Source: Pirellulaceae bacterium
GTDB lineage: Bacteria; Planctomycetota; Planctomycetia; Pirellulales; Pirellulaceae
DNA length: 64,000 bases
Direction of reading: 5' to 3'
Assembly: GCA_026004795.1 (NCBI GenBank)
Contig: BPJV01000008.1
Location: forward strand, 1-64,000
In this document: piece by piece, positions 1 through 64,000 of the stretch
Layout: every line of letters begins with the position of its first letter
Position numbering within the stretch: position 1 is the first letter of the stretch
Program-made: the position numbers and the translations under genes
The notes under the pieces: model-generated
Database searches by the model: none
Told to the model about the DNA's origin: nothing
Seen by the model: only the letters and a program-made list of their open reading frames with translations

Positions 1-684
1 TTTGCGGCAGTTCATTCGGCTGGCTGAGCACGCGGGCGTGTTGGTCATGGTCAGTGGCGTGGTCGGCAGCAACTCGCATCGGCCGTTAGACCCCGAAGAA
101 TTCCGTGGCTTTGCGCTGGCGGACGCTTTGGCCCCTTTGGTGTTCATCAACCAGAAGGACACCAAGGCGGCTCAGATGTTTACGCTGGCCCACGAATTGG
201 CTCATCTTTGGCTTGGCAGATCCGGAATCTCAGACGTCGATGTCGCCGTGGTTCCGGGCCGCCGTGTGGAACGATGGTGCAACGCCGTGGCGGCCGAGTT
301 GCTTGCTCCCGCGGAGATCGTTGCGCGCCAGTTGCAGGAAGGGTGAACCGCTTGCCGAAGCTGCCGCCAGGTTGGCCCGGTTCTTCAAGGTCAGCACGCT
401 CGTCGTGCTCCGACGGCTAAAGGACGTCGGGTTCGCCGAGTGAACGAGAATTCACAGCAGCGTATCGCGCGGAGCTGGAGCGGCTGCGGCATCTGAAACC
501 CAAAGGGTCCGGTGGCGGAGACTTCTACAACACGCTGGGGGCTCGCGTGGGCAAGCGCTTCGCCACGGCGGTCATCACCAGCACGCTCGAAGGCCAGACG
601 CCGTTCACCGAGGCCTTCGATATTCTCGGTGTTCGCAAGACAGCAACCCTGCTCCAGGAAGCCGAGCGACTGGGGGTTGTCTGA
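1..684 (+). pseudogene. ImmA/IrrE-family metallopeptidase, 5' partial, frameshifted
   Basis: The gene enters from the left edge. The first frame carries the zinc motif HELAH (codons near 191-205) with a following HLWLG, typical of ImmA/IrrE peptidases that cleave repressors or act as antitoxin-like partners. Reading stops at 344-346, but the family sequence resumes in a second frame ([15 protein letters not shown], to ~440) and then in a third (EREFTAAYRAELERL to GVV, stop 682-684). Two single-base indels are therefore needed, near 345 and 441. The C-terminal part DFYNTLGARVGKRF matches the ImmA genes that precede DUF4411 genes. Its TGA overlaps the ATG of the next gene by one base (TGATG), so the two are translationally coupled. 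It could be a decayed gene or a sequence with indel errors; no nonsense substitution is seen inside the three frames. Confidence 0.8.
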
Positions 685-1194
685 TGCGGTACCTGCTGGA
701 TGCCAATGTATTTATCACGGCGAAGAATCTGCATTATGGATTCGACTTCTGCCCGGCGTTCTGGGACTGGCTGCGGCTCGCGCACGAGCACGGCACGGTG
801 TTTAGCATCGAAAAGGTCCACGACGAACTCATGGCACAGGACGATGAGTTGACCGGATGGGCCGAGGGCGTGCGAAGACTCGTTCTTTATCCAGCCGGAC
901 CAGAAGACGCTTGTAGGCCATGGGCAAGGTTTCTGCCTGGGTGCAAACACAATCCGTACACACCGGCCGCCAAAAACACGTTCTTCCTGAAAGCGGACTA
1001 CTACCTGATCGCTGCAGGCTCTGGCAGGACACTTCGCCGTCGTTACCCACGAGCGCCCCGCCGCTACCGTGAACAAAGTTAAGATACCCGATGTGTGTAT
1101 TGCGTTGAAACTTCGGGTGGTGACACCCTTCGAGATGCTGCGCATTGAACGCGCCCGATTCGTGTTGCGTAGTGGCTCCAGCGGAAACACGTGA
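684..1194 (+). pseudogene. DUF4411 (PIN-like) family protein, frameshifted
   Basis: The N-terminus (MRYLLDANVFITAKN, then FDFCPAFWDWL and IEKVHDELMAQDDEL) is the PIN-like DUF4411 fold; the acidic residues DAN and DEL are the expected metal-site positions. These proteins are usually paired with an upstream ImmA/IrrE gene and regarded as toxin-like RNases (family knowledge). The reading frame breaks near 895-960 (KVSAWVQTQ lies in another frame) and near 1010-1020, after which ALAGHFAVVTHERPAATVNK and VKIPDVCIALKLRVVTPFEML continue to a TGA at 1192-1194. The start overlaps the preceding stop (TGATG) and the helicase ATG lies 8 bases after the end, so the three form one operon. At least two indels are needed to restore it. 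Confidence 0.75.
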
Positions 1195-1202
1195 GAAAGC
1201 AA

Positions 1203-4200
1203 ATGGCAAAAAGAAGGACACGGGGATCGACGGCAACCCGACCGGCTCGGCGGCGCTCGCGCAACAACCGACCGCAAGTGCCGTTCCCGTACAAGCTGGT
1301 GCTGAATCAGTGGCTCTTGTCTCTGTTCAACGTCGACCAGCCTCGACAGACTGGCGGAGCATCTGCGCAGTGAGTCCCTGGAGGGGCTCGACGAGAACAA
1401 CGTCCATCGTTTTCACCACGCGCTGACGGCGCACTTTCCCGAACTGACCGAGCCTGCCGACGGAATTGCTGCTGGAATACGATCAGAACATCGTGCGGCA
1501 CACGCTGCAGCTCAATCGAGCCGCGAATCACACGTGGCGAGCAGCCGATCGTCTGGAAGTATTTTCAATACCTGGCCTTGCTGTTCACGGAAATCTATCT
1601 GGACCGGTACTTCCGCGATCCGGACGCGCTGTTGGCGGCCATCAACGAGCAAATCGACAGGTACAACGAAGACAAGCCGGAAGCGGACCAGATCGCGAAG
1701 CTGGATGATTCGGCGGAATCCTGGTCGCAGCTCAACAAGCTCGCGTTCTGGATGGCCACCGGCAGCGGCAAAACCCTGCTGATGCACGCGAACATCCTGC
1801 AGTACCAGCACTATCTGGCCCGGCCGGACAATCATGAAGTGCACCGAGGGCGGAAGCTGAACCGCATTCTGCTGCTCACGCCGAACGAAGGACTGAGCCA
1901 ACAGCACCTGCGAGAGTTCGAGGCGGCCGGAATCGACGCGGAGATTTTTAACAAGGACGGCCGCGGCCTGTTCGCCGGCAAGTCGGTGGAGATCCTTGAA
2001 GTCACCAAACTCAAAGAGGAAATGGGCGACAAGACGGTCGCAATCGACGCCTTCGAGGGAAACAACCTGGTGCTGGTGGACGAAGGGCACCGCGGAACCA
2101 GCGGCGGCCAGGACGGCGCGTGGCTCAAGGCCCGCAACGCGTTGTGCGAAGACGGTTTTTCGTTCGAGTATTCCGCCACGTTTCAACAGGCCGTTTCGGG
2201 CAACGCCGGGCTGACCGATCTGTACGCCAAGAGCATTCTGTTCAATTATTCGTACCGTTACTTCTATGGCGACGGGTTCGGCAAGGACTATCAGATCCTC
2301 AATCTGGACGATGACACGCAGGCGCAGCATCTGGAGCTGTATCTGGTCGCCTGCCTGCTGACGTTCTATCAGCAACAGCGGTTGTATCGCGAACACGAGG
2401 CTGAGTTTCGCCCGTTCAACATCGAAAAGCCGCTGTGGATTTTCGTCGGCGGCAGCGTCACCCAGACGCTCGCCAATCGAGATGCGTCCGACATCGTCGA
2501 GATTCTGAAGTTTCTTGCCCGCTACGTTTCGAATCGCAACGGAAAGCGTTGAGCGAATCGAGCGGGTGTTGAACCAGGGGCTGGTGACGGCCAACGGCAG
2601 AGAACCTGTTTGCCGGCCGCTTTACGTACCTCAACACGACCGGCCTAGACCGCTTCGCAGATTTATGATGACACGCTGGCCACGCTCTTCAACGCTCCCG
2701 GAGGCGGGGGTGCTGTACGTCGAGAATCTGAAGGGAGCGACGGGCGAAGTGGCTCTGCGATTGGGCGCCGAGAATGATGCCTTTGGCGTGATCAACGTGG
2801 GCGATGATTCGAAGCTCGTGAAGCTGTGCGAAGAGCACGGAATGGAGACAGGCGAACGGGAGTTTTCCAGTTCGTTGTTTCATGAAATCAATAAGCCCGA
2901 GTCGACGGTGAACGTGTTGATCGGGTCCAGAAAATTCACGGAGGGGGTGGAGCAGTTGGCGCGTCAGCACGATGGGGCTGATGAACATCGGTCGCGGCGA
3001 GGGTGCCCAAATCATCCAACTTTTCGGACGCGGCGTGCGACTGAAGGGATACCGGATGAGCCTCAAACGGAGCAACCGCACAAGCCTTCCCGAAGGCGTC
3101 CAGCGACCTCGCTTTATCAACCTCCTGGAGACGCTTAGCATTTTTGGTATCCGTGCCGACTACATGGCCGAATTCCGTAAGCATTTGGAAGAAGAAGGAT
3201 TGCCGACGAACGACGACCGGGTAGAGTTCTTGCTCCCTGTCATCAGGAACCTGGGCAAGCGATCGCTGAAAACGATTCGCCTCAAAAAGACGATCAATGG
3301 CGTGAGCACCGAGTTCGGGGATGCGTTTAGGAAGCTCGGCCCTGTGCCTACGGTTCAACGACCGGATCCAGCCCGCGATCCATCGACGGAATACCTGCAG
3401 AGAAACAAGGTAGTGTTGAATTGGTATCCCAAGATTAAGGCGATCAAGTCCGCGGGCATTGGCGGAGACGATTCATCCGAACGCCCCAACCAGGCTCATC
3501 TCACGGCGCAGCATACGGCAATGCTCGATATGGATCGGTTGTACTTCGAGCTGGAGCAATTCAAAGCCGAACGTGGATGGCATAATTTGAACCTGACGCG
3601 CGAAGGGATTTCCGAATTACTTGCCGATGCGAGCTGGTACCATCTTCTGATTCCTGCCGAAGAGATGGCTTTCGATGCGTTCGAGAAAGTGAAGCTGTGG
3701 GAAGAGATCGCCTTGGCACTGTTAAAGAAGTACACCGAGCGATACTACACGTTCCGCAAGAAGGAATGGGAACTACCCCATCTCGAATACCATGACCTGG
3801 AAGAGACCGATCCAAACCTTCTGGGTGCGGGGCAGACGCCCGACGATGCCTACTACCGAATCCTAATCGACCAGTCGCAGGAAGAGATCGTCGCCAAACT
3901 GGAAGAGCTGAGGGGATTGATCGAACGCGGCGAATTCAAACCCTGGGAGTTTCGCACGCTCAAGGCAATCTGGTTCGGCAGCCATCTGTACCAACCGCTA
4001 CTGCACTGCCGGGAACAGGTTGTGGAGATTACTCCGCTGCCACTGAACCAGGGCGAAGCTCGCTTCGTCGAGGATCTCAAGTCGTTTTGCGACCAGAATG
4101 AGGAATTTTTCGAGGACAAAGAGCTGTACTTGCTTCGCAATTTGAGCAAGGGCCGCGGCGTCGGTTTCTTCGAAGCCGGCAACTTTCATCCGGACTTCAT

Positions 4201-4507
4201 CTTGTGGCTGTTGGCCGATGGTCTGCAGCATGTCGTGTTTATCGATCCCAAAGGCATCCGCAACATCGGCCCCGACGATCCGAAGGTGCAGTTCTACCAA
4301 ACGGTCAAAGAGATCGAATCGCGACTTAACGATCCCCAGACCAAACTGCATTCGTTTCTCATCTCCAACACGCCTTCCCACACCATGCGTATGCTTTGGG
4401 GCATAGAAAAAGCCGACATGCAGGCCCGCCACATCGTGTTCCAGGAAGATGAGGGATACGTCCGACAGGTCTTGGAATCCTGCGTGGGCGAGCATCTTCC
4501 CAGCTGA
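1203..4507 (+). pseudogene. DEAD/DEAH helicase-nuclease (type III restriction-like), frameshifted in its first half
   Basis: From ATG 1203 the protein begins with a basic leader and [17 protein letters not shown]. Superfamily-2 motifs follow: Walker A MATGSGKT (~1752-1775), Walker B VDEGH (~2077-2091), SATF (~2173-2184) and motif [11 protein letters not shown] (~3017-3043). The C-terminus has HPDFILW (~4186-4206) and FIDPKG (~4238-4255), spaced like a PD-(D/E)XK nuclease core. Family: helicase-nucleases related to the Res subunit of type III restriction enzymes. The coding sense is continuous only by switching frame near 1340, 1462, 1545, 2530, 2597, 2662, 2700 and 2950; from 2972 to the stop at 4507 it is clean (511 codons). 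Length would be ~1100 aa, normal for the family. No methyltransferase gene is present nearby. It sits 8 bases after the DUF4411 gene. Confidence 0.8.
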
Positions 4508-4632
4508 TCCACTCGGGGTCATTCGATAGGTTTGAAGCAAGTCACGGGTGAGGACAGGCTGTCGGCACGGATCGCAGGGGAGAGAAATCGAGCCCCTAAG
4601 GAAGAACGTAACCGTTCGCCGCTCAGTCGAAA

Positions 4633-4700
4633 GGGCGAGGCTGCTCCCGAGCCGATTCCTTAGCCCGCTTGTCCTGTGCGGCTCAGCGGGAGCCTCGCCC
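4633..4700. repeat. REP-like imperfect palindrome
   Basis: Arms at 4633-4653 and 4680-4700 share the outer 10 bases GGGCGAGGCT/AGCCTCGCCC perfectly and a looser inner part (GCTCCCGAGCC against GGCTCAGCGGGAGC), around a 26-base loop. I recall similar sequence in intergenic regions of Rhodopirellula-like genomes. It lies in the convergent gap between the two helicase genes, so it may also end transcription. Confidence 0.6.
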
Positions 4701-4751
4701 TCCCACAATCGCACCCCGTTGTGTAAGCCGTGAACGACGACGCGTTTGCTT

Positions 4752-4823
4752 ACAAGCACGAAGCGCCAGCGAGTGAGTCGAGGTATTTTCAGGGATAAAC
4801 ACTCGCTGGCGCTTCGTGCTTGT
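4752..4823. repeat. REP-like perfect inverted repeat, 24-nt arms
   Basis: Left arm 4752-4775 and right arm 4800-4823 are exact reverse complements over 24 bases (core GAAGCGCCAGCGAGTG), separated by 24 bases. This is an extragenic palindrome of the kind I recall as dispersed in planctomycete genomes. It lies between two convergent helicase genes and about 50 bases after the element at 4633-4700. Confidence 0.75.
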
Positions 4824-4876
4824 ATTGAAAAACGGGATTCCCTCCACCCTAAAATACTATCTCGGGGCGTGAACGG

Positions 4877-7800
4877 TTACGGAAGAACTGCGTCACCAGG
4901 AGAGATGACATTGAATCCGAAATCTTCGAGGCGCTGCGCAATGCGTTGTGATGGGCGCTGCGGCGCAAAACACGCGTATTTCCCTTGTTCTGTGGCAAAC
5001 CAAAACAGCGGTTGCGCGATGATCTCACCAGATTTCGTAATCAATGGTTCTTGGGAAATCTTGTAGCCGCGCAGCAAGCCTACCAGCCACTTGCGATGTT
5101 CTTCACCAATGATCTCCATCAGGTCAGCAACATCGTCCATCGGACTGCCAGTTTTTTCCACCTTTGGACGATACTCGAGTATGTCCATGCATTCTCCCAG
5201 CACATCGTACAACCGTCGGGCGTGCATGTCGGCTCGGTTTTCCGCGAATAGAACCAACATCGACCTGGCTCGTGTCATCGCCACGTAGAGATTGTTTGCC
5301 AGCACACCGACTTTTTCCGAGACGTACCAGTCAACGCCGGGCACGATCACGATCTCAGCGTCGTAGCCCTTGAACGAGTGAGGTGTTGTTGCCAGGAGCA
5401 CGTCGCCACGGCGCTCGAAGCGGCCTGTCTGCACACTGAGAGTAACGCCAATTTCCGCCATGCGCGGAGCGACTTCTCGCTCAAGCCATCGCTTGATGTT
5501 TTGGCCGTTGTAGAGCAGACAGATGTCTGCCGGATCAACACCTTCAACTTCGATGAGTTGTCGACAGAATTGGCCGATGGCTTGCATTTCCTGGCGAGTG
5601 CTGGTGAACTGCCGAAACGTAGGTTTCGGTCCTTCGATTTGATTGAAACGTATGGTCCACCATTGCGCATCGCCGCGCGCGGTTCGCTCGACCAAACCGC
5701 GGCTGAGTAGTTCTTTATGATCCGCGTCATCCTCCGGTGGCTGCAATCGATAAAGGACGTTCAATGTGAATTCGATAATCGGTTTGGTACTGCGGAAACT
5801 CTCATTCATCACCGTCGAACGCCCGCGCAGGTCCAAGCCGAACTCGGACCACCTGGGCGTACCCCTTCCGTAAATGTTCTGCGCATTGTCGTAGAAAATG
5901 TTGACAGCACGACTGTTCGCGTCGGAGCCATCTACCTGTCGAACCAGCGCCGACAACAGCTTCAGAGTATTGGGGCCCATATCCTGGGCTTCGTCGATGA
6001 ACAAGGCGTCGCATGCCGGTTGTATCTCGTTCGCCGGACGTCGTTCCAAGAATGCCGCCGCTGCGTCGTCATATTCGAAGCGGAAATCGCTAGCCCGTAA
6101 TCCCACCTCGGGCAGCATCCGGTCGAGGATTTCGCGGATGTGAAGCAGGGAAACACGTTCCCACGGAAAGTGCGTTCCTTCGGCCGCTTGTTCCCAGGCT
6201 GTTTCGATCGAATTCGCGATGAGCGCTTGGAGAGAACGATTTGCAAATACGGCCCAAATCCGTGCGTGGGGCTGATCGGAAAAGCGTTGGACGGTCTTCG
6301 CTAGCCAGTGAGCTAGAACGATCGTTTTTCCACTCCCAGCGACGTCTCGGACCAAACGTGGTTTGCCGTCCAATGTCAGCCCACACAACCGCTCCTGTTC
6401 CCTTGACAGGACCGGCCGGAGCAGTTTCCGCGTGGAAATCTGGTAGCCCAATGAGTTCGTGTTGACGGCATACACATTTGCCCCGGTCTCGCGGACCGCC
6501 TCGCGATTCGGCGGCGAGTAGATCTCCCTGGCGGGAACTTGTTCCCAAAAGAGCTTGCGTGCACGCTTCCTCAACACACGGGGCGAAAGAAAGGGCAACA
6601 ACGGGTGCAAATAGGGCTCTTGCATTTCGGCGCGACTGGCCAGAACCAGACAGGCTTCGCGTGCTCGACTCAACGCCACATTCACCAGCCGTTTCCATTC
6701 ATCGTATGGCCAACTGTAGCTTCCCGCGTTGACCGTGTCGAAGATCACTACGTCGGCTTCGGCCCCTTGTTGGCTGTGAACCGTTGAAGCAGACCAGGTG
6801 TGCAGTTCATTCTGTGCCAGATAGACTGCGATACGATGCGCCTGAGCTTTGAATGGTGATATGAACATACCATTACATGAACGCAATTCTGTATCGGTGA
6901 ACAGGCGATCCAAGATGGTCGTTGTAAGGCGGCGCACCCAACTTCGATTTCCCGGGCCTCGCTCGGCTCGAATCGATGGCCAATCACTCGTCTCTTCATC
7001 CAGCACATACCATATCGCGCGTGGTTGATCTTGGAGCACCATCGGCAGGCGGTATTTCCGGTCTCCGACTTCCGGTGCCGTCTCTAATTGGCCAGCGTAC
7101 TGGAAATTCGACACGACATGGCATACGTCGCGGTGCATCCGGTGCTGTTCACGCAGCACGTGAACCCCCACTTCCTCGGACCCGAAATGATCCAGATGAC
7201 TCAAACCGCTCTTGGCTAACCACGTCATCTGATGGGTTGGCAGAACGCGACTGATGCGACTGATCGGGGCAAGCTGCTTCGAATCGCCTACCAATACCAC
7301 ACGGCGAGCCGCCAGGAGAGATAGGGCGGCTGTGGCGGCGCGAGAAATCAATCCGGCTTCGTCAATGAACACCGTCGTGAACGGAGCCAGCCCATGTTCG
7401 ATACTATGTTTCACGGCCTCCGTGGTCAGGAATGAGGTCGCGCGAAACGCTGTTGCGACGACACATCGCACCTCGTCGTCCAGAAAGTTGCGGCGCGCAG
7501 CATCCCGCATCTGCATCCGCAGTTTCTTGATCTCTACACGAATCATTGCCTTTTCGACGGAACTGGTCGTTCTCGCCAGGCTCTGGAGGTGGCTTTCGAT
7601 CCGAGAGAGAAACTCGGTTTCCGTGCCTCGGAGCATGTCCTCCAATCGGTTTTCGGTGAAGACCTTGAACGATGCACCCTTTCCGATTCGCAGCAGCGCA
7701 CCACTTTCTAGGATTTGTGGTGCCACTTCCCTGGCGGCTTTACCCAGAGCGATCGCAGCAGCGTCGGTGGCTCGATTGGTCGTAGAGACGATCAAAATGC

Positions 7801-8530
7801 GCTCGCCGGGATCCACCAGGGACCGCACGGCTTGCTGGCCCATGGTGAACGTCTTCCCGGTACCGGGAGGTCCCCACAGGACACTCCAGGCCTTGGACCA
7901 CCAGCGACTGAGTTCCGGCAGGCCAACATCGCGGTACTCGAGCACGTCCGGGTGGATTCCTCCTTCGCTTGCGCAAAGCCGATCGACGAGGGCCTCTTGG
8001 ATTCGATCAAAGGCGGGTTCGTTGTAGATGGCATGGAGAAACGCCAAAAACTCGAATGGGCGAACAAAGAATGATCCTGTTGTCGGAGGATGTTCAGGAT
8101 CCGCCACGATGACAAAGATGCGCCCGGTCGCATCGTCGACTTCGAGAATCTCTCCCATCCACACGATGGAATCGTCGATCTCAATTTCGTCGTTCCCCTC
8201 GGGAAATCCTTCCGCCGCATCTGCATCAGAACGCGGTAGGTATAAAGGGCGAAAGGCCGTTGCTCCCTCCCAAGTCCAATCAAACTCCACACGGTGGCCA
8301 ACCTGCAGGACGTAGATCGTTCCAATATCACTCTTGGATACTAGGCCTACGCTACGGCAGCGGAGATGCTTCCACTTGACAGAAGCACGATACTCGCGAC
8401 GAACCGCCTCTTGTGCATGCTGCAAGACGTCTCGGCCCGTATCCGGAAAATGCAACCGAATAGGCTGTTCCGCTTGGATGAAGTCCGACTGCAGTGCTTC
8501 CAAGTCGTCATCGCGGCTGAGGCTACTCAT
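4877..8530 (-). CDS. Tandem superfamily-1 helicase fusion (Upf1-like + UvrD-like)
   Basis: A 1217-residue protein with two complete helicase cores. Residues 1-200 form an N-terminal domain that I do not recognise. Core 1 (Upf1/Dna2-like SF1B) has GPPGTGKT at 220-227, DEAG at 390-393, GDSKQLAP at 415-422, REQHRM at 460-465 and VALSRARE around 618-625. Core 2 (UvrD/Rep-like SF1A) has VAGSGKT at 730-736, DEAQD at 846-850, SFRSTKP near 911-917 and VAMTRARS near the C-terminus. A short tail of ~100 residues follows. Both ATPase sites look intact. Such proteins would unwind or translocate on nucleic acid; a role in phage or plasmid defence is inferred from length, architecture and the neighbouring restriction-like helicase-nuclease. 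It is a single-gene unit, convergent with that gene, with no obvious ribosome binding site. The reading frame is undamaged, unlike its neighbour. Confidence 0.85.
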   Translation of the reverse strand: MSSLSRDDDLEALQSDFIQAEQPIRLHFPDTGRDVLQHAQEAVRREYRASVKWKHLRCRSVGLVSKSDIGTIYVLQVGHRVEFDWTWEGATAFRPLYLPRSDADAAEGFPEGNDEIEIDDSIVWMGEILEVDDATGRIFVIVADPEHPPTTGSFFVRPFEFLAFLHAIYNEPAFDRIQEALVDRLCASEGGIHPDVLEYRDVGLPELSRWWSKAWSVLWGPPGTGKTFTMGQQAVRSLVDPGERILIVSTTNRATDAAAIALGKAAREVAPQILESGALLRIGKGASFKVFTENRLEDMLRGTETEFLSRIESHLQSLARTTSSVEKAMIRVEIKKLRMQMRDAARRNFLDDEVRCVVATAFRATSFLTTEAVKHSIEHGLAPFTTVFIDEAGLISRAATAALSLLAARRVVLVGDSKQLAPISRISRVLPTHQMTWLAKSGLSHLDHFGSEEVGVHVLREQHRMHRDVCHVVSNFQYAGQLETAPEVGDRKYRLPMVLQDQPRAIWYVLDEETSDWPSIRAERGPGNRSWVRRLTTTILDRLFTDTELRSCNGMFISPFKAQAHRIAVYLAQNELHTWSASTVHSQQGAEADVVIFDTVNAGSYSWPYDEWKRLVNVALSRAREACLVLASRAEMQEPYLHPLLPFLSPRVLRKRARKLFWEQVPAREIYSPPNREAVRETGANVYAVNTNSLGYQISTRKLLRPVLSREQERLCGLTLDGKPRLVRDVAGSGKTIVLAHWLAKTVQRFSDQPHARIWAVFANRSLQALIANSIETAWEQAAEGTHFPWERVSLLHIREILDRMLPEVGLRASDFRFEYDDAAAAFLERRPANEIQPACDALFIDEAQDMGPNTLKLLSALVRQVDGSDANSRAVNIFYDNAQNIYGRGTPRWSEFGLDLRGRSTVMNESFRSTKPIIEFTLNVLYRLQPPEDDADHKELLSRGLVERTARGDAQWWTIRFNQIEGPKPTFRQFTSTRQEMQAIGQFCRQLIEVEGVDPADICLLYNGQNIKRWLEREVAPRMAEIGVTLSVQTGRFERRGDVLLATTPHSFKGYDAEIVIVPGVDWYVSEKVGVLANNLYVAMTRARSMLVLFAENRADMHARRLYDVLGECMDILEYRPKVEKTGSPMDDVADLMEIIGEEHRKWLVGLLRGYKISQEPLITKSGEIIAQPLFWFATEQGKYACFAPQRPSQRIAQRLEDFGFNVISPGDAVLP

Positions 8531-8777
8531 GTTAAGCGCATTGTGCTAGTAGTCGCCAGTACATGAACACGTGCCTGCAAACAATACCTACCGGGAGTGC
8601 GATAGCCGTGTTCGCTCCGAGCCCTTTGAGCGGTCCAGCAAGCTCGCCGGTCGAGGCTCCAGCGATGCATCGAAGCGCGTGAACGGCGCAGTTGTCAGGC
8701 AATCGGATTTCAACGTCGTTTCGTTCCATGATTGCAATTCATCATAACGAAGATGCAGTGGCGAATGCCGGGATCAG

Positions 8778-9158
8778 ATGGAGGTCTTGCAGCGGGTTAT
8801 GGAGCATGAGATTGTGCATTTGGTGGAGCTGCTGGTATGGGGCGAGTCGCGGTCTGGGGCGGAGCGGTCTGGATCGATTGCCGAGCGGTTCTTCGGACAT
8901 ACGGATCATCGCCATCAACTGCTCCCCCGGGCCGAGCGGGTGCTGGACGCGCAGGGGATCAGGCCGGGGGATTGGGTGGCGTTCGAACATCACGGGCGGG
9001 AACACGTCGGGCGGGTCAACCGGCTGACGCGGCGGGTGACCGTGCTGGTCGAAGACCCGCAAGGCCGGCGGTACAGCGACGGCCGCCGTTACGCCAAGTT
9101 CTACGTGTGGGCCGACCGGATGCGCCCGGCTCCGGCGGCATTGTCAAAAGGGACGTGA
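8778..9158 (+). CDS. SprT-like domain protein, N-terminally truncated
   Basis: The 126-residue product begins directly at the zinc-site helix: MEHEIVHLVELLVWG holds HExxH (H10, E11, H14), followed by FFGHTDHRH and a beta-rich tail GREHVGRVNRLTRRVTVLVEDP ending in GRRYAKFYV. This matches SprT-like metal-dependent proteins, which in planctomycetes normally have another ~100 residues before the HExxH. In the same frame a TAA occurs about 35 bases upstream, and no recognisable N-terminal half exists there. I conclude that the gene lost its 5' part, probably during turnover of the accessory region. The third family motif (SCS after WG) reads SRS here, another sign of relaxed selection. It may be a remnant rather than a working gene. 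Confidence 0.6.
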   Translation: MEVLQRVMEHEIVHLVELLVWGESRSGAERSGSIAERFFGHTDHRHQLLPRAERVLDAQGIRPGDWVAFEHHGREHVGRVNRLTRRVTVLVEDPQGRRYSDGRRYAKFYVWADRMRPAPAALSKGT

Positions 9159-9166
9159 GTGCGGCC

Positions 9167-9231
9167 GACCGGGGCGTAAGCTTCCAGCTTGCGACCGCCG
9201 CAGTTTCACGTTCGTGCCGCGGCGTTTACGC
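9167..9231. repeat. Planctomycete-type intergenic repeat (GGCGTAAGCTTCCAGCTTGCG)
   Basis: Bases 9171-9192 contain GCGTAAGCTTCCAGCTTGC, with an internal 5-bp palindrome AAGCT-TCC-AGCTT, and 9225-9231 (TTTACGC) mirror the start GCGTAAG imperfectly. I recall closely similar short elements between genes in this phylum. It lies just before the PIN toxin/antitoxin pair. Confidence 0.45.
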
Positions 9232-9238
9232 TTATAAT
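9211..9238 (+). promoter_or_regulatory. Possible sigma-70 promoter of the toxin-antitoxin pair
   Basis: TATAAT at 9233-9238 with TTCGTG at 9211-9216, spacer 16 bases, about 65 bases before the antitoxin start. The -10 box is a perfect consensus; the -35 box is weak. Confidence 0.4.
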
Positions 9239-9305
9239 ATAATGGGTTTTACGGGAACATAGCGGTGTTTCCAACGTGGGGTCTGTTACGACAAGGGCTT
9301 GGTTG

Positions 9306-9560
9306 ATGATTCGGATTCATATTTCGGCGGAAATCCATGAAGACCGGCGCGTCGTTTTGCAGTTGCCTGAGGAAACGCCCACCGGCAAAGCGGAACTGAC
9401 GGTGACGATCTCTCCGCAGGGTGCGGCTACCAGTTCCGCCGGTCATTTGCGACAGCATTTCGGCAGCGTACACAGCGGCGATGCCAAATCGGCCGACAAC
9501 GATCGCATCGATGCCGATTTGGCCCGTGCTTACGGCGATTCGCATGACAAGGCAACTTGA
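9306..9560 (+). CDS. Putative antitoxin of a PIN-domain toxin
   Basis: A short 84-residue product starting MIRIHISAEIHEDRRVVLQLPEE, followed by a beta-strand-rich segment and a polar tail. I start it at the third possible start, ATG 9306, because the sequence upstream does not look like protein. The N-terminal RRVVLQLPEETPTGKAEL pattern is shared by small proteins placed directly before PIN toxins. Its stop TGA (9558-9560) overlaps the toxin ATG (9560) by one base, the usual arrangement for co-translated antitoxin and toxin. Function is inferred mainly from this position; I see no clear DNA-binding motif. Confidence 0.6.
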   Translation: MIRIHISAEIHEDRRVVLQLPEETPTGKAELTVTISPQGAATSSAGHLRQHFGSVHSGDAKSADNDRIDADLARAYGDSHDKAT

Positions 9561-9955
9561 TGCTGCTGGACACGTCCGGGCTTTTATGTTGCTTCGATGC
9601 TGACGACGATCGTCATCACGACGCTGTTGCATTCTATAAATCTGCGGCATCGAGGTTGGCGCACAATTATGTCATCGCCGAGTTTGTCGCGCTCGCGACG
9701 GCGCGACGGCTGCCTCCCCAACCTTCACTGGACTTTGCCGCGGCGATTTTCGCGGACGCGGAGGTGGAGGTCGTGTGGGTCGATCAGGCTCTTCACAACG
9801 AGGCGATGACTTTGCTGAAAGCTCAAACGGACAAAAACTATTCGCATTGCGACGCCGTGAGTTTTGTATTGATGCGGCACCGCAAGGTCAACGACGCCCT
9901 GACCACCGACGGACACTTCGAGCAAGCTGGTTTTCGGCGCCTTCTGCCGAGGTGA
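9560..9955 (+). CDS. PIN-domain ribonuclease toxin (VapC-like)
   Basis: The 131-residue protein shows the four acidic PIN positions: D4 in LLDTSG, E41 in VIAEFVAL, D98 in HCDAVSF and D117 in TTDGHFEQAGF. PIN toxins are Mg-dependent RNases that cut tRNA or rRNA when released from their antitoxin. The end FEQAGFRRLLP is the common C-terminus of this subgroup. I choose ATG 9560 rather than TTG 9557 because it makes the TGATG overlap with the upstream antitoxin. The catalytic set is complete, so the pair looks functional. Confidence 0.85.
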   Translation: MLLDTSGLLCCFDADDDRHHDAVAFYKSAASRLAHNYVIAEFVALATARRLPPQPSLDFAAAIFADAEVEVVWVDQALHNEAMTLLKAQTDKNYSHCDAVSFVLMRHRKVNDALTTDGHFEQAGFRRLLPR

Positions 9956-10194
9956 ATTGGAAGCAGCGCGTTTGCAGCAATGCGGTTTCTGGAAGACGTT
10001 TGATCGCTGAGTTTGCAATGACTCAGACGGCATTGATAATCACCGGGGCTGAATTCTTGCGAATTTAGCTACGATGGTGTCATCGGCCAGGCCGGACCTT
10101 GCGGATCAGCGGCCCGAGATCGAACGGCGTCGCGGTCATCGCTTTTGGATGATAAACTTGAAACAGGTCCTTTTTCTCCGGTTAAGGTCAATCT

Positions 10195-10478
10195 ATGGCG
10201 ACGACGCTTGAGAAGATGCTAGTGCAGACTCCCGGTGTGTGCGGGGGCGCATCCGCATTGACGGGACGCGGATTACCGTGCATCGGTTGGCGGTGCTGTA
10301 CAAGCGAGGCCTATCCCCGGAAGAGATCGCAGCGACCTATCCGCATTTGACGCTGGGACAGATCTATGCGGCGCTGGCCTACTATCATGCCAACCGCGTT
10401 CAGATCGAAGCGGAGCAGGCCGCAGATTATACCGAGTACGATCGATTGAAGCAGCAGCAGTATGAGACGGGAGAATGA
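10195..10478 (+). pseudogene. DUF433 protein, copy 1, frameshifted
   Basis: ATG 10195 opens MATTLEKMLVQTPGVCGG, but one base is missing in the G-run near 10240 compared with the intact copy at 12329; the frame then changes to RIRIDGTRITVHRLAVLYKRGLSP and runs to TGA 10478. DUF433 proteins are small helical proteins found as the first gene of DUF433/DUF5615 pairs, where they are thought to be the antitoxin. By eye it is about three-quarters identical to copy 2. The stop overlaps the start of a dead DUF5615 copy by ATGA. Confidence 0.8.
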
Positions 10479-10606
10479 GACTCGTCCGCTAGTACTTCGA
10501 CGAGAACGCCTGCGAACTCGTCGTCATTATGGGTTCGCGGGCACGCGGCGTAGATCTCCTGACGACGCTAGTTTCCGGGCGCACCGGAACGAGCGACGGA
10601 CCATAG
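10475..10606 (+). pseudogene. DUF5615 PIN-like remnant, copy 1
   Basis: ATG 10475 overlaps the end of the DUF433 copy. The sequence aligns base by base with the intact gene at 12610, but codon 6 is TAG (10490-10492) where the other copy has TTG, and similarity ends after SGRTGTSD near 10597, with a further stop at 10604-10606. The segment YFDENACEL followed by RARGVDLLTTLVSGR is clearly the N-terminal third of the PIN-like protein. The toxin partner of this copy is therefore dead. Confidence 0.8.
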
Positions 10607-10670
10607 CAAGAACAACCGCGAAACTCTACCTCAGCCAGTGGCTCGAAAACTGGGCACCACCTCATCCAGG

Positions 10671-10856
10671 CTACCGATCTCCCACGTGGTCTTGCGGAGA
10701 TTGTTTTTCCAGCTCATCGATTTGACGGCCGATTTCTTCGGCCTCGGCACGCGTCTGGTCGCTCTTCTTCCGGTTCACGGTCGAAAAGTCGTACGACTCG
10801 TGCATGAGCTTGTTGTACTTTGCTTGCAGCTTGGTTTTGCGACTTCTTCCAAACAT
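10671..10856 (-). CDS. DUF6435 (Lacal_2735-type) small protein
   Basis: A 61-residue protein starting MFGRSRKTKLQAKYNKLMHES, then TVNRKKSDQTRAEAEEIGRQIDELEKQ. This is the typical short, charged, coiled-coil-like Lacal_2735 family, found in many marine bacteria. The function is unknown. It stands alone on the minus strand next to the dead DUF5615 copy. Confidence 0.75.
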   Translation of the reverse strand: MFGRSRKTKLQAKYNKLMHESYDFSTVNRKKSDQTRAEAEEIGRQIDELEKQSPQDHVGDR

Positions 10857-10920
10857 CGGTGTCGGTCTACGTCAGGCGTTGTTGAAGGGGTGGAGGGGTT
10901 GGGGGCGAGACCGTGAAAAT

Positions 10921-11316
10921 TCAGTTGACCTCACAAGCTCCCGTGCTGCATCGTCCCGTTAATCGGAGTCGGTTCTTCGCAAAGATTCGGTAGCCGAGAT
11001 CGAGTACGAAAGAAACGCCGGGCAGTCGTGCGAGTGCTACGAGCGGACCAAGCCCGACGGCAGCATACAAACGACGAAACACTTCGACGCCAGTGATCCA
11101 AGATCCATCGGGCAATCTTCCTTGGATCTCCGCCATGAACTCCTGCTTCGACTTGCCGTAGTTCGATGGACGAAACGTGGGATCGGCGATGTCCGTGAAA
11201 CGAATGTTCTTCTTGCGATCCATCCAGCGAAGCATCCTGATTTCACGCAGGCAAAGCGGACATTCCCCGTCATAGAAGACTTCAACTTGCCATTCGTCGC
11301 CTGTTGGTTCGCTCAT
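10921..11316 (-). CDS. Thiol-disulfide oxidoreductase, DCC family (DUF393)
   Basis: 131 residues. The N-terminal motif YDGECPLC gives DGxCPLC, with C19 and C22, the redox pair that names the DCC family; [17 protein letters not shown] follows. The middle part has [18 protein letters not shown], common to the family. It is predicted to be a cytoplasmic thioredoxin-fold-like protein of uncertain substrate. The ATG overlaps the stop of the SOUL gene by four bases, so the two are one transcription unit on the minus strand. A C-terminal CSTGACEVN adds two more cysteines. Confidence 0.85.
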
Positions 11317-11933
11317 GATTCAGCTTCGGTGGTAGAAGTGGAGATGAGCCGAATCAAAACCTCGTTTCGACGCAGTGGCCCCGGCGTGAAAGGCGGATCG
11401 TAGCCGGCCGCTTCCGCTGTCGATTCACCCTCGAGTCCTCGCGACTGCATCCACTCGCGAAGTTTCGCTTCCTGCTCTTTGGCAACCCGCGAGTCGAGTC
11501 GGCCAGAGAACCGAATCACGGCGAAACGACCGCTCTCACGTTTGCGGATCTTCACACCACCGTCCTTCGGTTCGGGCACGCCCTCCGCGGCGACTTCCGT
11601 TGGCATCACGAAACCCATCGACACGTCCGACTTTCCAACTTCGCCTTCCATGAACACCGGAGTTGTCATGGCGATCTTTTGCTCGCCTTCGTTCGCTCCG
11701 CTGATGTACTGGAATAGCCGCATGAAGCTACCATCGCGACCCTGCGAGTCCATTTTGGAATCGGTGGTTACCAGCATCAGGTCCGGGTATTCGCGGACTT
11801 CGAACCTGCCGTCGGACTCGATCACTTTATATTGAGCGGACTCGTACCCCGCTCGAGTGGCCATCGTCAGTGCTAGCGTCCCCACCAAAGCGCCCCCGAG
11901 TAATCCCCTGCGAAATATCATTGCTCGTTTCAT
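11313..11933 (-). CDS. SOUL family heme-binding protein, exported
   Basis: The 206-residue protein starts [35 protein letters not shown], a signal peptide or membrane anchor with an RR near the front, followed by a SOUL domain: [47 protein letters not shown] and [15 protein letters not shown] proteins bind heme or hydrophobic ligands; bacterial roles are poorly defined. I start at ATG 11933, preceded on the coding strand by GGAG and GAAGG, rather than at more upstream starts that lack a signal sequence. It is the first gene of the SOUL-DCC operon, with a 4-base overlap to the next. Confidence 0.85.
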
Positions 11934-12093
11934 CCTTCTCGACTCCTTTATGTTCATGAATCCCTGAACCATCATAGAGACGCGGCAAGTGGCGCCTGTG
12001 CTACCACTGACATACCGGGAAATCCACTGGCCCCGAGACGGTCCCACCTGCTCAATCGCTCGACGGGTGTCGGGAGCCTTGATGTCTAGGCAA

Positions 12094-12171
12094 CGGTGGC
12101 GGAGCGGCGCGTGTTAACTTTGGGGGACATGTTAAAGCGGAGAGCGTGAGAGTTTGAAAGCGTTGAGGGCG
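12094..12171. repeat. 78-bp direct repeat, left copy
   Basis: It aligns without gaps to 13051-13128. Shared blocks are CGGTGGCGGA, GTTAACTTTGGGG, GAGAGCGnGAGAGTTTGA and GTTGnGGGCG; about three-quarters of the bases match by eye. The two copies flank the intact DUF433/DUF5615 pair in the same orientation. Confidence 0.75.
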
Positions 12172-12328
12172 ATTTATTTAGGCTAAACCAAGATACACCG
12201 AGGCCCCAAGACCCGCGGCCCTGGTCGAACTTCGGCGCCGCGGCACCCAGGTGCGCCGTTCTGAGTCGCAATCCTCGTCTTGCGATGGTAGACTTAGATA
12301 ATACTTTTTCTTTCGTAGAGGCAATGCC

Positions 12329-12613
12329 ATGGCGACAATGCTTGACAAGCTGCTAGTGCAGACGCCCGGTATTTGCGGGGGACGCATCCGGATCGAGGGG
12401 ACGCGGATCACCGTTCACCGGTTGGTCGTGATGTACAAGCAAGGCCTATCGCCGGAAGAGATCGCAGCGACGTATCCGCATTTGTCGCTCGGGCAAATCT
12501 ATGCCGCGTTGGCGTACTACCATTCCAATCGTGACGAAGTCGAAGCAGAACTGGCCGCGGATGATGCCGAGTACGACCGATTAAAGCGGCAGCGACAGGG
12601 AACGGGAGGATGA
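12329..12613 (+). CDS. DUF433 protein, copy 2 (putative antitoxin)
   Basis: 94 residues: MATMLDKLLVQTPGICGGRI, then IEGTRITVHRLVVMYKQGLSPEEIAATYP and LGQIYAALAYYH. The SPEEIAATYPHL segment forms the helix-turn-helix-like part of DUF433. Such proteins precede DUF5615 genes and are considered antitoxins. ATG 12329 is preceded by AGAGG. Its stop overlaps the next ATG (ATGA at 12610-12613). It is intact, unlike the copy at 10195, which lacks one base in the G-run. Confidence 0.85.
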   Translation: MATMLDKLLVQTPGICGGRIRIEGTRITVHRLVVMYKQGLSPEEIAATYPHLSLGQIYAALAYYHSNRDEVEAELAADDAEYDRLKRQRQGTGG

Positions 12614-12960
12614 GCCCGGTCCGCTTGTACGTCGACGAAGACGCTTGCGAACTTGCCGTCATCATGGGCTTGCGGGCACGCGGCGTAGATCTCCTAACGA
12701 CGCTAGAATCTGGTCGCGTTGGAGCGAGCGATGAGGATCAACTTGCGTTTGCAGCCATCGAGCAGCGAACGCTGTACACGTTCAACATACGCGACTTCGC
12801 GCGGTTACATTGGGACTGGCTTCAACGGGGAAGCGATCATTCTGGCATCGTCGTAATTCACGACCAACGCTATTCTGTCGGCGAGAAGATCCGTCTCCTG
12901 TCAGGCTTTGTCGCCTCAAGGACGGCGGATGAAATGGTCAATCGCATGGAGTTTCTCTGA
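12610..12960 (+). CDS. DUF5615 PIN-like protein (putative toxin)
   Basis: 116 residues with the PIN-like acidic sites VDED (D9, E10, D11), SDEDQL (D41-D43) and FNIRDFARLH (N59, D62). DUF5615 belongs to the Mut7-C/PIN-like RNases, and the pair with DUF433 behaves like a type II toxin-antitoxin module (family knowledge; activity is inferred). All key residues are present. It is translationally coupled to the upstream gene, and the pair is flanked by 78-bp direct repeats. Confidence 0.8.
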   Translation: MSPVRLYVDEDACELAVIMGLRARGVDLLTTLESGRVGASDEDQLAFAAIEQRTLYTFNIRDFARLHWDWLQRGSDHSGIVVIHDQRYSVGEKIRLLSGFVASRTADEMVNRMEFL

Positions 12961-13050
12961 ACGGTTGCGCGTGGGCAGGATGCTGGCGGATGGAGTGACG
13001 AAGGAATGGAGCCGCCGTCCGGTTGAGGACTGTGCAGACTTGTCTCGCGG

Positions 13051-13128
13051 CGGTGGCGGAGGAATGGTTGTTAACTTTGGGGTAGATGTGAACGCCGAGA
13101 GCGCGAGAGTTTGAGGGGGTTGGGGGCG
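13051..13128. repeat. 78-bp direct repeat, right copy
   Basis: Second copy of the repeat at 12094-12171, same orientation, collinear with no gaps. It lies about 90 bases after the DUF5615 gene and about 170 bases before tRNA-Asn. No coding potential is convincing in either copy. Confidence 0.75.
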
Positions 13129-13301
13129 TTTTTGGGTGCCAGCGGGGGCAATGCTTCTCGGAATCGAAAACTCTCGGCCGATGGGGGTGGCTGGCCGAGC
13201 CAACGATTTCCAGCGTAAAAAACAAAACGCCGAGGGCATCACCCCTCGGCGTCGTTTGGCTACTCATACTCCCCAAGCCACCTCACGCTCAGGAAGATCA
13301 G

Positions 13302-13374
13302 CTCCTCCGGTAGGACTCGAACCTACGACCCGGCGGTTAACAGCCGCCTGCTCTACCAACTGAGCTACAGAGGA
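13302..13374 (-). tRNA. tRNA-Asn (GTT)
   Basis: On the minus strand a full cloverleaf is visible: acceptor TCCTCTG/CGGAGGA with discriminator G, D-arm GCTCAGTTGGTAGAGC, anticodon loop CTGTTAA (anticodon GTT), and T-arm GTAGG-TTCGAGT-CCTAC. No CCA is encoded. Its 3' end (13302) faces the accessory region on the left. Confidence 0.95.
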
Positions 13375-14336
13375 GTGTCAAGTCCGCCGACAAGCGGCTT
13401 GAGCTGTCCGATTCATTATCGCCTGGACGGCCACCAAAGGCAACCGCAGATCGGCTGCATGGCCGAACAACCAGAACGCGATGTAGTGCGAAAAAAATGG
13501 AGCCGGGCAGAAAGACGTGCGTTAGCGGAACTTAAGTGGCCCGCAGGAGAATAATAGCTCTGTCGGCTCCAATGATGTTCTAAAGTTACCTCGAACTCCA
13601 ACGATTGACAAGACCGATTCCGGGACAAAAGGCACGTGAAAAAGCCAACTGCACTGGCCCGCCTGCTCCAAAGATTATCGGTTAGGGGATCAGATCGGGT
13701 TGGCTGGATCGACAAGCTGTGGCGGGAAACAGCGGGTGGAGCGGCAGCAGCACGGCAATGGCCGAAATCCACTGCCGGGAGCCTGCTCGGCAACTGAGTG
13801 ACTGGGTGACTGTGTGACTGGGTGACTGTGTGACTGGGATCTGGGATGAGGAGGCGAGTGGGCGGGCTCGAGGCTCAGCGGAACAGCGCTCTTGGCGGCT
13901 GACGGCTGGTGTAGCACGAACACCGAGCTACGGGGAGGGGGCGATTGTACCGCATCAGCGCGAACTGCTTCACGGCGGACTACATCCGCAGGCGGTCGAT
14001 CGCCAGCGGGCGTCGCTTGACCACTCCTGACCGATCTGCTGCAGACGATGCCGTCGTACATTGCGTCTGCGCTTGCTGGTTTTCTATGGTATCGGCGGAT
14101 TCTGAGTGGTCCTAACTCAATGATCGAGCCGTTTACGAGTGATCGTCGGAGGTTGTAGCTGGGCACCGTGTTGTCGCGGGGGCAAAAAGAAGGCGCTGGT
14201 GGTTGACTGCGCGAAAAGGGGTGATAGTGTGGAACGGAAGCCGCCGCGCGGTGATCGGCGCAGCGGCACCTCGCCATGTCATCTCGACTTCCTGCCTCCC
14301 CGCCAGCCTTTCCTAGTCGTTTGTGAGGTGTAGCCG
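13375..14336. other. Long intergenic stretch with a short tandem repeat
   Basis: No convincing gene in 960 bases on either strand; open frames here are low-complexity and unlike known proteins. From 13796 to 13838 the 8-base units TGACTGGG and TGACTGTG alternate for about five copies. Confidence 0.6.
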
Positions 14337-15650
14337 ATGGGTGCTCTGACGTCGCCGACCAGCCGACGCCGTTTCTTGCAGTCCACTGCTTCCACTGCAG
14401 CATGGGGGCTAACTTCAGGTTTTCACAGTAGCGTTCAGGCACGCCCGGCGCGTCCGAGCGCGCTCCAATCGCTGGGCGTGGGCGCCATCGGTTTGCGGTA
14501 CCAAGGATCGGTGATCGCTCATAAGGCAGCGATGTACGCCAACATCGTCGCCGTGTGCGACGTTGACAAAAATGTGCGCGATCCAGTCAAGGCGGCGTTT
14601 GGTAGCACGCCGGCTGATTACGAGGATTATCGCGATCTGTTAGCCAACAAGAATGTCGATGTGGTCACGATTGGAACTCCAGATCACTGGCATACGAAGA
14701 TGGTTGTCGACGCGTGCCGCGCGGGAAAGGATGTGTATTGCGAGAAGCCGCTGACGTTGACGATCGACGAAGGAAAGATTCTGCGGGATGTCGTAAAGTC
14801 CACTGGCCGGGTGGTTCAAGTTGGATCGTGGCAGCGCAGTGATCATCGTTTTCGGCAGGCGGTGGAGATGGTGCGTGCGGGCCGCCTGGGTGCGTTGCAG
14901 CGCGTCGATGTGGTGTTGGGAAAAAATGAAACGGGCGGCCCCTTTCCGCGTCGGCCGGTGCCCCGACATTTCAATTGGGATAAATGGCAAGGTCAAACGC
15001 CCGATGTTCCTTACATCGAGGAGCGGACGCACTATACGTTCCGATGGTGGATGGAGTACTCGGGAGGTCAAATGACTGACTGGGGAGCGCATCACATCGA
15101 CATTGCGCAGTGGGCCATCGGGGCCTATCCTATTGGTGTCGACGGTAAAGCCACGTGGCCGCAGGTGGCAGATGGTTACAACGTCCCGCGCGACTTTCAT
15201 GTCGTCTATCAGTATCCTGGCGGCATCGAGATGACCGTCAGCGATACGGGACGCAACGGCATTCTGTTCACCGGTGATGCAGGCCGTATCTTCGTTAATC
15301 GAGGCGTCCTCAGCGGCCGTCCTGTGGAAGAGCTTGGCTCCAGGCCGTTGGGACCTGAGGATTGGCAACTATACGCCCAGGACAACTTCGATCGTCCCCT
15401 GCGCGCCGGAAAGCTCGACGCCATCATCAACCACATGGGAAACTTCTTCGACTGCATTCAAACGCGGACCAATCCGATATCGGATGTGGAAAGTCAACAC
15501 CGCAGCGTAACGACATGCCACCTAGGAAACATCTCGATGCGTCTGGGGCGTCCTGTGCGTTGGGATGCGCAGCATGAGCGGTTTGTTGATGACACGGAAG
15601 CCGACAGTTACTTGCAACGCCCACAACGCGATGGCTACGAGATCAAGTAA
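14337..15650 (+). CDS. Gfo/Idh/MocA family oxidoreductase, Tat-exported
   Basis: 437 residues. The N-terminus has SRRRFLQSTASTAAWGL, a twin-arginine signal, so the enzyme is probably exported folded with its nucleotide bound. The Rossmann part includes LGVGAIGLRYQGS and AVCDVD; the conserved EKP motif appears in YCEKPLTLT, followed by VQVGSWQRSDHRFRQAVEMV. The C-terminal substrate domain has WGAHHIDIAQWAIG. This family comprises NAD(P)-dependent sugar dehydrogenases or isomerases and is greatly expanded in planctomycetes; the substrate cannot be told. GAGG lies 8-10 bases before the ATG. It is monocistronic, with a minus-strand gene converging downstream. Confidence 0.9.
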   Translation: MGALTSPTSRRRFLQSTASTAAWGLTSGFHSSVQARPARPSALQSLGVGAIGLRYQGSVIAHKAAMYANIVAVCDVDKNVRDPVKAAFGSTPADYEDYRDLLANKNVDVVTIGTPDHWHTKMVVDACRAGKDVYCEKPLTLTIDEGKILRDVVKSTGRVVQVGSWQRSDHRFRQAVEMVRAGRLGALQRVDVVLGKNETGGPFPRRPVPRHFNWDKWQGQTPDVPYIEERTHYTFRWWMEYSGGQMTDWGAHHIDIAQWAIGAYPIGVDGKATWPQVADGYNVPRDFHVVYQYPGGIEMTVSDTGRNGILFTGDAGRIFVNRGVLSGRPVEELGSRPLGPEDWQLYAQDNFDRPLRAGKLDAIINHMGNFFDCIQTRTNPISDVESQHRSVTTCHLGNISMRLGRPVRWDAQHERFVDDTEADSYLQRPQRDGYEIK

Positions 15651-15746
15651 CTTCCTCTTAACTCCAACCGCAGGCCGACGCTGCTGAATCCATAACCGGC
15701 CGCGATTCTAAGCCTCAGTTCACGTCGACGCCCTCGATTCCGTGCT

Positions 15747-18719
15747 CTAGCGTTGCTCCACCACCTCAGGTGAAGCTGATGTCAGCTGATGCATGGCAAT
15801 CGCATGCGTTTGCCCTTCGACGATTGCGTACCTCCAGCCAGGTTTGAGCGACTTGCATGGTTGCGTCCCACCATGGGGCCATTGGACGGTCAAGCTGACC
15901 TCGTGGACCGACGGAGGGACCGCGAAACTGAGGAGCCGTTCGTTTGCCGCCTGGTAGCCACTACCGGCGATCAGTTGCTGCGATTGTCGGAAATCTCCGC
16001 TCTGGAGCGTCACCACGGACGTAAAAGCGTTGCGACTGGCTTTGGTTCCAATCAACTCGATCTGCAGCGGCTGGCCGACATGGCGCGAGGCGTTGTCGAT
16101 GATGGCCGCGTGTTGCTCCAGATCGGCGGCAATCAGATCCCAGTCGCCATCACGATTGGCATCCAGCAGAGCGAGGGCTCGTCCGATGCGTGGATTGTCG
16201 AAGAAGCTGCCCACCTCCTTGCCGGCTGTATCCACGAAACGGCCTGCTCCCAAACCCAAGAACAATTGCGCAGGCATGGCTTGTGGAACCTGTCGATGGG
16301 TATGGTCGTCGACATGCCCGTTGAGCACCACAATATCCAACTTCCCGTCAAGTTGAGCATCGAGAAACTGCGTGCCAAACCCCAACATGGGGCGTGTTGC
16401 AGCGATAGCTCCGGCGGCAGCAGTGGCATCGATGAAGCCATGTGGCTGCTGCACGTACAGCGTGTTGTATTCGAGATAGAAGTTGGTGACGTAAAGGTCG
16501 ACATCACCATCATCATCGACGTCACCGGCAGCGATTCCCATGCACGCCTGAGCGTTGCCGTCCGCATCGTAGGCCAGACCGCTGACGATGGCTTCGTCCT
16601 CCAACGTCCACTGACCACTGGTCAACGACCGAAAAGTTCCCCACAGATTGGCTTGCTGGTCCACCGAGACAAAGGCATGGGGGTGCGGTGATGGTGGAGT
16701 TCGAAAAGCGACCACCCCCAAACTATTACCAACCATGGTAGGAATGGGAACCGGATTAAAGGCTTCACCGGTCGCCTGCCACAAGGTATCTGGCTCCGGC
16801 GCGAAGACGAGCGGTGAACAGCTGCGCATCTGGTCACCGGCGGGACACAATCGGGTGAAGATGTCGTCCCCACGCACATAATTGGCATCGTAGATTTCGT
16901 TGATGCCATCACCATCAAAATCGACCATGGCCGCTGAGCACGTCCAGACGTCATGGGGAGGAAAGAGGTGCGTGGCGCTGAGGAACGTCCCATCGCCAGC
17001 GTTGAGCCACAGGGCGTTGATGCCGATATTGGCCACATAGATATCATCAAAACCGTCATTGTCGACGTCGCCGATGGCGATTCCTTGACCAAACGCGTGT
17101 TCTTGGATTCTCGCCGGGTTGGTAACCGCGGACCACGAAGGTGGAGAGGAACCGACGTGCCGATAGAGCTGATCGGAGGGATTGTCTGCCGCCGGTCCGG
17201 AGGCATCGATCGAGCCGCCTTGAACGAAAAAGAGGTCGGGATACCCATCGCGTTCAAAGTCCAGGATGCCAATTCCGCCCCCGGTTGTCTCGATGATCCG
17301 TCGGCCATCGAGGCGATGGCGTGAGTTGTTGACGTACTGAAACGAGAAGCCGCATGAGTCGGTGATATCGACGAACATCGGCAGGGTTAACTGGCCATCA
17401 TGCGCTTCAGGTAGCCGCCGCGAATCGTCGAGCTGAGCCTGCCAGAACGCGTCGTCCGGTACGGGAAACTGCGAGGGCCAATCCTCGTGGGCATGCAATT
17501 GATGGGTCAGCAGCGTATGCGGAATAGTTTCGTTGGGCGGAATCATCTTTTCGGCGCGTCGTATCATCTCGGCGGGCCACGTCAGGGAACGGTCCACTGA
17601 GGCGGCGTAAGCACACCAACCGCGCATCTCCCATACCCGCCCCAGCTGCAGCGTGTATTCGGCTGCATCGTTCAGCAAAGGGGGGTACTGCCGCGCACTG
17701 TAGATCTGCTCCAGAGTGATGTTGAGCTGCTGAAGCAGTTTCACCCGCTGGCTGGCCGCCGCGGATAGTTGCCGTTGATTCAATTGGTGGAACAACTGAG
17801 CCAGCAATTGATGTGCCCGCAGATGGTTGGGATCGATGCGCACAGCTTCTGCTAGACAACCAACCGCACGGCGAGGATCTTGGCTGCTAAGCCATTGCCC
17901 GCGCACGTACCAAACATCGGGATGGGTCAGCGCGGCAGCGGGTAAAAAAGCGGACCATCGCGGCAACCGTTCGGGGAACGCACGCAAGTAAAGCAGCCCT
18001 AGTTGCGCGTGTCCTTCGGCCAGTTGCGGAAGATCGCGAACGACGCGGCGCAAGTGCAGCTCGGCCTGTTCAAAATCGCCTCGTTCCAAGGCGGCGCGTC
18101 CCAATGCCAGATAAGGTAGCGGGTCCTCGGGATCCGACTGCAAAAAACGCTCTACGTGTGACGGTGACTCGAAGGGTTTGGCCAGATTCCCAATCAACAA
18201 CAAATAATCAATGCGGAAATGGTTGGTCTGTAGCATGTACACCAAGTGGGGCAACGAATCCCATCGACGCCCACAAGCATTGTAGAGCCAGATGATCCGC
18301 TCGTGGGCATCGGGATTGTCGTAATTGAGTGCAAGAGATTGTTCCATGGCGGCGATCGCTCGCGAGGCATGCCCCAAATGGAACTCGATCTCCCCAATGG
18401 CCCAGCGCGCCACCGCCGCCCGGGGATCGGAGTCCGGAACGCGGCGGTACAAGGCAATCGCTTGGTCGAATCGCCCCAACTTCGTGGCGCTTTCACCGGC
18501 CACCATCAACGCGGCCGGATCATCGCGTTGAGCCAACACGGATTCGGCGGCGCGCAGGGCCAGTTCATATTGTTGTTCGTGGAACAGACGCTGCGCTTCC
18601 TCCACCGATGCACCGGTACGTTCACTGAACGAACCATTGTTGAAAAGCAACCACCAAGCAACCGTCGCCAGCGACAAACAGGCAACGATGACGAAAACGA
18701 CGCGTTTGGAATTCCCCAT
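15747..18719 (-). CDS. CRTAC1-type FG-GAP/ASPIC protein with TPR region
   Basis: 990 residues. An N-terminal hydrophobic anchor (VVFVIVACLSLATVAWWLLF) is followed by tetratricopeptide-like repeats (~35-330), FG-GAP/VCBS propeller repeats (~430-870) with calcium loops such as GDVDNDGFDDIYV and GDVDDDGDVDLYV, and an ASPIC/UnbV domain near the end (GTKASRNAFTSVVTLQSG, GSGYQAANERLLSF). It is probably anchored in the membrane with the propeller outside the cytoplasm. The family is common in planctomycetes; its function is unclear, possibly ligand binding or surface attachment. The stretch 18720-19051 upstream holds no other gene that I can support. Confidence 0.88.
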   Translation of the reverse strand: MGNSKRVVFVIVACLSLATVAWWLLFNNGSFSERTGASVEEAQRLFHEQQYELALRAAESVLAQRDDPAALMVAGESATKLGRFDQAIALYRRVPDSDPRAAVARWAIGEIEFHLGHASRAIAAMEQSLALNYDNPDAHERIIWLYNACGRRWDSLPHLVYMLQTNHFRIDYLLLIGNLAKPFESPSHVERFLQSDPEDPLPYLALGRAALERGDFEQAELHLRRVVRDLPQLAEGHAQLGLLYLRAFPERLPRWSAFLPAAALTHPDVWYVRGQWLSSQDPRRAVGCLAEAVRIDPNHLRAHQLLAQLFHQLNQRQLSAAASQRVKLLQQLNITLEQIYSARQYPPLLNDAAEYTLQLGRVWEMRGWCAYAASVDRSLTWPAEMIRRAEKMIPPNETIPHTLLTHQLHAHEDWPSQFPVPDDAFWQAQLDDSRRLPEAHDGQLTLPMFVDITDSCGFSFQYVNNSRHRLDGRRIIETTGGGIGILDFERDGYPDLFFVQGGSIDASGPAADNPSDQLYRHVGSSPPSWSAVTNPARIQEHAFGQGIAIGDVDNDGFDDIYVANIGINALWLNAGDGTFLSATHLFPPHDVWTCSAAMVDFDGDGINEIYDANYVRGDDIFTRLCPAGDQMRSCSPLVFAPEPDTLWQATGEAFNPVPIPTMVGNSLGVVAFRTPPSPHPHAFVSVDQQANLWGTFRSLTSGQWTLEDEAIVSGLAYDADGNAQACMGIAAGDVDDDGDVDLYVTNFYLEYNTLYVQQPHGFIDATAAAGAIAATRPMLGFGTQFLDAQLDGKLDIVVLNGHVDDHTHRQVPQAMPAQLFLGLGAGRFVDTAGKEVGSFFDNPRIGRALALLDANRDGDWDLIAADLEQHAAIIDNASRHVGQPLQIELIGTKASRNAFTSVVTLQSGDFRQSQQLIAGSGYQAANERLLSFAVPPSVHEVSLTVQWPHGGTQPCKSLKPGWRYAIVEGQTHAIAMHQLTSASPEVVEQR

Positions 18720-19051
18720 GGACAGACTGGATTTCGCTGTAATCGATCGATCGAGTTAAGTTAGGGTCCGTGGATGGCACGGAAACGGAGTAGGTCGCCG
18801 CAGGGAACCTGGTGGCAGCGGCCTATTCCTGGCGATTCGTTCGATCGTCTGTCGCTTACTGCCCGCCACCCACAAGTGATCGCATTGCTGGACGACCGTG
18901 TTAACGAATCGGTCGTTCATTATACAATGGCGGTTCCTCGAATGATTCCGGGAGGCCGAAGGATGCGAGCACGACGAGGCGCGGCTTGTGTCGATGTGGC
19001 TTGTGGGGCCCGGGCTCGAGAGGTAAGGACCCACCAGCGAAGAGGCGAGCG

Positions 19052-19861
19052 GTGCCGCACGTTTTTACTACTAGAGATATCCAGGGCAAGTTTATACTCC
19101 TAGGCACGGGGACAAGCGTAGGAGTCCCTGCCATCGGATGCGGGTGTTCCGTATGCTCCAGCCCCAATCCGCGCAACAAGCGCACACGCTCGTCGGCCAT
19201 TGTCGGTCTTCCCGAGGGGAACTTGCTCATCGATACCGCTCCCGATCTTCGCCACCAATTGTTGCGAGAAGGTATCGGCATCGTGCATGCCGTGGTCTAT
19301 ACCCACGAACATGCGGACCATATCTTCGGCTTGGACGACGTCCGACTGTTCCCATTCCGTCTGCGCGCTCCCGTTCCGCTTTATTGCGAACCCAAAGTGG
19401 CGGCGAGGATTCGGCAGAGTTTCGACTATGCATTTTCTCAGCAGCCGGAAACTCATCCCGGGGCGCGACCATCCCTGGAGATCCGTATGATTGGCACCGA
19501 GCCGTTTCAGCTTCTCGGCGCGACCATCCGCCCGCTGCGACTGATCCATGGCCCGAACTACGAAGTGCTTGGTTTTCGCGTCGGGAACATCGCCTACTGC
19601 ACGGACACCAATGCCATTCCGGCTCCCTCCTTGGATGTGATTGCCGGTTGCGAGGTGTTGATCATTGATGCCTTGCGTCGCGAACCGCATCCGACGCATT
19701 TTTGCGTGCAACAAGCGCTGGAAGTGATCGCCCAGGTGGCTCCGCGCCAGGCCTACCTCACCCACGTCTGTCACGATCTGGAGTACGAAGAATTCAACCA
19801 GGAACTGCCCCCTGGCGTGGAGTTGGCTTATGATGGCCTGACGATCGACCTGGAGCTTTGA
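19052..19861 (+). CDS. MBL-fold metallohydrolase, PhnP-like
   Basis: About 269 residues. Zinc motif THEHADHIFGLDD (HxHxDH), with further ligands in LRLIHGPNYEV, YCTDTNA and LTHVCHD. The opening FILLGTGTSVGVPAIGCGCSVC and the cysteine pair are typical of PhnP-type phosphodiesterases/phosphoribosyl cyclic phosphate hydrolases. I start at GTG 19052, preceded by AGAGGCGAG; an upstream ATG at 18986 would add 22 residues of unlikely sequence. No phn genes are nearby, so a general cyclic-phosphate role is more likely than phosphonate use. It is convergent with tsaD, ending 11 bases from it. Confidence 0.85.
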   Translation: MPHVFTTRDIQGKFILLGTGTSVGVPAIGCGCSVCSSPNPRNKRTRSSAIVGLPEGNLLIDTAPDLRHQLLREGIGIVHAVVYTHEHADHIFGLDDVRLFPFRLRAPVPLYCEPKVAARIRQSFDYAFSQQPETHPGARPSLEIRMIGTEPFQLLGATIRPLRLIHGPNYEVLGFRVGNIAYCTDTNAIPAPSLDVIAGCEVLIIDALRREPHPTHFCVQQALEVIAQVAPRQAYLTHVCHDLEYEEFNQELPPGVELAYDGLTIDLEL

Positions 19862-19871
19862 AAGCACCTAC

Positions 19872-20906
19872 TCAACCTCGCAGCAATCCGGGTTGAATAT
19901 CGATATCCAACGGCGCAAAATCCCCCGCCTCGACCTGCTCCCATGCAATCGCTCCCATCGCGGCATTGTCCGTACACAATGCTGGCGGCGCGATGATCAG
20001 TTCGCCTTGGTGGATGGCCATCGCTTGCTGCAGTTGCTGGCGCAATGCCTGATTCGCTGCCACGCCACCGCCGACGCAAAGCCTTGTCAGACCGGTCATC
20101 CGCAGGGCCTGGATCGCTTTTCCCATCAGACAATCGATCGCAGCTTGCTGAAAGCTGGCCGCCATATCTCGGCGGACCTGTTCCGCCAACTCGAGCTTGC
20201 TCAGATCGTGCTTGCCCGGCCCGACCAAATGATAACGCACGGCCGTCTTGAGGCCGGAGAAACTGAGATTGAGCGATTGTTCATCGTGGAGCAGCGGGCG
20301 GGGGAGCGAGAACGCCTGCGGGTCTCCCTCTGCCGCCAAGCTGCTCAAATGGGGGCCCCCGGGATAGGGTAGCCCCAGCATGACAGCCACTTTGTCGAAC
20401 GCCTCTCCCACGGCGTCATCGATTGTCCCCCCCAAGTACTTCCAGTGCTGGGGTGATGCACAATGGTACAAGTTCGTATGACCGCCGCTGATGACGAATC
20501 CCACACAGGGAAAGACGCTTTCCTCTCTTCCCATCTGACATGCATAGATGTGTGCTTGAACATGGTTGATGGCCACCAGGGGCTTGCGCCAGGCGACGCA
20601 CAATCCTTTGGCGGCCGCCAGCCCCACTAGCAGCGATCCAGGCAACCCGGGCTCGGTGGCTACGGCGATCGCCGCCAAGTCCCGTCGCGGCTGGAGGCCG
20701 GAGCGCTCGATCACGCGATCGACGATCGACACGATGCGCTCCAGATGGTGCCGAGCCGCCAGTTCCGGAACAACGCCGTGAAAATCTTGATGAACGTCCT
20801 CCTGCGATGCCACCGCCGCAGCCACCACCGTCCGGCGGCGATCGATGACGGCGGCTGCCGTCTCATCGCACGTCGACTCGATGGTCAGCAGAAACTGGTC
20901 ACTCAT
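19872..20906 (-). CDS. tsaD: tRNA threonylcarbamoyladenosine biosynthesis protein TsaD
   Basis: 344 residues. It transfers threonylcarbamoyl to A37 of ANN-decoding tRNAs, together with TsaB, TsaE and TsaC. The signatures are TIESTCDETAAAV, the GVVPELAARHHLE segment, the metal-binding HxxxH in NHVQAHIYA (H115, H119), VISGGHTNLY, and CVGGGVAANQALR near the C-terminus. I use ATG 20906, 9 bases after AGGGAG; ATG 20912 is an alternative. It overlaps the end of the DUF971 gene by 8 bases and is likely co-transcribed with it. Confidence 0.95.
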   Translation of the reverse strand: MSDQFLLTIESTCDETAAAVIDRRRTVVAAAVASQEDVHQDFHGVVPELAARHHLERIVSIVDRVIERSGLQPRRDLAAIAVATEPGLPGSLLVGLAAAKGLCVAWRKPLVAINHVQAHIYACQMGREESVFPCVGFVISGGHTNLYHCASPQHWKYLGGTIDDAVGEAFDKVAVMLGLPYPGGPHLSSLAAEGDPQAFSLPRPLLHDEQSLNLSFSGLKTAVRYHLVGPGKHDLSKLELAEQVRRDMAASFQQAAIDCLMGKAIQALRMTGLTRLCVGGGVAANQALRQQLQQAMAIHQGELIIAPPALCTDNAAMGAIAWEQVEAGDFAPLDIDIQPGLLRG

Positions 20907-21426
20907 CGCCATTGGCTCCCTGCTGAGTGCCGGTCGGCTCACTCGTTGACGGCGGCATCGACCGATTCACCGTCTCTCCGGCTGGCTCCTCTTGATCACC
21001 GATCTGGTAAAGGAACTCGAAGGGAAAGATTCCCGCATCGTGGCCGTCGGAGAAGGCGATGTTGTAGGCATAATTGCCCACCGGTGTCATCCGCTGGACC
21101 GCCAACGGAACGGTGTCACGCGGGGAGAGCACGGGAAGGGATGAACGCCTAGCGCCAGTGAAGGCGGGCGAGGGATTTGTCGTGACGCTGCCGGTTCGCG
21201 CACGTTCAGCACCGGAAGTGGCGGAATCGAACGATGGGCCATCCGTGGTCTGCTCCGCCGCACGACGCTTCTCACGACAGGTAGCACAGGGGCAAGCCGT
21301 TCGCAACTTCGCCGCGGAGTACCGCATGCGCACGCCATTGCTCCACACGATGGCTAAAGCCTGCTCCGCCAACCGCTCGATACGCGTCGGCACGATGGAT
21401 TCTTCTGTCGAATGGGACCGAGCCAT
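20899..21426 (-). CDS. DUF971 domain protein
   Basis: 175 residues. It has the DUF971 pattern: LAIVWSNGVRMRYSAAKLRTACPCATCREK and NYAYNIAFSDGHDAGIFPFEFLYQIG. The domain occurs alone or at the N-terminus of gamma-butyrobetaine hydroxylase and binds zinc through cysteines (family knowledge); CPCATC is visible. A polar insert of ~60 residues separates the two conserved blocks. The end overlaps tsaD, so the two make one unit. A perfect 6-bp hairpin GTGCAG-CAA-CTGCAC lies at 21461-21475, just upstream of the start. Confidence 0.8.
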   Translation of the reverse strand: MARSHSTEESIVPTRIERLAEQALAIVWSNGVRMRYSAAKLRTACPCATCREKRRAAEQTTDGPSFDSATSGAERARTGSVTTNPSPAFTGARRSSLPVLSPRDTVPLAVQRMTPVGNYAYNIAFSDGHDAGIFPFEFLYQIGDQEEPAGETVNRSMPPSTSEPTGTQQGANGDE

Positions 21427-21711
21427 GTGAACCTGCTGTTTGCTAAGATGTCTTTAAAAAGTGCAGCAACTGCACGCATGCCACACCGCGCTTGCTGCCC
21501 ACCCCCACGTTGTTCGGGGCGCGGCATGGCGTGTCGATGACCATTGTCGATCTGATCTTATGCGACGTAAAGCACCTTAGACGAGTGCAGACGACGTACG
21601 TACAGTTCAGGGGCAGCAAAGCGAGTAAAGCTTACCGGGCGGACCTCCGATGAAGTGGGTTGGCCCGAGACGACTGGCCCTGTGACCAACATGATGGATA
21701 CCCGAGGAACG

Positions 21712-23217
21712 ATGAATACGAAACGGAGCGGATACAAGTCGGCGTTGCAATGGGAAGCAGAAGCGGTGTCGCGATTGCCAGTGCGGGACACGGCTGAAGT
21801 GACGGTCATCGGCACACCGCGGATCGTTGAAGAACTGGATGACAACTGCCTGCAGCAGGCGGTCAATTCGCGATTGGCGCCGGGAGTATCGGAACTGGTA
21901 CTCAATCCCGATGCCCACCTCGGCTACGGCGCACCGGTCGGATGCGTGCTGGCTTCCCCCACGCACGTCTATCCAGGTCCGGTGGGAGTCGATATCAAGT
22001 GTTCGATGAGTCTGCTGCAAACCGACGTGGACGCTGACGCGATCGCCGATCGATCAACGCGTCGGGCGCTGATTCAGGCGATTTGTCGACGCATCCCCAC
22101 CGGGCCGGGCAAGGGACAGCGGCACGTTCCCCAATCACGTTCCGTCGATGAGCGTCTGGGTTTCGAGGTGGCGATCAACGGCGCCTCCCCGTCGGTGCTC
22201 GCCGCACTCGGCATCCCCACCCACTGGGCGGACCACTGCGAAGACGCCTACCATCGCGGACCGGATGGCACCGTCGACTCGCTGGCCGAGCGGTTGGGCG
22301 CGCTGTTGCGATCTGGACGGCTACCGAAGTTCGCCGACCAGGTATGCCAGTTGGGTTCTTACGGTGGTGGCAACCATTTCGGTGAGTGCGAGCAGGTGCA
22401 TCTGAGTGACGACGAGCGGATGCGCGAGGTGGCGCGACAGTTCGGCTTGCAAGAGGGCAAGATTGCGTTTCTTTCCCATTGTGGTTCGCGCGGTTTCGGC
22501 CATACGCTGGCCACGGGGCAGTTTCAGAGCTTGAAACAGTTTTTCCGAAACAGCGGACTGGCCTTCCCTGCTGGCGATGCGGAGTTGGTGTACGCCGAAC
22601 TGGGAACACAGCAGGCATTCGATTACCTGTGCGATATGGCCATGGGCGCCAACTTCGCCACCGTCAATCATCTGTTGATTAACCAACTGGTGTTGGAAGC
22701 GTTTCAAGAAGTCCTGCCCGGAACACGGGGAGAGCTGATCTATTTCATCAGTCACAATATCGCGCGGAAGGAACAAGATCGGTTGGGGAACGAAGTGTGG
22801 GTGCATCGAAAAGGAGCTACCAGAGCGATGCCCGCCGGTCATCCGGAATTGAAAAACACCCCTTTTTTTGCCACCGGTCATCCCATTTTGCTGCCTGGAA
22901 ACCCACGCGATGGTTCGGCGGTGATGGTCGCTTTGCCCGGTGCCGCGCGGAGCTTGTACAGCGTCAATCATGGTGCCGGACGGGCCATGTCGCGCCGCGG
23001 GGCGAAACGTCAATTGGATCAGCGACGAATCGATGAGGAGTTGGATGCCTGTGATATCCTCAGCAATTGTCGCTTCTACCCGCGCGATGAAGCTCCGGCG
23101 GCCTACAAGGATTTCAACGAGGTGCTACGAAGCGTCAAGGCGGCGGGATTGGCCGACGAAGTCGCCCGACTGCAGGCGCGCTTCGTGATCAAAGATGGTT
23201 CGGCTCCCGATGATTGA
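21712..23217 (+). CDS. rtcB: RNA-splicing ligase RtcB family protein
   Basis: About 501 residues. RtcB joins 2',3'-cyclic phosphate or 3'-phosphate RNA ends to 5'-OH ends using GTP and Mn. Visible: NPDAHLGYGAPVG, GVDIKCSM (metal-binding Cys), GSYGGGNHFGE, SHCGSRGFGH, and VNHGAGRAMSR, whose histidine is the guanylylated residue in characterised enzymes. ATG 21712 is chosen because CGAGGA lies 4 bases upstream; ATG 21691 is possible. No archease or RtcA gene is adjacent. It sits divergently from the tsaD unit. Confidence 0.9.
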   Translation: MNTKRSGYKSALQWEAEAVSRLPVRDTAEVTVIGTPRIVEELDDNCLQQAVNSRLAPGVSELVLNPDAHLGYGAPVGCVLASPTHVYPGPVGVDIKCSMSLLQTDVDADAIADRSTRRALIQAICRRIPTGPGKGQRHVPQSRSVDERLGFEVAINGASPSVLAALGIPTHWADHCEDAYHRGPDGTVDSLAERLGALLRSGRLPKFADQVCQLGSYGGGNHFGECEQVHLSDDERMREVARQFGLQEGKIAFLSHCGSRGFGHTLATGQFQSLKQFFRNSGLAFPAGDAELVYAELGTQQAFDYLCDMAMGANFATVNHLLINQLVLEAFQEVLPGTRGELIYFISHNIARKEQDRLGNEVWVHRKGATRAMPAGHPELKNTPFFATGHPILLPGNPRDGSAVMVALPGAARSLYSVNHGAGRAMSRRGAKRQLDQRRIDEELDACDILSNCRFYPRDEAPAAYKDFNEVLRSVKAAGLADEVARLQARFVIKDGSAPDD

Positions 23218-23712
23218 TGCATCGACGGATGATGGCTCCGCTTCCACAGCCGGGGGGGCACGGTCGCGCGTTTTCACGGTCGCGCGTTTTCACGGTCGGG
23301 GGGCACGGTCGGGCGTTTCCGTGGCTGGGCGATTGCGGGTCAACCCCCCTGCGCTCCGCTGACGGTCTTCGCTCCCTGCCGCGGGGCCATTTGCCGCGGG
23401 GCCATTTGCCGCGTGGCCATCTGGCGCTCCGCGCGGTCGCTCGCGTCGCGTCCTGGGCAACGACGACAATCGAGGCGTGTTCAAGAAGCGCGACGGTTCT
23501 TTCCCGCCCTGCATGCTCTCCAGCCCGATGGCAGCATACTGGGGTGCAATGCTGCGCCAAGGCACGGCGTTGGGGCCTGACCGGGCAAGCTACTTGGGTA
23601 TAATCGAAGGGGACGCTGCCTGCCCGAAATGCACGGGGTAGGTCGCATGCCACACCTTTATCCCCGCCTTGCTGGAACGTCTTCCCACCGCTAACGATTC
23701 GATGAGCCGCCG
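23218..23712. repeat. Intergenic stretch with short tandem repeats
   Basis: No supported gene. Two repeat patches: CACGGTCGCGCGTTTT twice at 23259-23290, followed by variant units to ~23320, and a 15-base unit GCCGCGGGGCCATTT at 23378-23392 and 23393-23407, with a third diverged copy at 23408-23422. Confidence 0.7.
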
Positions 23713-26700
23713 ATGAGTAGGTTTGCCCTTTTCACTCCCGATGCGCCCGTGCGACGATCTTTGGTCCAGCTTCTGCAGGGCCCTTGGCCTGTTGTCTTCG
23801 CACTTTTACTTTTGGTGCACTCGTGTTGGGACAGTCCGTTGATGTTGTTGGGGGCCGAACCACCGGCGACGAACGCTGGCTCGGAACCAGCCAGGGATGG
23901 GAGTGTCGATTTCCATCGTGACGTGCAGCCCATTTTTGCGCGCTCCTGCATCAAGTGCCATGGAGGAGTGAAACAGGCGGCCGGGTTGTCCTTCATCGAT
24001 TTTTCGACCGTCGTAGCCCCGGGGGGCTACGTTATTGAACCGGGCGATGTGGACGGCTCCTTGCTGTGGGACCGCTTGACCGCCAAGGATCCGACCGAGC
24101 GCATGCCACCTCCCGATGAAGGCGGCCACCCGCTGTCGGAAGAGGAACTGAACCACATTCGTCGCTGGATCGAGCAGGGGGCGCGGTTTGATCGGCATTG
24201 GTCGCGGATGCCCTTGGTGGCTCCGCCAGCGCCAACACTTCCTGAGGAGTTGGCCGAGTGGGTTCGCGACCCGTTGGATGCGTTCGTGGCTGATGCTTTG
24301 AGGGCGCGGGGGCAGAAGCCCAACCGGCCGGCGCCTCCTCATCAATGGCTGCGGCGCGTAACCTTCGACTTGATCGGCCTGCCGCCGACGGTGGAGGAGA
24401 GCGAGGCCTTTCTTACTCGGTTGGCACAGGCCGCGGATGCCAAGCAACGAGAAGCGGTCTATCGTGACGAGGTGGATCGATTATTGGCGTCGAAGTATTT
24501 CGGCGAACGCTGGGCGGCCATGTGGCTCGATCTGGCCCGCTACGCCGACTCGAAGGGGTTCGAGAAAGACCCGCACCGGGATGCTTGGCCCTATCGCGAT
24601 TGGTTGATCTCAGCCTTCAATCGCGACATGCCCTATGACGAGTTTACGATTCGGCAGTTGGCGGGCGATCTGCTGCCCAGCCCCAGCTACGATTGCCTCC
24701 TGGCTACCGCCTTCCATCGCCACACCCAAACCAATACTGAAGGAGGAACCGACGACGAGGAGTTTCGGATTGCGGCGGTCATCGACCGAGTCAACACCAC
24801 GTGGACGGTATGGCAAGCTACGACGTTCGGCTGTGTCCAATGCCATAACCACCCCTACGAACCTCTGGAGAACGAAGAGTTCTATCAGTGCCTTGCCATC
24901 TTCAATAACACCGAAGACTGCGACTTGGACGACGAGTTTCCCACGATTCCCTACTTAGACGACCGAGCCGAGCAAGCCCGCTTCCTGCAGGCACGCCGTC
25001 GATTGGAGCAGTTGCAGGAGCATCGGGACGCTCGGTACCGGAAGGTGTTGGAAACCTGCCAGTGGCATCCGCTGGCCATCGAGCAGGTGGAGTCGACTAG
25101 TGGTCAGTTGGCTGCCGTTGGAAATGAAGTGCGCGTCACCGGAGGAACCGTCGCCGTGGGAACGACCTACACGTTGATCGCACGTGTTCCCACCGCCACA
25201 GCACTGCGACTGGATATCCTGCCGGTCGCAGACGATCCTGCCAAATGGCCCGAACAGGGATCGGTACTTTCACGATTGGAACTGCAGGTCATCGACGCGG
25301 ATGGCCATCACCGGCCGGTGACCATGGCAGGGGTAGTTCCTGACCATCGAGCCGGGCCGTACCCGCCCGAGGCGAGTTTGCAAGGAGGTGCGCCGGGATT
25401 CGGTGGTTATCCGAAACTGTTTGGTCCGCGGTGGGCAGTATTCGTCCTCGACCTTCCTGTGGAATTGTCCCCTGAAGAGCGACTGCGGATTGTTCTTCGT
25501 CAAGATGCTGCCGTCACCGGTGGATTATCGACTCACCTGCGTCGGTTTCAGTTGTCCACCACCAACGCCCCATCGCTGGTGGAGGAGATGCGGTCGACGA
25601 CTCTGCAGGCGTTGGAAAATGAGTTGCAGCATGTTTCTCGGCAATTAGCGCGCTTTTCCGGCCCACGGCTTCCCATCATGAAGGAGCGACATGCGCTGGC
25701 CCGACGACCGACACGGATGTTCGTCCGCGGCAACTGGTTGGACCGTGACCATGAAGTCTCCCCTGGCCTGCCGGCTATCTTTGCCCGTTCCGATGGCACA
25801 CTACCGGAGGTGACCAATCGTTTGGAGTTTGCCCGTTGGTTGGTCTCTGCGGACAATCCCCTGGCCGCTCGCGTATGGGTCAATCGGATTTGGCATGAAT
25901 TGTGGGGGTTGGGATTGGTGGAGACCCTGGAGGATTTCGGCCCCAGTGGAACCCCGCCCACGCACCCGCAACTGCTCGACCACCTGGCATACTCGATGCA
26001 GTACGAATTGGGGTGGTCGCTGAAGCGGTTCCTCCGCAAGATCGTGTTGTCGGCGTCTTATCGGCAGGATAGCCGCACGATGGCCGATCGCTATGCGGCC
26101 GATCCTCACAACCGCTGGTTGGCGCGCGGTCCGAGAAATCGGTTATCGGCTGAGATGGTTCGCGATCAAGCGTTGGTCGCTTCCGGTATGCTCAACGATC
26201 GGGTGGGAGGAGCGAGTGTGATGCCGCCTCAGCCGGAAGGCGTCTGGCTGCAAGTCTATTCGTCGCAAAAGTGGGAAACGGCAACCGGTCCTGATCGTTT
26301 TCGACGCGCGATCTACACCTATTGGAAACGTACCAGCCCGTATCCCGAGTTCCTCTGTTTCGATGCCCCACCCCGAGATGTTTGCAGTCCTCGGCGTATC
26401 GTGACGAACACTCCGCTGCAAGCATTGGTTGTGTGGAACAGTGAAACCTACACCGAACTAGCACATCGCCTGGCGGCTCGGTACGCGGAGCCGACGAACC
26501 ACCGACAATTGCAGGAGATACTAACCGACATGGTATTGCGCATCACCAGCCGCTCGCCGAGCAAGGCGGAATTGGAAGCGTTAAGTGAACTATACCAGCA
26601 CCTGTCGGCCGCTCAGGCAGAGGACGGTCAAGCGGAAACCGAGGAACAGCCGACCAGCCAGGCGGAGGCAACGGACACTGAGCGGTCGCACGATTTGCCG

Positions 26701-26775
26701 TTTGCTGGCCGTTTGAGTCCGCTGGCCAAAGTTGCTCTCACTCTTTTGAATACCGATTGGGCATTGACGAAATGA
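23713..26775 (+). CDS. PSCyt1/DUF1549/DUF1553 planctomycete cytochrome-like protein
   Basis: 1020 residues. An N-terminal hydrophobic segment (VVFALLLLVHSC) is followed by the PSCyt1 domain (~66-160) with a CxxCH heme site, CIKCH at 79-83, then DUF1549 (~185-390; RVTFDLIGLPPTVEE, WAAMWLDLARYADSKGF, VQCHNHPYEP), a beta-sandwich region (~440-640) and DUF1553 (~700-960; ARVWVNRIWHELWG, SASYRQDSR, RRSIYTYWKR-like). These proteins occur almost only in planctomycetes and relatives, always beside a DUF1501 gene, and are linked to polysaccharide breakdown or electron transfer by genome context only. The stop overlaps the start of the DUF1501 gene (ATGA). Confidence 0.92.
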   Translation: MSRFALFTPDAPVRRSLVQLLQGPWPVVFALLLLVHSCWDSPLMLLGAEPPATNAGSEPARDGSVDFHRDVQPIFARSCIKCHGGVKQAAGLSFIDFSTVVAPGGYVIEPGDVDGSLLWDRLTAKDPTERMPPPDEGGHPLSEEELNHIRRWIEQGARFDRHWSRMPLVAPPAPTLPEELAEWVRDPLDAFVADALRARGQKPNRPAPPHQWLRRVTFDLIGLPPTVEESEAFLTRLAQAADAKQREAVYRDEVDRLLASKYFGERWAAMWLDLARYADSKGFEKDPHRDAWPYRDWLISAFNRDMPYDEFTIRQLAGDLLPSPSYDCLLATAFHRHTQTNTEGGTDDEEFRIAAVIDRVNTTWTVWQATTFGCVQCHNHPYEPLENEEFYQCLAIFNNTEDCDLDDEFPTIPYLDDRAEQARFLQARRRLEQLQEHRDARYRKVLETCQWHPLAIEQVESTSGQLAAVGNEVRVTGGTVAVGTTYTLIARVPTATALRLDILPVADDPAKWPEQGSVLSRLELQVIDADGHHRPVTMAGVVPDHRAGPYPPEASLQGGAPGFGGYPKLFGPRWAVFVLDLPVELSPEERLRIVLRQDAAVTGGLSTHLRRFQLSTTNAPSLVEEMRSTTLQALENELQHVSRQLARFSGPRLPIMKERHALARRPTRMFVRGNWLDRDHEVSPGLPAIFARSDGTLPEVTNRLEFARWLVSADNPLAARVWVNRIWHELWGLGLVETLEDFGPSGTPPTHPQLLDHLAYSMQYELGWSLKRFLRKIVLSASYRQDSRTMADRYAADPHNRWLARGPRNRLSAEMVRDQALVASGMLNDRVGGASVMPPQPEGVWLQVYSSQKWETATGPDRFRRAIYTYWKRTSPYPEFLCFDAPPRDVCSPRRIVTNTPLQALVVWNSETYTELAHRLAARYAEPTNHRQLQEILTDMVLRITSRSPSKAELEALSELYQHLSAAQAEDGQAETEEQPTSQAEATDTERSHDLPFAGRLSPLAKVALTLLNTDWALTK

Positions 26776-28235
26776 ACTTGAACACTCACGCACATCTGTT
26801 GGCAGCACAATTGGCAACGCGACGTCACTTCTTGAAGCATTGTTCTTTGGGATTGGCGTCGATGTGGCTTGCCGGACGGGACGTCAGCTCCCTGCAGGGG
26901 GCACCGCGAAGCGGCGGCGCGGTGCCGCAGTTGCATTTTCCACCGCGAGTTCGACGCGTTATCTATTTGCACATGGCCGGTTCGCCGAGCCAATTGGAAT
27001 TGTTCGACTTCAAGCCCGAGTTGCAGCGGCTCGATGGCGAAGACTGCCCCGCCTCATTCCTGGAGGGAAAACGTTTTGCCTTCATACAAGGAGTTCCCAA
27101 GTTGCTGGGGCCACAGTATGCGTTCCGCCAAGTCGGGGAGGCGGGGGCCTGGGTGTCCGATCGGTTACCCCATTTTCAACAGGTCGCCGACCAGGTCTGT
27201 TTTATCAAGTCGATGACCACCACGCAGTTCAATCATGCACCCGCACAACTATTGATGCTCACTGGCAATCAGAATCTCGGCCATCCATCGATGGGGGCGT
27301 GGATTACGTACGGCTTAGGAAGTGAGAACGAGGATCTACCAGGTTTCATCGTGCTGCTGTCAGGAGGCCGCATGCCATCGGCCGGCAAGAGCGCCTGGGG
27401 AGCCGGTTACCTGCCGTCGGTTTACCAGGGCGTCCAATGCCGCAGTCATGGCGACCCGGTATTGTTCCTCAATGGACAGGACGGGGCAAGCCGACGCGAA
27501 CGTCGTCGCATGCTGGATACCATCGAGCGTTTGAATCAACTGGCTTACGCTGAGTTTGGCGACCCGGAAGCACTCTCACGCCTTGCCCAGTACGAATTGG
27601 CGTTCCGCATGCAGGTTTCGGCCAATGAAGCCTTCGATCTGCAGAGCGAATCGGCACAGGCATTGGAGGCTTACGGAGCCGAACCGGGGAAAGAATCCTT
27701 CGCCAACAACTGCCTCCTCGCCCGCCGCTTGGTCGAACGTGGTGTCCGCTTCGTCCAGCTGTTTCACTGGGGGTGGGATTCGCATGGTGCTGCTGCCAGT
27801 GAAGCGCTCAACGTGGGATTCAAAGACCGATGCCGCGAGGTCGACCAACCGATGTCAGCCTTGCTCAGCGATTTGCAAAGCCGCGGTTTGTTGGAAGATA
27901 CTCTCGTCGTATGGGGAGGCGAATTCGGCCGCACGCCGATGCGCGAAAACCGCAACGGCAGAGAAATGAAATTCATCGGCCGGGACCACAATCCAGGTGC
28001 TTTTACCATTTGGCTGGCCGGTGCGGGAATCCGCCCTGGCATTAGTTATGGCGAGACGGACGAATTGGGCTACCAGGCGGTCGTCGATCCGGTAACCCCG
28101 CACGACTTGCATGCCACCATTCTCCGGCTGCTGGGTATCGATCACCTGCAGTTCACCTTCACCTTCCAAGGCGCCGAGCAGCGATTATCGAATTTGACCA
28201 AACCCAGTCGTGTGGTGGAAGAGATCCTGGCGTAG
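26772..28235 (+). CDS. DUF1501 protein, Tat-exported
   Basis: 487 residues. The start MNLNTHAHLLAAQLATRRHFLKHC has a twin-arginine-like motif (RRHFL). The fold is related to alkaline phosphatase/sulfatase; visible conserved blocks are YLHMAGSPSQLELFDFKPEL, HAPAQLLMLTGNQNLGHPSMGAW, LFHWGWDSHG and VVWGGEFGRTPM with DHNPGAF. It is the obligate partner of the upstream PSCyt1/DUF1549/DUF1553 gene, sharing four bases with it. ATG 26772 is used because of that overlap. Confidence 0.92.
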   Translation: MNLNTHAHLLAAQLATRRHFLKHCSLGLASMWLAGRDVSSLQGAPRSGGAVPQLHFPPRVRRVIYLHMAGSPSQLELFDFKPELQRLDGEDCPASFLEGKRFAFIQGVPKLLGPQYAFRQVGEAGAWVSDRLPHFQQVADQVCFIKSMTTTQFNHAPAQLLMLTGNQNLGHPSMGAWITYGLGSENEDLPGFIVLLSGGRMPSAGKSAWGAGYLPSVYQGVQCRSHGDPVLFLNGQDGASRRERRRMLDTIERLNQLAYAEFGDPEALSRLAQYELAFRMQVSANEAFDLQSESAQALEAYGAEPGKESFANNCLLARRLVERGVRFVQLFHWGWDSHGAAASEALNVGFKDRCREVDQPMSALLSDLQSRGLLEDTLVVWGGEFGRTPMRENRNGREMKFIGRDHNPGAFTIWLAGAGIRPGISYGETDELGYQAVVDPVTPHDLHATILRLLGIDHLQFTFTFQGAEQRLSNLTKPSRVVEEILA

Positions 28236-28559
28236 GCAACGGTGCGCGTGTACTGAAAACACTTCGTCCTTGATTATCCCACCCCCGTACGGTTGCTCGC
28301 CGTCACCGCATGCCCCAGCTCTCCCGATCGTCCGGCCACAGACAATAAGTGTACCCGTCTTCAACAGGTTGCAGAGGATCTGTTCCGGAATATGTCGCTT
28401 TCTTCTCCTTAGAGTCCTTTTTACTTATAAATACTCAGTTGGACTCGCATAAAACCTAGAGACCTGTTTTTGGGAGAGCCCCCTCCTTTCCGATGCCTCA
28501 TGGATGTCCTGTGTGATTCATGTTTCGTGTGATCAACAAGATGAGGGAAAGGCCCGATT
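28236..28559. other. Intergenic stretch, AT-richer
   Basis: About 320 bases with no gene that I can support. It is noticeably richer in A+T near 28380-28440 and probably carries the promoter of the GH32 gene, but no clean promoter boxes stand out. Confidence 0.4.
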
Positions 28560-30680
28560 ATGGCGTGCGTTCGTGCATTGATGGTCGCATGGATGATCGC
28601 GACGGCAACGATGGCTTTCGCTGAACCTTGGCCGCTCCACGACAAGACGCTCGTCGCGTGGGCGATTCCGGACAATCTTGATCAGCGTGGTGGAAGTGTT
28701 CTTACCATCGAGAAACCTGGTGGAGTATTTGATGCGATCGTATTCGGAGAATTAGCGCCCGCGACGTGGATGCCCGGGAGTGATCATTTTCACCGCACGC
28801 TGCGCGATCAGCGGCAGCTCCCCAAGGAAACGGGCACATCGTCCGAACCGGTCCAAATCGCGATCGTTTATCAAGGCCGGCGGATCACGGTCTACCGCAA
28901 TGGGGAGCGTGCGGCATCGTATGAGGCGGCTAGTGCCGAGAAATTCCCCGACGATTCGTGCTTGCTGATGGGGCTTCGCCATCTTGATGCCGCCCCCGAA
29001 CATCGTTTCTTCGTGGGGGCCATCGAGGATGCTCGTCTCTATGCCTCAGCTCTGACCGACGAGCAGATTCGTTCGCTTCAACCGAATGAGCCGTCTGATC
29101 CGGAGCCGCTGGCATGGTGGGATTTCGAGGAAGGCCGGGCTACTGATCGCCAAGGGACGTTCGTCGGTACGACCCTGGTCTCGGGAGCTCGTCTGGCCGA
29201 TGGACGACTGATTTTGGATCAGCCGGGCGCGTATCTGCTGGCAACACGCACCGTGCCCGATCGGCAAATGAGCGCATCGGACCCCAAAACGGTCGATCGC
29301 TTGGCCCGCGCGCTACGTGAAAAGCTGGCCTCCGATCCGCATCGCCCGGGATACCATTTCGTGATTCCGGAAGGGACTGGCATGCCGTTCGATCCGAATG
29401 GCGCTATTTTCTGGAAGGGGCGTTACCATCTGTTTTATATCTTTCAGGATGAGCGAGGGCACAACTGGGGGCACGTGTCGAGCACCGACTTGTTTCACTG
29501 GCGGCACCATCCCACGCGGCTCGTGTCCGGTATGTTCAGTGGCAATTGTTTTCTTAATCGTGAAGGGCGGCCGACCATTTGTTACCACCAGGTTGGGCAG
29601 GGAAATGCGATGGCGGTGGCCCTCGACGACGATCTGGTCGACTGGAAGAAACTCGACTCGAATCCGATTACGCCCAAGACGGAGCCGGGAGATCCATTCC
29701 ATGGCCGCTACCGTTCGTGGGATCCGTATGGGTGGGTCGAAGGCGATACGTACTACGCCATCTTCGGTGGTGAACGTCCGGGGCTGGCAAAGTCTCCTTC
29801 TTTGGAAGGCCCTTGGAAGTATGTCGGCGATTTTCTGGCGCATGCCGCGCCCGGAGTCTCGCTCAACGAGGACGTGTCGTGCGCTGATTTCTTCCGCATT
29901 GGCGACCGCTATATGCTGCTGTGCATCAGCCATCGGTTGGGGGCTCGTTATTACTTGGGGGAATGGAAGAACGAGCAATTCTATCCGACGTTTCACGAGC
30001 GGATGAGTTGGGTAGACAATTCGTTTTTCGCTCCCGAGAGCCTGCTCGATGATCGCGGCCGCCGCATCATGTGGGCGTGGATTTTCGATGGTCCCGATTT
30101 TCAGATGCGCACCGACTATGGCTGGTCAGGAACGATGAGCTTGCCGCGGGTCTTGACCTTGGTCGACGGCGTGCTGCACATGGAGCCTCCGGAAGAAATC
30201 GAACGACTACGGTTTCATCCGCGGCATCAAGCCGACATTTCGCTGGCCGCCGATAGTGAGTGGTCGTGGGAGGAGGTCAGCGGCAACAGCTTGGAATTGC
30301 GAGTGGTCTTCGATACGGAGAGCAGCCAACGCTGCGGTCTCAAGGTTTGCTGCTCGCCGGATGGCGCGGAACAGACGCTCGTCTACTATGATGCGTTGGA
30401 GAAGAAGTTGAAAGTCGACACCACGAAGTCAAGCTTGCGCGACGGAGCAAAAACCGTGGAAGCGGGACCGTTTGCGCTGGCGGAAGGAGAGCCGCTGGAG
30501 TTGCGCGTCTTCGTCGACAAGTCGGTCGTCGAGGTGTTTGCGAATGGCCGACAGGCGGTCATGCGGCGCATCTATCCCTCGCGCGGCGACAGTGTGGGCG
30601 TGAAATGCTTTGCCGCAGGTGGCACGGCCAGAGTCGTCCGTGCCGATGCTTGGGAAATGATGGCGTCCAACCCGTACTGA
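28560..30680 (+). CDS. Secreted GH32 fructan hydrolase with LamG-like N-terminal domain
   Basis: 706 residues. A signal peptide (to ~21, ATATMAFA) is followed by a concanavalin/LamG-like domain (~25-235), then the GH32 five-bladed propeller (~262-560) and a C-terminal beta-sandwich (~570-706). The catalytic triad is visible: FDPNG 277-281 (nucleophile D278), WDPYG 387-391 (D388, the RDP site with R replaced by W) and EDVSC 437-441 (acid/base E437). GH32 enzymes cut fructose polymers such as levan and inulin, or sucrose. No transporter or fructokinase is nearby; the enzyme looks exported. Typical GH32 proteins are ~500 residues, so the excess is the N-terminal domain. Confidence 0.88.
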   Translation: MACVRALMVAWMIATATMAFAEPWPLHDKTLVAWAIPDNLDQRGGSVLTIEKPGGVFDAIVFGELAPATWMPGSDHFHRTLRDQRQLPKETGTSSEPVQIAIVYQGRRITVYRNGERAASYEAASAEKFPDDSCLLMGLRHLDAAPEHRFFVGAIEDARLYASALTDEQIRSLQPNEPSDPEPLAWWDFEEGRATDRQGTFVGTTLVSGARLADGRLILDQPGAYLLATRTVPDRQMSASDPKTVDRLARALREKLASDPHRPGYHFVIPEGTGMPFDPNGAIFWKGRYHLFYIFQDERGHNWGHVSSTDLFHWRHHPTRLVSGMFSGNCFLNREGRPTICYHQVGQGNAMAVALDDDLVDWKKLDSNPITPKTEPGDPFHGRYRSWDPYGWVEGDTYYAIFGGERPGLAKSPSLEGPWKYVGDFLAHAAPGVSLNEDVSCADFFRIGDRYMLLCISHRLGARYYLGEWKNEQFYPTFHERMSWVDNSFFAPESLLDDRGRRIMWAWIFDGPDFQMRTDYGWSGTMSLPRVLTLVDGVLHMEPPEEIERLRFHPRHQADISLAADSEWSWEEVSGNSLELRVVFDTESSQRCGLKVCCSPDGAEQTLVYYDALEKKLKVDTTKSSLRDGAKTVEAGPFALAEGEPLELRVFVDKSVVEVFANGRQAVMRRIYPSRGDSVGVKCFAAGGTARVVRADAWEMMASNPY

Positions 30681-31043
30681 TGTTCCGTGACCTGGTACGG
30701 CGCGGGATGGCCGGCCAGAGTGGCTCATACCGGATGTCTTGTCGGGTATGGCAGGGGCAACGGGAACGAAGAGCCCAGGTGCGAATGCCCGGTATGGCGG
30801 TCCGCCTCGCGTTAACAACAGGTGCACCAGCACATCCAGCACGCGATTCGTGGTGAGTTTTTTTCCCCTCAATGCCGGGCACTGGCGCGGGTATTCCTCG
30901 GTGACCGCGAAAGATCACCTGTCGGTGATCGCCAAGCACTTCAACGGACGACGACTGGCCGTCGGGGCTGGAGGAGAGGGTAGGCCCGCGCGCGGTCTTT
31001 GGGCTCACGACACGCTTGTGGCGTCAGGTTACTACGGCCAATG
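30681..31043. other. Intergenic stretch with a perfect hairpin
   Basis: No gene supported. GATCACC (30913-30919) and GGTGATC (30924-30930) form a 7-bp stem with a 4-base loop but without a T-run; it may help end transcription of the converging genes. Confidence 0.4.
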
Positions 31044-32216
31044 TCAATGAATGCGTTCCAATTTGGTAACCCTCCCGGTGGCTACCCACTCGGCGACGTA
31101 GATGTTGCCCTGATCATCGAAGCAGGCATCATGGGGATGGACGAATTTTCCGGGCAACCAAGCCTTCTCATCGCGACGAATAGTTCGATTCTTGTCCGCA
31201 ACCACACGCTCGACATCCGCACCTAAGTGGGCGATGACTTGGTTGTTCTCGTCGAGAAGGGAAACGCGGCCTAGCAATTCGGGAACCAGCATGAGGCTGC
31301 CTTGCGTGGCGACGTTGGCCGGCAATCCAAAACCTTCAATCGTATCGAGGTAATGACCTTCCAGATCAAATCGTTGCAAAGTGTGGTGGGCTCGATCCGT
31401 GACTACCACCAATGGCTGATCACCGCGCGTGTCCACCCATAGGCCGTGTGGCGTATTGAACTTTCCTTTGCCCTCACCCGGACCGCCAAAGCAATCAACC
31501 CAGTTTCCGTGGCGATCATACCGATGGATGTAGTATGCGCCGTAACCATCGGCGAGCAAGAAACCACCGTCGGGCAAAAAGGCAAAATTGGTGGGCATAA
31601 AGCGGTTGCGTCCCCACACTCGTTGCGGTGCAATTGCTTCTTCGGCCGCATACACACCGCTCTTCGTCGGAGCAAAGCGCAGCCACACGATCTCTCCTTT
31701 GAGGGTGAGCTTGCCAAAATTCTTCAATTGCTGGTATCCCGTAACGTAGAGGAATTCCTCACCGTCCTCTTCCCGGATTTCCAATCCGTGTCCGCCCCCC
31801 TGGAATTGATGCCCGAACGCTCGCACGAAGCGCCCTTCCGGGTCGAACACAAAAATGCTGGGATGATCTGGCAACTCTGCCCGCCCCTCATGAATCACGT
31901 ATAAATTCCCCGCCTGGTCGACAGCCACATTGTGCGTCGTTTGCCATGAGTAACGATCTGGCAACTGCGGCCAATGGTGGTGTACCCGATAGACGTGTTC
32001 ACCCTGGCCGACGATCACTTCGGGCTGCCGGGCGTTGGCAGCCCGACGCAACATTCCCATTCCCGCAGCAACTCCACATGCGGTGGCGGTTTTCAAAAAG
32101 GTGCGCCGCGAGCTGGGGGAAGTTGCTGGACCAGTGGCAGCAGCGGGGGCGAGGTTATCGACGGTGGACGTTGGAGAGACGCGCATCGTGTTCGAGCTCC
32201 GTGATTGACGAGCCAT
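31044..32216 (-). CDS. Tat-exported six-bladed beta-propeller (NHL/peptidyl-glycine lyase-like)
   Basis: About 390 residues. After a polar stretch comes SRRTFLKTATACGVAAGMGML, a twin-arginine signal. The mature part has repeated NHL-type blades: HNVAVDQAGNLYVIHEG, SIFVFDPEGRFVRAFG, LPDGGFLLADGYG, YIHRYDRHGNWVDCFGGPG, GKFNTPHGLWVD and HPHDACFDDQGNIYVAEW. Such propellers act as lyases or binding scaffolds; the activity here is unknown. I place the start at ATG 32216; ATG 32186, with GGAG upstream, is equally possible, and both keep the Tat motif. Single gene, divergent from tdh. Confidence 0.85.
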   Translation of the reverse strand: MARQSRSSNTMRVSPTSTVDNLAPAAATGPATSPSSRRTFLKTATACGVAAGMGMLRRAANARQPEVIVGQGEHVYRVHHHWPQLPDRYSWQTTHNVAVDQAGNLYVIHEGRAELPDHPSIFVFDPEGRFVRAFGHQFQGGGHGLEIREEDGEEFLYVTGYQQLKNFGKLTLKGEIVWLRFAPTKSGVYAAEEAIAPQRVWGRNRFMPTNFAFLPDGGFLLADGYGAYYIHRYDRHGNWVDCFGGPGEGKGKFNTPHGLWVDTRGDQPLVVVTDRAHHTLQRFDLEGHYLDTIEGFGLPANVATQGSLMLVPELLGRVSLLDENNQVIAHLGADVERVVADKNRTIRRDEKAWLPGKFVHPHDACFDDQGNIYVAEWVATGRVTKLERIH

Positions 32217-32509
32217 AGGTAGGGAAATATTTCTCGATTTGATGGCAATATGCTGGATGGATTTGCATTCTCTTGGCAAAATCCGGGATGGGTGGTTGGC
32301 GTCCGGCCTGCAGACGCTAGATTAACCGGCTTGCCTACCGGACGCCGACGGAGGCAGCAACGCCATACTGGACTCGGCCACTTTGAGGCGTGGGGATCCA
32401 GAGCGTGATCTGCTTCCCGGAGGCTGATCCGGCGAGTCCGCTGGCAGCGTCTGGCTGGCATGCCAGCAATGAATTATAGACAAATTCTCGCAACAGCGTG
32501 CGAAGGTCC

Positions 32510-33565
32510 ATGAAAGCTTTAGTAAAAAGCAAGGCTGAACCTGGATTGTGGCTAGAGGATGTTCCGGAGCCGACTATCGGAATCAACGACTGCCTCATAC
32601 GCATCGATCGTACTGGGATCTGCGGCACCGACTTACACATCTACCGATGGGACGCATGGGCGCAGCAGACGATTCCTGTGCCCATGATTGTGGGTCATGA
32701 ATTTGTAGGTGAGATTGTCGAAGTCGGCGCCAATGTGGTCGACTTTCGTCCCGGAGATATCGTCAGCGGTGAGGGGCACGTCGTTTGCGGACGTTGCCGC
32801 AACTGCTTGGCAGGGCGGCGACATCTGTGTGCGCACACGAAGGGAATAGGGGTCAATCGTCCAGGAGCGTTTGCCGAGTACCTGGCGTTACCGATGACGA
32901 ACGTGTGGCATCATCATCAGGGCATCGATCGTGACATTGCGGCGATTTTTGATCCCTTTGGCAACGCTGTGCACACGGCATTATCGTTCCCGGTGTTGGG
33001 AGAGGACATCTTGATTACCGGCGCGGGGCCGATCGGCTGCATGGCCGCGGCGGTAGTGCGTCATGCGGGGGCACGGTTTGTGGTCGTCACCGACGTCAAT
33101 CCATGGCGTCTGGAATTGGCAAAGGAGCTAGGTGCCACGCGGACGGTCGATCCTACGCGCGAGGATCTGCGAGACGTGCAACGGGAACTGGGGATGACCG
33201 AAGGTTTCGACGTGGGGTTGGAAATGTCGGGAAGCCCCGCAGCGTTGCGCTCCATGTTGGAGAACATGTGCCATGGCGGAAGGATCGCTATGTTGGGAAT
33301 TCCCGTAGAGCCGATGGCGATCGATTGGAACCGGGTCGTGTTCAACATGCTCACGATCAAAGGCATCTATGGCCGGGAGATGTACGAGACGTGGTACAAG
33401 ATGACTGTGATGCTGCAGAGCGGGCTGGACATTAGCCCAGTGATCACGCATCGATTCCCCTGTTCGGAATACCACGCGGCGTTCGCCGCGATGGAAGAGG
33501 GAAAGTGCGGTAAAGCGATCCTCTATTGGCGTGATCCCCCTGCTGACGTCGCAGGCAAGTGCTGA
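32510..33565 (+). CDS. tdh: L-threonine 3-dehydrogenase
   Basis: 351 residues. It oxidises L-threonine with NAD to 2-amino-3-ketobutyrate. Medium-chain dehydrogenase features: catalytic zinc C38 ([13 protein letters not shown]), GHE at 62-64, structural zinc cysteines C93, C96, C99 and C107, Rossmann [12 protein letters not shown], and the Tdh-typical [14 protein letters not shown] near the C-terminus. ATG 32510 (MKALVKSK) matches the usual Tdh start. It is followed after 44 bases by kbl, the next enzyme of the pathway. Confidence 0.95.
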
Positions 33566-33609
33566 GTCGGAAACCAGTTCCAACCACCCTACGACACGAG
33601 GAGTCCACG

Positions 33610-34791
33610 ATGTATGGGGCATTCCAACGACACGTACAGAGCATTCTGCAGGAAATCGAAACGGCGGGACTGGCCAAGCGTGAACGCACTCTGGAATCTC
33701 CACAAGAGGCGCGCATCAAGGTACAAGGACGCGAGGTGCTCAATCTGTGTGCGAATAACTACCTGGGCTTAGCCGATCATCCCGAAATCCTGGCGGCGGC
33801 GCACGACGCGTTGGACCGTTGGGGCTACGGCCTGGCCAGCGTGCGTTTCATTTGCGGTACTCAATCGATCCACCAGGAGTTGGAGCGGCGGTTGAGCGAG
33901 TTTCTGGGAACGGAAGATACTATTCTCTATTCGTCCTGTTTCGACGCCAATGGCGGGCTGTTCGAAACACTACTGAGCGCCGAGGATGCCGTCATCTCCG
34001 ATGAATTGAATCACGCCAGCATTATCGACGGCATCCGTCTATGCAAGGCGCGACGGTATCGTTATCGCAACAACGACATGCACGATCTAGAAGCGAAACT
34101 CCGCGAGGCTGGCGACGCGCGTTTCCGCTTGATTGCCACCGACGGCGTCTTTTCCATGGATGGGATCATCGCCGATCTGCCTTCCATTTGCGATTTGGCC
34201 GAGCGATACGATGCCTTGGTCATGGTCGACGATTCGCATGCCGTGGGGTTCCTCGGCCCCGGTGGGCGAGGCACGCACGAGCTGTGGGGCGTGATGCACC
34301 GAGTTGACATCATCACGGGGACACTGGGCAAAGCGCTGGGAGGTGCTAGCGGCGGGTACACTTCGGGAAGGCGTGAGATCGTGGAACTGCTTCGCCAACG
34401 GTCCCGACCGTATCTCTTCTCCAACTCGGTCGCGCCGGTTATCGTCGGTACCAGCCTGAAAACTTTGGAATTGATCGAGCGTTCATCGGAACTACGGGAG
34501 CGTTTGCAAGCCAACACCCGATTCTTTCGGCAAGCGCTCAGCGACCTAGGATTTCATCTGGTGGCTGGAGAGCACCCGATCGTACCCATCATGTTGGGAG
34601 ACGCCAAATTGGCCAACCGCATGGCAGATCGCCTCCTCGAACTGGGGGTCTACGTCATCGGCTTCTCCTATCCCGTGGTTCCTCAAGGAAAAGCCCGCGT
34701 GCGCTGCCAGGTATCTGCAGCGCACTCGCGCGAGGATCTGGACTTTGCCGTGCAACAGTTCGCGAAGGCGAAAGACGAGTTGGGGATATGA
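33610..34791 (+). CDS. kbl: Glycine C-acetyltransferase (2-amino-3-ketobutyrate CoA ligase)
   Basis: 393 residues. A PLP enzyme that splits 2-amino-3-ketobutyrate with CoA into glycine and acetyl-CoA. Visible: [47 protein letters not shown] and the PLP lysine K241 in [10 protein letters not shown]. Length is that of the E. coli enzyme. ATG 33610 follows GAGGAG at a good distance. Together with tdh it completes threonine to glycine conversion in one operon. Confidence 0.96.
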
Positions 34792-34802
34792 CGTACCGGT
34801 AC

Positions 34803-35351
34803 TCAAGTGGACGCCTCACACCAGGTGCAGGGGGTAGTAAATAGCTCCACTAGGAACCCGTGGGCCAGATCATAGATCTGAGGAAAGTTGCTCGCGCGCG
34901 GACCGGCCACATTGAGGATATCGATGCCGTGATGGTGCAGCCACGTGGCCGTATACAGAACGTCATAGGGCCGATCAAGTCGCACCCGGAGAACGGGCTT
35001 TCCCATCTGACGGGCATGGCGATAGGTCAACCACGTACCTCCCTGCAGACGCTGCCAATACAAGATCAGCGTTCCATCGCTATCGCGCACATTCCATTGC
35101 GTCCGCACCGCATAATCCGGCGACTCCGACTCGGTAAGGCGGTATCGCCGTGCGATCGTGCCATCTTCGGCCAAACGGCCGCGGGGACACCATCCGCCGT
35201 GAGGGACGCCGAGTCGAATCGCTACATCCAATGCCGCGCGGTCTACGCCGGTTTGCCCACCGGAGACGATCCGCTCAATGCCATGGTGATACACGGCGGG
35301 GGGATCATTCGGAGGATTCTGAGAAAAAGGACTCTTCAATGCTCGCCTCAC
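34803..35351 (-). CDS. Putative molybdenum cofactor carrier protein (SLOG-like)
   Basis: 182 residues. The nucleotide-fold signature IVSGGQTGVDRAALDVAI (~28-45) and GGWCPRGRLAEDG are diagnostic of the putative molybdenum carrier family. ESPDYAVRTQWNVRDSDGTLIL and LNVAGPRAS follow, the latter typical of its C-terminus. Members may bind molybdenum cofactor or nucleotide sugars. Its start overlaps the end of the pseudouridine synthase gene by four bases, so it is the second gene of that unit. Confidence 0.85.
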   Translation of the reverse strand: MRRALKSPFSQNPPNDPPAVYHHGIERIVSGGQTGVDRAALDVAIRLGVPHGGWCPRGRLAEDGTIARRYRLTESESPDYAVRTQWNVRDSDGTLILYWQRLQGGTWLTYRHARQMGKPVLRVRLDRPYDVLYTATWLHHHGIDILNVAGPRASNFPQIYDLAHGFLVELFTTPCTWCEAST

Positions 35352-36121
35352 CCTTTCGATCGGCGCCTTGGGTCGCCTGGCGGAGGCAGCGGCGGCTCAT
35401 CATCGCCATCGCTTGCCATCCGTTGTTCAATGCTTTTCCACAGCGTACGGGGCAATTCAGGCCACCAGGATGTGGGCCACGACCGGAACGTCTGCCGGGT
35501 CTTTCTAGTCGGATGCCGAATAGTAACTCGACAACAGTGCAGCCGCATGCTGGAACGACCTGCTCGCTGCCCACCCCTACCATACTTCGGATCGCCGCGA
35601 ATGGGCATCCCATAGTTGGCCAACTGCACTCGGATTTGGTGCTTCCGGCCGGTGATCAAATCAATCTCCACCATTGTCCCCATGGAGGTGTAGGCGATGG
35701 GACAAACTCGCAGTATCGCCTCAACGGCTCCATCCGCTCTCTGGCCAACAACCTCCATCCGCCGCAACGATTCGTTCTTACGCAAAAAATTGCGCAGGAC
35801 GATCCATCGACCGCAGACCAACCGGGAGGTATCCCCGTCGACCAGCGCCAGGTAGCGTTTGGTCACCTGACGCTGCCGAATTTGCTCCGATAGGCGACCG
35901 GCTGCCTTGCTGGTGCGCGCCAGTACCAGGACGCCGGAAACCTCGCTGTCCAACCGACTGACGATCCCCACATAGGCGTTCCCGGGCTTGCCGTACTTGT
36001 GCTTCAAGTAATCACGAGCCCAAGCGTGTACCGAGGGCTCTCCCGGTCGTCCTCCCATCGTTACGTAACCTGGTGGTTTATCGATGACCAGTAAGTGATT
36101 GTCCTCGTAGAGTACATGCAT
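35348..36121 (-). CDS. RluA-family pseudouridine synthase
   Basis: 257 residues. It converts uridine to pseudouridine in rRNA or tRNA. N-terminal LYEDNHLLVIDKPPG is typical. The catalytic loop reads SRLDSEVSGVLVLART (S55-D58): the catalytic aspartate D58 and the SGxLVLA part are present, but the usual histidine of HRLD is serine. RYLALVDG and IDLITGRKHQIRVQLA complete the fold. No S4 domain is present. It is the first gene of a two-gene unit with the molybdenum carrier. Confidence 0.9.
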   Translation of the reverse strand: MHVLYEDNHLLVIDKPPGYVTMGGRPGEPSVHAWARDYLKHKYGKPGNAYVGIVSRLDSEVSGVLVLARTSKAAGRLSEQIRQRQVTKRYLALVDGDTSRLVCGRWIVLRNFLRKNESLRRMEVVGQRADGAVEAILRVCPIAYTSMGTMVEIDLITGRKHQIRVQLANYGMPIRGDPKYGRGGQRAGRSSMRLHCCRVTIRHPTRKTRQTFRSWPTSWWPELPRTLWKSIEQRMASDGDDEPPLPPPGDPRRRSKG

Positions 36122-36169
36122 GGTGCCAGCGCCATGAGCGGCGAGAGGGGTTAGCGAAAAGTCAGGCGA

Positions 36170-36928
36170 TCAAATCTCGATGACGTCCTGATCGTAAGGA
36201 ATGAACATGTTCAGTTGGTCACGGTGATAGTCGGTCAACTCGATCTCCCCGCCTAACACCTCGGCTAGCGGGTTGGTGTGGATCAACGCCGTGCGCTGCG
36301 GACGGAGTTGCTCGACCACCTCGGTAACTTCCCGTAAGCAACTGTGGCCAGTTCGACGGGCCAATTCCTGCTGTCCATCGGGAAAATAGCATTCATGCAG
36401 GAGGAGATCGCAATGTCGCAAGAGAGAGTGGTCCAACGTGCGGCTCTCGGCGATGGTATCGGTCAAATAGGCCACGCGCCGCTGCGGATCGGCCAGGAGA
36501 TATCCTAGGCTGCCGCCGGGATGCTGCTGAGGAAACCAATGCAATTCGAACGCGTCCAGGGTTACCTTTCCGTGTGATTTCTCCAAGGGCACGAACTGAA
36601 GATCAGGGCGCAGGGGAAACAAATGTTCATTGAACAGATGCCGCTCAATGGCCTCGAGTTTCTCCGCCGCTCCCACGACGCGCACTTCTTTCACGTGCGT
36701 TACGGCCATGAGGTCCAGGAGGAAGGTGAGCCCGATGATGTGGTCCAAGTGCGCATGAGACAGGAGGATATCGAGCCGCGGAAGTGGCTGTTCTCGCAAG
36801 AGCGTGGTGAGCCGGAAAAAACCGGTACCGGCATCCAACACTACCTGCCATTCGGGAATGAAATAGCACGCCGTATGCCGCGTGGGGCTGGGATGGTATC
36901 CGGTCGTTCCAAGGCAGTGGATTCGCAT
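36170..36928 (-). CDS. MBL-fold metallohydrolase (RNase Z-like)
   Basis: 252 residues. LGTTGYHPSPTRHTACY and the zinc motif SHAHLDHIIG (H58, H60, D62, H63) are clear, with further ligands in YLTDT and LLHECYF and ALIHTNP. Compared with RNase Z the flexible exosite arm is absent, so a general hydrolase/phosphodiesterase role is likely. It lies on the same strand as the pseudouridine synthase, 48 bases upstream of it. Confidence 0.85.
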   Translation of the reverse strand: MRIHCLGTTGYHPSPTRHTACYFIPEWQVVLDAGTGFFRLTTLLREQPLPRLDILLSHAHLDHIIGLTFLLDLMAVTHVKEVRVVGAAEKLEAIERHLFNEHLFPLRPDLQFVPLEKSHGKVTLDAFELHWFPQQHPGGSLGYLLADPQRRVAYLTDTIAESRTLDHSLLRHCDLLLHECYFPDGQQELARRTGHSCLREVTEVVEQLRPQRTALIHTNPLAEVLGGEIELTDYHRDQLNMFIPYDQDVIEI

Positions 36929-37015
36929 AGCTACCGGTAGAGGTTTCGCAGGGCTAGGGAAATCGAGCGTTAGCGCCGGGAACGGCCCCGTATGGCGGTA
37001 TACTCGTGGCTAGTG

Positions 37016-37795
37016 TCAACGAATTATCAGAACCCCTAATGTATACAGGATTCCCAACGATAGTGAGCCGACGATTAATACCAGACTGACGAATATCAGA
37101 AAGGCGAGTCCAAGATAATACCCGGTCTGCACGAACGCGACATTGTCCGCCTCATCCACGCCTGCCGCGATGTCCCGCAAAGCGTTTTTCCCCAGGGCGA
37201 CGGCAAGGGCAGCGAAGAGAATGCACAGTGGGCCACAAACGCAACAGAGTGCCCAAGCCAGGATGCCCATGGTCAACACCGTGAGGGCGCGATCCGGTTT
37301 GGCAGGGTGCGCCCTCGGTCTGTGGGACGAGGCGATTGCCATCCTCTGCGGTTGATCCTGCTCATGCCCGCCTTGGCCCGGCGCCGATTCGTTGGTCTCG
37401 ACAAAGGCAATCAACGGCACGAACTTCGCCGCCGGTTGCCAAGCACCCTCTTCGCCGATACGGATGGCATAGTCCTGACCTACACGTCCTTCGCGAAACC
37501 ATCGGTCCAGCACCTGGCGAGTCACCGGGCCCCACACCTCTCCCAGCCCGCTGCGCATCCAATAGTCGCACGCGGAAGGGGAATGGTGTGGTGGGATTGG
37601 GATCGAGGCGGAGTCCCGCCCGCGGGCAGTGTCTTCTTTCTCGCTGTCGCCCGTCAATGCCACCAGCGAATCGGCCGTTGGCAACTGGGGGACGAAAATC
37701 TGTGCGCAGTGAGGACAACGAACGTGATGACCCGCCAACTCGTCTGCCACGGATATCGGTTGACCGCACCCGTCGCAGTACGAGTGAATCGCCAT
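37016..37795 (-). CDS. Zinc-ribbon/GYF_2 membrane protein
   Basis: 259 residues. An N-terminal zinc ribbon (C7, C10, C27, C30; YCDGCGQPIS, RCPHCAQIF) is followed by a GYF_2 (DUF4339) domain (~75-130; YWMRSGLGEVWGPVT, GRVGQDYAIR) and two hydrophobic C-terminal segments (~175-200 and ~225-255) like DUF4190. This modular set is common in planctomycetes with unknown function, possibly binding proline-rich or RNA-associated partners at the membrane. The gene ends a minus-strand run that begins with fhcD, 3 bases upstream. Confidence 0.8.
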   Translation of the reverse strand: MAIHSYCDGCGQPISVADELAGHHVRCPHCAQIFVPQLPTADSLVALTGDSEKEDTARGRDSASIPIPPHHSPSACDYWMRSGLGEVWGPVTRQVLDRWFREGRVGQDYAIRIGEEGAWQPAAKFVPLIAFVETNESAPGQGGHEQDQPQRMAIASSHRPRAHPAKPDRALTVLTMGILAWALCCVCGPLCILFAALAVALGKNALRDIAAGVDEADNVAFVQTGYYLGLAFLIFVSLVLIVGSLSLGILYTLGVLIIR

Positions 37796-37798
37796 GGC

Positions 37799-38746
37799 TC
37801 AAGCTCCTCGTCGCTCCCGCTCATGCCGCTGGGGATCGAGATAGATGAACGTTTTCCCTAGTCGGCCACCGTAGTTTCCGGCAGATATCTTAACCAGCCC
37901 TGGGGTGTTCCGACAGGCTTCAATGGCCGCATGCGTGGCCGCGGCAACTGCATCCAACGTCCCCCCATTGATCACGATTTCCATGATGGATTCGACACCT
38001 GCGGGAACTCGCGATCGGTCGCCGAGCGTGGTACGCAGCGTCGGGCAGTACTCGGCGTAGGTGCTGGCAATGAGGAAGGAGTAACGACTACCGGCCTTCG
38101 ACGCGCTGGCCGCAATTCCGCCTGGGAATGGGGTAATCGTATCGGGCATCTGTCCGATTCGCTCCACTCCTCGTCGCGCCGCGTCGATGGCGGCATCCAC
38201 GTCGGTCCCCATGAGCCACAGGTTCCCACCCATGATCCCGCTGCGGTATCCAAAGCGACGGGTCAAGTAGAATTCTCCACCCATGATGGGAATCACCCAG
38301 CCTTTGGTTCCCCACCGTTGGTCGCGATACTGATATCCATCACCAAAATAGGCGATCTTTTTCCCCAGCTTGAAAAACGTGGGTTCGTCGGTGAGGCGGT
38401 CGAAGCACCGGGCAGTGGGGCAGGTGAGCACATTTTGGCTGATGCGAGCTAGCAGGACTCGTTCCAGATGTTGTTCTCGATCCTTGCGGAAACGCGGTAC
38501 ATGGACTTGAATCACCGCGCCAGGACGTCCATCGGGGGTTTCTTGCCCAGGTGAACGGCCATCAACATACTGGCTTACCCCAGCCTCACAATCGCATAAG
38601 ATCGTGCTGCTGGCATGCCCGGTGACGGCACGACAACAGTGCTCGACCCATTCCTGATCCCGAGCGGTGATGAGGAATTCGGCGTAGATGCTTCGAAAAC
38701 CTTCGGCGTAGGTATCCTCGACAGTCGCTTGTGGCTGCAGTCCCAT
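37799..38746 (-). CDS. fhcD: Formylmethanofuran--tetrahydromethanopterin N-formyltransferase
   Basis: 315 residues. It moves the formyl group between H4MPT and methanofuran (or an analogue) in C1 oxidation. Family blocks: VEDTYAEGFRSIYAEFLITA, ATGxGTS-like GHASSTILCDCEAG, FGDGYQYRDQRWG, IPIMGGEF and GNLWLMG, with the C-terminal NYGGRLGKTFIYL. Planctomycetes are one of few bacterial groups with this archaeal-type pathway. ATG 38746 follows GAGGGAAAGTA; upstream residues do not match the family. The other fhc, mch and mtd genes are not in this window. Confidence 0.93.
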   Translation of the reverse strand: MGLQPQATVEDTYAEGFRSIYAEFLITARDQEWVEHCCRAVTGHASSTILCDCEAGVSQYVDGRSPGQETPDGRPGAVIQVHVPRFRKDREQHLERVLLARISQNVLTCPTARCFDRLTDEPTFFKLGKKIAYFGDGYQYRDQRWGTKGWVIPIMGGEFYLTRRFGYRSGIMGGNLWLMGTDVDAAIDAARRGVERIGQMPDTITPFPGGIAASASKAGSRYSFLIASTYAEYCPTLRTTLGDRSRVPAGVESIMEIVINGGTLDAVAAATHAAIEACRNTPGLVKISAGNYGGRLGKTFIYLDPQRHERERRGA

Positions 38747-38884
38747 TACTTTCCCTCGATTGGTGAGCTTCCGTGTTATGGATGGAAGAATCCATCTCGC
38801 CGCCAAGTGGATGGCTCGGTACTTCGACCTCCGGCGCACGATGGGCGGCACGTGCCGAGAGTACGAGCCTTGAGGGGGCTCGCC

Positions 38885-39505
38885 TCACCGTTCTCCGCTT
38901 CGTCCCTTGCCCTCGTAGACGGCATTCTCCGTGATGACTTTATCCATGTAGATGTCGTGATCATCGACCGGGATTTCAGGGAACATTTGGCATTCGAAAG
39001 CAATGCCGATCAACGGGGTATCGGGCCGAGCGTGCTGCAGCAGTTTGTCGTAGTAGCCCTTGCCATGGCCGGTACGACCTCCCGTCCGATCAAACGCAAC
39101 ACCGGGAACCATGATCAAATCCAGGTCATGCGGATGAAGACGCTTGTCAGGGAGCTGCCGTAGCTCCCGCTTCGGCTCTAAGATCTTGTACATCCCGATG
39201 TCCAATTCCTCCATCGATTCCAGATGGAACAATTCCAACTCCCCGTCGACGCAGTAGGGAATGGCAATCCGCTTACCTGACGCCAACGCCTCGGGCAATG
39301 CGTGACGGGTACGGACTTCATCCCGCACGTCGACGTAAAAGAGCACCGTCGTAGCCTGCGCGTACTCGGGCAATTGCATGAAGCGGTCGATGATCTGACG
39401 GCTGAGCTCGTCCTTGTTCGGCTGCAGCCGTCGATTCTCATGTGCTTGGCGGCGGATATCCTGTTTTTTCTTAGCGGTTTCCGACGTGTAGTTGGATGCA
39501 GTCAT
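38885..39505 (-). CDS. 5-formyltetrahydrofolate cyclo-ligase
   Basis: About 206 residues. It converts 5-formyl-THF to 5,10-methenyl-THF with ATP. Visible: KKQDIRRQAHENRR (N-terminal), VLFYVDVRDEVRT, IPYCVDGELELF, and the strongly conserved LIMVPGVAFDRTGGRTGHGKGYYDKLL. Start ATG 39505 is preferred; ATG 39517 is an alternative. It lies 138 bases upstream of fhcD on the same strand, so folate and methanopterin C1 enzymes may be co-expressed. Confidence 0.93.
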   Translation of the reverse strand: MTASNYTSETAKKKQDIRRQAHENRRLQPNKDELSRQIIDRFMQLPEYAQATTVLFYVDVRDEVRTRHALPEALASGKRIAIPYCVDGELELFHLESMEELDIGMYKILEPKRELRQLPDKRLHPHDLDLIMVPGVAFDRTGGRTGHGKGYYDKLLQHARPDTPLIGIAFECQMFPEIPVDDHDIYMDKVITENAVYEGKGRSGER

Positions 39506-39687
39506 GGCCTGAATCATCTTGACAATACGCGAATCCTGACTTGGCGGCGAAACGTCGACGACGTTTGCGGGCGAGAGTGTAACACGGATTGTGGGCCGCG
39601 TCACCACACCGATGGCGGCCAAACCGTATCGTCCTCCGGTTTTCTGGGGGCAGGGCCTTCCTCCAGTTCCTACCCCAAGCGAATCTA

Positions 39688-40308
39688 TCAGAATCGATAC
39701 ATCTCCACCTCATAGGGCCCACGATAAAGTAGCAACACGCCGGATCGATTGCCAAACTGCTCCCAGACTCGAACCAAGAACCGTTCCTCACCGGGAAATG
39801 GGTAGGCGAAAACGATATCGAAATGATGCATGGATTGCCCCGCAACCTGATAGGCGGATGGAAAGTCGGCAGCGGCGGAGATCCGAGGGTCGTCATCTGT
39901 CAGCAACGCATGACTTCCCTCCGGAAGAAAGTTGCCTCGCCATAACTGGCACGTGATTCCATGACGCTGCCAAAGCTTCTCCGCCTCGGCGGCCAATTGC
40001 TCATTCCCTTCGATGCCCACCGCCGTCATGCCGAACAAGGCGGCTGCCCCGGTAACCCCGCCAAAGCCGCATCCCAACTCGAGAAACCGCGGAGGAGGTT
40101 GGTTCGCCCCCCACGCATGCCAGGCAGCCAAAATGCCAGCGGCCGCTTCTTGGAGATGGCAACTACTCTGCAGCACGTCGATGCCGCTGTTCCGCGTATC
40201 CCAATACAACTGCATGTGCCGTTGAACGGCTTCCAAGTATGCCAGGACATGTGGATATTCATGCAATTCCTCTTCCCAACGTCCCAGCGGGATGCTCTGT
40301 CGCTTCAT
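39688..40308 (-). CDS. Class I SAM-dependent methyltransferase
   Basis: 206 residues. SAM-binding motif I is FLELGCGFGGVTGAAALFG, followed by AVGIEGNEQL (motif II acidic residue) and DIVFAYPFPGEERFL. A helical N-terminal region (EYPHVLAYLEAVQRHMQLYWDTRNSG) precedes it. The substrate is unknown. It is about 180 bases upstream of the cyclo-ligase on the same strand. Confidence 0.75.
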   Translation of the reverse strand: MKRQSIPLGRWEEELHEYPHVLAYLEAVQRHMQLYWDTRNSGIDVLQSSCHLQEAAAGILAAWHAWGANQPPPRFLELGCGFGGVTGAAALFGMTAVGIEGNEQLAAEAEKLWQRHGITCQLWRGNFLPEGSHALLTDDDPRISAAADFPSAYQVAGQSMHHFDIVFAYPFPGEERFLVRVWEQFGNRSGVLLLYRGPYEVEMYRF

Positions 40309-40556
40309 CGTTTCTATTACCGTCACAATCGCTGCAATCGTTATCAGGCGCCGTCGCGGGACGGCGTCTTGAGCACGTCAGCGCGTCGCAACGCAGGTGC
40401 GGGCTCCAGGTTGACGATAGCCCAACATGGAAACCATGGTTTTAGCGACGCTGGAGGTCTGCGCCCATCCAATGCGTGCGGAGGACAACCGGCAACGTCG
40501 CATGACGAGAACAGCGACGTGAATTTTGCATTACTGAATTCGTGTGGAGCAACGCG

Positions 40557-43274
40557 ATGGTGGCTAACCCGATACAGACGGAGCCCAAAAAGGAATCGAC
40601 GCGCACCGCTTCGAAAACCACGGCGCGAGCGCGTCTGGTTTTGATCGACGCAGCGCGAAACGCCACGCTCGGCGTCTGGCCCATCCGTTGCACGCGATGC
40701 CTCGTCGGTAGCAGTACGGACTGTCACATCCGCTGCGATCTGCCGGGAATCGCTCCCAACCATGCGTTGATTATCATCGGAGCCCGACAGATGTTCGTGC
40801 GATGGTTGGCCCCCGATTGGGATGCCAATGGTCAACCGCGACACGAGCTGCTTGTCGAGGGCGACGAGGCGGAATTCGAACTGGCTGGACACGCATTTCG
40901 TCTGGTGCGCGAAGAGGGGGCCGGCGAGCAGTCTTCAGCATTGATGCCCCCGCCTAAGGGGTTGCGTTTTACTCAAACTCGTGCGCTGGGCAATCGCAGG
41001 AAAACGGGCACAGAATCGGGGGCAGACGATCCTCACGACCGGGGGCTCGAAACGTGTGTAGACGACCGGTCATGGCAGGACCCTACTGCCGCCCACGCTG
41101 CTGCTGGTCCATCGCACGCCCCACCCAGCTCAGCAGGCGATTGGCCACTGGCAAGCTTGCATTCCCATGTTCGCGAAGCGATAACGCCCATCGAAGCGCG
41201 GTTGGATGGGCTGACTAAGCCGCTGGAGCAGCTGACAGCGCTACTGCAAACGTTTGCCTCAGAACGGGAAGTGGCAGTGGCGAACGACCGGCATGACGTC
41301 GACGCCACGCTGTCGAACCTGCTGGCCGATTTTACCGACAGACAGCGGGCAGAATATCAGGCGTTCGCCGAAAAACTCGACCACCTTTACCAGCAGCTGG
41401 CGACGTTGGACCAACGGATCGTCAGCCTCGATGCTAACAGCACTAGTGCCGATTCAGCGGTCTCCACCGAACTCTCTCACTTGGCTCAGGTCGTCTCCAA
41501 CCTTGCGGCAGAGTTCTCGGCAGGTATTGAACAGTTGGATTTCCGTCTGTCCGAATTCGTCGATCAACAGGCTGTGACGCGTCAGCAAGACGCCGAGTTG
41601 CTCTACAATCTCGTGGAGCAGGTGAGCGCACTCGGTGAGCGATGGAGTCAGGCGACTTCTGCACAAGAGCAGACGGTCGGCCTTGATGACCGCAGCGAAA
41701 CGGAAGTTTGCGCTTCGGTCCCCCCATGCCCCGCAACGAACGACAGCTCAGCCACCTTTGCTGCCCAGGAAGAAACCTTTTACGGCGAATCGGACCAACC
41801 GAACATCCAGGATGCACCGCGTGGACGGCAGGCGATCGATCAAGAGGCCAGTTCCTTGGCCCGCGCCGATGAAGCGGAGGGATTGCCGAACCACACGCGA
41901 GTAGACGACCAAGAAACGGCTGTGGACACGACGGTAACTTCTGACGCGGAACACGCCACTGCACTCCCCCTCGGCCAAACGGACGAAGAGGAAATGCTCC
42001 GCCAGGCCGACGCCGCCGCAGAGCAGCCAGAGGAACTTACTGGCAACGCCGACGGTACGGAATCAGGCGAAGAGTTGCCGGCCTGGTGGCGGGAATGCGA
42101 AATGGAAGCGGATACCGCACAGCCCTCGCCGACACACGACACCCTTCAGGAGACGAGTCTCCCTGCAGCAAACGAGCCGAGCGCCGATGAAGCAGCATCT
42201 GCAGATCAGCTCGACGTCGAGCTTCGCGCCCAGCAGCCGGGTACCGGCGATGTGGAAGGGGGGCTCGAGACGATAAACGATCAGCACGTGGTCAACCATC
42301 CTGATCATCAGACCGAGTACCGGACGGACCAACAGGCTGATTACGGTGAGGAGTATGATCCGAGTATCGAGGAGTACATGCAACAATTGCTGGCACGCCT
42401 CAATAAAGGAGCGCACTCGGCCACACCACCGAAGACGTCGACGGATTCCACTTCGACATCACCCACTTCACCGGCAACCTCGGCAACCATGGCCCCGGCC
42501 GGTGCCGGGAAGGCTGAAGGGATCCTCTCCCCGGCCGGTTACGCGGACACTGAGGACGAACCTGACCGCACGGCAGCGTCTGGGGCCGAAGAAGTGGGAC
42601 GGTGGGAGGTCGACCCGGATTACGCTGACGGCATGCTTGAGGATGCCTTTCCTAGTGAACAATCCGATGAGGGGGAGCCGAATGGCACGACAGCGAGCGA
42701 AGCACGGTTGGAGCGACTGGCACAAGCCACGAAACAACGCCGCCGGTCGGTCAGCGTCGAGAATCTGGATGCTCTCAGGACATTAGCGAACACCACGGCG
42801 CGCACGGCGATCCAGAAAAGCGTCCGACGGCGCGTCGTCCATGGATTCGGAACGAAGCTGGCCATTGCCTGCGGAGGCATGGTGGTAGCCGGAATCCTGT
42901 TCTACCTCAACGGTTGGAACTTCAACGTAACGTTCGTCACCGCCCTTACGGCAATGCTGGTGGGCATTATTTGGGGCATCGACGCACTGATGACCATTAT
43001 CCCGGTGATTCGCAACGAGTTGTACCTGCCTCCGCGTCCACCGGCATCTCATCTTCACCATCCGATCCCAGGTGCTGGCGAAGAAACTCTCCCAGACGAT
43101 GTTCGTGTTGCGGAATCTGCCGCGGTAGATCCGTCCGTCCCCCCGTCCTCGGAGGAGATAGCGGATCCAGTTTGCTCCACCGAGGGCGAGCAACCGGGGG
43201 AAGTCGATGAGGTCACCGGTGAGATCGATGAAACTCTCGCTCCGGAGGACGAGTGGATCGATTCCCGCGACTGA
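40557..43274 (+). CDS. Large acidic FHA-domain membrane protein
   Basis: About 905 residues. An FHA-like fold is readable at ~40-120 (IRCTRCLVGSSTDCHI, GIAPNHALIII, FELAGHAFRLVR), the phosphothreonine-binding type. A helical/coiled-coil stretch follows (~195-370; repeated Q/L heptads such as LDHLYQQLATLDQRI), then ~350 residues of acidic, Glu/Asp/Gln/Thr-rich disordered sequence, and two adjacent membrane helices near 760-820 (AIACGGMVVAGILFYL; FVTALTAMLVGIIWGI). The tail is acidic and cytoplasmic. This layout suggests a membrane-attached scaffold read by Ser/Thr kinases, which are numerous in planctomycetes; partners are unknown. Start ATG 40557 (MVANPIQ); ATG 40542 is possible. Confidence 0.75.
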   Translation: MVANPIQTEPKKESTRTASKTTARARLVLIDAARNATLGVWPIRCTRCLVGSSTDCHIRCDLPGIAPNHALIIIGARQMFVRWLAPDWDANGQPRHELLVEGDEAEFELAGHAFRLVREEGAGEQSSALMPPPKGLRFTQTRALGNRRKTGTESGADDPHDRGLETCVDDRSWQDPTAAHAAAGPSHAPPSSAGDWPLASLHSHVREAITPIEARLDGLTKPLEQLTALLQTFASEREVAVANDRHDVDATLSNLLADFTDRQRAEYQAFAEKLDHLYQQLATLDQRIVSLDANSTSADSAVSTELSHLAQVVSNLAAEFSAGIEQLDFRLSEFVDQQAVTRQQDAELLYNLVEQVSALGERWSQATSAQEQTVGLDDRSETEVCASVPPCPATNDSSATFAAQEETFYGESDQPNIQDAPRGRQAIDQEASSLARADEAEGLPNHTRVDDQETAVDTTVTSDAEHATALPLGQTDEEEMLRQADAAAEQPEELTGNADGTESGEELPAWWRECEMEADTAQPSPTHDTLQETSLPAANEPSADEAASADQLDVELRAQQPGTGDVEGGLETINDQHVVNHPDHQTEYRTDQQADYGEEYDPSIEEYMQQLLARLNKGAHSATPPKTSTDSTSTSPTSPATSATMAPAGAGKAEGILSPAGYADTEDEPDRTAASGAEEVGRWEVDPDYADGMLEDAFPSEQSDEGEPNGTTASEARLERLAQATKQRRRSVSVENLDALRTLANTTARTAIQKSVRRRVVHGFGTKLAIACGGMVVAGILFYLNGWNFNVTFVTALTAMLVGIIWGIDALMTIIPVIRNELYLPPRPPASHLHHPIPGAGEETLPDDVRVAESAAVDPSVPPSSEEIADPVCSTEGEQPGEVDEVTGEIDETLAPEDEWIDSRD

Positions 43275-43426
43275 GGGACCATCCTCTCTTTGGTTGCCGC
43301 CTTTCGTCTGATTAGCGGTACACTACAATCAGCGATGGTGGTAACGACGCTTCCTCAACCGACTTAAGTGGTGGGAACGAAGCGCCTATCGGCAAACGCA
43401 TCGTGGCTGACTGACGTAGGGAGAGG

Positions 43427-43969
43427 TTGTTGAAAACACTGCTTGACGAAGCGGAGCTCCGACATGGAGTGCGTGAAATGGCCGAAGCAATTACGCTTCG
43501 TTTCGGTTCCCGTCCCATCACCATCGTGGGAATCATGTCGGGAGCGCTCGTTTTTCTGGCTGACTTGATTCGTCATCTGCGAATGCCGGTGCGAATCAGC
43601 TTGATTCAGGCGAGCAGCTATCGTGGTGCAACGCAGCCCGGCGACCTGTGGATCAAGGACGACATGATGCTGGACATCGAAGATCGCGATGTCCTGGTTG
43701 TCGATGATATTTTTGACACGGGCAAGACGCTGGAGGCGGTGGTCGAGTGCCTGCAGTCGATGCGTCCCGCTTCCATGTTGACTGCCGTGTTGTTGTATAA
43801 AGAAGGGCGGAAATCGGTAGCCATCGAACCCGATTTTGCTGCGTTCCACATTCCTGATCAATTCGTCGTCGGTTACGGTCTCGATTATCAGGATTTCTAC
43901 CGCAATTTGCCGTTCGTTGCCGTGCTGGAACCGGAAGATCTTGAAAAACACACGGTGTCGGAGACCTAG
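43427..43969 (+). CDS. hpt: Hypoxanthine phosphoribosyltransferase
   Basis: 180 residues. Purine salvage: hypoxanthine or guanine plus PRPP gives IMP or GMP. PRPP loop VVDDIFDTGKT (91-101), base-binding DYQDFYRNLPF near the end, and GIMSGALVFLADLIR early on. The start is unusual: TTG 43427 or TTG 43430, directly after GGGAGAGG; there is no ATG in the right place. It runs 15 bases ahead of the first glycosyltransferase gene. Confidence 0.92.
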   Translation: MLKTLLDEAELRHGVREMAEAITLRFGSRPITIVGIMSGALVFLADLIRHLRMPVRISLIQASSYRGATQPGDLWIKDDMMLDIEDRDVLVVDDIFDTGKTLEAVVECLQSMRPASMLTAVLLYKEGRKSVAIEPDFAAFHIPDQFVVGYGLDYQDFYRNLPFVAVLEPEDLEKHTVSET

Positions 43970-43984
43970 GAGCGCTGTTCGTCC

Positions 43985-45232
43985 ATGCCTCACCGCCCCC
44001 GGTTATTGGTGACCACCGCTCATTTTTGGCCCGTAGCGAGCGATGTCAGTGGAAGGATCCAAGCCGAATGTGCGGGCCTGCGACGTATGGGCATCGACGT
44101 CACCGTGTTGACGTACCAGCAGGACAGGACATGGCCTGATGAGTTGCATGTGGGCGGTATTCATGTCCTACGCGTTCCCCGACCGCGTGGAATTCTCGCT
44201 TACAACACCTTGCGCGGCAGTGTTGCTCGCCGCCTCAGTTCGCTCGCCCGGCCGTTTGATGGGCTGTGGTGCTACGGCGCCAGCGACCTGGTAGCGGCAA
44301 CAGTAGACGATTGGAATGGAGGCCAACCGGTTGTCTGGCAGTGGACCGCTGATGACTTGGCAGCACTCTGCGAGGGACGATTACCTCAATCGTCGCGCCG
44401 CATGATGGTGCTGCACCGCCGAAGCGATCGGACGCTTGTTCCCGGCCGAACTTGCGCCAGGTTTTTGGTCAGCCGCGGAGTTGCGGCGGAAACGGTGCTC
44501 ACCGTACCAAGCACAGTCGAGGCGGCGGTCGATCGCACCATCGGTGCGAGGAGAGAAACGAGGCTAGCGGTGGGCCAGGCGTACTATGACCTGTTCTTGC
44601 GCGGCCGCGACCGCTTGCTGGCCGTGTGGCTTGATCGGCTCGTTCCCAGCAAGATAGCTTCGTGGCTCGATCCTGTGGGGCGATTTGTCGAGGAGCGACG
44701 TGGGATCCGCGCGTGTGTCGTGTGCTGGGGTGGCGACGAGCGGCGGGTCGATGAGTTTCTGCGAGATCGCGGTTGGCACCGATTGGTGGTGGTCCCCGGC
44801 GTGTTTTCCGATTTCTCCGATCTACTTCAGTTGGCGGACCTATTGCTCATCCCGCAACCAGGTGAGGGACTCGGTTGGGTCTTTCCACAGGCCATCGCGT
44901 CCGGAGTTCCCACGTTGATTGCTCAACATGAGGCGCTTCAGGATGTATGCGATGCGGCGCTTCGTCAAAATGACGACCTGTACGGGAGTGACTCGCGCCG
45001 CGTGATGCGGCTGCACCCCACCTCGGCTTCCCCACTGGCAGCATTGGCATACGATGGAATCGTTTCCGAGCAATTGACGGCGCGGCTAACCCAATGGTGG
45101 GAAGAGCCTCACTGCGTGCAGCAGGCGGTAGACCAGTTGCAGCGAGTTTTCTTAGCACGCGACTCGCTCCACTTCCTCATGGACACGCTGCGGCGCGTGA
45201 TTCCTCAACAATGCGTACAACCGGGCAGTTAA
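43985..45232 (+). CDS. Glycosyltransferase family 4-like protein
   Basis: 415 residues. N-terminal LLVTTAHFWPVASDVSGRIQAECAGLRRMGIDVTVLTY is the acceptor domain of GT-B enzymes; in the C-terminal half VVVPGVFSDFSDLLQLADLLLIPQPGEGLGWVFPQAIASGVPTL is the donor-sugar site. The usual E-x7-E pair is blurred (EGLGWVFPQAIA), so the donor may be unusual or the activity weak. It probably acts at the cytoplasmic membrane on surface glycans. It is followed 37 bases later by a second GT4 gene. Confidence 0.8.
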   Translation: MPHRPRLLVTTAHFWPVASDVSGRIQAECAGLRRMGIDVTVLTYQQDRTWPDELHVGGIHVLRVPRPRGILAYNTLRGSVARRLSSLARPFDGLWCYGASDLVAATVDDWNGGQPVVWQWTADDLAALCEGRLPQSSRRMMVLHRRSDRTLVPGRTCARFLVSRGVAAETVLTVPSTVEAAVDRTIGARRETRLAVGQAYYDLFLRGRDRLLAVWLDRLVPSKIASWLDPVGRFVEERRGIRACVVCWGGDERRVDEFLRDRGWHRLVVVPGVFSDFSDLLQLADLLLIPQPGEGLGWVFPQAIASGVPTLIAQHEALQDVCDAALRQNDDLYGSDSRRVMRLHPTSASPLAALAYDGIVSEQLTARLTQWWEEPHCVQQAVDQLQRVFLARDSLHFLMDTLRRVIPQQCVQPGS

Positions 45233-45269
45233 CGATCGGCTTACGAGCAATTGGTATGAGCGTGTAGTA

Positions 45270-46379
45270 ATGAAGATTCGCGTGGCGCATGTTATTCCGA
45301 CGTTGGTGCAGGGCGGCGCCGAGAAGCAGATGGCGTTGTTGGTAAGTCACCTGGACCGTGCGCGATTCGATCCTCACGTGGTGGTGCTCACCGCCGACGG
45401 TCCATTGCGCGACCAATTGGTTGACGCCCAGGTGCCAGTGCACTTCATTGCCAAGAAGGGCAAGTTGGATCCTGCGGCGGCGGTAAGATTGCGGGCGACG
45501 TTGAAAAAACTGGCCCCTGATATCGTGCATACGTGGTTGTTCGCGGCCAACAGCTATGGACGAGTAGCCGCGTGGGCGGCGGGCGTGCCGATAGTGATTG
45601 CCGGAGAGCGCAGTGTCGATCCGTGGAAAAGGTGGTGGCACCATGCCATCGATCGGTTGCTGCTACCCATCACCGATCGCTTGGTCACCAATACTCAGGC
45701 CGTCGTCGAATTCTATCGGCGACACGGAATTCCCGCGGAGCGCTTCCAGGTGATTCCCAATGCGGTGGAACCTGCTCCGGGGACGAGCTGGACCAAGCAG
45801 CAGGTGTGGGAACGCCTGGGCCTGCCTCCCCGTAAGAAACTCATCTTGAGCATCGGACGGTTATGGCCCCAAAAGGGGTATCGCGATCTGATATGGGCTG
45901 CCGACATGCTCCACAATGCTTATTCAGATTTGTGGTATGTGATTGTCGGATCAGGACCAGAATTCGCACGTTTGCAAAAATACCGTGATGACATCGGGGC
46001 CGCCGATTCGGTGCGCTTCGCCGGTCATCAACGTGATGCTCGGGAGTGGATCAGTGCCTGTGACGTGCTGTGGAATGGATCGCGTTTCGAGGGACAGAGT
46101 AACACGATTCTCGAGGCGATGGCAGCCGGCAAGGCCGTGATCGCCTCCGACATTCCTGGCAACCGCGACCTGGTTCAACACGAGCAGACCGGCTACCTGT
46201 ATCCGCTCGGCAACGTCCAGGCATTGTGCCAAATGACCCTGAAGCTGCTAGACAACGAAACCTTGGCACAGCAATTGGGTGACATGGGCAAACAACGTGT
46301 GGAACAAGAATTCTCGCTGGCCAATATGGTTGTCGCCCACGAACGACTTTACGAACAGTTACTCGAACAGACGCGATAA
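45270..46379 (+). CDS. Glycosyltransferase family 4
   Basis: 369 residues. VAHVIPTLVQGGAEKQMALLV and VHTWLFAANSYGR are the N-terminal Rossmann features; ILSIGRLWPQKGYRDLI, YVIVGSGPEFARL and the donor motif SRFEGQSNTILEAMAAGKAVIASD (E-x7-E) are complete. It transfers sugar from an activated donor to a surface glycan or lipid. Likely co-transcribed with hpt and the preceding glycosyltransferase. A strong hairpin follows at 46453-46499. Confidence 0.92.
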   Translation: MKIRVAHVIPTLVQGGAEKQMALLVSHLDRARFDPHVVVLTADGPLRDQLVDAQVPVHFIAKKGKLDPAAAVRLRATLKKLAPDIVHTWLFAANSYGRVAAWAAGVPIVIAGERSVDPWKRWWHHAIDRLLLPITDRLVTNTQAVVEFYRRHGIPAERFQVIPNAVEPAPGTSWTKQQVWERLGLPPRKKLILSIGRLWPQKGYRDLIWAADMLHNAYSDLWYVIVGSGPEFARLQKYRDDIGAADSVRFAGHQRDAREWISACDVLWNGSRFEGQSNTILEAMAAGKAVIASDIPGNRDLVQHEQTGYLYPLGNVQALCQMTLKLLDNETLAQQLGDMGKQRVEQEFSLANMVVAHERLYEQLLEQTR

Positions 46380-46452
46380 GAGTCGTCCTTCGCTCTTTCC
46401 GTATGGCCATCTGAAGACGTTGCCGTCACGTGCCGCGACCAGTCGCCGAAAA

Positions 46453-46499
46453 CTGCAATCGAAAAGGTCTACCCCCCAATTCGACCTTTCCGATTGCAG
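46453..46499. terminator. Bidirectional hairpin between convergent genes
   Basis: Arms 46453-46469 and 46483-46499 pair over 17 bases with one mismatch (CTGCAATCGAAAAGGTC on the left), around a 13-base loop. It lies between the plus-strand glycosyltransferase and the minus-strand sigma factor, the usual place for a shared terminator. No T-run follows, so it may also limit mRNA decay. Confidence 0.65.
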
Positions 46500-46535
46500 T
46501 AAGACGGCGCAATAGGGCCCGGAATCGTTACCTGA

Positions 46536-47462
46536 TCACGCTAAACCAGCACGCTCTTTGGGGTCTTTCAGGTTGTAGGCTAGCTTCGACAGGGCTTCGG
46601 TCTCGATCTGGCGTACCCGTTCACGAGTCAAACCGAGGCGGGCGCCAATCTCCTTCAGGGTATGGGCTTCACTGTCGCCCAATCCGAACCGCATCTTCAA
46701 TACGGTGGCTTCCCGCGTGTCCAAAGTGTCCAGCAACTCCAGAACGGTACTCAAGACGTCGTGGTCGAGCAATTCTTCATCCGGAGCCTTCAACCGCTCA
46801 TCCATCACCGTTTCGCTCAAGGACCACCCGGAATCGGGTTGCTCGTTTTGCGGCGTACTGTTGTAAATCTGTATCGCCTTCTTGATGATAGGTAACTTCT
46901 TTCGCGGCAAGCCGAGCACGCGACCGACCTCCTCGTGGGTGGGAGCACGCCCCAGTTCTTCCGTCAGTCGTGCCGACGCCCGCCGCCACTTGCTCAGCAA
47001 TTCCACCATGTAAGCAGGAATGCGAATCGTCTTCGAACAGTTGATCAACGCTCGTTTGATCGACTGTTTGATCCAGTAGCTGGCGTAGGTGCTGAATCGC
47101 GTTCCCATCTCCGGATCGAATCCTTCCACTGCCCGCAGCAGACCGAGATTCCCCTCCTCGATCAAATCTTGCAGGCCCAGGCCTTTCCCCACATATCCAC
47201 GAGCGATGTTCACCACCAGTCGGAGGTTGGCACGCACCATATGATCGCGCGCTTCAACGTCCCCCTCGGCGATGCGGCGAGCCAGCTCCCGCTCTTGTTT
47301 GGCCGTCAACAAGGGCGTCTCGTTGATCTCACGCAGGTACGTTTCCAAGGGTGATTGAGCAACTTCACCTCTTGATCTGCTGCGCCGCTTGGTTCGCGCT
47401 ACGAGTTCTTCATCTTCATGAATAAGCGGAAGTTCATCCTGGTCTTCGAAATAATCAGTCAT
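46536..47462 (-). CDS. RNA polymerase sigma-70 factor (RpoD/group 2-like)
   Basis: 308 residues. Region 1.2 (SPLETYLREINETPLLT, ~38-53), region 2 with the -10 recognition helix (DLIEEGNLGLLRAVEGFDPEMGTRFSTYASYWIKQSIKRAL, ~99-139), region 3 (~155-225) and region 4 with the helix-turn-helix (TLKEIGARLGLTRERVRQIETEALSKL). It lacks the long region 1.1 and the non-conserved insert of a full RpoD, so it is a compact primary-like or group 2 factor. ATG 47462 follows AGAGAG. It is a single-gene unit with ~520 bases of upstream space. Confidence 0.92.
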   Translation of the reverse strand: MTDYFEDQDELPLIHEDEELVARTKRRSRSRGEVAQSPLETYLREINETPLLTAKQERELARRIAEGDVEARDHMVRANLRLVVNIARGYVGKGLGLQDLIEEGNLGLLRAVEGFDPEMGTRFSTYASYWIKQSIKRALINCSKTIRIPAYMVELLSKWRRASARLTEELGRAPTHEEVGRVLGLPRKKLPIIKKAIQIYNSTPQNEQPDSGWSLSETVMDERLKAPDEELLDHDVLSTVLELLDTLDTREATVLKMRFGLGDSEAHTLKEIGARLGLTRERVRQIETEALSKLAYNLKDPKERAGLA

Positions 47463-47984
47463 GGGCTCTCTGTCATGCGAAGGGTGAACGACATCAATCG
47501 GTGACACGACATTCGCAGCGCGAGTTGCCGGCGACGGCCACCGCGCGCGGCAGTATCCGATTCCCCGAAGATTTCCCTTTTCCATCGAGGCGGTCACCAG
47601 GCACTGTACCTCTGCCAGCGGCCTTCGGAAGGGAAACACGATTCATGATGGGAGCGGTCGGGAAAGCAGACGCTCGGCGCGTGCTAGCATTACGTATCGG
47701 TGGGAAGATGGGGTGAGCTCAAAGAATTGCGAAGGCGGAGAGATCGTACAAAATAATCCGATTGAAGCGAGATCGAAGAGGAACGAATCGGTGAGGATCG
47801 ACCGATCTTTTACTTGTTGGGTAATCTGTAGCGATTGCACCGAGTCTGCCGATTGAGCATTTTTTTCGGATTGAGTCAATTCTGCGGCCGGTCACGCCGA
47901 TAGGAAGGATGTGGTACCAGGGAATCTCCCTGATTAAACGCCGCTGTTTTCCATTCCCAGCGGCATGTTTCCAGCGGTCCTGCT
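47463..47984. promoter_or_regulatory. Divergent upstream region of sigma factor and BBP7 genes
   Basis: 520 bases without a supported gene. It must hold the promoters of both flanking genes. The part from 47740 to 47880 is A+T-rich with GATCG-AC-CGATC at 47796-47807, but I cannot assign boxes with confidence. Confidence 0.35.
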
Positions 47985-49520
47985 ATGGAAGGCGTGACAA
48001 TCGTGAGACGAGTTCTTACCTTAGTCGCAACAGTAATGCTTTGCCTCCCTCCGGCATTGCTTGTGGCACAAACTAGTTCCAGTGGTCGACGGCCTGGCGG
48101 CTCGCGCAGCATTGCCCCGCGCGAGGCTTCCGTCCGGCCAGCTCGCACCAGGGTTTCTCCCGCGGCACACCGGACCATCTCTGCTTTCGACGAGGAAGCG
48201 ATTGCTGCCGATGAGGTGGTTGAAGGTGAATACATCGAAGGCGAGATCATCGCTGAAGGGGATGCTTACGTCGAGGGAGAATACATCGTCGAGGGGCATC
48301 CGCCGCTAGGGCATGGCAGTGGTTGCGCCAGTTGCGATGGTCATGGATGCGATGATTGTGGCACCGTGCTGGACACGCAATGTGAGTCTTGCCGAATACC
48401 GCGCCGCTTCTGCATCTGCCTGCCACGCCACGGCTGGGCTCAAGCCGATTATCTATTGTGGTGGGGCAAGGGAATGGAAGTCCCCCCGCTGGTTACCACC
48501 AGTCCCAGTGGCACGGATCGCGCTGCCGCCGGCGTTCTCGGTCAACCCGGAACCAGCATTCTGTACGGTGGCGATGAGATCCTAACGCGGGATATTTCCG
48601 GTTGGCGACTGCGCTACGGATGGTGGTTCGACAAGCTGCCCGGCTGGGGCATCGAAGGAGAGTACGTCGGCGTGGGGACGCTCACCGAGAGCTTTTTCGC
48701 CCAGTCCAGTGGCAATCCGATTCTCGCCAGGCCGTTTTTCAATGCTCGGGATGGAATTGAGGACGCCGAACTAATCGCTTTTCCCGATGTCGTCACCGGC
48801 AGCATGGCGGTCGATGCAACCACCCGACTGGACGGGGTAGCCGTGCGACTGCGCAAGCAGTTGTGTGGTAGTCAAGGCTGTGGGTACTCATGGCTGTGCT
48901 GCGCGCCGGTGCCTACGGCGGCACGATGGGATTTCACTGCTGGCTGGCGCTATTGGGAACTCGATGACGGCCTGGAGATGCGGGAACGCCTGCAAATGCA
49001 GGACTCGAACACGCCGGGATCGTTCGACATCACCGACCGCTTCGAAACTCGCAATCAATTTCAAGGTGCAGAATTGGGGGTGCTGTGGCAAGGGCGAAAG
49101 GGGCTCTGGTCGCTGGACGCCTTGATGCGGGTGGGGATCGGCAATGTGCACCAAACGGCATGGATCAGCGGCTCGACCACTATCGAGGAAAATGGTGTCG
49201 TCAGTACTTACAACACCGGGGTGTTGGCTCAACGCACCAATATCGGCACTTACGAGCGGGATCGCTTCACCATGGTTCCAGAACTGGGATTGACCGTTGG
49301 CTATCAAATGACCAAGCGGATGCGGGCGACGATCGGTTACTCCCTAATCTACTGGGGGAATGTGCTCCGGCCGGGCAATCTGATCGATACGGATATCAAC
49401 CCCAATCTCTTTGCTCCCGAAGTTTCTCCCTTTACCGGGCCACTACGACCTCAGTTTCAGTTCGATGATACCGATTATTGGGTACAAGGCCTGAACCTTG
49501 GTGCCGAATACCGCTGGTAG
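47985..49520 (+). CDS. BBP7-type outer-membrane beta-barrel protein
   Basis: 511 residues. Signal peptide VLTLVATVMLCLPPALLVA, then a Glu/Tyr/Val-rich linker (EGEYIEGEIIAEGDAYVEGEYI), a cysteine-rich patch (CASCDGHGCDDCG, CESCRIPRRFCIC) and the BBP7 barrel that begins with WAQADYLLWWGKGMEVPPLVTTS and ends WVQGLNLGAEYRW, with the aromatic C-terminus of outer-membrane barrels. Other barrel marks: GWRLRYGWWFD, FTAGWRYWELDDGL and ATIGYSLIYWGNVLRPG. The family is restricted to planctomycetes and is thought to form porin-like channels. ATG 47985 or GTG 48003 (with GGAAGG upstream) may be the start. Confidence 0.88.
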   Translation: MEGVTIVRRVLTLVATVMLCLPPALLVAQTSSSGRRPGGSRSIAPREASVRPARTRVSPAAHRTISAFDEEAIAADEVVEGEYIEGEIIAEGDAYVEGEYIVEGHPPLGHGSGCASCDGHGCDDCGTVLDTQCESCRIPRRFCICLPRHGWAQADYLLWWGKGMEVPPLVTTSPSGTDRAAAGVLGQPGTSILYGGDEILTRDISGWRLRYGWWFDKLPGWGIEGEYVGVGTLTESFFAQSSGNPILARPFFNARDGIEDAELIAFPDVVTGSMAVDATTRLDGVAVRLRKQLCGSQGCGYSWLCCAPVPTAARWDFTAGWRYWELDDGLEMRERLQMQDSNTPGSFDITDRFETRNQFQGAELGVLWQGRKGLWSLDALMRVGIGNVHQTAWISGSTTIEENGVVSTYNTGVLAQRTNIGTYERDRFTMVPELGLTVGYQMTKRMRATIGYSLIYWGNVLRPGNLIDTDINPNLFAPEVSPFTGPLRPQFQFDDTDYWVQGLNLGAEYRW

Positions 49521-49636
49521 GACGTAGCGGTTATCGGAAATACCAGAAACCATATTTCGACACTCCACCAAGGCTCGGCCGTCTGCAGCAGACTGTCGAG
49601 CCTTTTTTGATTGCGATTCAGGGAGGAAGCAGCGTT

Positions 49637-52600
49637 ATGGGGGGGATCTTTGCACGCTGGCGGAAGCGGTGGCAAATGCGGCATCCACAGATTCGTCGTC
49701 GCACGCGACGATTAGGCATGGAGGCGATGGAGCCCCGACGGCTATTGGCCGGAGATCTAGGAGTCATCGAAGGGGTGGCGTATACCGACCTCACCGACAA
49801 CGGGGTGTTCGATGTGGGCACCGATCCCGTGCTCGGCGCCACATTCACCCTGTATCAGGACACGAACGCCAACGGCGTCTTCGATTCGGGGACCGATACG
49901 CAAATCGCTCAGCAAACGGTCGCCCCCCCCGCCAATCCCACAGCCAATCCGACTCCACAGTCGGACAAATTCCGCTTCGAGGGCCTCGGTCCTGGCACCT
50001 ACTTTGTCGAGCAATCTGCTGTTTCTGGGCAATTGCAGCGCAGCACCGAAACGATTAAGACCGTCGTCATCAGTTCGGCCGAATCAGAAGGCGTGGCCAC
50101 ACAGACTATCGACACTTTGAACAACACTGCCACCACGCCGGATCCATTGGTCGCCACCCCGGGAAACACCGCCAGTGACTCGGCGGCAACGGCCGCCGGT
50201 GAGGTGCTCGGCGACGAACGCGATATCCTCATCTCCAACGATGCCGGATCTACAGCGAACATCGAAGTGCAGGTCGACACCGGAACTGGCACCTTGGTCA
50301 TCAACAATGGGACAGGTACCACTGGGACCGTCGTCGTAACCTACGATGGTGTCGACAGCGATGCGACGAATCTGGCCCACAACTTGGGTGGCCTCGCAAC
50401 TCCCGTCGATCTGACGGCCGGTGGAGGGACCGCCTTGCATTTCATTGCCGGGTCGGAAGCAGGTAACACGGTCACCATCGATGTATTCAGCGGCTCGGCC
50501 GCCGACTTTTCGACCATAACGGTACCATTGCCGGTCACTGCCGGAGGCAGCCCGACTGCAGATTTGTTTGTGCATTTCGATGATTTCACCGTCGGCGGAG
50601 GAACAGGAGCCGATTTCAGCCAAGTGACGGCGATCCGGATCCAGGTCAATTTGGCAGCCGCCAGTGATGCCTCTTTCGACCTGGTGGGAGTGGTCGCCCC
50701 CACCGAGAAGATCTCCAACCACGCGAACCTCAATCCGATGTCGCTCGGCGATCTGATCTTTGCCGACTTCAATGACAACGGCCTGCTCGATTCCGGTGAA
50801 CCTGGCCTGGCCGGTGTTCAGGTCGAACTGTACGAGGACACAAACTCCAATGGAAGCTTCGATAGTGGTACCGATGCTCAAGTCGGCAGCGCTGTCACCA
50901 CCGATGCGAACGGGAACTACCTGTTCGACAATTTGTTCCCGGGCGACTATTTCGTCGTCATTCCGGCCTCCGAATTGAACTCGGGGGGCCCCCTGTTCGG
51001 TTACTTGAGCAGTTCGGCCGGCGGCACCTACGAGCCGGCTCCTGATCCGGACAGCACTCCCGTCGATGGTGACGACAATGGAACCTTCGTGGCCGGCGTA
51101 GGGGTGGTCACCTCGGCCATCACCCTGGCTTCAGGCACCGAACCGACGAACGACGGAGATGCGGATACCGATTCCGATTTGAGCATCGACTTCGGCTTCG
51201 TGCCGCAGATCGACGTGGCTGTTACGAAATCGGCTTCACCTACGCCCACCGTAATAGCTGGCAACCAAATCACCTATACCATTCAAGTATCGAACAACGG
51301 CAACGCGCCTGCCACCAACGTCGTGGTTACCGACGATTTGCCGAACCTGAGTCCAGATCCGCTGGTGATCGACTCGGTCACTACTACCGGTACGGTGGTA
51401 CAGACGGGCAACAGCAGCGGGGAGATCGAAGTTACCTTCGCCAATCTAGCGGCTGGTGGTTCCGAAACGATCACTATCGTCGTTACCGTTCCGGCTGGTG
51501 CTGCAGCGGCAGCGGCGATCACCAATGGCGTTACTGTTACTGCGCAAGGAAATGATACGGATCTGACCAACAACAGTGATTCGGTTGATGTGGCTGTCGA
51601 CCGCGAGGCGGTACTGACGCTGACCAAGTCCGACACACCCGATCCGGCTCCAGTGGGCTCCTCGATCACTTACACGTTGGTGGTCACCAACACTGGTCCC
51701 TCGACGGCGAATAATGTCGTGGTGAGCGATACATTGCCGGCAGGCCTGACCTTCAACAACGTAACCACCACCGCCGGTTCGGCCTCGGAGGCGGGCGGCG
51801 TGGTCACCGCGAACATACCGTTGCTCAATCCCGGGGAATCTGCCACGATCACCATCGACGCCACCATCGATGCTGGTTTCGCCGGAACAACGCTGAGCAA
51901 CCAGGCGACCGCTGCCGCTGACGAAGCGGCTCAGGTGACCGCCAATGAGGATACGACGGTCAATCCCCAAGTCGACTTGTCCATCACCAAGACCGACGAT
52001 ACGGATCCGGTCAATCGCGGCGACCAATTGACCTACACGCTGCAGGTCACCAATGCTGGACCCAGTACGGCGACCAATGTCGAGATCGTTGATACCTTGC
52101 CCGCTGGGGTGACGTTCGTCAGCGCTACCGGGGGTACGGTGACGCCGCCGAGCGGAGGGTCTTCCGATGTGACGATCAACGTCGGCAATCTGGCGGCCGG
52201 TGCAAACGCTGTGGTCACCATCACGGTAGCGGTCGACCAATCGGCAGCCAATTCCGTCGAGAATACGGCGATTGTGCGCTCCGATGAATCGACGGCTGGA
52301 TTCGATACGGACACTTCAAACAACTCAGTCTCCGAGAGCACGGCGGTCCAATCGACTTCCGATTTGACGATTACCAAAGTGGACTCGGCCGATCCCGTCA
52401 TTGCTGGAAATAGCTTTACCTACACGATTACCGTGACCAACAATGGACCATCGGACGCGGCGAATACCGTGGTGATCGATGACATTCCAGACGGCATCCA
52501 GATTACTTCGGCCACCGCGTCGGCAGGGACGGTGACCATCCCCACGAGCGCTCAAGACACCGACCCGACCAATAGCGACGACTTGACGGTCAATCTGGGC

Positions 52601-53893
52601 ACCGTGGCCGACGGCGATACGGTCACCATCACCGTCAACGCTACCGTTCTCCCTGGCACGCGCGGTGATCTGACCAACACGGTGTCCGTCACCTCGGATT
52701 CGATCGAATCGAATTCAGCAGACAACAGTGCCAGCGAAACCACCGCGGTAAACGCCAATATCGATCTGCAGGTCACCAAGGCGGACAATGTTGACCCAGT
52801 CGTGGCGGGACAATCGTTGATTTACACCATCGTCGTCACCAACAATGGTCCATCGACCGCCAATGGTGTGACGGTGACCGATGTACTGCCTAGCGGCGTG
52901 ACGTTCACCAGCGTTACTGCCAGTCAGGGGACCGCCAGTCATTCCGGCGGAACGATTACCGCGCAACTCGGAACGCTTGCTCCCAATGCCACGGCAACTG
53001 TTACGGTGAACGTCGAAGTCAATGGAGACACTCGGGGTTCGCTCACCAACACCGCAACCGTGTCCGCCGACGAGACGGATACCGACCAGACGAACGATTC
53101 CGCCACGCAAGTCACGGACGTCAATGCGAACGTCGATCTCGAAGTTACCAAAACTGATTCGACGGACCCGGTAGCTGCGTCCGGAACCCTGACGTACACG
53201 ATTACCGTCACCAACAATGGGCCCAGCACTGCCACCGGCGTCGTCGTCAACGACACACTGCCTGCGGGCCTAACCTTTGTCAGCGGTAACAGTACGGTTG
53301 GCACGGTCTCCAACTCGGGCAACGCGGTGACTGTTAATGTAGGGACCTTGGCGTCTGGAGCATCAGCCACGATCACTATCAATGCCACCGTCAATAGCGA
53401 TGCTACGGGAACGCTGTCCAACACCGCTACCGCCACCGCTGCAGAATCGGACACCGATTCCACTAACAACTCCGCTACTCAGGAAACAGCTATCGCGGTG
53501 CCCGGCAGTATCTCCGGCACGGTGTTTTTGGATCGCGACAATGACGGTGTTCAAGATGCCGATGACCCTGGTATCCCCGGAGTGGTGATCACTTTGACCG
53601 GAACCGACTTGTTAGGCAATTCCGTCAACCTGACCACGACCACGGATGCCAACGGCAACTACACGTTTGACGACCTGTTGCCCGGTACCTATACCCTGAC
53701 GGAGACGCAGCCAGGAAGCTACGGAGACGGCCAGTCGATCGTGGGGACGGGGGCAAGCGGTACGGCGGGAACGAATCAGATCAGTGGCATTGAGTTGCAA
53801 AGCGGTGCCGCAGCGCAGGGATTCAACTTCTCCGAACGTTTGTCACCGCTGAGCAAGCGACGGCTTCTAGCATCCGCCCAGCCTGGTGATTAG
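49637..53893 (+). CDS. Giant DUF11/SdrD-B surface protein
   Basis: 1418 residues. The start, GGGAGG then ATG 49637, gives a basic leader with RLGMEAMEPRRLLAG, the planctomycete extracellular N-terminal motif. Three SdrD_B/Cna_B-like domains are seen: one near the N-terminus (TDLTDNGVFDVG), one at ~370-520 (ADFNDNGLLDSGEPGLAGVQVELYEDTN), and one at the C-terminus (GTVFLDRDNDGVQDADDPGIPGVVITL). Between them lie six DUF11 repeats (~51.2-53.4 kb), each with TKxDxxDPVxAG and YTIxVTNNGPSTAxxVxVxDxLPxG. It ends SPLSKRRLLASAQPGD. It is likely exported and calcium-binding, giving a long fibre at the cell surface. The repeats make it prone to recombination. 116 bases follow the BBP7 stop. Confidence 0.9.
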   Translation: MGGIFARWRKRWQMRHPQIRRRTRRLGMEAMEPRRLLAGDLGVIEGVAYTDLTDNGVFDVGTDPVLGATFTLYQDTNANGVFDSGTDTQIAQQTVAPPANPTANPTPQSDKFRFEGLGPGTYFVEQSAVSGQLQRSTETIKTVVISSAESEGVATQTIDTLNNTATTPDPLVATPGNTASDSAATAAGEVLGDERDILISNDAGSTANIEVQVDTGTGTLVINNGTGTTGTVVVTYDGVDSDATNLAHNLGGLATPVDLTAGGGTALHFIAGSEAGNTVTIDVFSGSAADFSTITVPLPVTAGGSPTADLFVHFDDFTVGGGTGADFSQVTAIRIQVNLAAASDASFDLVGVVAPTEKISNHANLNPMSLGDLIFADFNDNGLLDSGEPGLAGVQVELYEDTNSNGSFDSGTDAQVGSAVTTDANGNYLFDNLFPGDYFVVIPASELNSGGPLFGYLSSSAGGTYEPAPDPDSTPVDGDDNGTFVAGVGVVTSAITLASGTEPTNDGDADTDSDLSIDFGFVPQIDVAVTKSASPTPTVIAGNQITYTIQVSNNGNAPATNVVVTDDLPNLSPDPLVIDSVTTTGTVVQTGNSSGEIEVTFANLAAGGSETITIVVTVPAGAAAAAAITNGVTVTAQGNDTDLTNNSDSVDVAVDREAVLTLTKSDTPDPAPVGSSITYTLVVTNTGPSTANNVVVSDTLPAGLTFNNVTTTAGSASEAGGVVTANIPLLNPGESATITIDATIDAGFAGTTLSNQATAAADEAAQVTANEDTTVNPQVDLSITKTDDTDPVNRGDQLTYTLQVTNAGPSTATNVEIVDTLPAGVTFVSATGGTVTPPSGGSSDVTINVGNLAAGANAVVTITVAVDQSAANSVENTAIVRSDESTAGFDTDTSNNSVSESTAVQSTSDLTITKVDSADPVIAGNSFTYTITVTNNGPSDAANTVVIDDIPDGIQITSATASAGTVTIPTSAQDTDPTNSDDLTVNLGTVADGDTVTITVNATVLPGTRGDLTNTVSVTSDSIESNSADNSASETTAVNANIDLQVTKADNVDPVVAGQSLIYTIVVTNNGPSTANGVTVTDVLPSGVTFTSVTASQGTASHSGGTITAQLGTLAPNATATVTVNVEVNGDTRGSLTNTATVSADETDTDQTNDSATQVTDVNANVDLEVTKTDSTDPVAASGTLTYTITVTNNGPSTATGVVVNDTLPAGLTFVSGNSTVGTVSNSGNAVTVNVGTLASGASATITINATVNSDATGTLSNTATATAAESDTDSTNNSATQETAIAVPGSISGTVFLDRDNDGVQDADDPGIPGVVITLTGTDLLGNSVNLTTTTDANGNYTFDDLLPGTYTLTETQPGSYGDGQSIVGTGASGTAGTNQISGIELQSGAAAQGFNFSERLSPLSKRRLLASAQPGD

Positions 53894-53936
53894 CATCACC
53901 ATGGGAACGTCCGGCTGAGTTCACGCCTTGGCGGAC

Positions 53937-55142
53937 TCAGTTGCCGCGTGGAGCAGGGGCGGCTTCACTGGGAACCATTCCTGCTGCGGGACGTACAAGC
54001 TGCAAACCACTGGCCACGGTCCCCGGTTGCCCGTCCCGGGGATCGACCGCGGCGGTATAGCCAGCGGGACGGACATCGCCGAGCTCGCTTTGCTCGACGA
54101 AGGAGCGTTCTGCCCGGGGAACCCAAGTGGTTTTCATACCGCTAGGCCCGGCGACAAAGAAGGTCTTCTCGCCGATAACCTGTCGTCCGTCAGCAAAGGT
54201 GTACCGAGCAAAGACGATGACCCGGTCGGCCAATGGGGATTGGTTCGTCCAGGCGAGCGTTAGATGAATACCAGCATCCGAACCGGCCGTGCGCATCAAT
54301 TGCTTAACTTCATGGGCGGAGTAGTTCCAGCGGCCCAATCTGGCTGCGTTGCCTTCACGCGCCGGATCGAGGATGACGACGGCGAGATCGGCGGCCGCGG
54401 GAACAAATTGGCCGTCAACATTTAGGGGTTGGAGCACCAAGTACAATCCGTCATCGTCGAGCTCGTCGTCGAAATTGGCGGCACGGGAAAGATTCGGATG
54501 GAACGCCAACTCCGTAACCCGTTGATCGACGACCTCTGGCGCGTCGGCGATCGTGTCGGCCGTGTCGCTGCTGCGGGGCGAGGCGTTTAGGGGCGCAAGC
54601 TGCCCCAAAGTCGTGCGGCCGGACGCAAGCGTGCCCGGAAGGGCAATACGGGTGGACTCGGTGGCCAAGGGATCGTGCACATCCTCTGGGATACCTGTCG
54701 GGGCGTGTTGAGCTTGATCGTCGCTCGGTCCGGCGGTGGGCTCGCCTGGTTCAATCTTGGGGGGCTCCAACGATTCGAGGTCGAATTCATCGGTTTCCTG
54801 AGGCTGCTGCTGATCCTGGCCGTTGCGATGAAGGATGGAAGGAAGCCGTCCGGGCTCAGATGGTGTGGTTGTTGCAGCGGGCGGGGAGCCGGAATTGTCC
54901 GTTACACCGTTGCGGGAGGACCTGCTAGGAACCGCACTGGATGCTGAATTGGCCAGTTCGCGTAACCGCTGATTCTCAGCCCGCAGAGCTGCCAATTGTT
55001 GTTCCAACACGCGATATTCATGGTCGTACTCGTAGAGCTGATCTTCCAGCTCACGAATTTCGGCTGCCATGTTTTCGATGTACAGATCTTGATACGCTCG
55101 GCGCGCGCAACCGGCATAGCCAAGCAGCAGCAAGCCCATCAA
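53937..55142 (-). CDS. Coiled-coil lipoprotein, function unknown
   Basis: 401 residues. It opens MMGLLLLGYAGC, a short lipoprotein signal with the lipobox cysteine at 12. A leucine-zipper-like coil (ENMAAEIRELEDQLYEYDHEYRVLEQQLAALRAENQRLREL) covers ~23-65, a Pro/Ser/Thr-rich linker follows to ~220, and a compact C-terminal beta domain (~215-360; LYLVLQPLNVDGQFVPAAADLAVVILDPA, HLTLAWTNQSPLADRVIVFARYTFADGRQ) ends with a polar tail. I do not recognise the C-terminal domain beyond its occurrence in planctomycetes. It converges on the DUF11 gene, 43 bases away. Confidence 0.7.
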   Translation of the reverse strand: MMGLLLLGYAGCARRAYQDLYIENMAAEIRELEDQLYEYDHEYRVLEQQLAALRAENQRLRELANSASSAVPSRSSRNGVTDNSGSPPAATTTPSEPGRLPSILHRNGQDQQQPQETDEFDLESLEPPKIEPGEPTAGPSDDQAQHAPTGIPEDVHDPLATESTRIALPGTLASGRTTLGQLAPLNASPRSSDTADTIADAPEVVDQRVTELAFHPNLSRAANFDDELDDDGLYLVLQPLNVDGQFVPAAADLAVVILDPAREGNAARLGRWNYSAHEVKQLMRTAGSDAGIHLTLAWTNQSPLADRVIVFARYTFADGRQVIGEKTFFVAGPSGMKTTWVPRAERSFVEQSELGDVRPAGYTAAVDPRDGQPGTVASGLQLVRPAAGMVPSEAAPAPRGN

Positions 55143-55519
55143 GGCGATCCATCGCCGCGATGTTACCGACCATGTCGCTTGCGCGTTCAGGTGCTCGCCT
55201 CCATTGCCCTACGAGAGATCCGCTGATCTGCGACAAAGAATCCAATCCTCAGTGACTAGTACTAAACACATCATTTCTCCGTCAACCCAGGTTGCCGATC
55301 GATGGCGAACGACCAGCGAAATGGTGCAAGGGAAGTAGTTTTCGACTTTGCGAGTAAGCGAACTGGACCGACGGCGATCATGGCATTACGGGTTGCCGCG
55401 GCCAGCCTATCGGCTTATATTTCTCTCATCGTGAACGTAGCCAGCTGGGGGCTCGATGGATGCCTCAGCGATGGTGAGGCGGCTGGGAACCTGGTCGCAC
55501 GTTCCTGTTGCTCAAGCAC
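55143..55519. other. Intergenic stretch before tRNA-Arg
   Basis: No gene supported in 377 bases. Open frames here run through the tRNA and are translation artefacts. Confidence 0.5.
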
Positions 55520-55593
55520 GCGCCCGTGGCGCAACTGGATAGCGCATCGGTCTTCGGAACCGAGGGTTGCAGGTTCGAATCCTGCCGGGCGTG
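55520..55593 (+). tRNA. tRNA-Arg (TCG)
   Basis: Cloverleaf: acceptor GCGCCCG/CGGGCGT (a G-U pair at the end) with discriminator G, D-arm GCGC-AACTGGATA-GCGC, anticodon stem TCGGT/ACCGA with loop CTTCGGA (anticodon TCG), T-arm GCAGG-TTCGAAT-CCTGC. No CCA is encoded. Confidence 0.93.
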
Positions 55594-56031
55594 CTCTCTT
55601 CTGGCCTCTACGGTGAGCGGTGCTCACCATCCACGACCTCGGCACCTCGCCGCCGCCATAAGTCGGATTGGACCTCCCGCCCCGGGGCACGTACCCACTT
55701 ACCAAGATTTCCGCCCAGCGAACCTGCGCGAGGCGCCGTCACATCGATATCTCTGGATGTCGAGTTGACATCATTCGGTGATCGGTTATTGGTCCGCAGT
55801 CGTGATTTGAATTTCCCTGTAGTGAGGATTCTGCGCGGAACCTATTGGCACCCATGGGCTTGTGGTTGCGGCTGGCAACCGAACGTTGTGCCATCAGGCC
55901 GATGGCATACAGGGTGCAAGATGATGGTGGTGCGGGTTAAGGAGAACGCGGCCGCGCGGTTGAGGGAGCGACCAACCGGTTCATTTTCGCTTCGGCCAGC
56001 GGAGGTAGTTAACAGAAGGGGATTCGGTACC
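55594..56031. other. Intergenic stretch after tRNA-Arg
   Basis: 438 bases with no supported gene. An open frame runs through it into the His-rich gene, but the sequence is not protein-like before the signal peptide at 56032. Confidence 0.45.
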
Positions 56032-56436
56032 ATGTTGCGAAAGACTTTTTTCCTTAGCTGTGGATTGGTGGTGGCGATCGGGTCAGTTGCTCTTCCATCC
56101 ACCGCTCGTGCTCAGTTCGGTCACCATCACAGCAGGTCGCATCTTGGCTTGCACCAAGAGCTAGCGCACCGTGAATTCCATCGACAGTTGTACCATGATT
56201 ACGCTCATCAGTTCCCGATGAGCCATCGTGAGCATTTTCGGCTACACCAGGATTTAGACCACGACCGATACCATGATGCGCTTCGCCACCAGCGGTACCA
56301 CATCGTGGCGCCTCGAGCCTCGTACTATCGAGGCTACAGTCCGGTAATTGTGGGACGCCCTGGATGTGGAACCGTGCGTCGCGGAGTCCGTCTCGGATAC
56401 TCTCCCTATGGATTTTCGATCCACTTGGGCTTCTAG
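56032..56436 (+). CDS. Small secreted histidine-rich protein
   Basis: 134 residues. Signal peptide MLRKTFFLSCGLVVAIGSVALPSTARAQ, then a segment in which about 17 histidines alternate with charged and aromatic residues (GHHHSRSHLGLHQELAHREF, DHDRYHDALRHQRYH), followed by a Gly/Tyr/Arg-rich tail. Metal binding is inferred from the composition only. Similar small His-rich exported proteins occur in planctomycetes without known function. ATG 56032 follows AAGGGG by ~11 bases. Confidence 0.7.
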   Translation: MLRKTFFLSCGLVVAIGSVALPSTARAQFGHHHSRSHLGLHQELAHREFHRQLYHDYAHQFPMSHREHFRLHQDLDHDRYHDALRHQRYHIVAPRASYYRGYSPVIVGRPGCGTVRRGVRLGYSPYGFSIHLGF

Positions 56437-56926
56437 GGGCTAACGAAGGAACAGGAATGATCATGCCGTGCTGGTGACCGTCGTTGGTGGCAACACGGCG
56501 ACGGTCGCCAGGGCATCATTCGCATCATTCGAGGTCGCCAATACGTCGGTGGGAGGAAAGCCAACCGTCCAAGCCAATAGATCTGTGCTGCAGCCCACCG
56601 GGCAGGGAGCGTCGCCATGTGGAATGAGCGATCGGCACCGGGTAGCCGACGAAGGCGGAAGCCGGGTAGCCGAAGCGACAGGGGGTTGGGGATCGCGAGC
56701 GGAGATGGTTCGGATAGAATCTAATAGCTGTTATTCTCGGCAATCTAATCGCGGCGACATGGTACAGTTGGCGGGGGGGGGGGGTGAATCTCGCTCAACC
56801 GTGCAAGTGGGCTGCGTGGCGAGCTCTGCCGCCCGGTGGATCTGGAGGTGGTGCGCCATGCCTTGCTGCGAAGAGGAGTGCGTTGTGATTGCAGGCTAGG
56901 GCTATTCGGCGACAATGAGGTGAGCG
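56437..56926. other. Intergenic stretch with a 12-base G run
   Basis: No supported gene in 490 bases. Bases 56773-56784 are twelve consecutive G, about 140 bases upstream of the SBP56 start. Confidence 0.6.
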
Positions 56927-58381
56927 ATGCGGCGACGCGATTTCTTGCTGGCTTCGACAGCCAGTGCGATGGCGGCTTCTCGACTGGCTAAACGCGCTCG
57001 GGCTTTAGGCTCCGATGAAGGCGGTGGTCGTGCGGAATGCTGCGACAGGACCTACGCTTCGGTCGAGGAAGCGATGCAGTCACCGCCGGAAACGCTCGCC
57101 TACGTCCCGGCGATCTATGCCGGTACCGGTGTTCACCGTCCCGACTATTTGGCCACCATCGATGTGGATCCGCATTCGAAGTACTACGGGCGGGTGATTC
57201 ATCGGCTGCCCATGCCGAACGTTGGCGATGAGCTACACCATTTTGGATGGAATGCCTGTAGTAGTTGCCACGGCCAGGAGGGGAAGCATCGGCGGTATCT
57301 GGTCCTACCCGGCCTGGCCTCCAGCCGCATTCACATCGTCGACACGTTGGATCCCCGGAAACCGGAGATTGTTAAGGTCATTGAACCGGAGGAGATGGCC
57401 CAGAAAGCCGATTTGTCTGGTCCGCATACGGTCCATTGCTTGGCCGACGGAACGATCATGATTTCCTGTTTGGGTAGGGCAGACGGCTCGGCCCCAGGTG
57501 GCTTTCTGCTGCTCGATGGCAACTTCAATGTCCTCGGAAGATGGGAGCAGGACGCCAGTGGCATGAATTTCAACTACGATTTCTGGTACCAACCCCGTCA
57601 CAATGTGATGGTGTCCAGCGAGTGGGCGGCGCCCAATACGGTTTCTCAGGGCTTTCGATTGGAAGATGTGCAGGCGGGAAAATATGGCCGCCAAATTCAT
57701 TTTTGGGATTGGCAGAAGCGGCGATTAATCCAATCGGTGGATCTGGGCGAGCAAGGGCAGATTCCGCTCGAAGTGCGTTTTCACCACAACCCGTCCAGTA
57801 CGCATGGTTACGTCGGAGCAGCGCTCAGTAGCTCTGTGTGGCACTGGCATCATGATGGCCAGGAGTGGCAGGTGAAACGCGTGATCGAAGTGGAACCTGT
57901 GGAGACGGACGGCTGGCCATTCCCCGTCCCCGGCTTGATCACCGACATCATCGTGTCGATGGACGATCGTTATCTCTATTTTTCCAATTGGTTGCACGGC
58001 GATTTGCGGCAATACGACATCAGCGATCCGGCACATCCCAAGTTGACCGGGCAGCTTTGGTTGGGAGGCGTCATCGGTCGCGAAGCGCCGCGTGTGCGAG
58101 GGAGGCGCCTGAATGGTGGTCCACAGATGCTTCAGTTGAGTCTCGATGGACGGCGACTATATGTGACCAACTCGTTGTATAGCGTGTGGGATAATCAGTT
58201 TTATCCGGACATGGCTAGCGAAGGTTCGTATTTGCTGAAGATCAACTGCGATCTCGAGCACGGGGGGATGACGTTGGATACCGACTTCTTGGTTGATTTT
58301 GGCCAGGAACCGCATGGTCCGGCTCGTGCCCACGAAATCCGCTTTCCCGGTGGTGACACCACATCGGATATCTGGAGTTGA
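56927..58381 (+). CDS. Selenium-binding protein SBP56 / methanethiol oxidase, Tat-exported
   Basis: 484 residues. The start MRRRDFLLASTASAMAASRLAKRA is a twin-arginine signal. The body is the SBP56 propeller: ETLAYVPAIYAGTGVHRPDYLATIDVDP, GDELHHFGWNACSSCHGQ, LSGPHTVHCLADGTIMISCLG, NYDFWYQPRHNVMVSSEWAAPN, WHWHHDGQEW and DIIVSMDDRYLYFSNWLHGDLRQYD. Characterised members oxidise methanethiol to formaldehyde, H2S and H2O2 with bound copper. The copper-site histidines appear present. The copper-delivery SCO-type protein and MauG-like protein often beside such genes are absent here. Confidence 0.9.
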   Translation: MRRRDFLLASTASAMAASRLAKRARALGSDEGGGRAECCDRTYASVEEAMQSPPETLAYVPAIYAGTGVHRPDYLATIDVDPHSKYYGRVIHRLPMPNVGDELHHFGWNACSSCHGQEGKHRRYLVLPGLASSRIHIVDTLDPRKPEIVKVIEPEEMAQKADLSGPHTVHCLADGTIMISCLGRADGSAPGGFLLLDGNFNVLGRWEQDASGMNFNYDFWYQPRHNVMVSSEWAAPNTVSQGFRLEDVQAGKYGRQIHFWDWQKRRLIQSVDLGEQGQIPLEVRFHHNPSSTHGYVGAALSSSVWHWHHDGQEWQVKRVIEVEPVETDGWPFPVPGLITDIIVSMDDRYLYFSNWLHGDLRQYDISDPAHPKLTGQLWLGGVIGREAPRVRGRRLNGGPQMLQLSLDGRRLYVTNSLYSVWDNQFYPDMASEGSYLLKINCDLEHGGMTLDTDFLVDFGQEPHGPARAHEIRFPGGDTTSDIWS

Positions 58382-58461
58382 GTGGCGGTCGGGTGGCACG
58401 GGCGGGCAACATCAAGTTTGCCGCTCCTGGCGGATTGCAATGCTGTGCATGAGATTGAGGG

Positions 58462-59301
58462 ATGGAGCCTGGAAAAATGGTGCCGAGACAAACCGTGGGA
58501 ACCAGGCAGCGTGGTGCCCTGCACCGCATGGCGATAAGGTGGGCGGCAGTCGGGGGTGTCACCGCGGTGCTGACCTGCGTGGCGTTCGTGTTCGATGGCT
58601 ACTTGTTGCCGTGGTTCGACGATCAGTCGCTTCCCGGTGACGTGCGCAAGGCGATTCATCTGAGTGAAGCATTCGCGCACGGCTTCGGCGTGTTGGCCAT
58701 TTTGTTGACCCTGTGGGTAGCGACCGAGGGGGAGACGCGACGTCGCGTTGCCGCGGCCGCGCTGATCACCCTCGTTTGCGGCGGCTTGGGAAATCTGACC
58801 AAAGGATTGTTCTTGCGCGTGCGTCCCCATGCGGCTCAGGATTATGTCTTGTCGACCGGTTGGGGAGTGCGAATCGCAATCCCCATCCAGCCTCGCGAAA
58901 CTGCTGAGGAGCTTCCCTTTCGCTGGCGGGATTCTCGAATTCGAGCATTTCCGTCCGGTCATGCCGCGACGGCTTGGGGACTGGCGATTGGTTTGACCAT
59001 CGTCGCACCACGGGGGCTGCCCATGTTCATCCTGTTGGCTATCGTCGCTAGCCTGCAACGAGTGTTTGCCGGTGCTCATTACATGAGCGACGTGTTGGCC
59101 GGGGCCAGTTTGGCGATGTTCAGCGGCGCCCTGCTGCTACGTTGGCCTGTCCTGGCCCATTGGCTGCACGGCAGCTTAACGGACAACGATCGAGAACGCC
59201 AACGCCGCAGTGGCGATGGCCACCTGCCGACGGCCAAGGGGGCGTCAATGCCCTTGGATAATATCCCCGAAACGCAGGACCATTCGCCTGGCGAGCTTTG
59301 A
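58462..59301 (+). CDS. PAP2-family membrane phosphatase
   Basis: 279 residues with several membrane helices. The three acid-phosphatase motifs are complete: KGLFLRVRP (K114, R121, P122), PSGH (164-167) and RVFAGAHYMSD (R200, H206, D210). Such enzymes remove phosphate from lipid phosphates, for example undecaprenyl diphosphate or phosphatidic acid. The N-terminal 25 residues and the last 40 are polar. ATG 58462 is the longest start; ATG 58477 and 58528 are alternatives. Confidence 0.9.
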   Translation: MEPGKMVPRQTVGTRQRGALHRMAIRWAAVGGVTAVLTCVAFVFDGYLLPWFDDQSLPGDVRKAIHLSEAFAHGFGVLAILLTLWVATEGETRRRVAAAALITLVCGGLGNLTKGLFLRVRPHAAQDYVLSTGWGVRIAIPIQPRETAEELPFRWRDSRIRAFPSGHAATAWGLAIGLTIVAPRGLPMFILLAIVASLQRVFAGAHYMSDVLAGASLAMFSGALLLRWPVLAHWLHGSLTDNDRERQRRSGDGHLPTAKGASMPLDNIPETQDHSPGEL

Positions 59302-59329
59302 ACCGGAGGCGCCGCCAACTGGGGTGGTT

Positions 59330-60583
59330 TCACACTACCTGGCGGACAATCACCACCGAGTTGATCCCCAGCATCCCGAAGGAATTGTTCAGGATGTAGC
59401 GGACGCGCTTCAACTCTCGCGGCTCGTTGCATACCAAGCCATCTAGCGCGCAGTCGGGATCCAGATTATCGACGTTGATCGTCGGATGACAGATATGGTC
59501 CCAGAGCGCTGGCAAATTGCCGGCCAGTTCCAAGGCGCCGGCGGCGCCCATGGTGTGCCCAATGAAGCTCTTCGTGTTATTGAAATGCGTATTTGGGCAA
59601 TCCTGGAAGGCCACACGCAGTGCCTGGCATTCCTGAGCATCACCGCTGGCGGTCCCCGTCGCATGGGTGCTAACGATATCGATTTCCTGAGGCGGCAAGC
59701 CGGCTCGCTGCAGGGCCAGTTCGATGCACTCCCGCTGCCGCTCTGGGTTGGGCAGGACGAAATCGGTGGCATCGGTGTTCATGGCATAAGAGACGATTTC
59801 CGCAATGATTTCCGCTCCCCGTCGCTTGGCATCACTCAACCGTTCCAGAACGTAGATGCATGCTCCTTCCGATACCACGATGCCGTTTCGATCGCGGTCA
59901 AAGGGGCGTGAGGCCTTGGTCGGGTCGTCGTGGTGGGCCAGAGCTCCCTGGCTCTTGAAGCTGGCGAAAATGCCAAACGTGTGAATACTTTCGGAAACGC
60001 CCCCGGCAAGGGCCACATCGCATTCTCCTAACCGCAGCATTTGTACGCCTTGAATGATCCCTGCGTTGCCGGCGGCACAGGCAGCACCGATCGTGTAGTG
60101 CGGCCCGGTAACCCCCAGATTCAGAGCGACTTCCCCGGCCGGGTTGTTCGCCACGGTGCGCGGATTGTGGTGGTGCGACCAGAATTGAGTGTCGTAATCA
60201 AAGCCTTTGATCTGGTAGATCTCGTTCTCTGTTTCCACATTTCCGTGTTCGGTCACTCCGATGTAGATTCCAACGCGGGACTTGTCGAGGTTTTCCCAGT
60301 CCAGGCCACTACGGGCGATGGCTTCATTGGCGGCCCAGATCCCCACCGATCCGGCTCGTGTGCCTCGTCTAGCGTCTTTTCGTGACTGGTACTGAGTTGT
60401 CGGGAAGTCGCAAATGCCGGCTAATGTGTCGCCAACGTAGCGGATATGATAGGGCTGAACGCCGCTAATCCCCTCCAGCAGGTTTTTTCGGTAGGTTTCC
60501 AAATCGTTGCCGTTGGGACTGGTCAGCCCCACGGCAGTGATTACGATCCGTTGTTCCTCGGGCAGGTTCGCCGCTTTATCCAT
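59330..60583 (-). CDS. Beta-ketoacyl synthase (FabF-like)
   Basis: 417 residues, a complete ketosynthase: nucleophile C169 in GAACAAGNAG, H307 in THATGT, H343 in KSFIGHTMGAAGALEL, and GMLGINSVVI at the end. It condenses acyl groups with malonyl-ACP. The usual TSxDGxG-type gatekeeper reads FDRDRNGIVVSEGA, as in KAS II. No acyl carrier protein or other fatty-acid gene is adjacent, so it may serve a specialised lipid rather than the main fab pathway. It is divergent from the sugar isomerase gene. Confidence 0.9.
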   Translation of the reverse strand: MDKAANLPEEQRIVITAVGLTSPNGNDLETYRKNLLEGISGVQPYHIRYVGDTLAGICDFPTTQYQSRKDARRGTRAGSVGIWAANEAIARSGLDWENLDKSRVGIYIGVTEHGNVETENEIYQIKGFDYDTQFWSHHHNPRTVANNPAGEVALNLGVTGPHYTIGAACAAGNAGIIQGVQMLRLGECDVALAGGVSESIHTFGIFASFKSQGALAHHDDPTKASRPFDRDRNGIVVSEGACIYVLERLSDAKRRGAEIIAEIVSYAMNTDATDFVLPNPERQRECIELALQRAGLPPQEIDIVSTHATGTASGDAQECQALRVAFQDCPNTHFNNTKSFIGHTMGAAGALELAGNLPALWDHICHPTINVDNLDPDCALDGLVCNEPRELKRVRYILNNSFGMLGINSVVIVRQVV

Positions 60584-60764
60584 CGTGTATTGATCCCCAC
60601 ATGCAGGAAAAATGGACCGATCATCGAGCCGCGATGCAACGTGGCAAGAAATCGGCCCGTGACTCCTGCAACATGATGACGCCGACCGCTAAAATTGACA
60701 ATCCACGACTGCTCTGCGGGCGGAATCCTCCGTTTGACACTTTTCTCATTGAGGACGCACAACC

Positions 60765-61650
60765 ATGAAACGTCGTAGCTTTCATCAACGGATGTCCGCG
60801 GCTCTGCTGGCCACGTTCCTTGCTCGCCCACTGCGCGCCCTCGCCCCTTTGGCTCAGAAGAACGAGATTGGCCTGCAATTGTGGACGGTCCGCCAGCAAA
60901 TGGCGACCGATCGCACCGCAACGCTGCAAGCGATTGCCGATGCTGGATACGGTCAAGTGGAATTGATGAACGTGTTGGATAGTGCGGCGATCGTGCAGGG
61001 AAGCCCGTGAGCGTGGCCTGCAAGTCCGCAGTGCGTTTTTCAATTGGCAGACGATTGCCCAACCGAATACCGCTGGTGTGCCAAGCCTGGAAGCGATCAT
61101 CGACGCAGCAAAAGAGCTCGACCTTGAATACCTCGTCTTTGGCTATATTGGAAAAAGTGCGCGAGATACCGCGGACAAGTTGAAAGCGATCGCGGAGCGG
61201 ACAAATCGTGCGGCGGAAAAAATCACGGCTGCCGGGATGAAGTTGAGCTACCACAATCATGCCTTCGAATTCGAACCGCTGGCCGATGGAGAATGTGGAT
61301 ACGACATCTTCATCGAACGATTCGACCCGACGTTGGTGGGGTTTGAAGTCGATGTCTTCTGGGCGGCTATAGGTGGTTGGGATCCCGTCCAAACGCTGCG
61401 CAAACTGGGAACGCGCGTCAATCAAGTGCATTTGAAAGATTTGAAAGCGGGGCAACCCGTGATCTACGATGAAGCGATGGTTCCCGAAGATGCGTTTCAA
61501 GAGGTAGGCGATGGGATCATCGACATGGAGGCGGTGATGACCGTCGCCCAAGATGCTGGAGTTCGACAATTCCACGTAGAACAAGATCAATCGCCGGATC
61601 CTCTGGCCAGTATCCGGCAGAGCATCCAACACGCGCGCAAATGGTGGTAA
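60765..61650 (+). pseudogene. Sugar phosphate isomerase/epimerase (TIM barrel), single frameshift
   Basis: The first frame from ATG 60765 gives MKRRSFHQRMSAALLATFLA, an export signal with an RR, and NEIGLQLWTVRQQM to LDSAAIVQ, then stops at 61008-61010. The rest of the barrel continues in the next frame: EARERGLQVRSAFFNW, ELDLEYLVFGYIG, MKLSYHNHAFEFEPL, VGFEVDVFWAAIGGWDP, RVNQVHLKDLKAGQP and VEQDQSPDPLASIRQSIQHAR to TAA 61650. Removing one G from the GGG at ~60991-60995 would join the halves as VQEAREREGL-like sequence. It is either a recent mutation or a sequencing error. Predicted substrate: a keto or aldo sugar. Confidence 0.8.
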
Positions 61651-61680
61651 TGCGGTCGCTAACTTGTAACGGAGTATTGC

Positions 61681-62727
61681 ATGGAAGACACCCAGCCTGC
61701 CGTCGTCAACTACGCTCCACAGCGAGGTAGTGTCGAACTGCGTGAGATACCCGTACCGGAGATTGGCCCTGATGACGTGCTGCTGCGGGTGGCCGCGGTG
61801 GGGGTATGCGGAAGCGATCTTCACCAGTGGACCGCGGACCACAGTTGGCCAGTGAATTATCCGGTGGTTCTCGGCCATGAGTTTGCGGGAACCATTGAGC
61901 GGATGGGCGCGAACGTGCGCGGATTTCAGGTGGGAGATCGCGTCTGTAGCGAAACGGCAGCCGTTGTCGATCCCGACAGCCCCATGACGCGCATCGGGCG
62001 CTACAATCTTGATCCCAATCGCAAAGGGTTTGGCTATGGGGTGGACGGCGCCATGACGCGCTTCGTGCGGGTTCCTGGTCGATGTTTGCACCATGTTCCC
62101 GACGAGGTGTCATTGGGCGATGCTGCGTTGACCGAGCCGTGTTGCGTGGCCTATTCCGCCGTGGCTGTAAACGCGGAAATACTACCCGGCGATCGAGTGG
62201 TGGTGCTGGGGCCCGGCCCGATTGGACTGCTCTGCGCGGCAATTGCCCGATTGCGAGGTGCCGAGGTAGCTGTGGTCGGTTTACCCCGCGATGCGGCCCG
62301 GATGGCCATCGCCGAGCAGCTTGGTTGTCTGCCGCTTTCCCCTGCCGAGGCAACTGCGTGGGCTCAGCAGCGCGACGGTCTGGGATGCGACGGAGTGGTG
62401 GATGCGGCAGGGGTATCGGCCACGCTCCAATCTGCGATGGAGATGGTGCGTCCGGGGGGATGGATCAGTAAAGTTGGTTGGGGACGTGATCCCCTCGGTT
62501 TTTCGCTCGATCCGCTGGTGCAAAAGAACGTTAAATTGCAGGGCAGCTTTTCTCATACCTGGGCCACCTGGGAGCGCGTCCTGCAATTGATGGCTAGTGG
62601 TGCCTTGCGTGTGGCAGCGATCGTGGGGGGCCGCTGGCCATTGGAACAATGGCATGAGGCTTTTGAGACCATGCATGCGGGGCGTATTGCCAAAAGTGTG
62701 TTGGTCGTCGATACCACGGCGAACTGA
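61681..62727 (+). CDS. Zinc-dependent MDR alcohol/polyol dehydrogenase
   Basis: 348 residues. Catalytic zinc residues are C43 (GVCGSDLHQW), H66 and E67 (LGHEFAG). The Rossmann motif VVLGPGPIGLLCAAIA and the sorbitol-dehydrogenase-like body are clear. The structural-zinc lobe, normally four cysteines before YNLC-RK-FG, reads VVDPDSPMTRIGRYNLDPNRKGFG with no cysteines, so only the catalytic zinc is expected. It lies 30 bases after the sugar isomerase, suggesting one operon for polyol or sugar use. Confidence 0.88.
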   Translation: MEDTQPAVVNYAPQRGSVELREIPVPEIGPDDVLLRVAAVGVCGSDLHQWTADHSWPVNYPVVLGHEFAGTIERMGANVRGFQVGDRVCSETAAVVDPDSPMTRIGRYNLDPNRKGFGYGVDGAMTRFVRVPGRCLHHVPDEVSLGDAALTEPCCVAYSAVAVNAEILPGDRVVVLGPGPIGLLCAAIARLRGAEVAVVGLPRDAARMAIAEQLGCLPLSPAEATAWAQQRDGLGCDGVVDAAGVSATLQSAMEMVRPGGWISKVGWGRDPLGFSLDPLVQKNVKLQGSFSHTWATWERVLQLMASGALRVAAIVGGRWPLEQWHEAFETMHAGRIAKSVLVVDTTAN

Positions 62728-62752
62728 AATCCACTTTTCCGCGGTAGAGCGA

Positions 62753-63403
62753 TCAGTTCAGAACTTGGTATAGCTCCCAAGCTTCTTCCATGAGCTGCTT
62801 TATTTTTTCCGGCTTGGTTCGACGTCCGCGGCGGTAGAAGAGGAAAGTGTCTCCATCCGCTTCGACGTGTACGTCTGGCCATTTCAACCAAGCCCGCCGA
62901 CGCTGGGCGGTGAAAAATGCTCGCACGGCGTCTTCATCCGGCGCACGTAATGAGAATGCTGAAGAGAATTCGGGATCCTCGTCGAAGTCGATGTCGCTCA
63001 TGCCCACCAGTTCGCCGAATCGGTGCAGCCAGGTTTCGGGGGCCAACGTGAACTTGGGCAGCATCCTATCGTGGGCACGCACCATCACTACCGACTGGTG
63101 GTAGGTTGACGAGTTCTTCCCTCCACCGCTGGAAAACTTGTGATCAAAAAGAACAATTCGCAAACGCCCAGAATCGGCAACGATCACATTGTGCGACTTG
63201 CGCGAATGACCAGTACGCCCCAAAGAAAACTGATTGAATGTATGCGCATCATCCGGCTCCAAACGGTTCGCAAACTGGACTCCCAATTCGGTGGCCACCT
63301 GCGCCAGCGACCTCGTGCGTCGCTTCTCGTGCAACCGGATGAGCAAGAACCCCAACGCCATCACCACGATAATGATGACCCAACCAGTGATTTGCCAATC
63401 CAT
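62753..63403 (-). CDS. One-TM protein of unknown function
   Basis: 216 residues. MDWQITGWVIIIVVMALGFLLIRLHEKRR is an N-terminal anchor; the rest (ATELGVQFANRLEPDDAHTFNQFSLGRTGHSRKSHNVIV; TFLFYRRGRRTKPEKIKQLMEEAWELYQVL) is soluble and probably cytoplasmic because of the positive residues after the helix. I do not recognise a named family with certainty. It converges on the dehydrogenase and is divergent from the esterase. Confidence 0.65.
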   Translation of the reverse strand: MDWQITGWVIIIVVMALGFLLIRLHEKRRTRSLAQVATELGVQFANRLEPDDAHTFNQFSLGRTGHSRKSHNVIVADSGRLRIVLFDHKFSSGGGKNSSTYHQSVVMVRAHDRMLPKFTLAPETWLHRFGELVGMSDIDFDEDPEFSSAFSLRAPDEDAVRAFFTAQRRRAWLKWPDVHVEADGDTFLFYRRGRRTKPEKIKQLMEEAWELYQVLN

Positions 63404-63550
63404 CCGACCAATATCCTATTTTGCACATCCTGCCGAGCCCTCGTTGCCAGGTATAATAGCGGCGACGGGGAGGCATCGTCCACGTCACTCGCCCCACCGT
63501 TACCATGTTCCTTTCCTTGCTGTTCATGCGATCCTTGAGGAAACCAACCT

Positions 63551-64000
63551 ATGCAACGTTTGTACCTCGTGTGCTTGTGCCTTATTCCCTTTGCCGTAAC
63601 GGCGCGAGCTGATGACAGTCAATACAAACTTGGACCGGACTCGATGGTTCAGCCCGATGTCCCGCAAGGGAAAGTCAGCGAACATGTCTGGCGAAGCGAG
63701 ATCTTTCCAGGCACGATCCGTCGCTACTCGGTTTACGTCCCCGCCCAGTATGACGGTTCCCAACCAGCGGCAGTCATGGTTTTTCAGGATGGTCACGCGT
63801 ACGTCGATCCCGATGGCCAGTTTCGCGCTACCGTGGTGATGGATAACTTGATCCACGCCGGGGATATGCCCATCACCATAGGAATATTCATCGATCCGGG
63901 CCACGTCGGTGACGACTTGCCGGAGGAGCGAGGATGGCGGCCGACACCATCGAATCGTTCTTTCGAGTACGACACGCTGTCGGACCAGTATGCCCGGTTT
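63551..64000 (+). CDS. Secreted esterase, enterochelin-esterase-like, 3' partial
   Basis: The first 150 codons are in the window and the frame is open to the edge. Signal peptide MQRLYLVCLCLIPFAVTARA, then KVSEHVWRSEIFPGTIRRYSVYVPAQY and AAVMVFQDGHAYVDPDGQFRATVVMDNLIHAGDMPITIGIFIDPG, the N-terminal half of an alpha/beta-hydrolase of the Fes/XynZ type, as found in planctomycete carbohydrate esterases. The serine nucleophile lies beyond the window. ATG 63551 follows GAGGAAACCAACCT. Confidence 0.85.
   Translation, partial: MQRLYLVCLCLIPFAVTARADDSQYKLGPDSMVQPDVPQGKVSEHVWRSEIFPGTIRRYSVYVPAQYDGSQPAAVMVFQDGHAYVDPDGQFRATVVMDNLIHAGDMPITIGIFIDPGHVGDDLPEERGWRPTPSNRSFEYDTLSDQYARF

Follow-up and report, generated by a model that had tools for sequence, protein, structure and literature searches.

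A Pirellulaceae protein that joins a UPF1-like and a UvrD-like superfamily 1 motor, and its uneven defence context among relatives

The locus and the architecture of the helicase

The helicase gene lies on the minus strand near the left end of the window, the 64,000-nucleotide stretch of a Pirellulaceae bacterium contig analysed here, which begins at the contig end. The features of the locus and of the encoded chain are as follows.

1578..2552, plus strand: helicase part of a type III Res gene (Pfam ResIII, 9.6e-12)
2972..4507, plus strand: C-terminal part of a type III Res gene (PADLOC REase_III, 6.9e-83, profile positions 623-1118 of 1154)
4491..13305, strand not given: segment also present on contig C10 of this genome, 89-95% identical over blocks 4491-4607, 4878-9193, 10006-12011 and 13055-13305
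4877..8530, minus strand: two-motor superfamily 1 (SF1) helicase gene, 1217 aa (ORF translation and family matches)
7892..8446, minus strand: UPF1-type barrel and stalk helices, residues ~29-213 (predicted strands and helices, UPF1/IGHMBP2 alignments)
6581..7891, minus strand: N-terminal motor, UPF1-like (SF1B type), residues 214-650 (sequence and structure matches)
6419..6580, minus strand: inter-motor linker, residues 651-704 (low confidence in part, length variable among relatives)
5180..6418, minus strand: C-terminal motor, UvrD-like (SF1A type), residues 705-1117 (Pfam, PADLOC and structure matches)
4880..5143, minus strand: C-terminal module, residues 1130-1217 (weak PD-(D/E)XK fold likeness, no conserved catalytic set)
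13301..13374, minus strand: tRNA-Asn, its 3' end falling exactly where the shared segment stops on the right

The preliminary description had proposed one polypeptide with two complete SF1 helicases, and Pfam, PADLOC, structure matches and motif residues confirm it. Pfam and PADLOC place the UPF1-like helicase at residues ~214-632 and the UvrD-like one at ~708-1111, while structure comparison matches residues ~29-667, N-terminal barrel included, to human UPF1/IGHMBP2 and residues ~705-1120 to UvrD. PADLOC and NCBIfam rows each cover one half of the fusion, never both; the NCBIfam matches of the first half (PLuB_AAA and an IGHMBP2 family) fall under their curated cut-offs. The predicted structure shows, ahead of the N-terminal motor, the strands and helices of a barrel (1B) and stalk, named after UPF1 structures, which precede the first RecA-like domain as in UPF1-like SF1B helicases. 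In the linker, model positions 653-671 have pLDDT below 50.

Among solved structures, the N-terminal motor is closest in sequence to IGHMBP2, DNA2, UPF1/NAM7 and SEN1/SETX-type chains. Structure matches of the C-terminal motor include HelD, SLFN, AddA, AddB and AdnAB chains, with UvrD scoring above HelD and SLFN. It is shorter than motors of the UvrD/PcrA/Rep group, 354 residues aligning to the 650-residue UvrD chain in a comparison that took the motor and any large 1B and 2B subdomains together. Its motif III reads mostly FYDNAQN across the relatives; the usual UvrD-like form is GDxxQ. Promoter-like sites fall below the shuffled mean, and terminator-like sites lie ~1 standard deviation above it.

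The C-terminal module (~85 aa) is missing in 16 of 33 full-length rows, mostly of a Rhodopirellula-type branch, and bears only a weak resemblance to the PD-(D/E)XK nuclease fold. In 19 rows a single acidic residue of the module is invariant, while no lysine that could complete an ExK motif is conserved; Pfam finds no nuclease family in the chain. The absence of a visible nuclease domain noted at the outset is thus borne out, and on sequence grounds the helicase is best read as not being a self-contained nuclease. Profile A5, searched against PDB sequences, returned SET/NAP1 and a designed protein in weak rows (E 0.05 or worse) that were not believed.

To the left, the two Res parts lie in different frames, the 2972-4507 part convergent with the helicase. 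The restriction-like neighbour of the preliminary description is present as an adjoining type III gene, but one split over frames that looks broken. Genes of a BREX operon were not seen in the window. To the right, the last 232 bp of the shared segment recur on contig C4 at 96%, and C10 and C4 share more sequence past the tRNA-Asn border; this right end looks like an island border. No integrase was found among the named neighbours and no empty tRNA-Asn site was found, a genus search with the tRNA-Asn flank gave no long colinear match, and two large C4 ORFs have no PDB relative at 1e-5. Farther right in the window lie a PIN-domain ORF and a DUF433/DUF5615 pair.

Conservation and distribution of the fusion

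The scan of genome contigs gave 51 loci, one of which (L059) is a short UvrD match only, and 33 full-length rows were selected for being full-length. In all 33, the N-terminal motor retains a full motif set, including Walker A and B, Q and arginine motifs, and the C-terminal motor a full UvrD-like set, at the residues checked; the Walker A lysines of the window protein are K226 and K735. The 18 motif residues checked across both motors are identical throughout, in keeping with the intact Walker motifs first described for the two halves; both active sites are kept, and neither core is consistently degenerate. Pairwise identities of the N and C halves correlate with r = 0.945 over the same rows. 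Because the motif residues are invariant and the halves have diverged in step, the fusion is, judged from these alignments, an old and maintained architecture. The C10 copy (~95% identical) is frame-broken, two frames meeting near residue 402; the two copies of the window genome differ by dS 0.119 and dN 0.023 (dN/dS 0.19). Elsewhere, L050 and L056 hold C-terminal parts only, L055 has lost its middle, L058 is fragmentary, L024, L040 and L038 carry frame changes, and L042 comprises residues 2-668 only.

Besides its own genome (G000), the helicase occurs in 8 of 39 relatives at 1e-50 (9 of 40 with its own), in some by partial genes. A phylum sample, in which scoring was limited to the top two candidates of each genome, yielded 4 of 293 other genomes at 1e-100 (5 of 294 with its own). 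Two other genomes, G277 and G340, carry two copies each. Taxon labels of the relatives' records, which are record titles mostly of metagenome bins, name Planctomycetes, Riflebacteria, Chloroflexi, Nitrospirae, Myxococcales and a proteobacterium. A quick LG+G4 tree built from 39 rows, some of its branches long and unsure, groups the window sequence with its C10 copy and next with seven further rows, mostly Pirellulaceae-type; the rows from Chloroflexi, Nitrospirae, Riflebacteria, Myxococcales and the proteobacterium, as well as a few planctomycete ones, belong to neither of the two main planctomycete groups. The fusion is rare and patchily distributed across several bacterial phyla.

Gene neighbourhoods of the relatives

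The ORFs flanking a recognisable helicase were listed, and neighbours named in part, for 58 loci, the C10 copy included (60 sources minus L046, where no ORF passed the threshold, and minus L132, which duplicates L057). Defence genes lie next to or near the helicase at at least 11 of the 58, a minimum and not a rate; the window, with its type III Res gene, is one of the 11. At L032 the helicase sits inside a BREX operon in the order BrxC-helicase-PglX, BrxC ending ~30 bp before and PglX starting ~30 bp after the ORF, with BrxL following 7.7 kb on. At L039, HmaC lies ~24 bp upstream (1.7e-127). At L018, Mrr_cat lies ~46 bp upstream of the helicase (1.1e-19), and ~19 bp downstream of it follows a 3'-5' exonuclease (DNA_pol_A_exo1, 5.3e-33), the locus also holding a DpdE/DrmD-like match (1.9e-213) and an MZB helicase. 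An AAA_15 ATPase directly upstream at L022 (9.8e-13) may be read as OLD-type. At L130, an SNF2 gene lies ~3 kb and BrxL ~5 kb away (1.5e-285).

A second arrangement recurs at L053, L070, L012 and L038 (a fragment), where a DrmD-like SNF2 gene diverges from an Xre-type HTH gene and the helicase. DrmD is matched at 1e-225 in L053, where the contig end cuts the helicase, and at 2.8e-210 in L070; L012 and L038 match the L070 DrmD at 5.6e-101 and 2.8e-12. DISARM is defined by DrmA and DrmB with a methylase; at L053 and L070 the gene of this kind that was traced is the DrmD-like SNF2. At L128, an HTH gene and the helicase diverge from a UvrD/GajB-like helicase and an N6_N4 methylase (1.2e-28), with a weak ResIII match below cut-off (7.6e-4). 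One family of HTH_31/HTH_3-type regulators is represented at seven loci (L070, L038, L053, L022, L128, L045 and L012) and adjoins the helicase in five, the exceptions being L022 and L045. Of 14 helicase copies, 2 have an SNF2 gene within 5 kb against 0.09 expected (P = 0.004, in a test chosen after the association was seen), counting the 37 of 57 SNF2 matches, in 11 of 16 genomes, for which the helicase position is known. N6_Mtase is present in 13 of the 16 genomes, beside no helicase copy of known position.

Ordinary genes adjoin the helicase at at least six loci: a GH9 cellulase (L009), carB (L031), an FMN dehydrogenase (L036), an ABC permease (L037), an MFS gene (L024) and a radical SAM gene (L026). 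At six loci (L011, L022, L026, L045, L050 and L070), the gene directly downstream has a weak alpha/beta hydrolase match in the two members scanned; it is not among the known defence genes and does not bear on the defence question either way. PADLOC, run at 1e-20, counted 86 families in the 95 genes closest to the helicase and 85 in 95 distant ones, with no effect of distance; its tallies show 25 families in each set, without assignment to loci. The near set took the first gene of at least 130 aa on each side within 2.5 kb, omitting one gene above 1600 aa and two of the duplicate locus, and the far set was drawn from 192. With the counts equal, a general enrichment in defence genes was rejected and is not claimed. 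Several PADLOC names were judged loose and left uncounted: DpdF on L017 (a gene that PsyrT matches too and that looks RecQ-like), PD-T4-6 kinase matches on L131, and BrxHI/DruE on L036, where Pfam gives an MrfA/HRQ1-like helicase.

The defence context is real but uneven. The anti-invader role first suggested keeps its support from the 11 or more loci, some with tight defence neighbours, and is weakened by the six with ordinary neighbours and by the missing near/far contrast.

Comparison with known systems, proposed role and alternatives

UPF1/IGHMBP2 (SMUBP2) chains generally end after one motor; the fusion has a like N-terminal motor and adds a second. Two SF1 motors cooperate in RecBCD, AddAB and AdnAB, where each motor has its own chain and the complex a working nuclease. 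The likeness to these lies in the pair of SF1 motors and in the AddA, AddB and AdnAB matches of the C-terminal motor, and the difference from them in two motors on one chain without conserved nuclease residues. The fusion also lacks the NERD match of NERD+UvrD defence helicases. Among the 19 other window ORFs, Pfam finds no GajA-like or OLD-type family as in Gabija, the nearest approach being the ATPase at L022. Mokosh MkoA is the best PADLOC match of the N half (4.8e-44), in its helicase part only (profile positions 635-1072 of 1112), and Pfam matches neither the Mokosh kinase region nor PLD in the helicase chain or the other 19 ORFs. CoCoNuT CnuH puts an SF1 UPF1-like helicase in a defence setting, in systems predicted to target RNA, and the part of that account covered here describes no second SF1 motor (PMC11090510). 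ARMADA type II unites helicases of different classes, a GajB-like one included, in one defence operon on separate genes, unlike the single-chain fusion; by term count, UPF1 is absent from its main text and 'uvrd' and 'sf1' occur once each (PMC12458937). No description of an SF1B-SF1A fusion was found in the literature searched.

UPF1-like SF1B enzymes move 5'-3' and UvrD-like SF1A enzymes 3'-5', and 5'-3' and 3'-5' polarities are accordingly expected of the N- and C-terminal motors. The protein is probably a bipolar SF1B+SF1A motor. With such polarities the motors, like RecD and RecB, would each follow a different strand of the duplex while heading the same way. Since the chain holds no conserved nuclease site, it would serve as a motor for separate effectors. 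Our preferred reading, held tentatively and at somewhat less than even confidence, is an accessory, horizontally acquired DNA motor for restriction-type defences; the single-gene anti-invader system of the preliminary description retains its defence-gene neighbours and gives way to this accessory role. We infer that the substrate is DNA rather than RNA, that the motors cooperate, that the gene has moved between genomes and that it acts against phages.

The enzyme may load onto invading or replicating phage DNA wherever this offers an end, a gap or a fork; with its motors pulling opposite strands, it would move along the duplex in a single direction. Unwinding would expose single strands to a separate partner or clear proteins for it, the candidates being an Mrr-type nuclease, BREX, Hma and DrmD-type modules. 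That it is a single-chain counterpart of the RecBCD motor pair, processively unwinding invading DNA and exchangeable among BREX, Hma, DrmD-type and Mrr-type defences across phyla, is a more doubtful proposal, possible but on the unlikely side. Opposite expected polarities on one chain would make a RecBCD-type division of labour open to study by point changes. If the defence link is true, several unrelated restriction-type systems would share one accessory motor, one that PADLOC and NCBIfam match by one half or the other only.

An accessory helicase of DNA repair or replication outside defence, gained and lost like many accessory genes, would account for the ordinary neighbours at the six named loci, the flat near/far comparison and the MrfA/HRQ1-like helicase downstream in L036, and both motor families include repair enzymes. 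Its rarity and patchiness, the tight BrxC/PglX, HmaC and Mrr neighbours in distant lineages and the decaying copies at several loci argue against this, and we consider it unlikely, though a serious competitor. Less probable again is a defence directed at RNA or transcription, in which the UPF1-like motor would track phage RNA and the UvrD-like motor strip RNA polymerase or R-loops. Several of the nearest N-motor relatives are RNA helicases, HelD and SLFN appear among the C-motor matches, and MkoA and CnuH (PMC11090510, in part) point the same way; the context partners are nonetheless DNA systems (BREX, Mrr, methylase), and UvrD outscores both HelD and SLFN.

We regard as quite improbable that the gene serves the transfer or upkeep of a mobile island with defence genes as fellow passengers. 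The shared segment does occur at two places in the window genome, one copy ending at the tRNA-Asn 3' end, and its right end at a third. Set against this are the lack of an integrase among the named neighbours and the searches of mobile elements: a phage origin was rejected, with no tblastn match among 50,697 phage records; the 41 matching plasmid records are all below 60% identity, none spanning 80% of the query and the best 20 of the 41 covering at most 38%; and the matches listed for at least 52 IMG/VR loci are all short, pieces of UvrD type. A chance fusion, pseudogene or assembly artefact, which the frame-broken second copy might suggest, is already refuted for the family by the 33 selected full-length relatives, all retaining the fusion and both active sites, and by the dN/dS of the two copies in the window genome.

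Duplicated segment and its borders

Two copies of a ~9 kb segment, sharing 89-95% identity, are present in the genome, one at window 4491-13305 and the other on contig C10 (locus L006). The segment carries the two-motor helicase, a SOUL heme-binding gene, and a DCC1-like gene; the helicase copy on C10 is frame-broken, and the inserts differ between the two copies. The right border coincides with the 3' end of a tRNA-Asn gene, and the terminal 232 bp at this border have a third occurrence in the genome, at 710754-710985 of contig C4. Next to this third copy on C4, at locus L143, lies an ORF whose sequence, inspected visually, resembles a type I restriction R subunit in its N-terminal portion.

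Features at the right border and at its third occurrence on C4
Window 13301-13374, tRNA-Asn (gtt)
L143 12244-13344, ORF adjoining the third copy

Modules and repeat within the segment

The window copy contains a PIN-domain ORF and a DUF433/DUF5615 pair, small modules resembling toxin-antitoxin genes, and the stretches holding them have no in-register match to the C10 copy. Just beyond the helicase stop lies a dispersed repeat of ~270 bp that contains inverted portions and has the look of a MITE; the corresponding spot in the C10 copy lacks it. More than 30 further stretches in the genome match this repeat, many of them short or partial.

Features within the window copy
9557-9955 and 12329-12960, PIN-domain ORF and DUF433/DUF5615 pair
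4608-4880, ~270 bp dispersed repeat

Neighboring restriction gene and a single-motor relative

The type III Res gene (window 1578-4507), convergent with the helicase, appears to be split over different reading frames, and the ORFs scanned between it and the end of the contig included no methylase partner.

A helicase relative at locus L042 possesses only the N-terminal motor (residues 2-668), with its end falling near the inter-motor linker, and may represent either a stand-alone variant or a truncation.

Relative of the helicase
L042 3170-5539, N-terminal motor only
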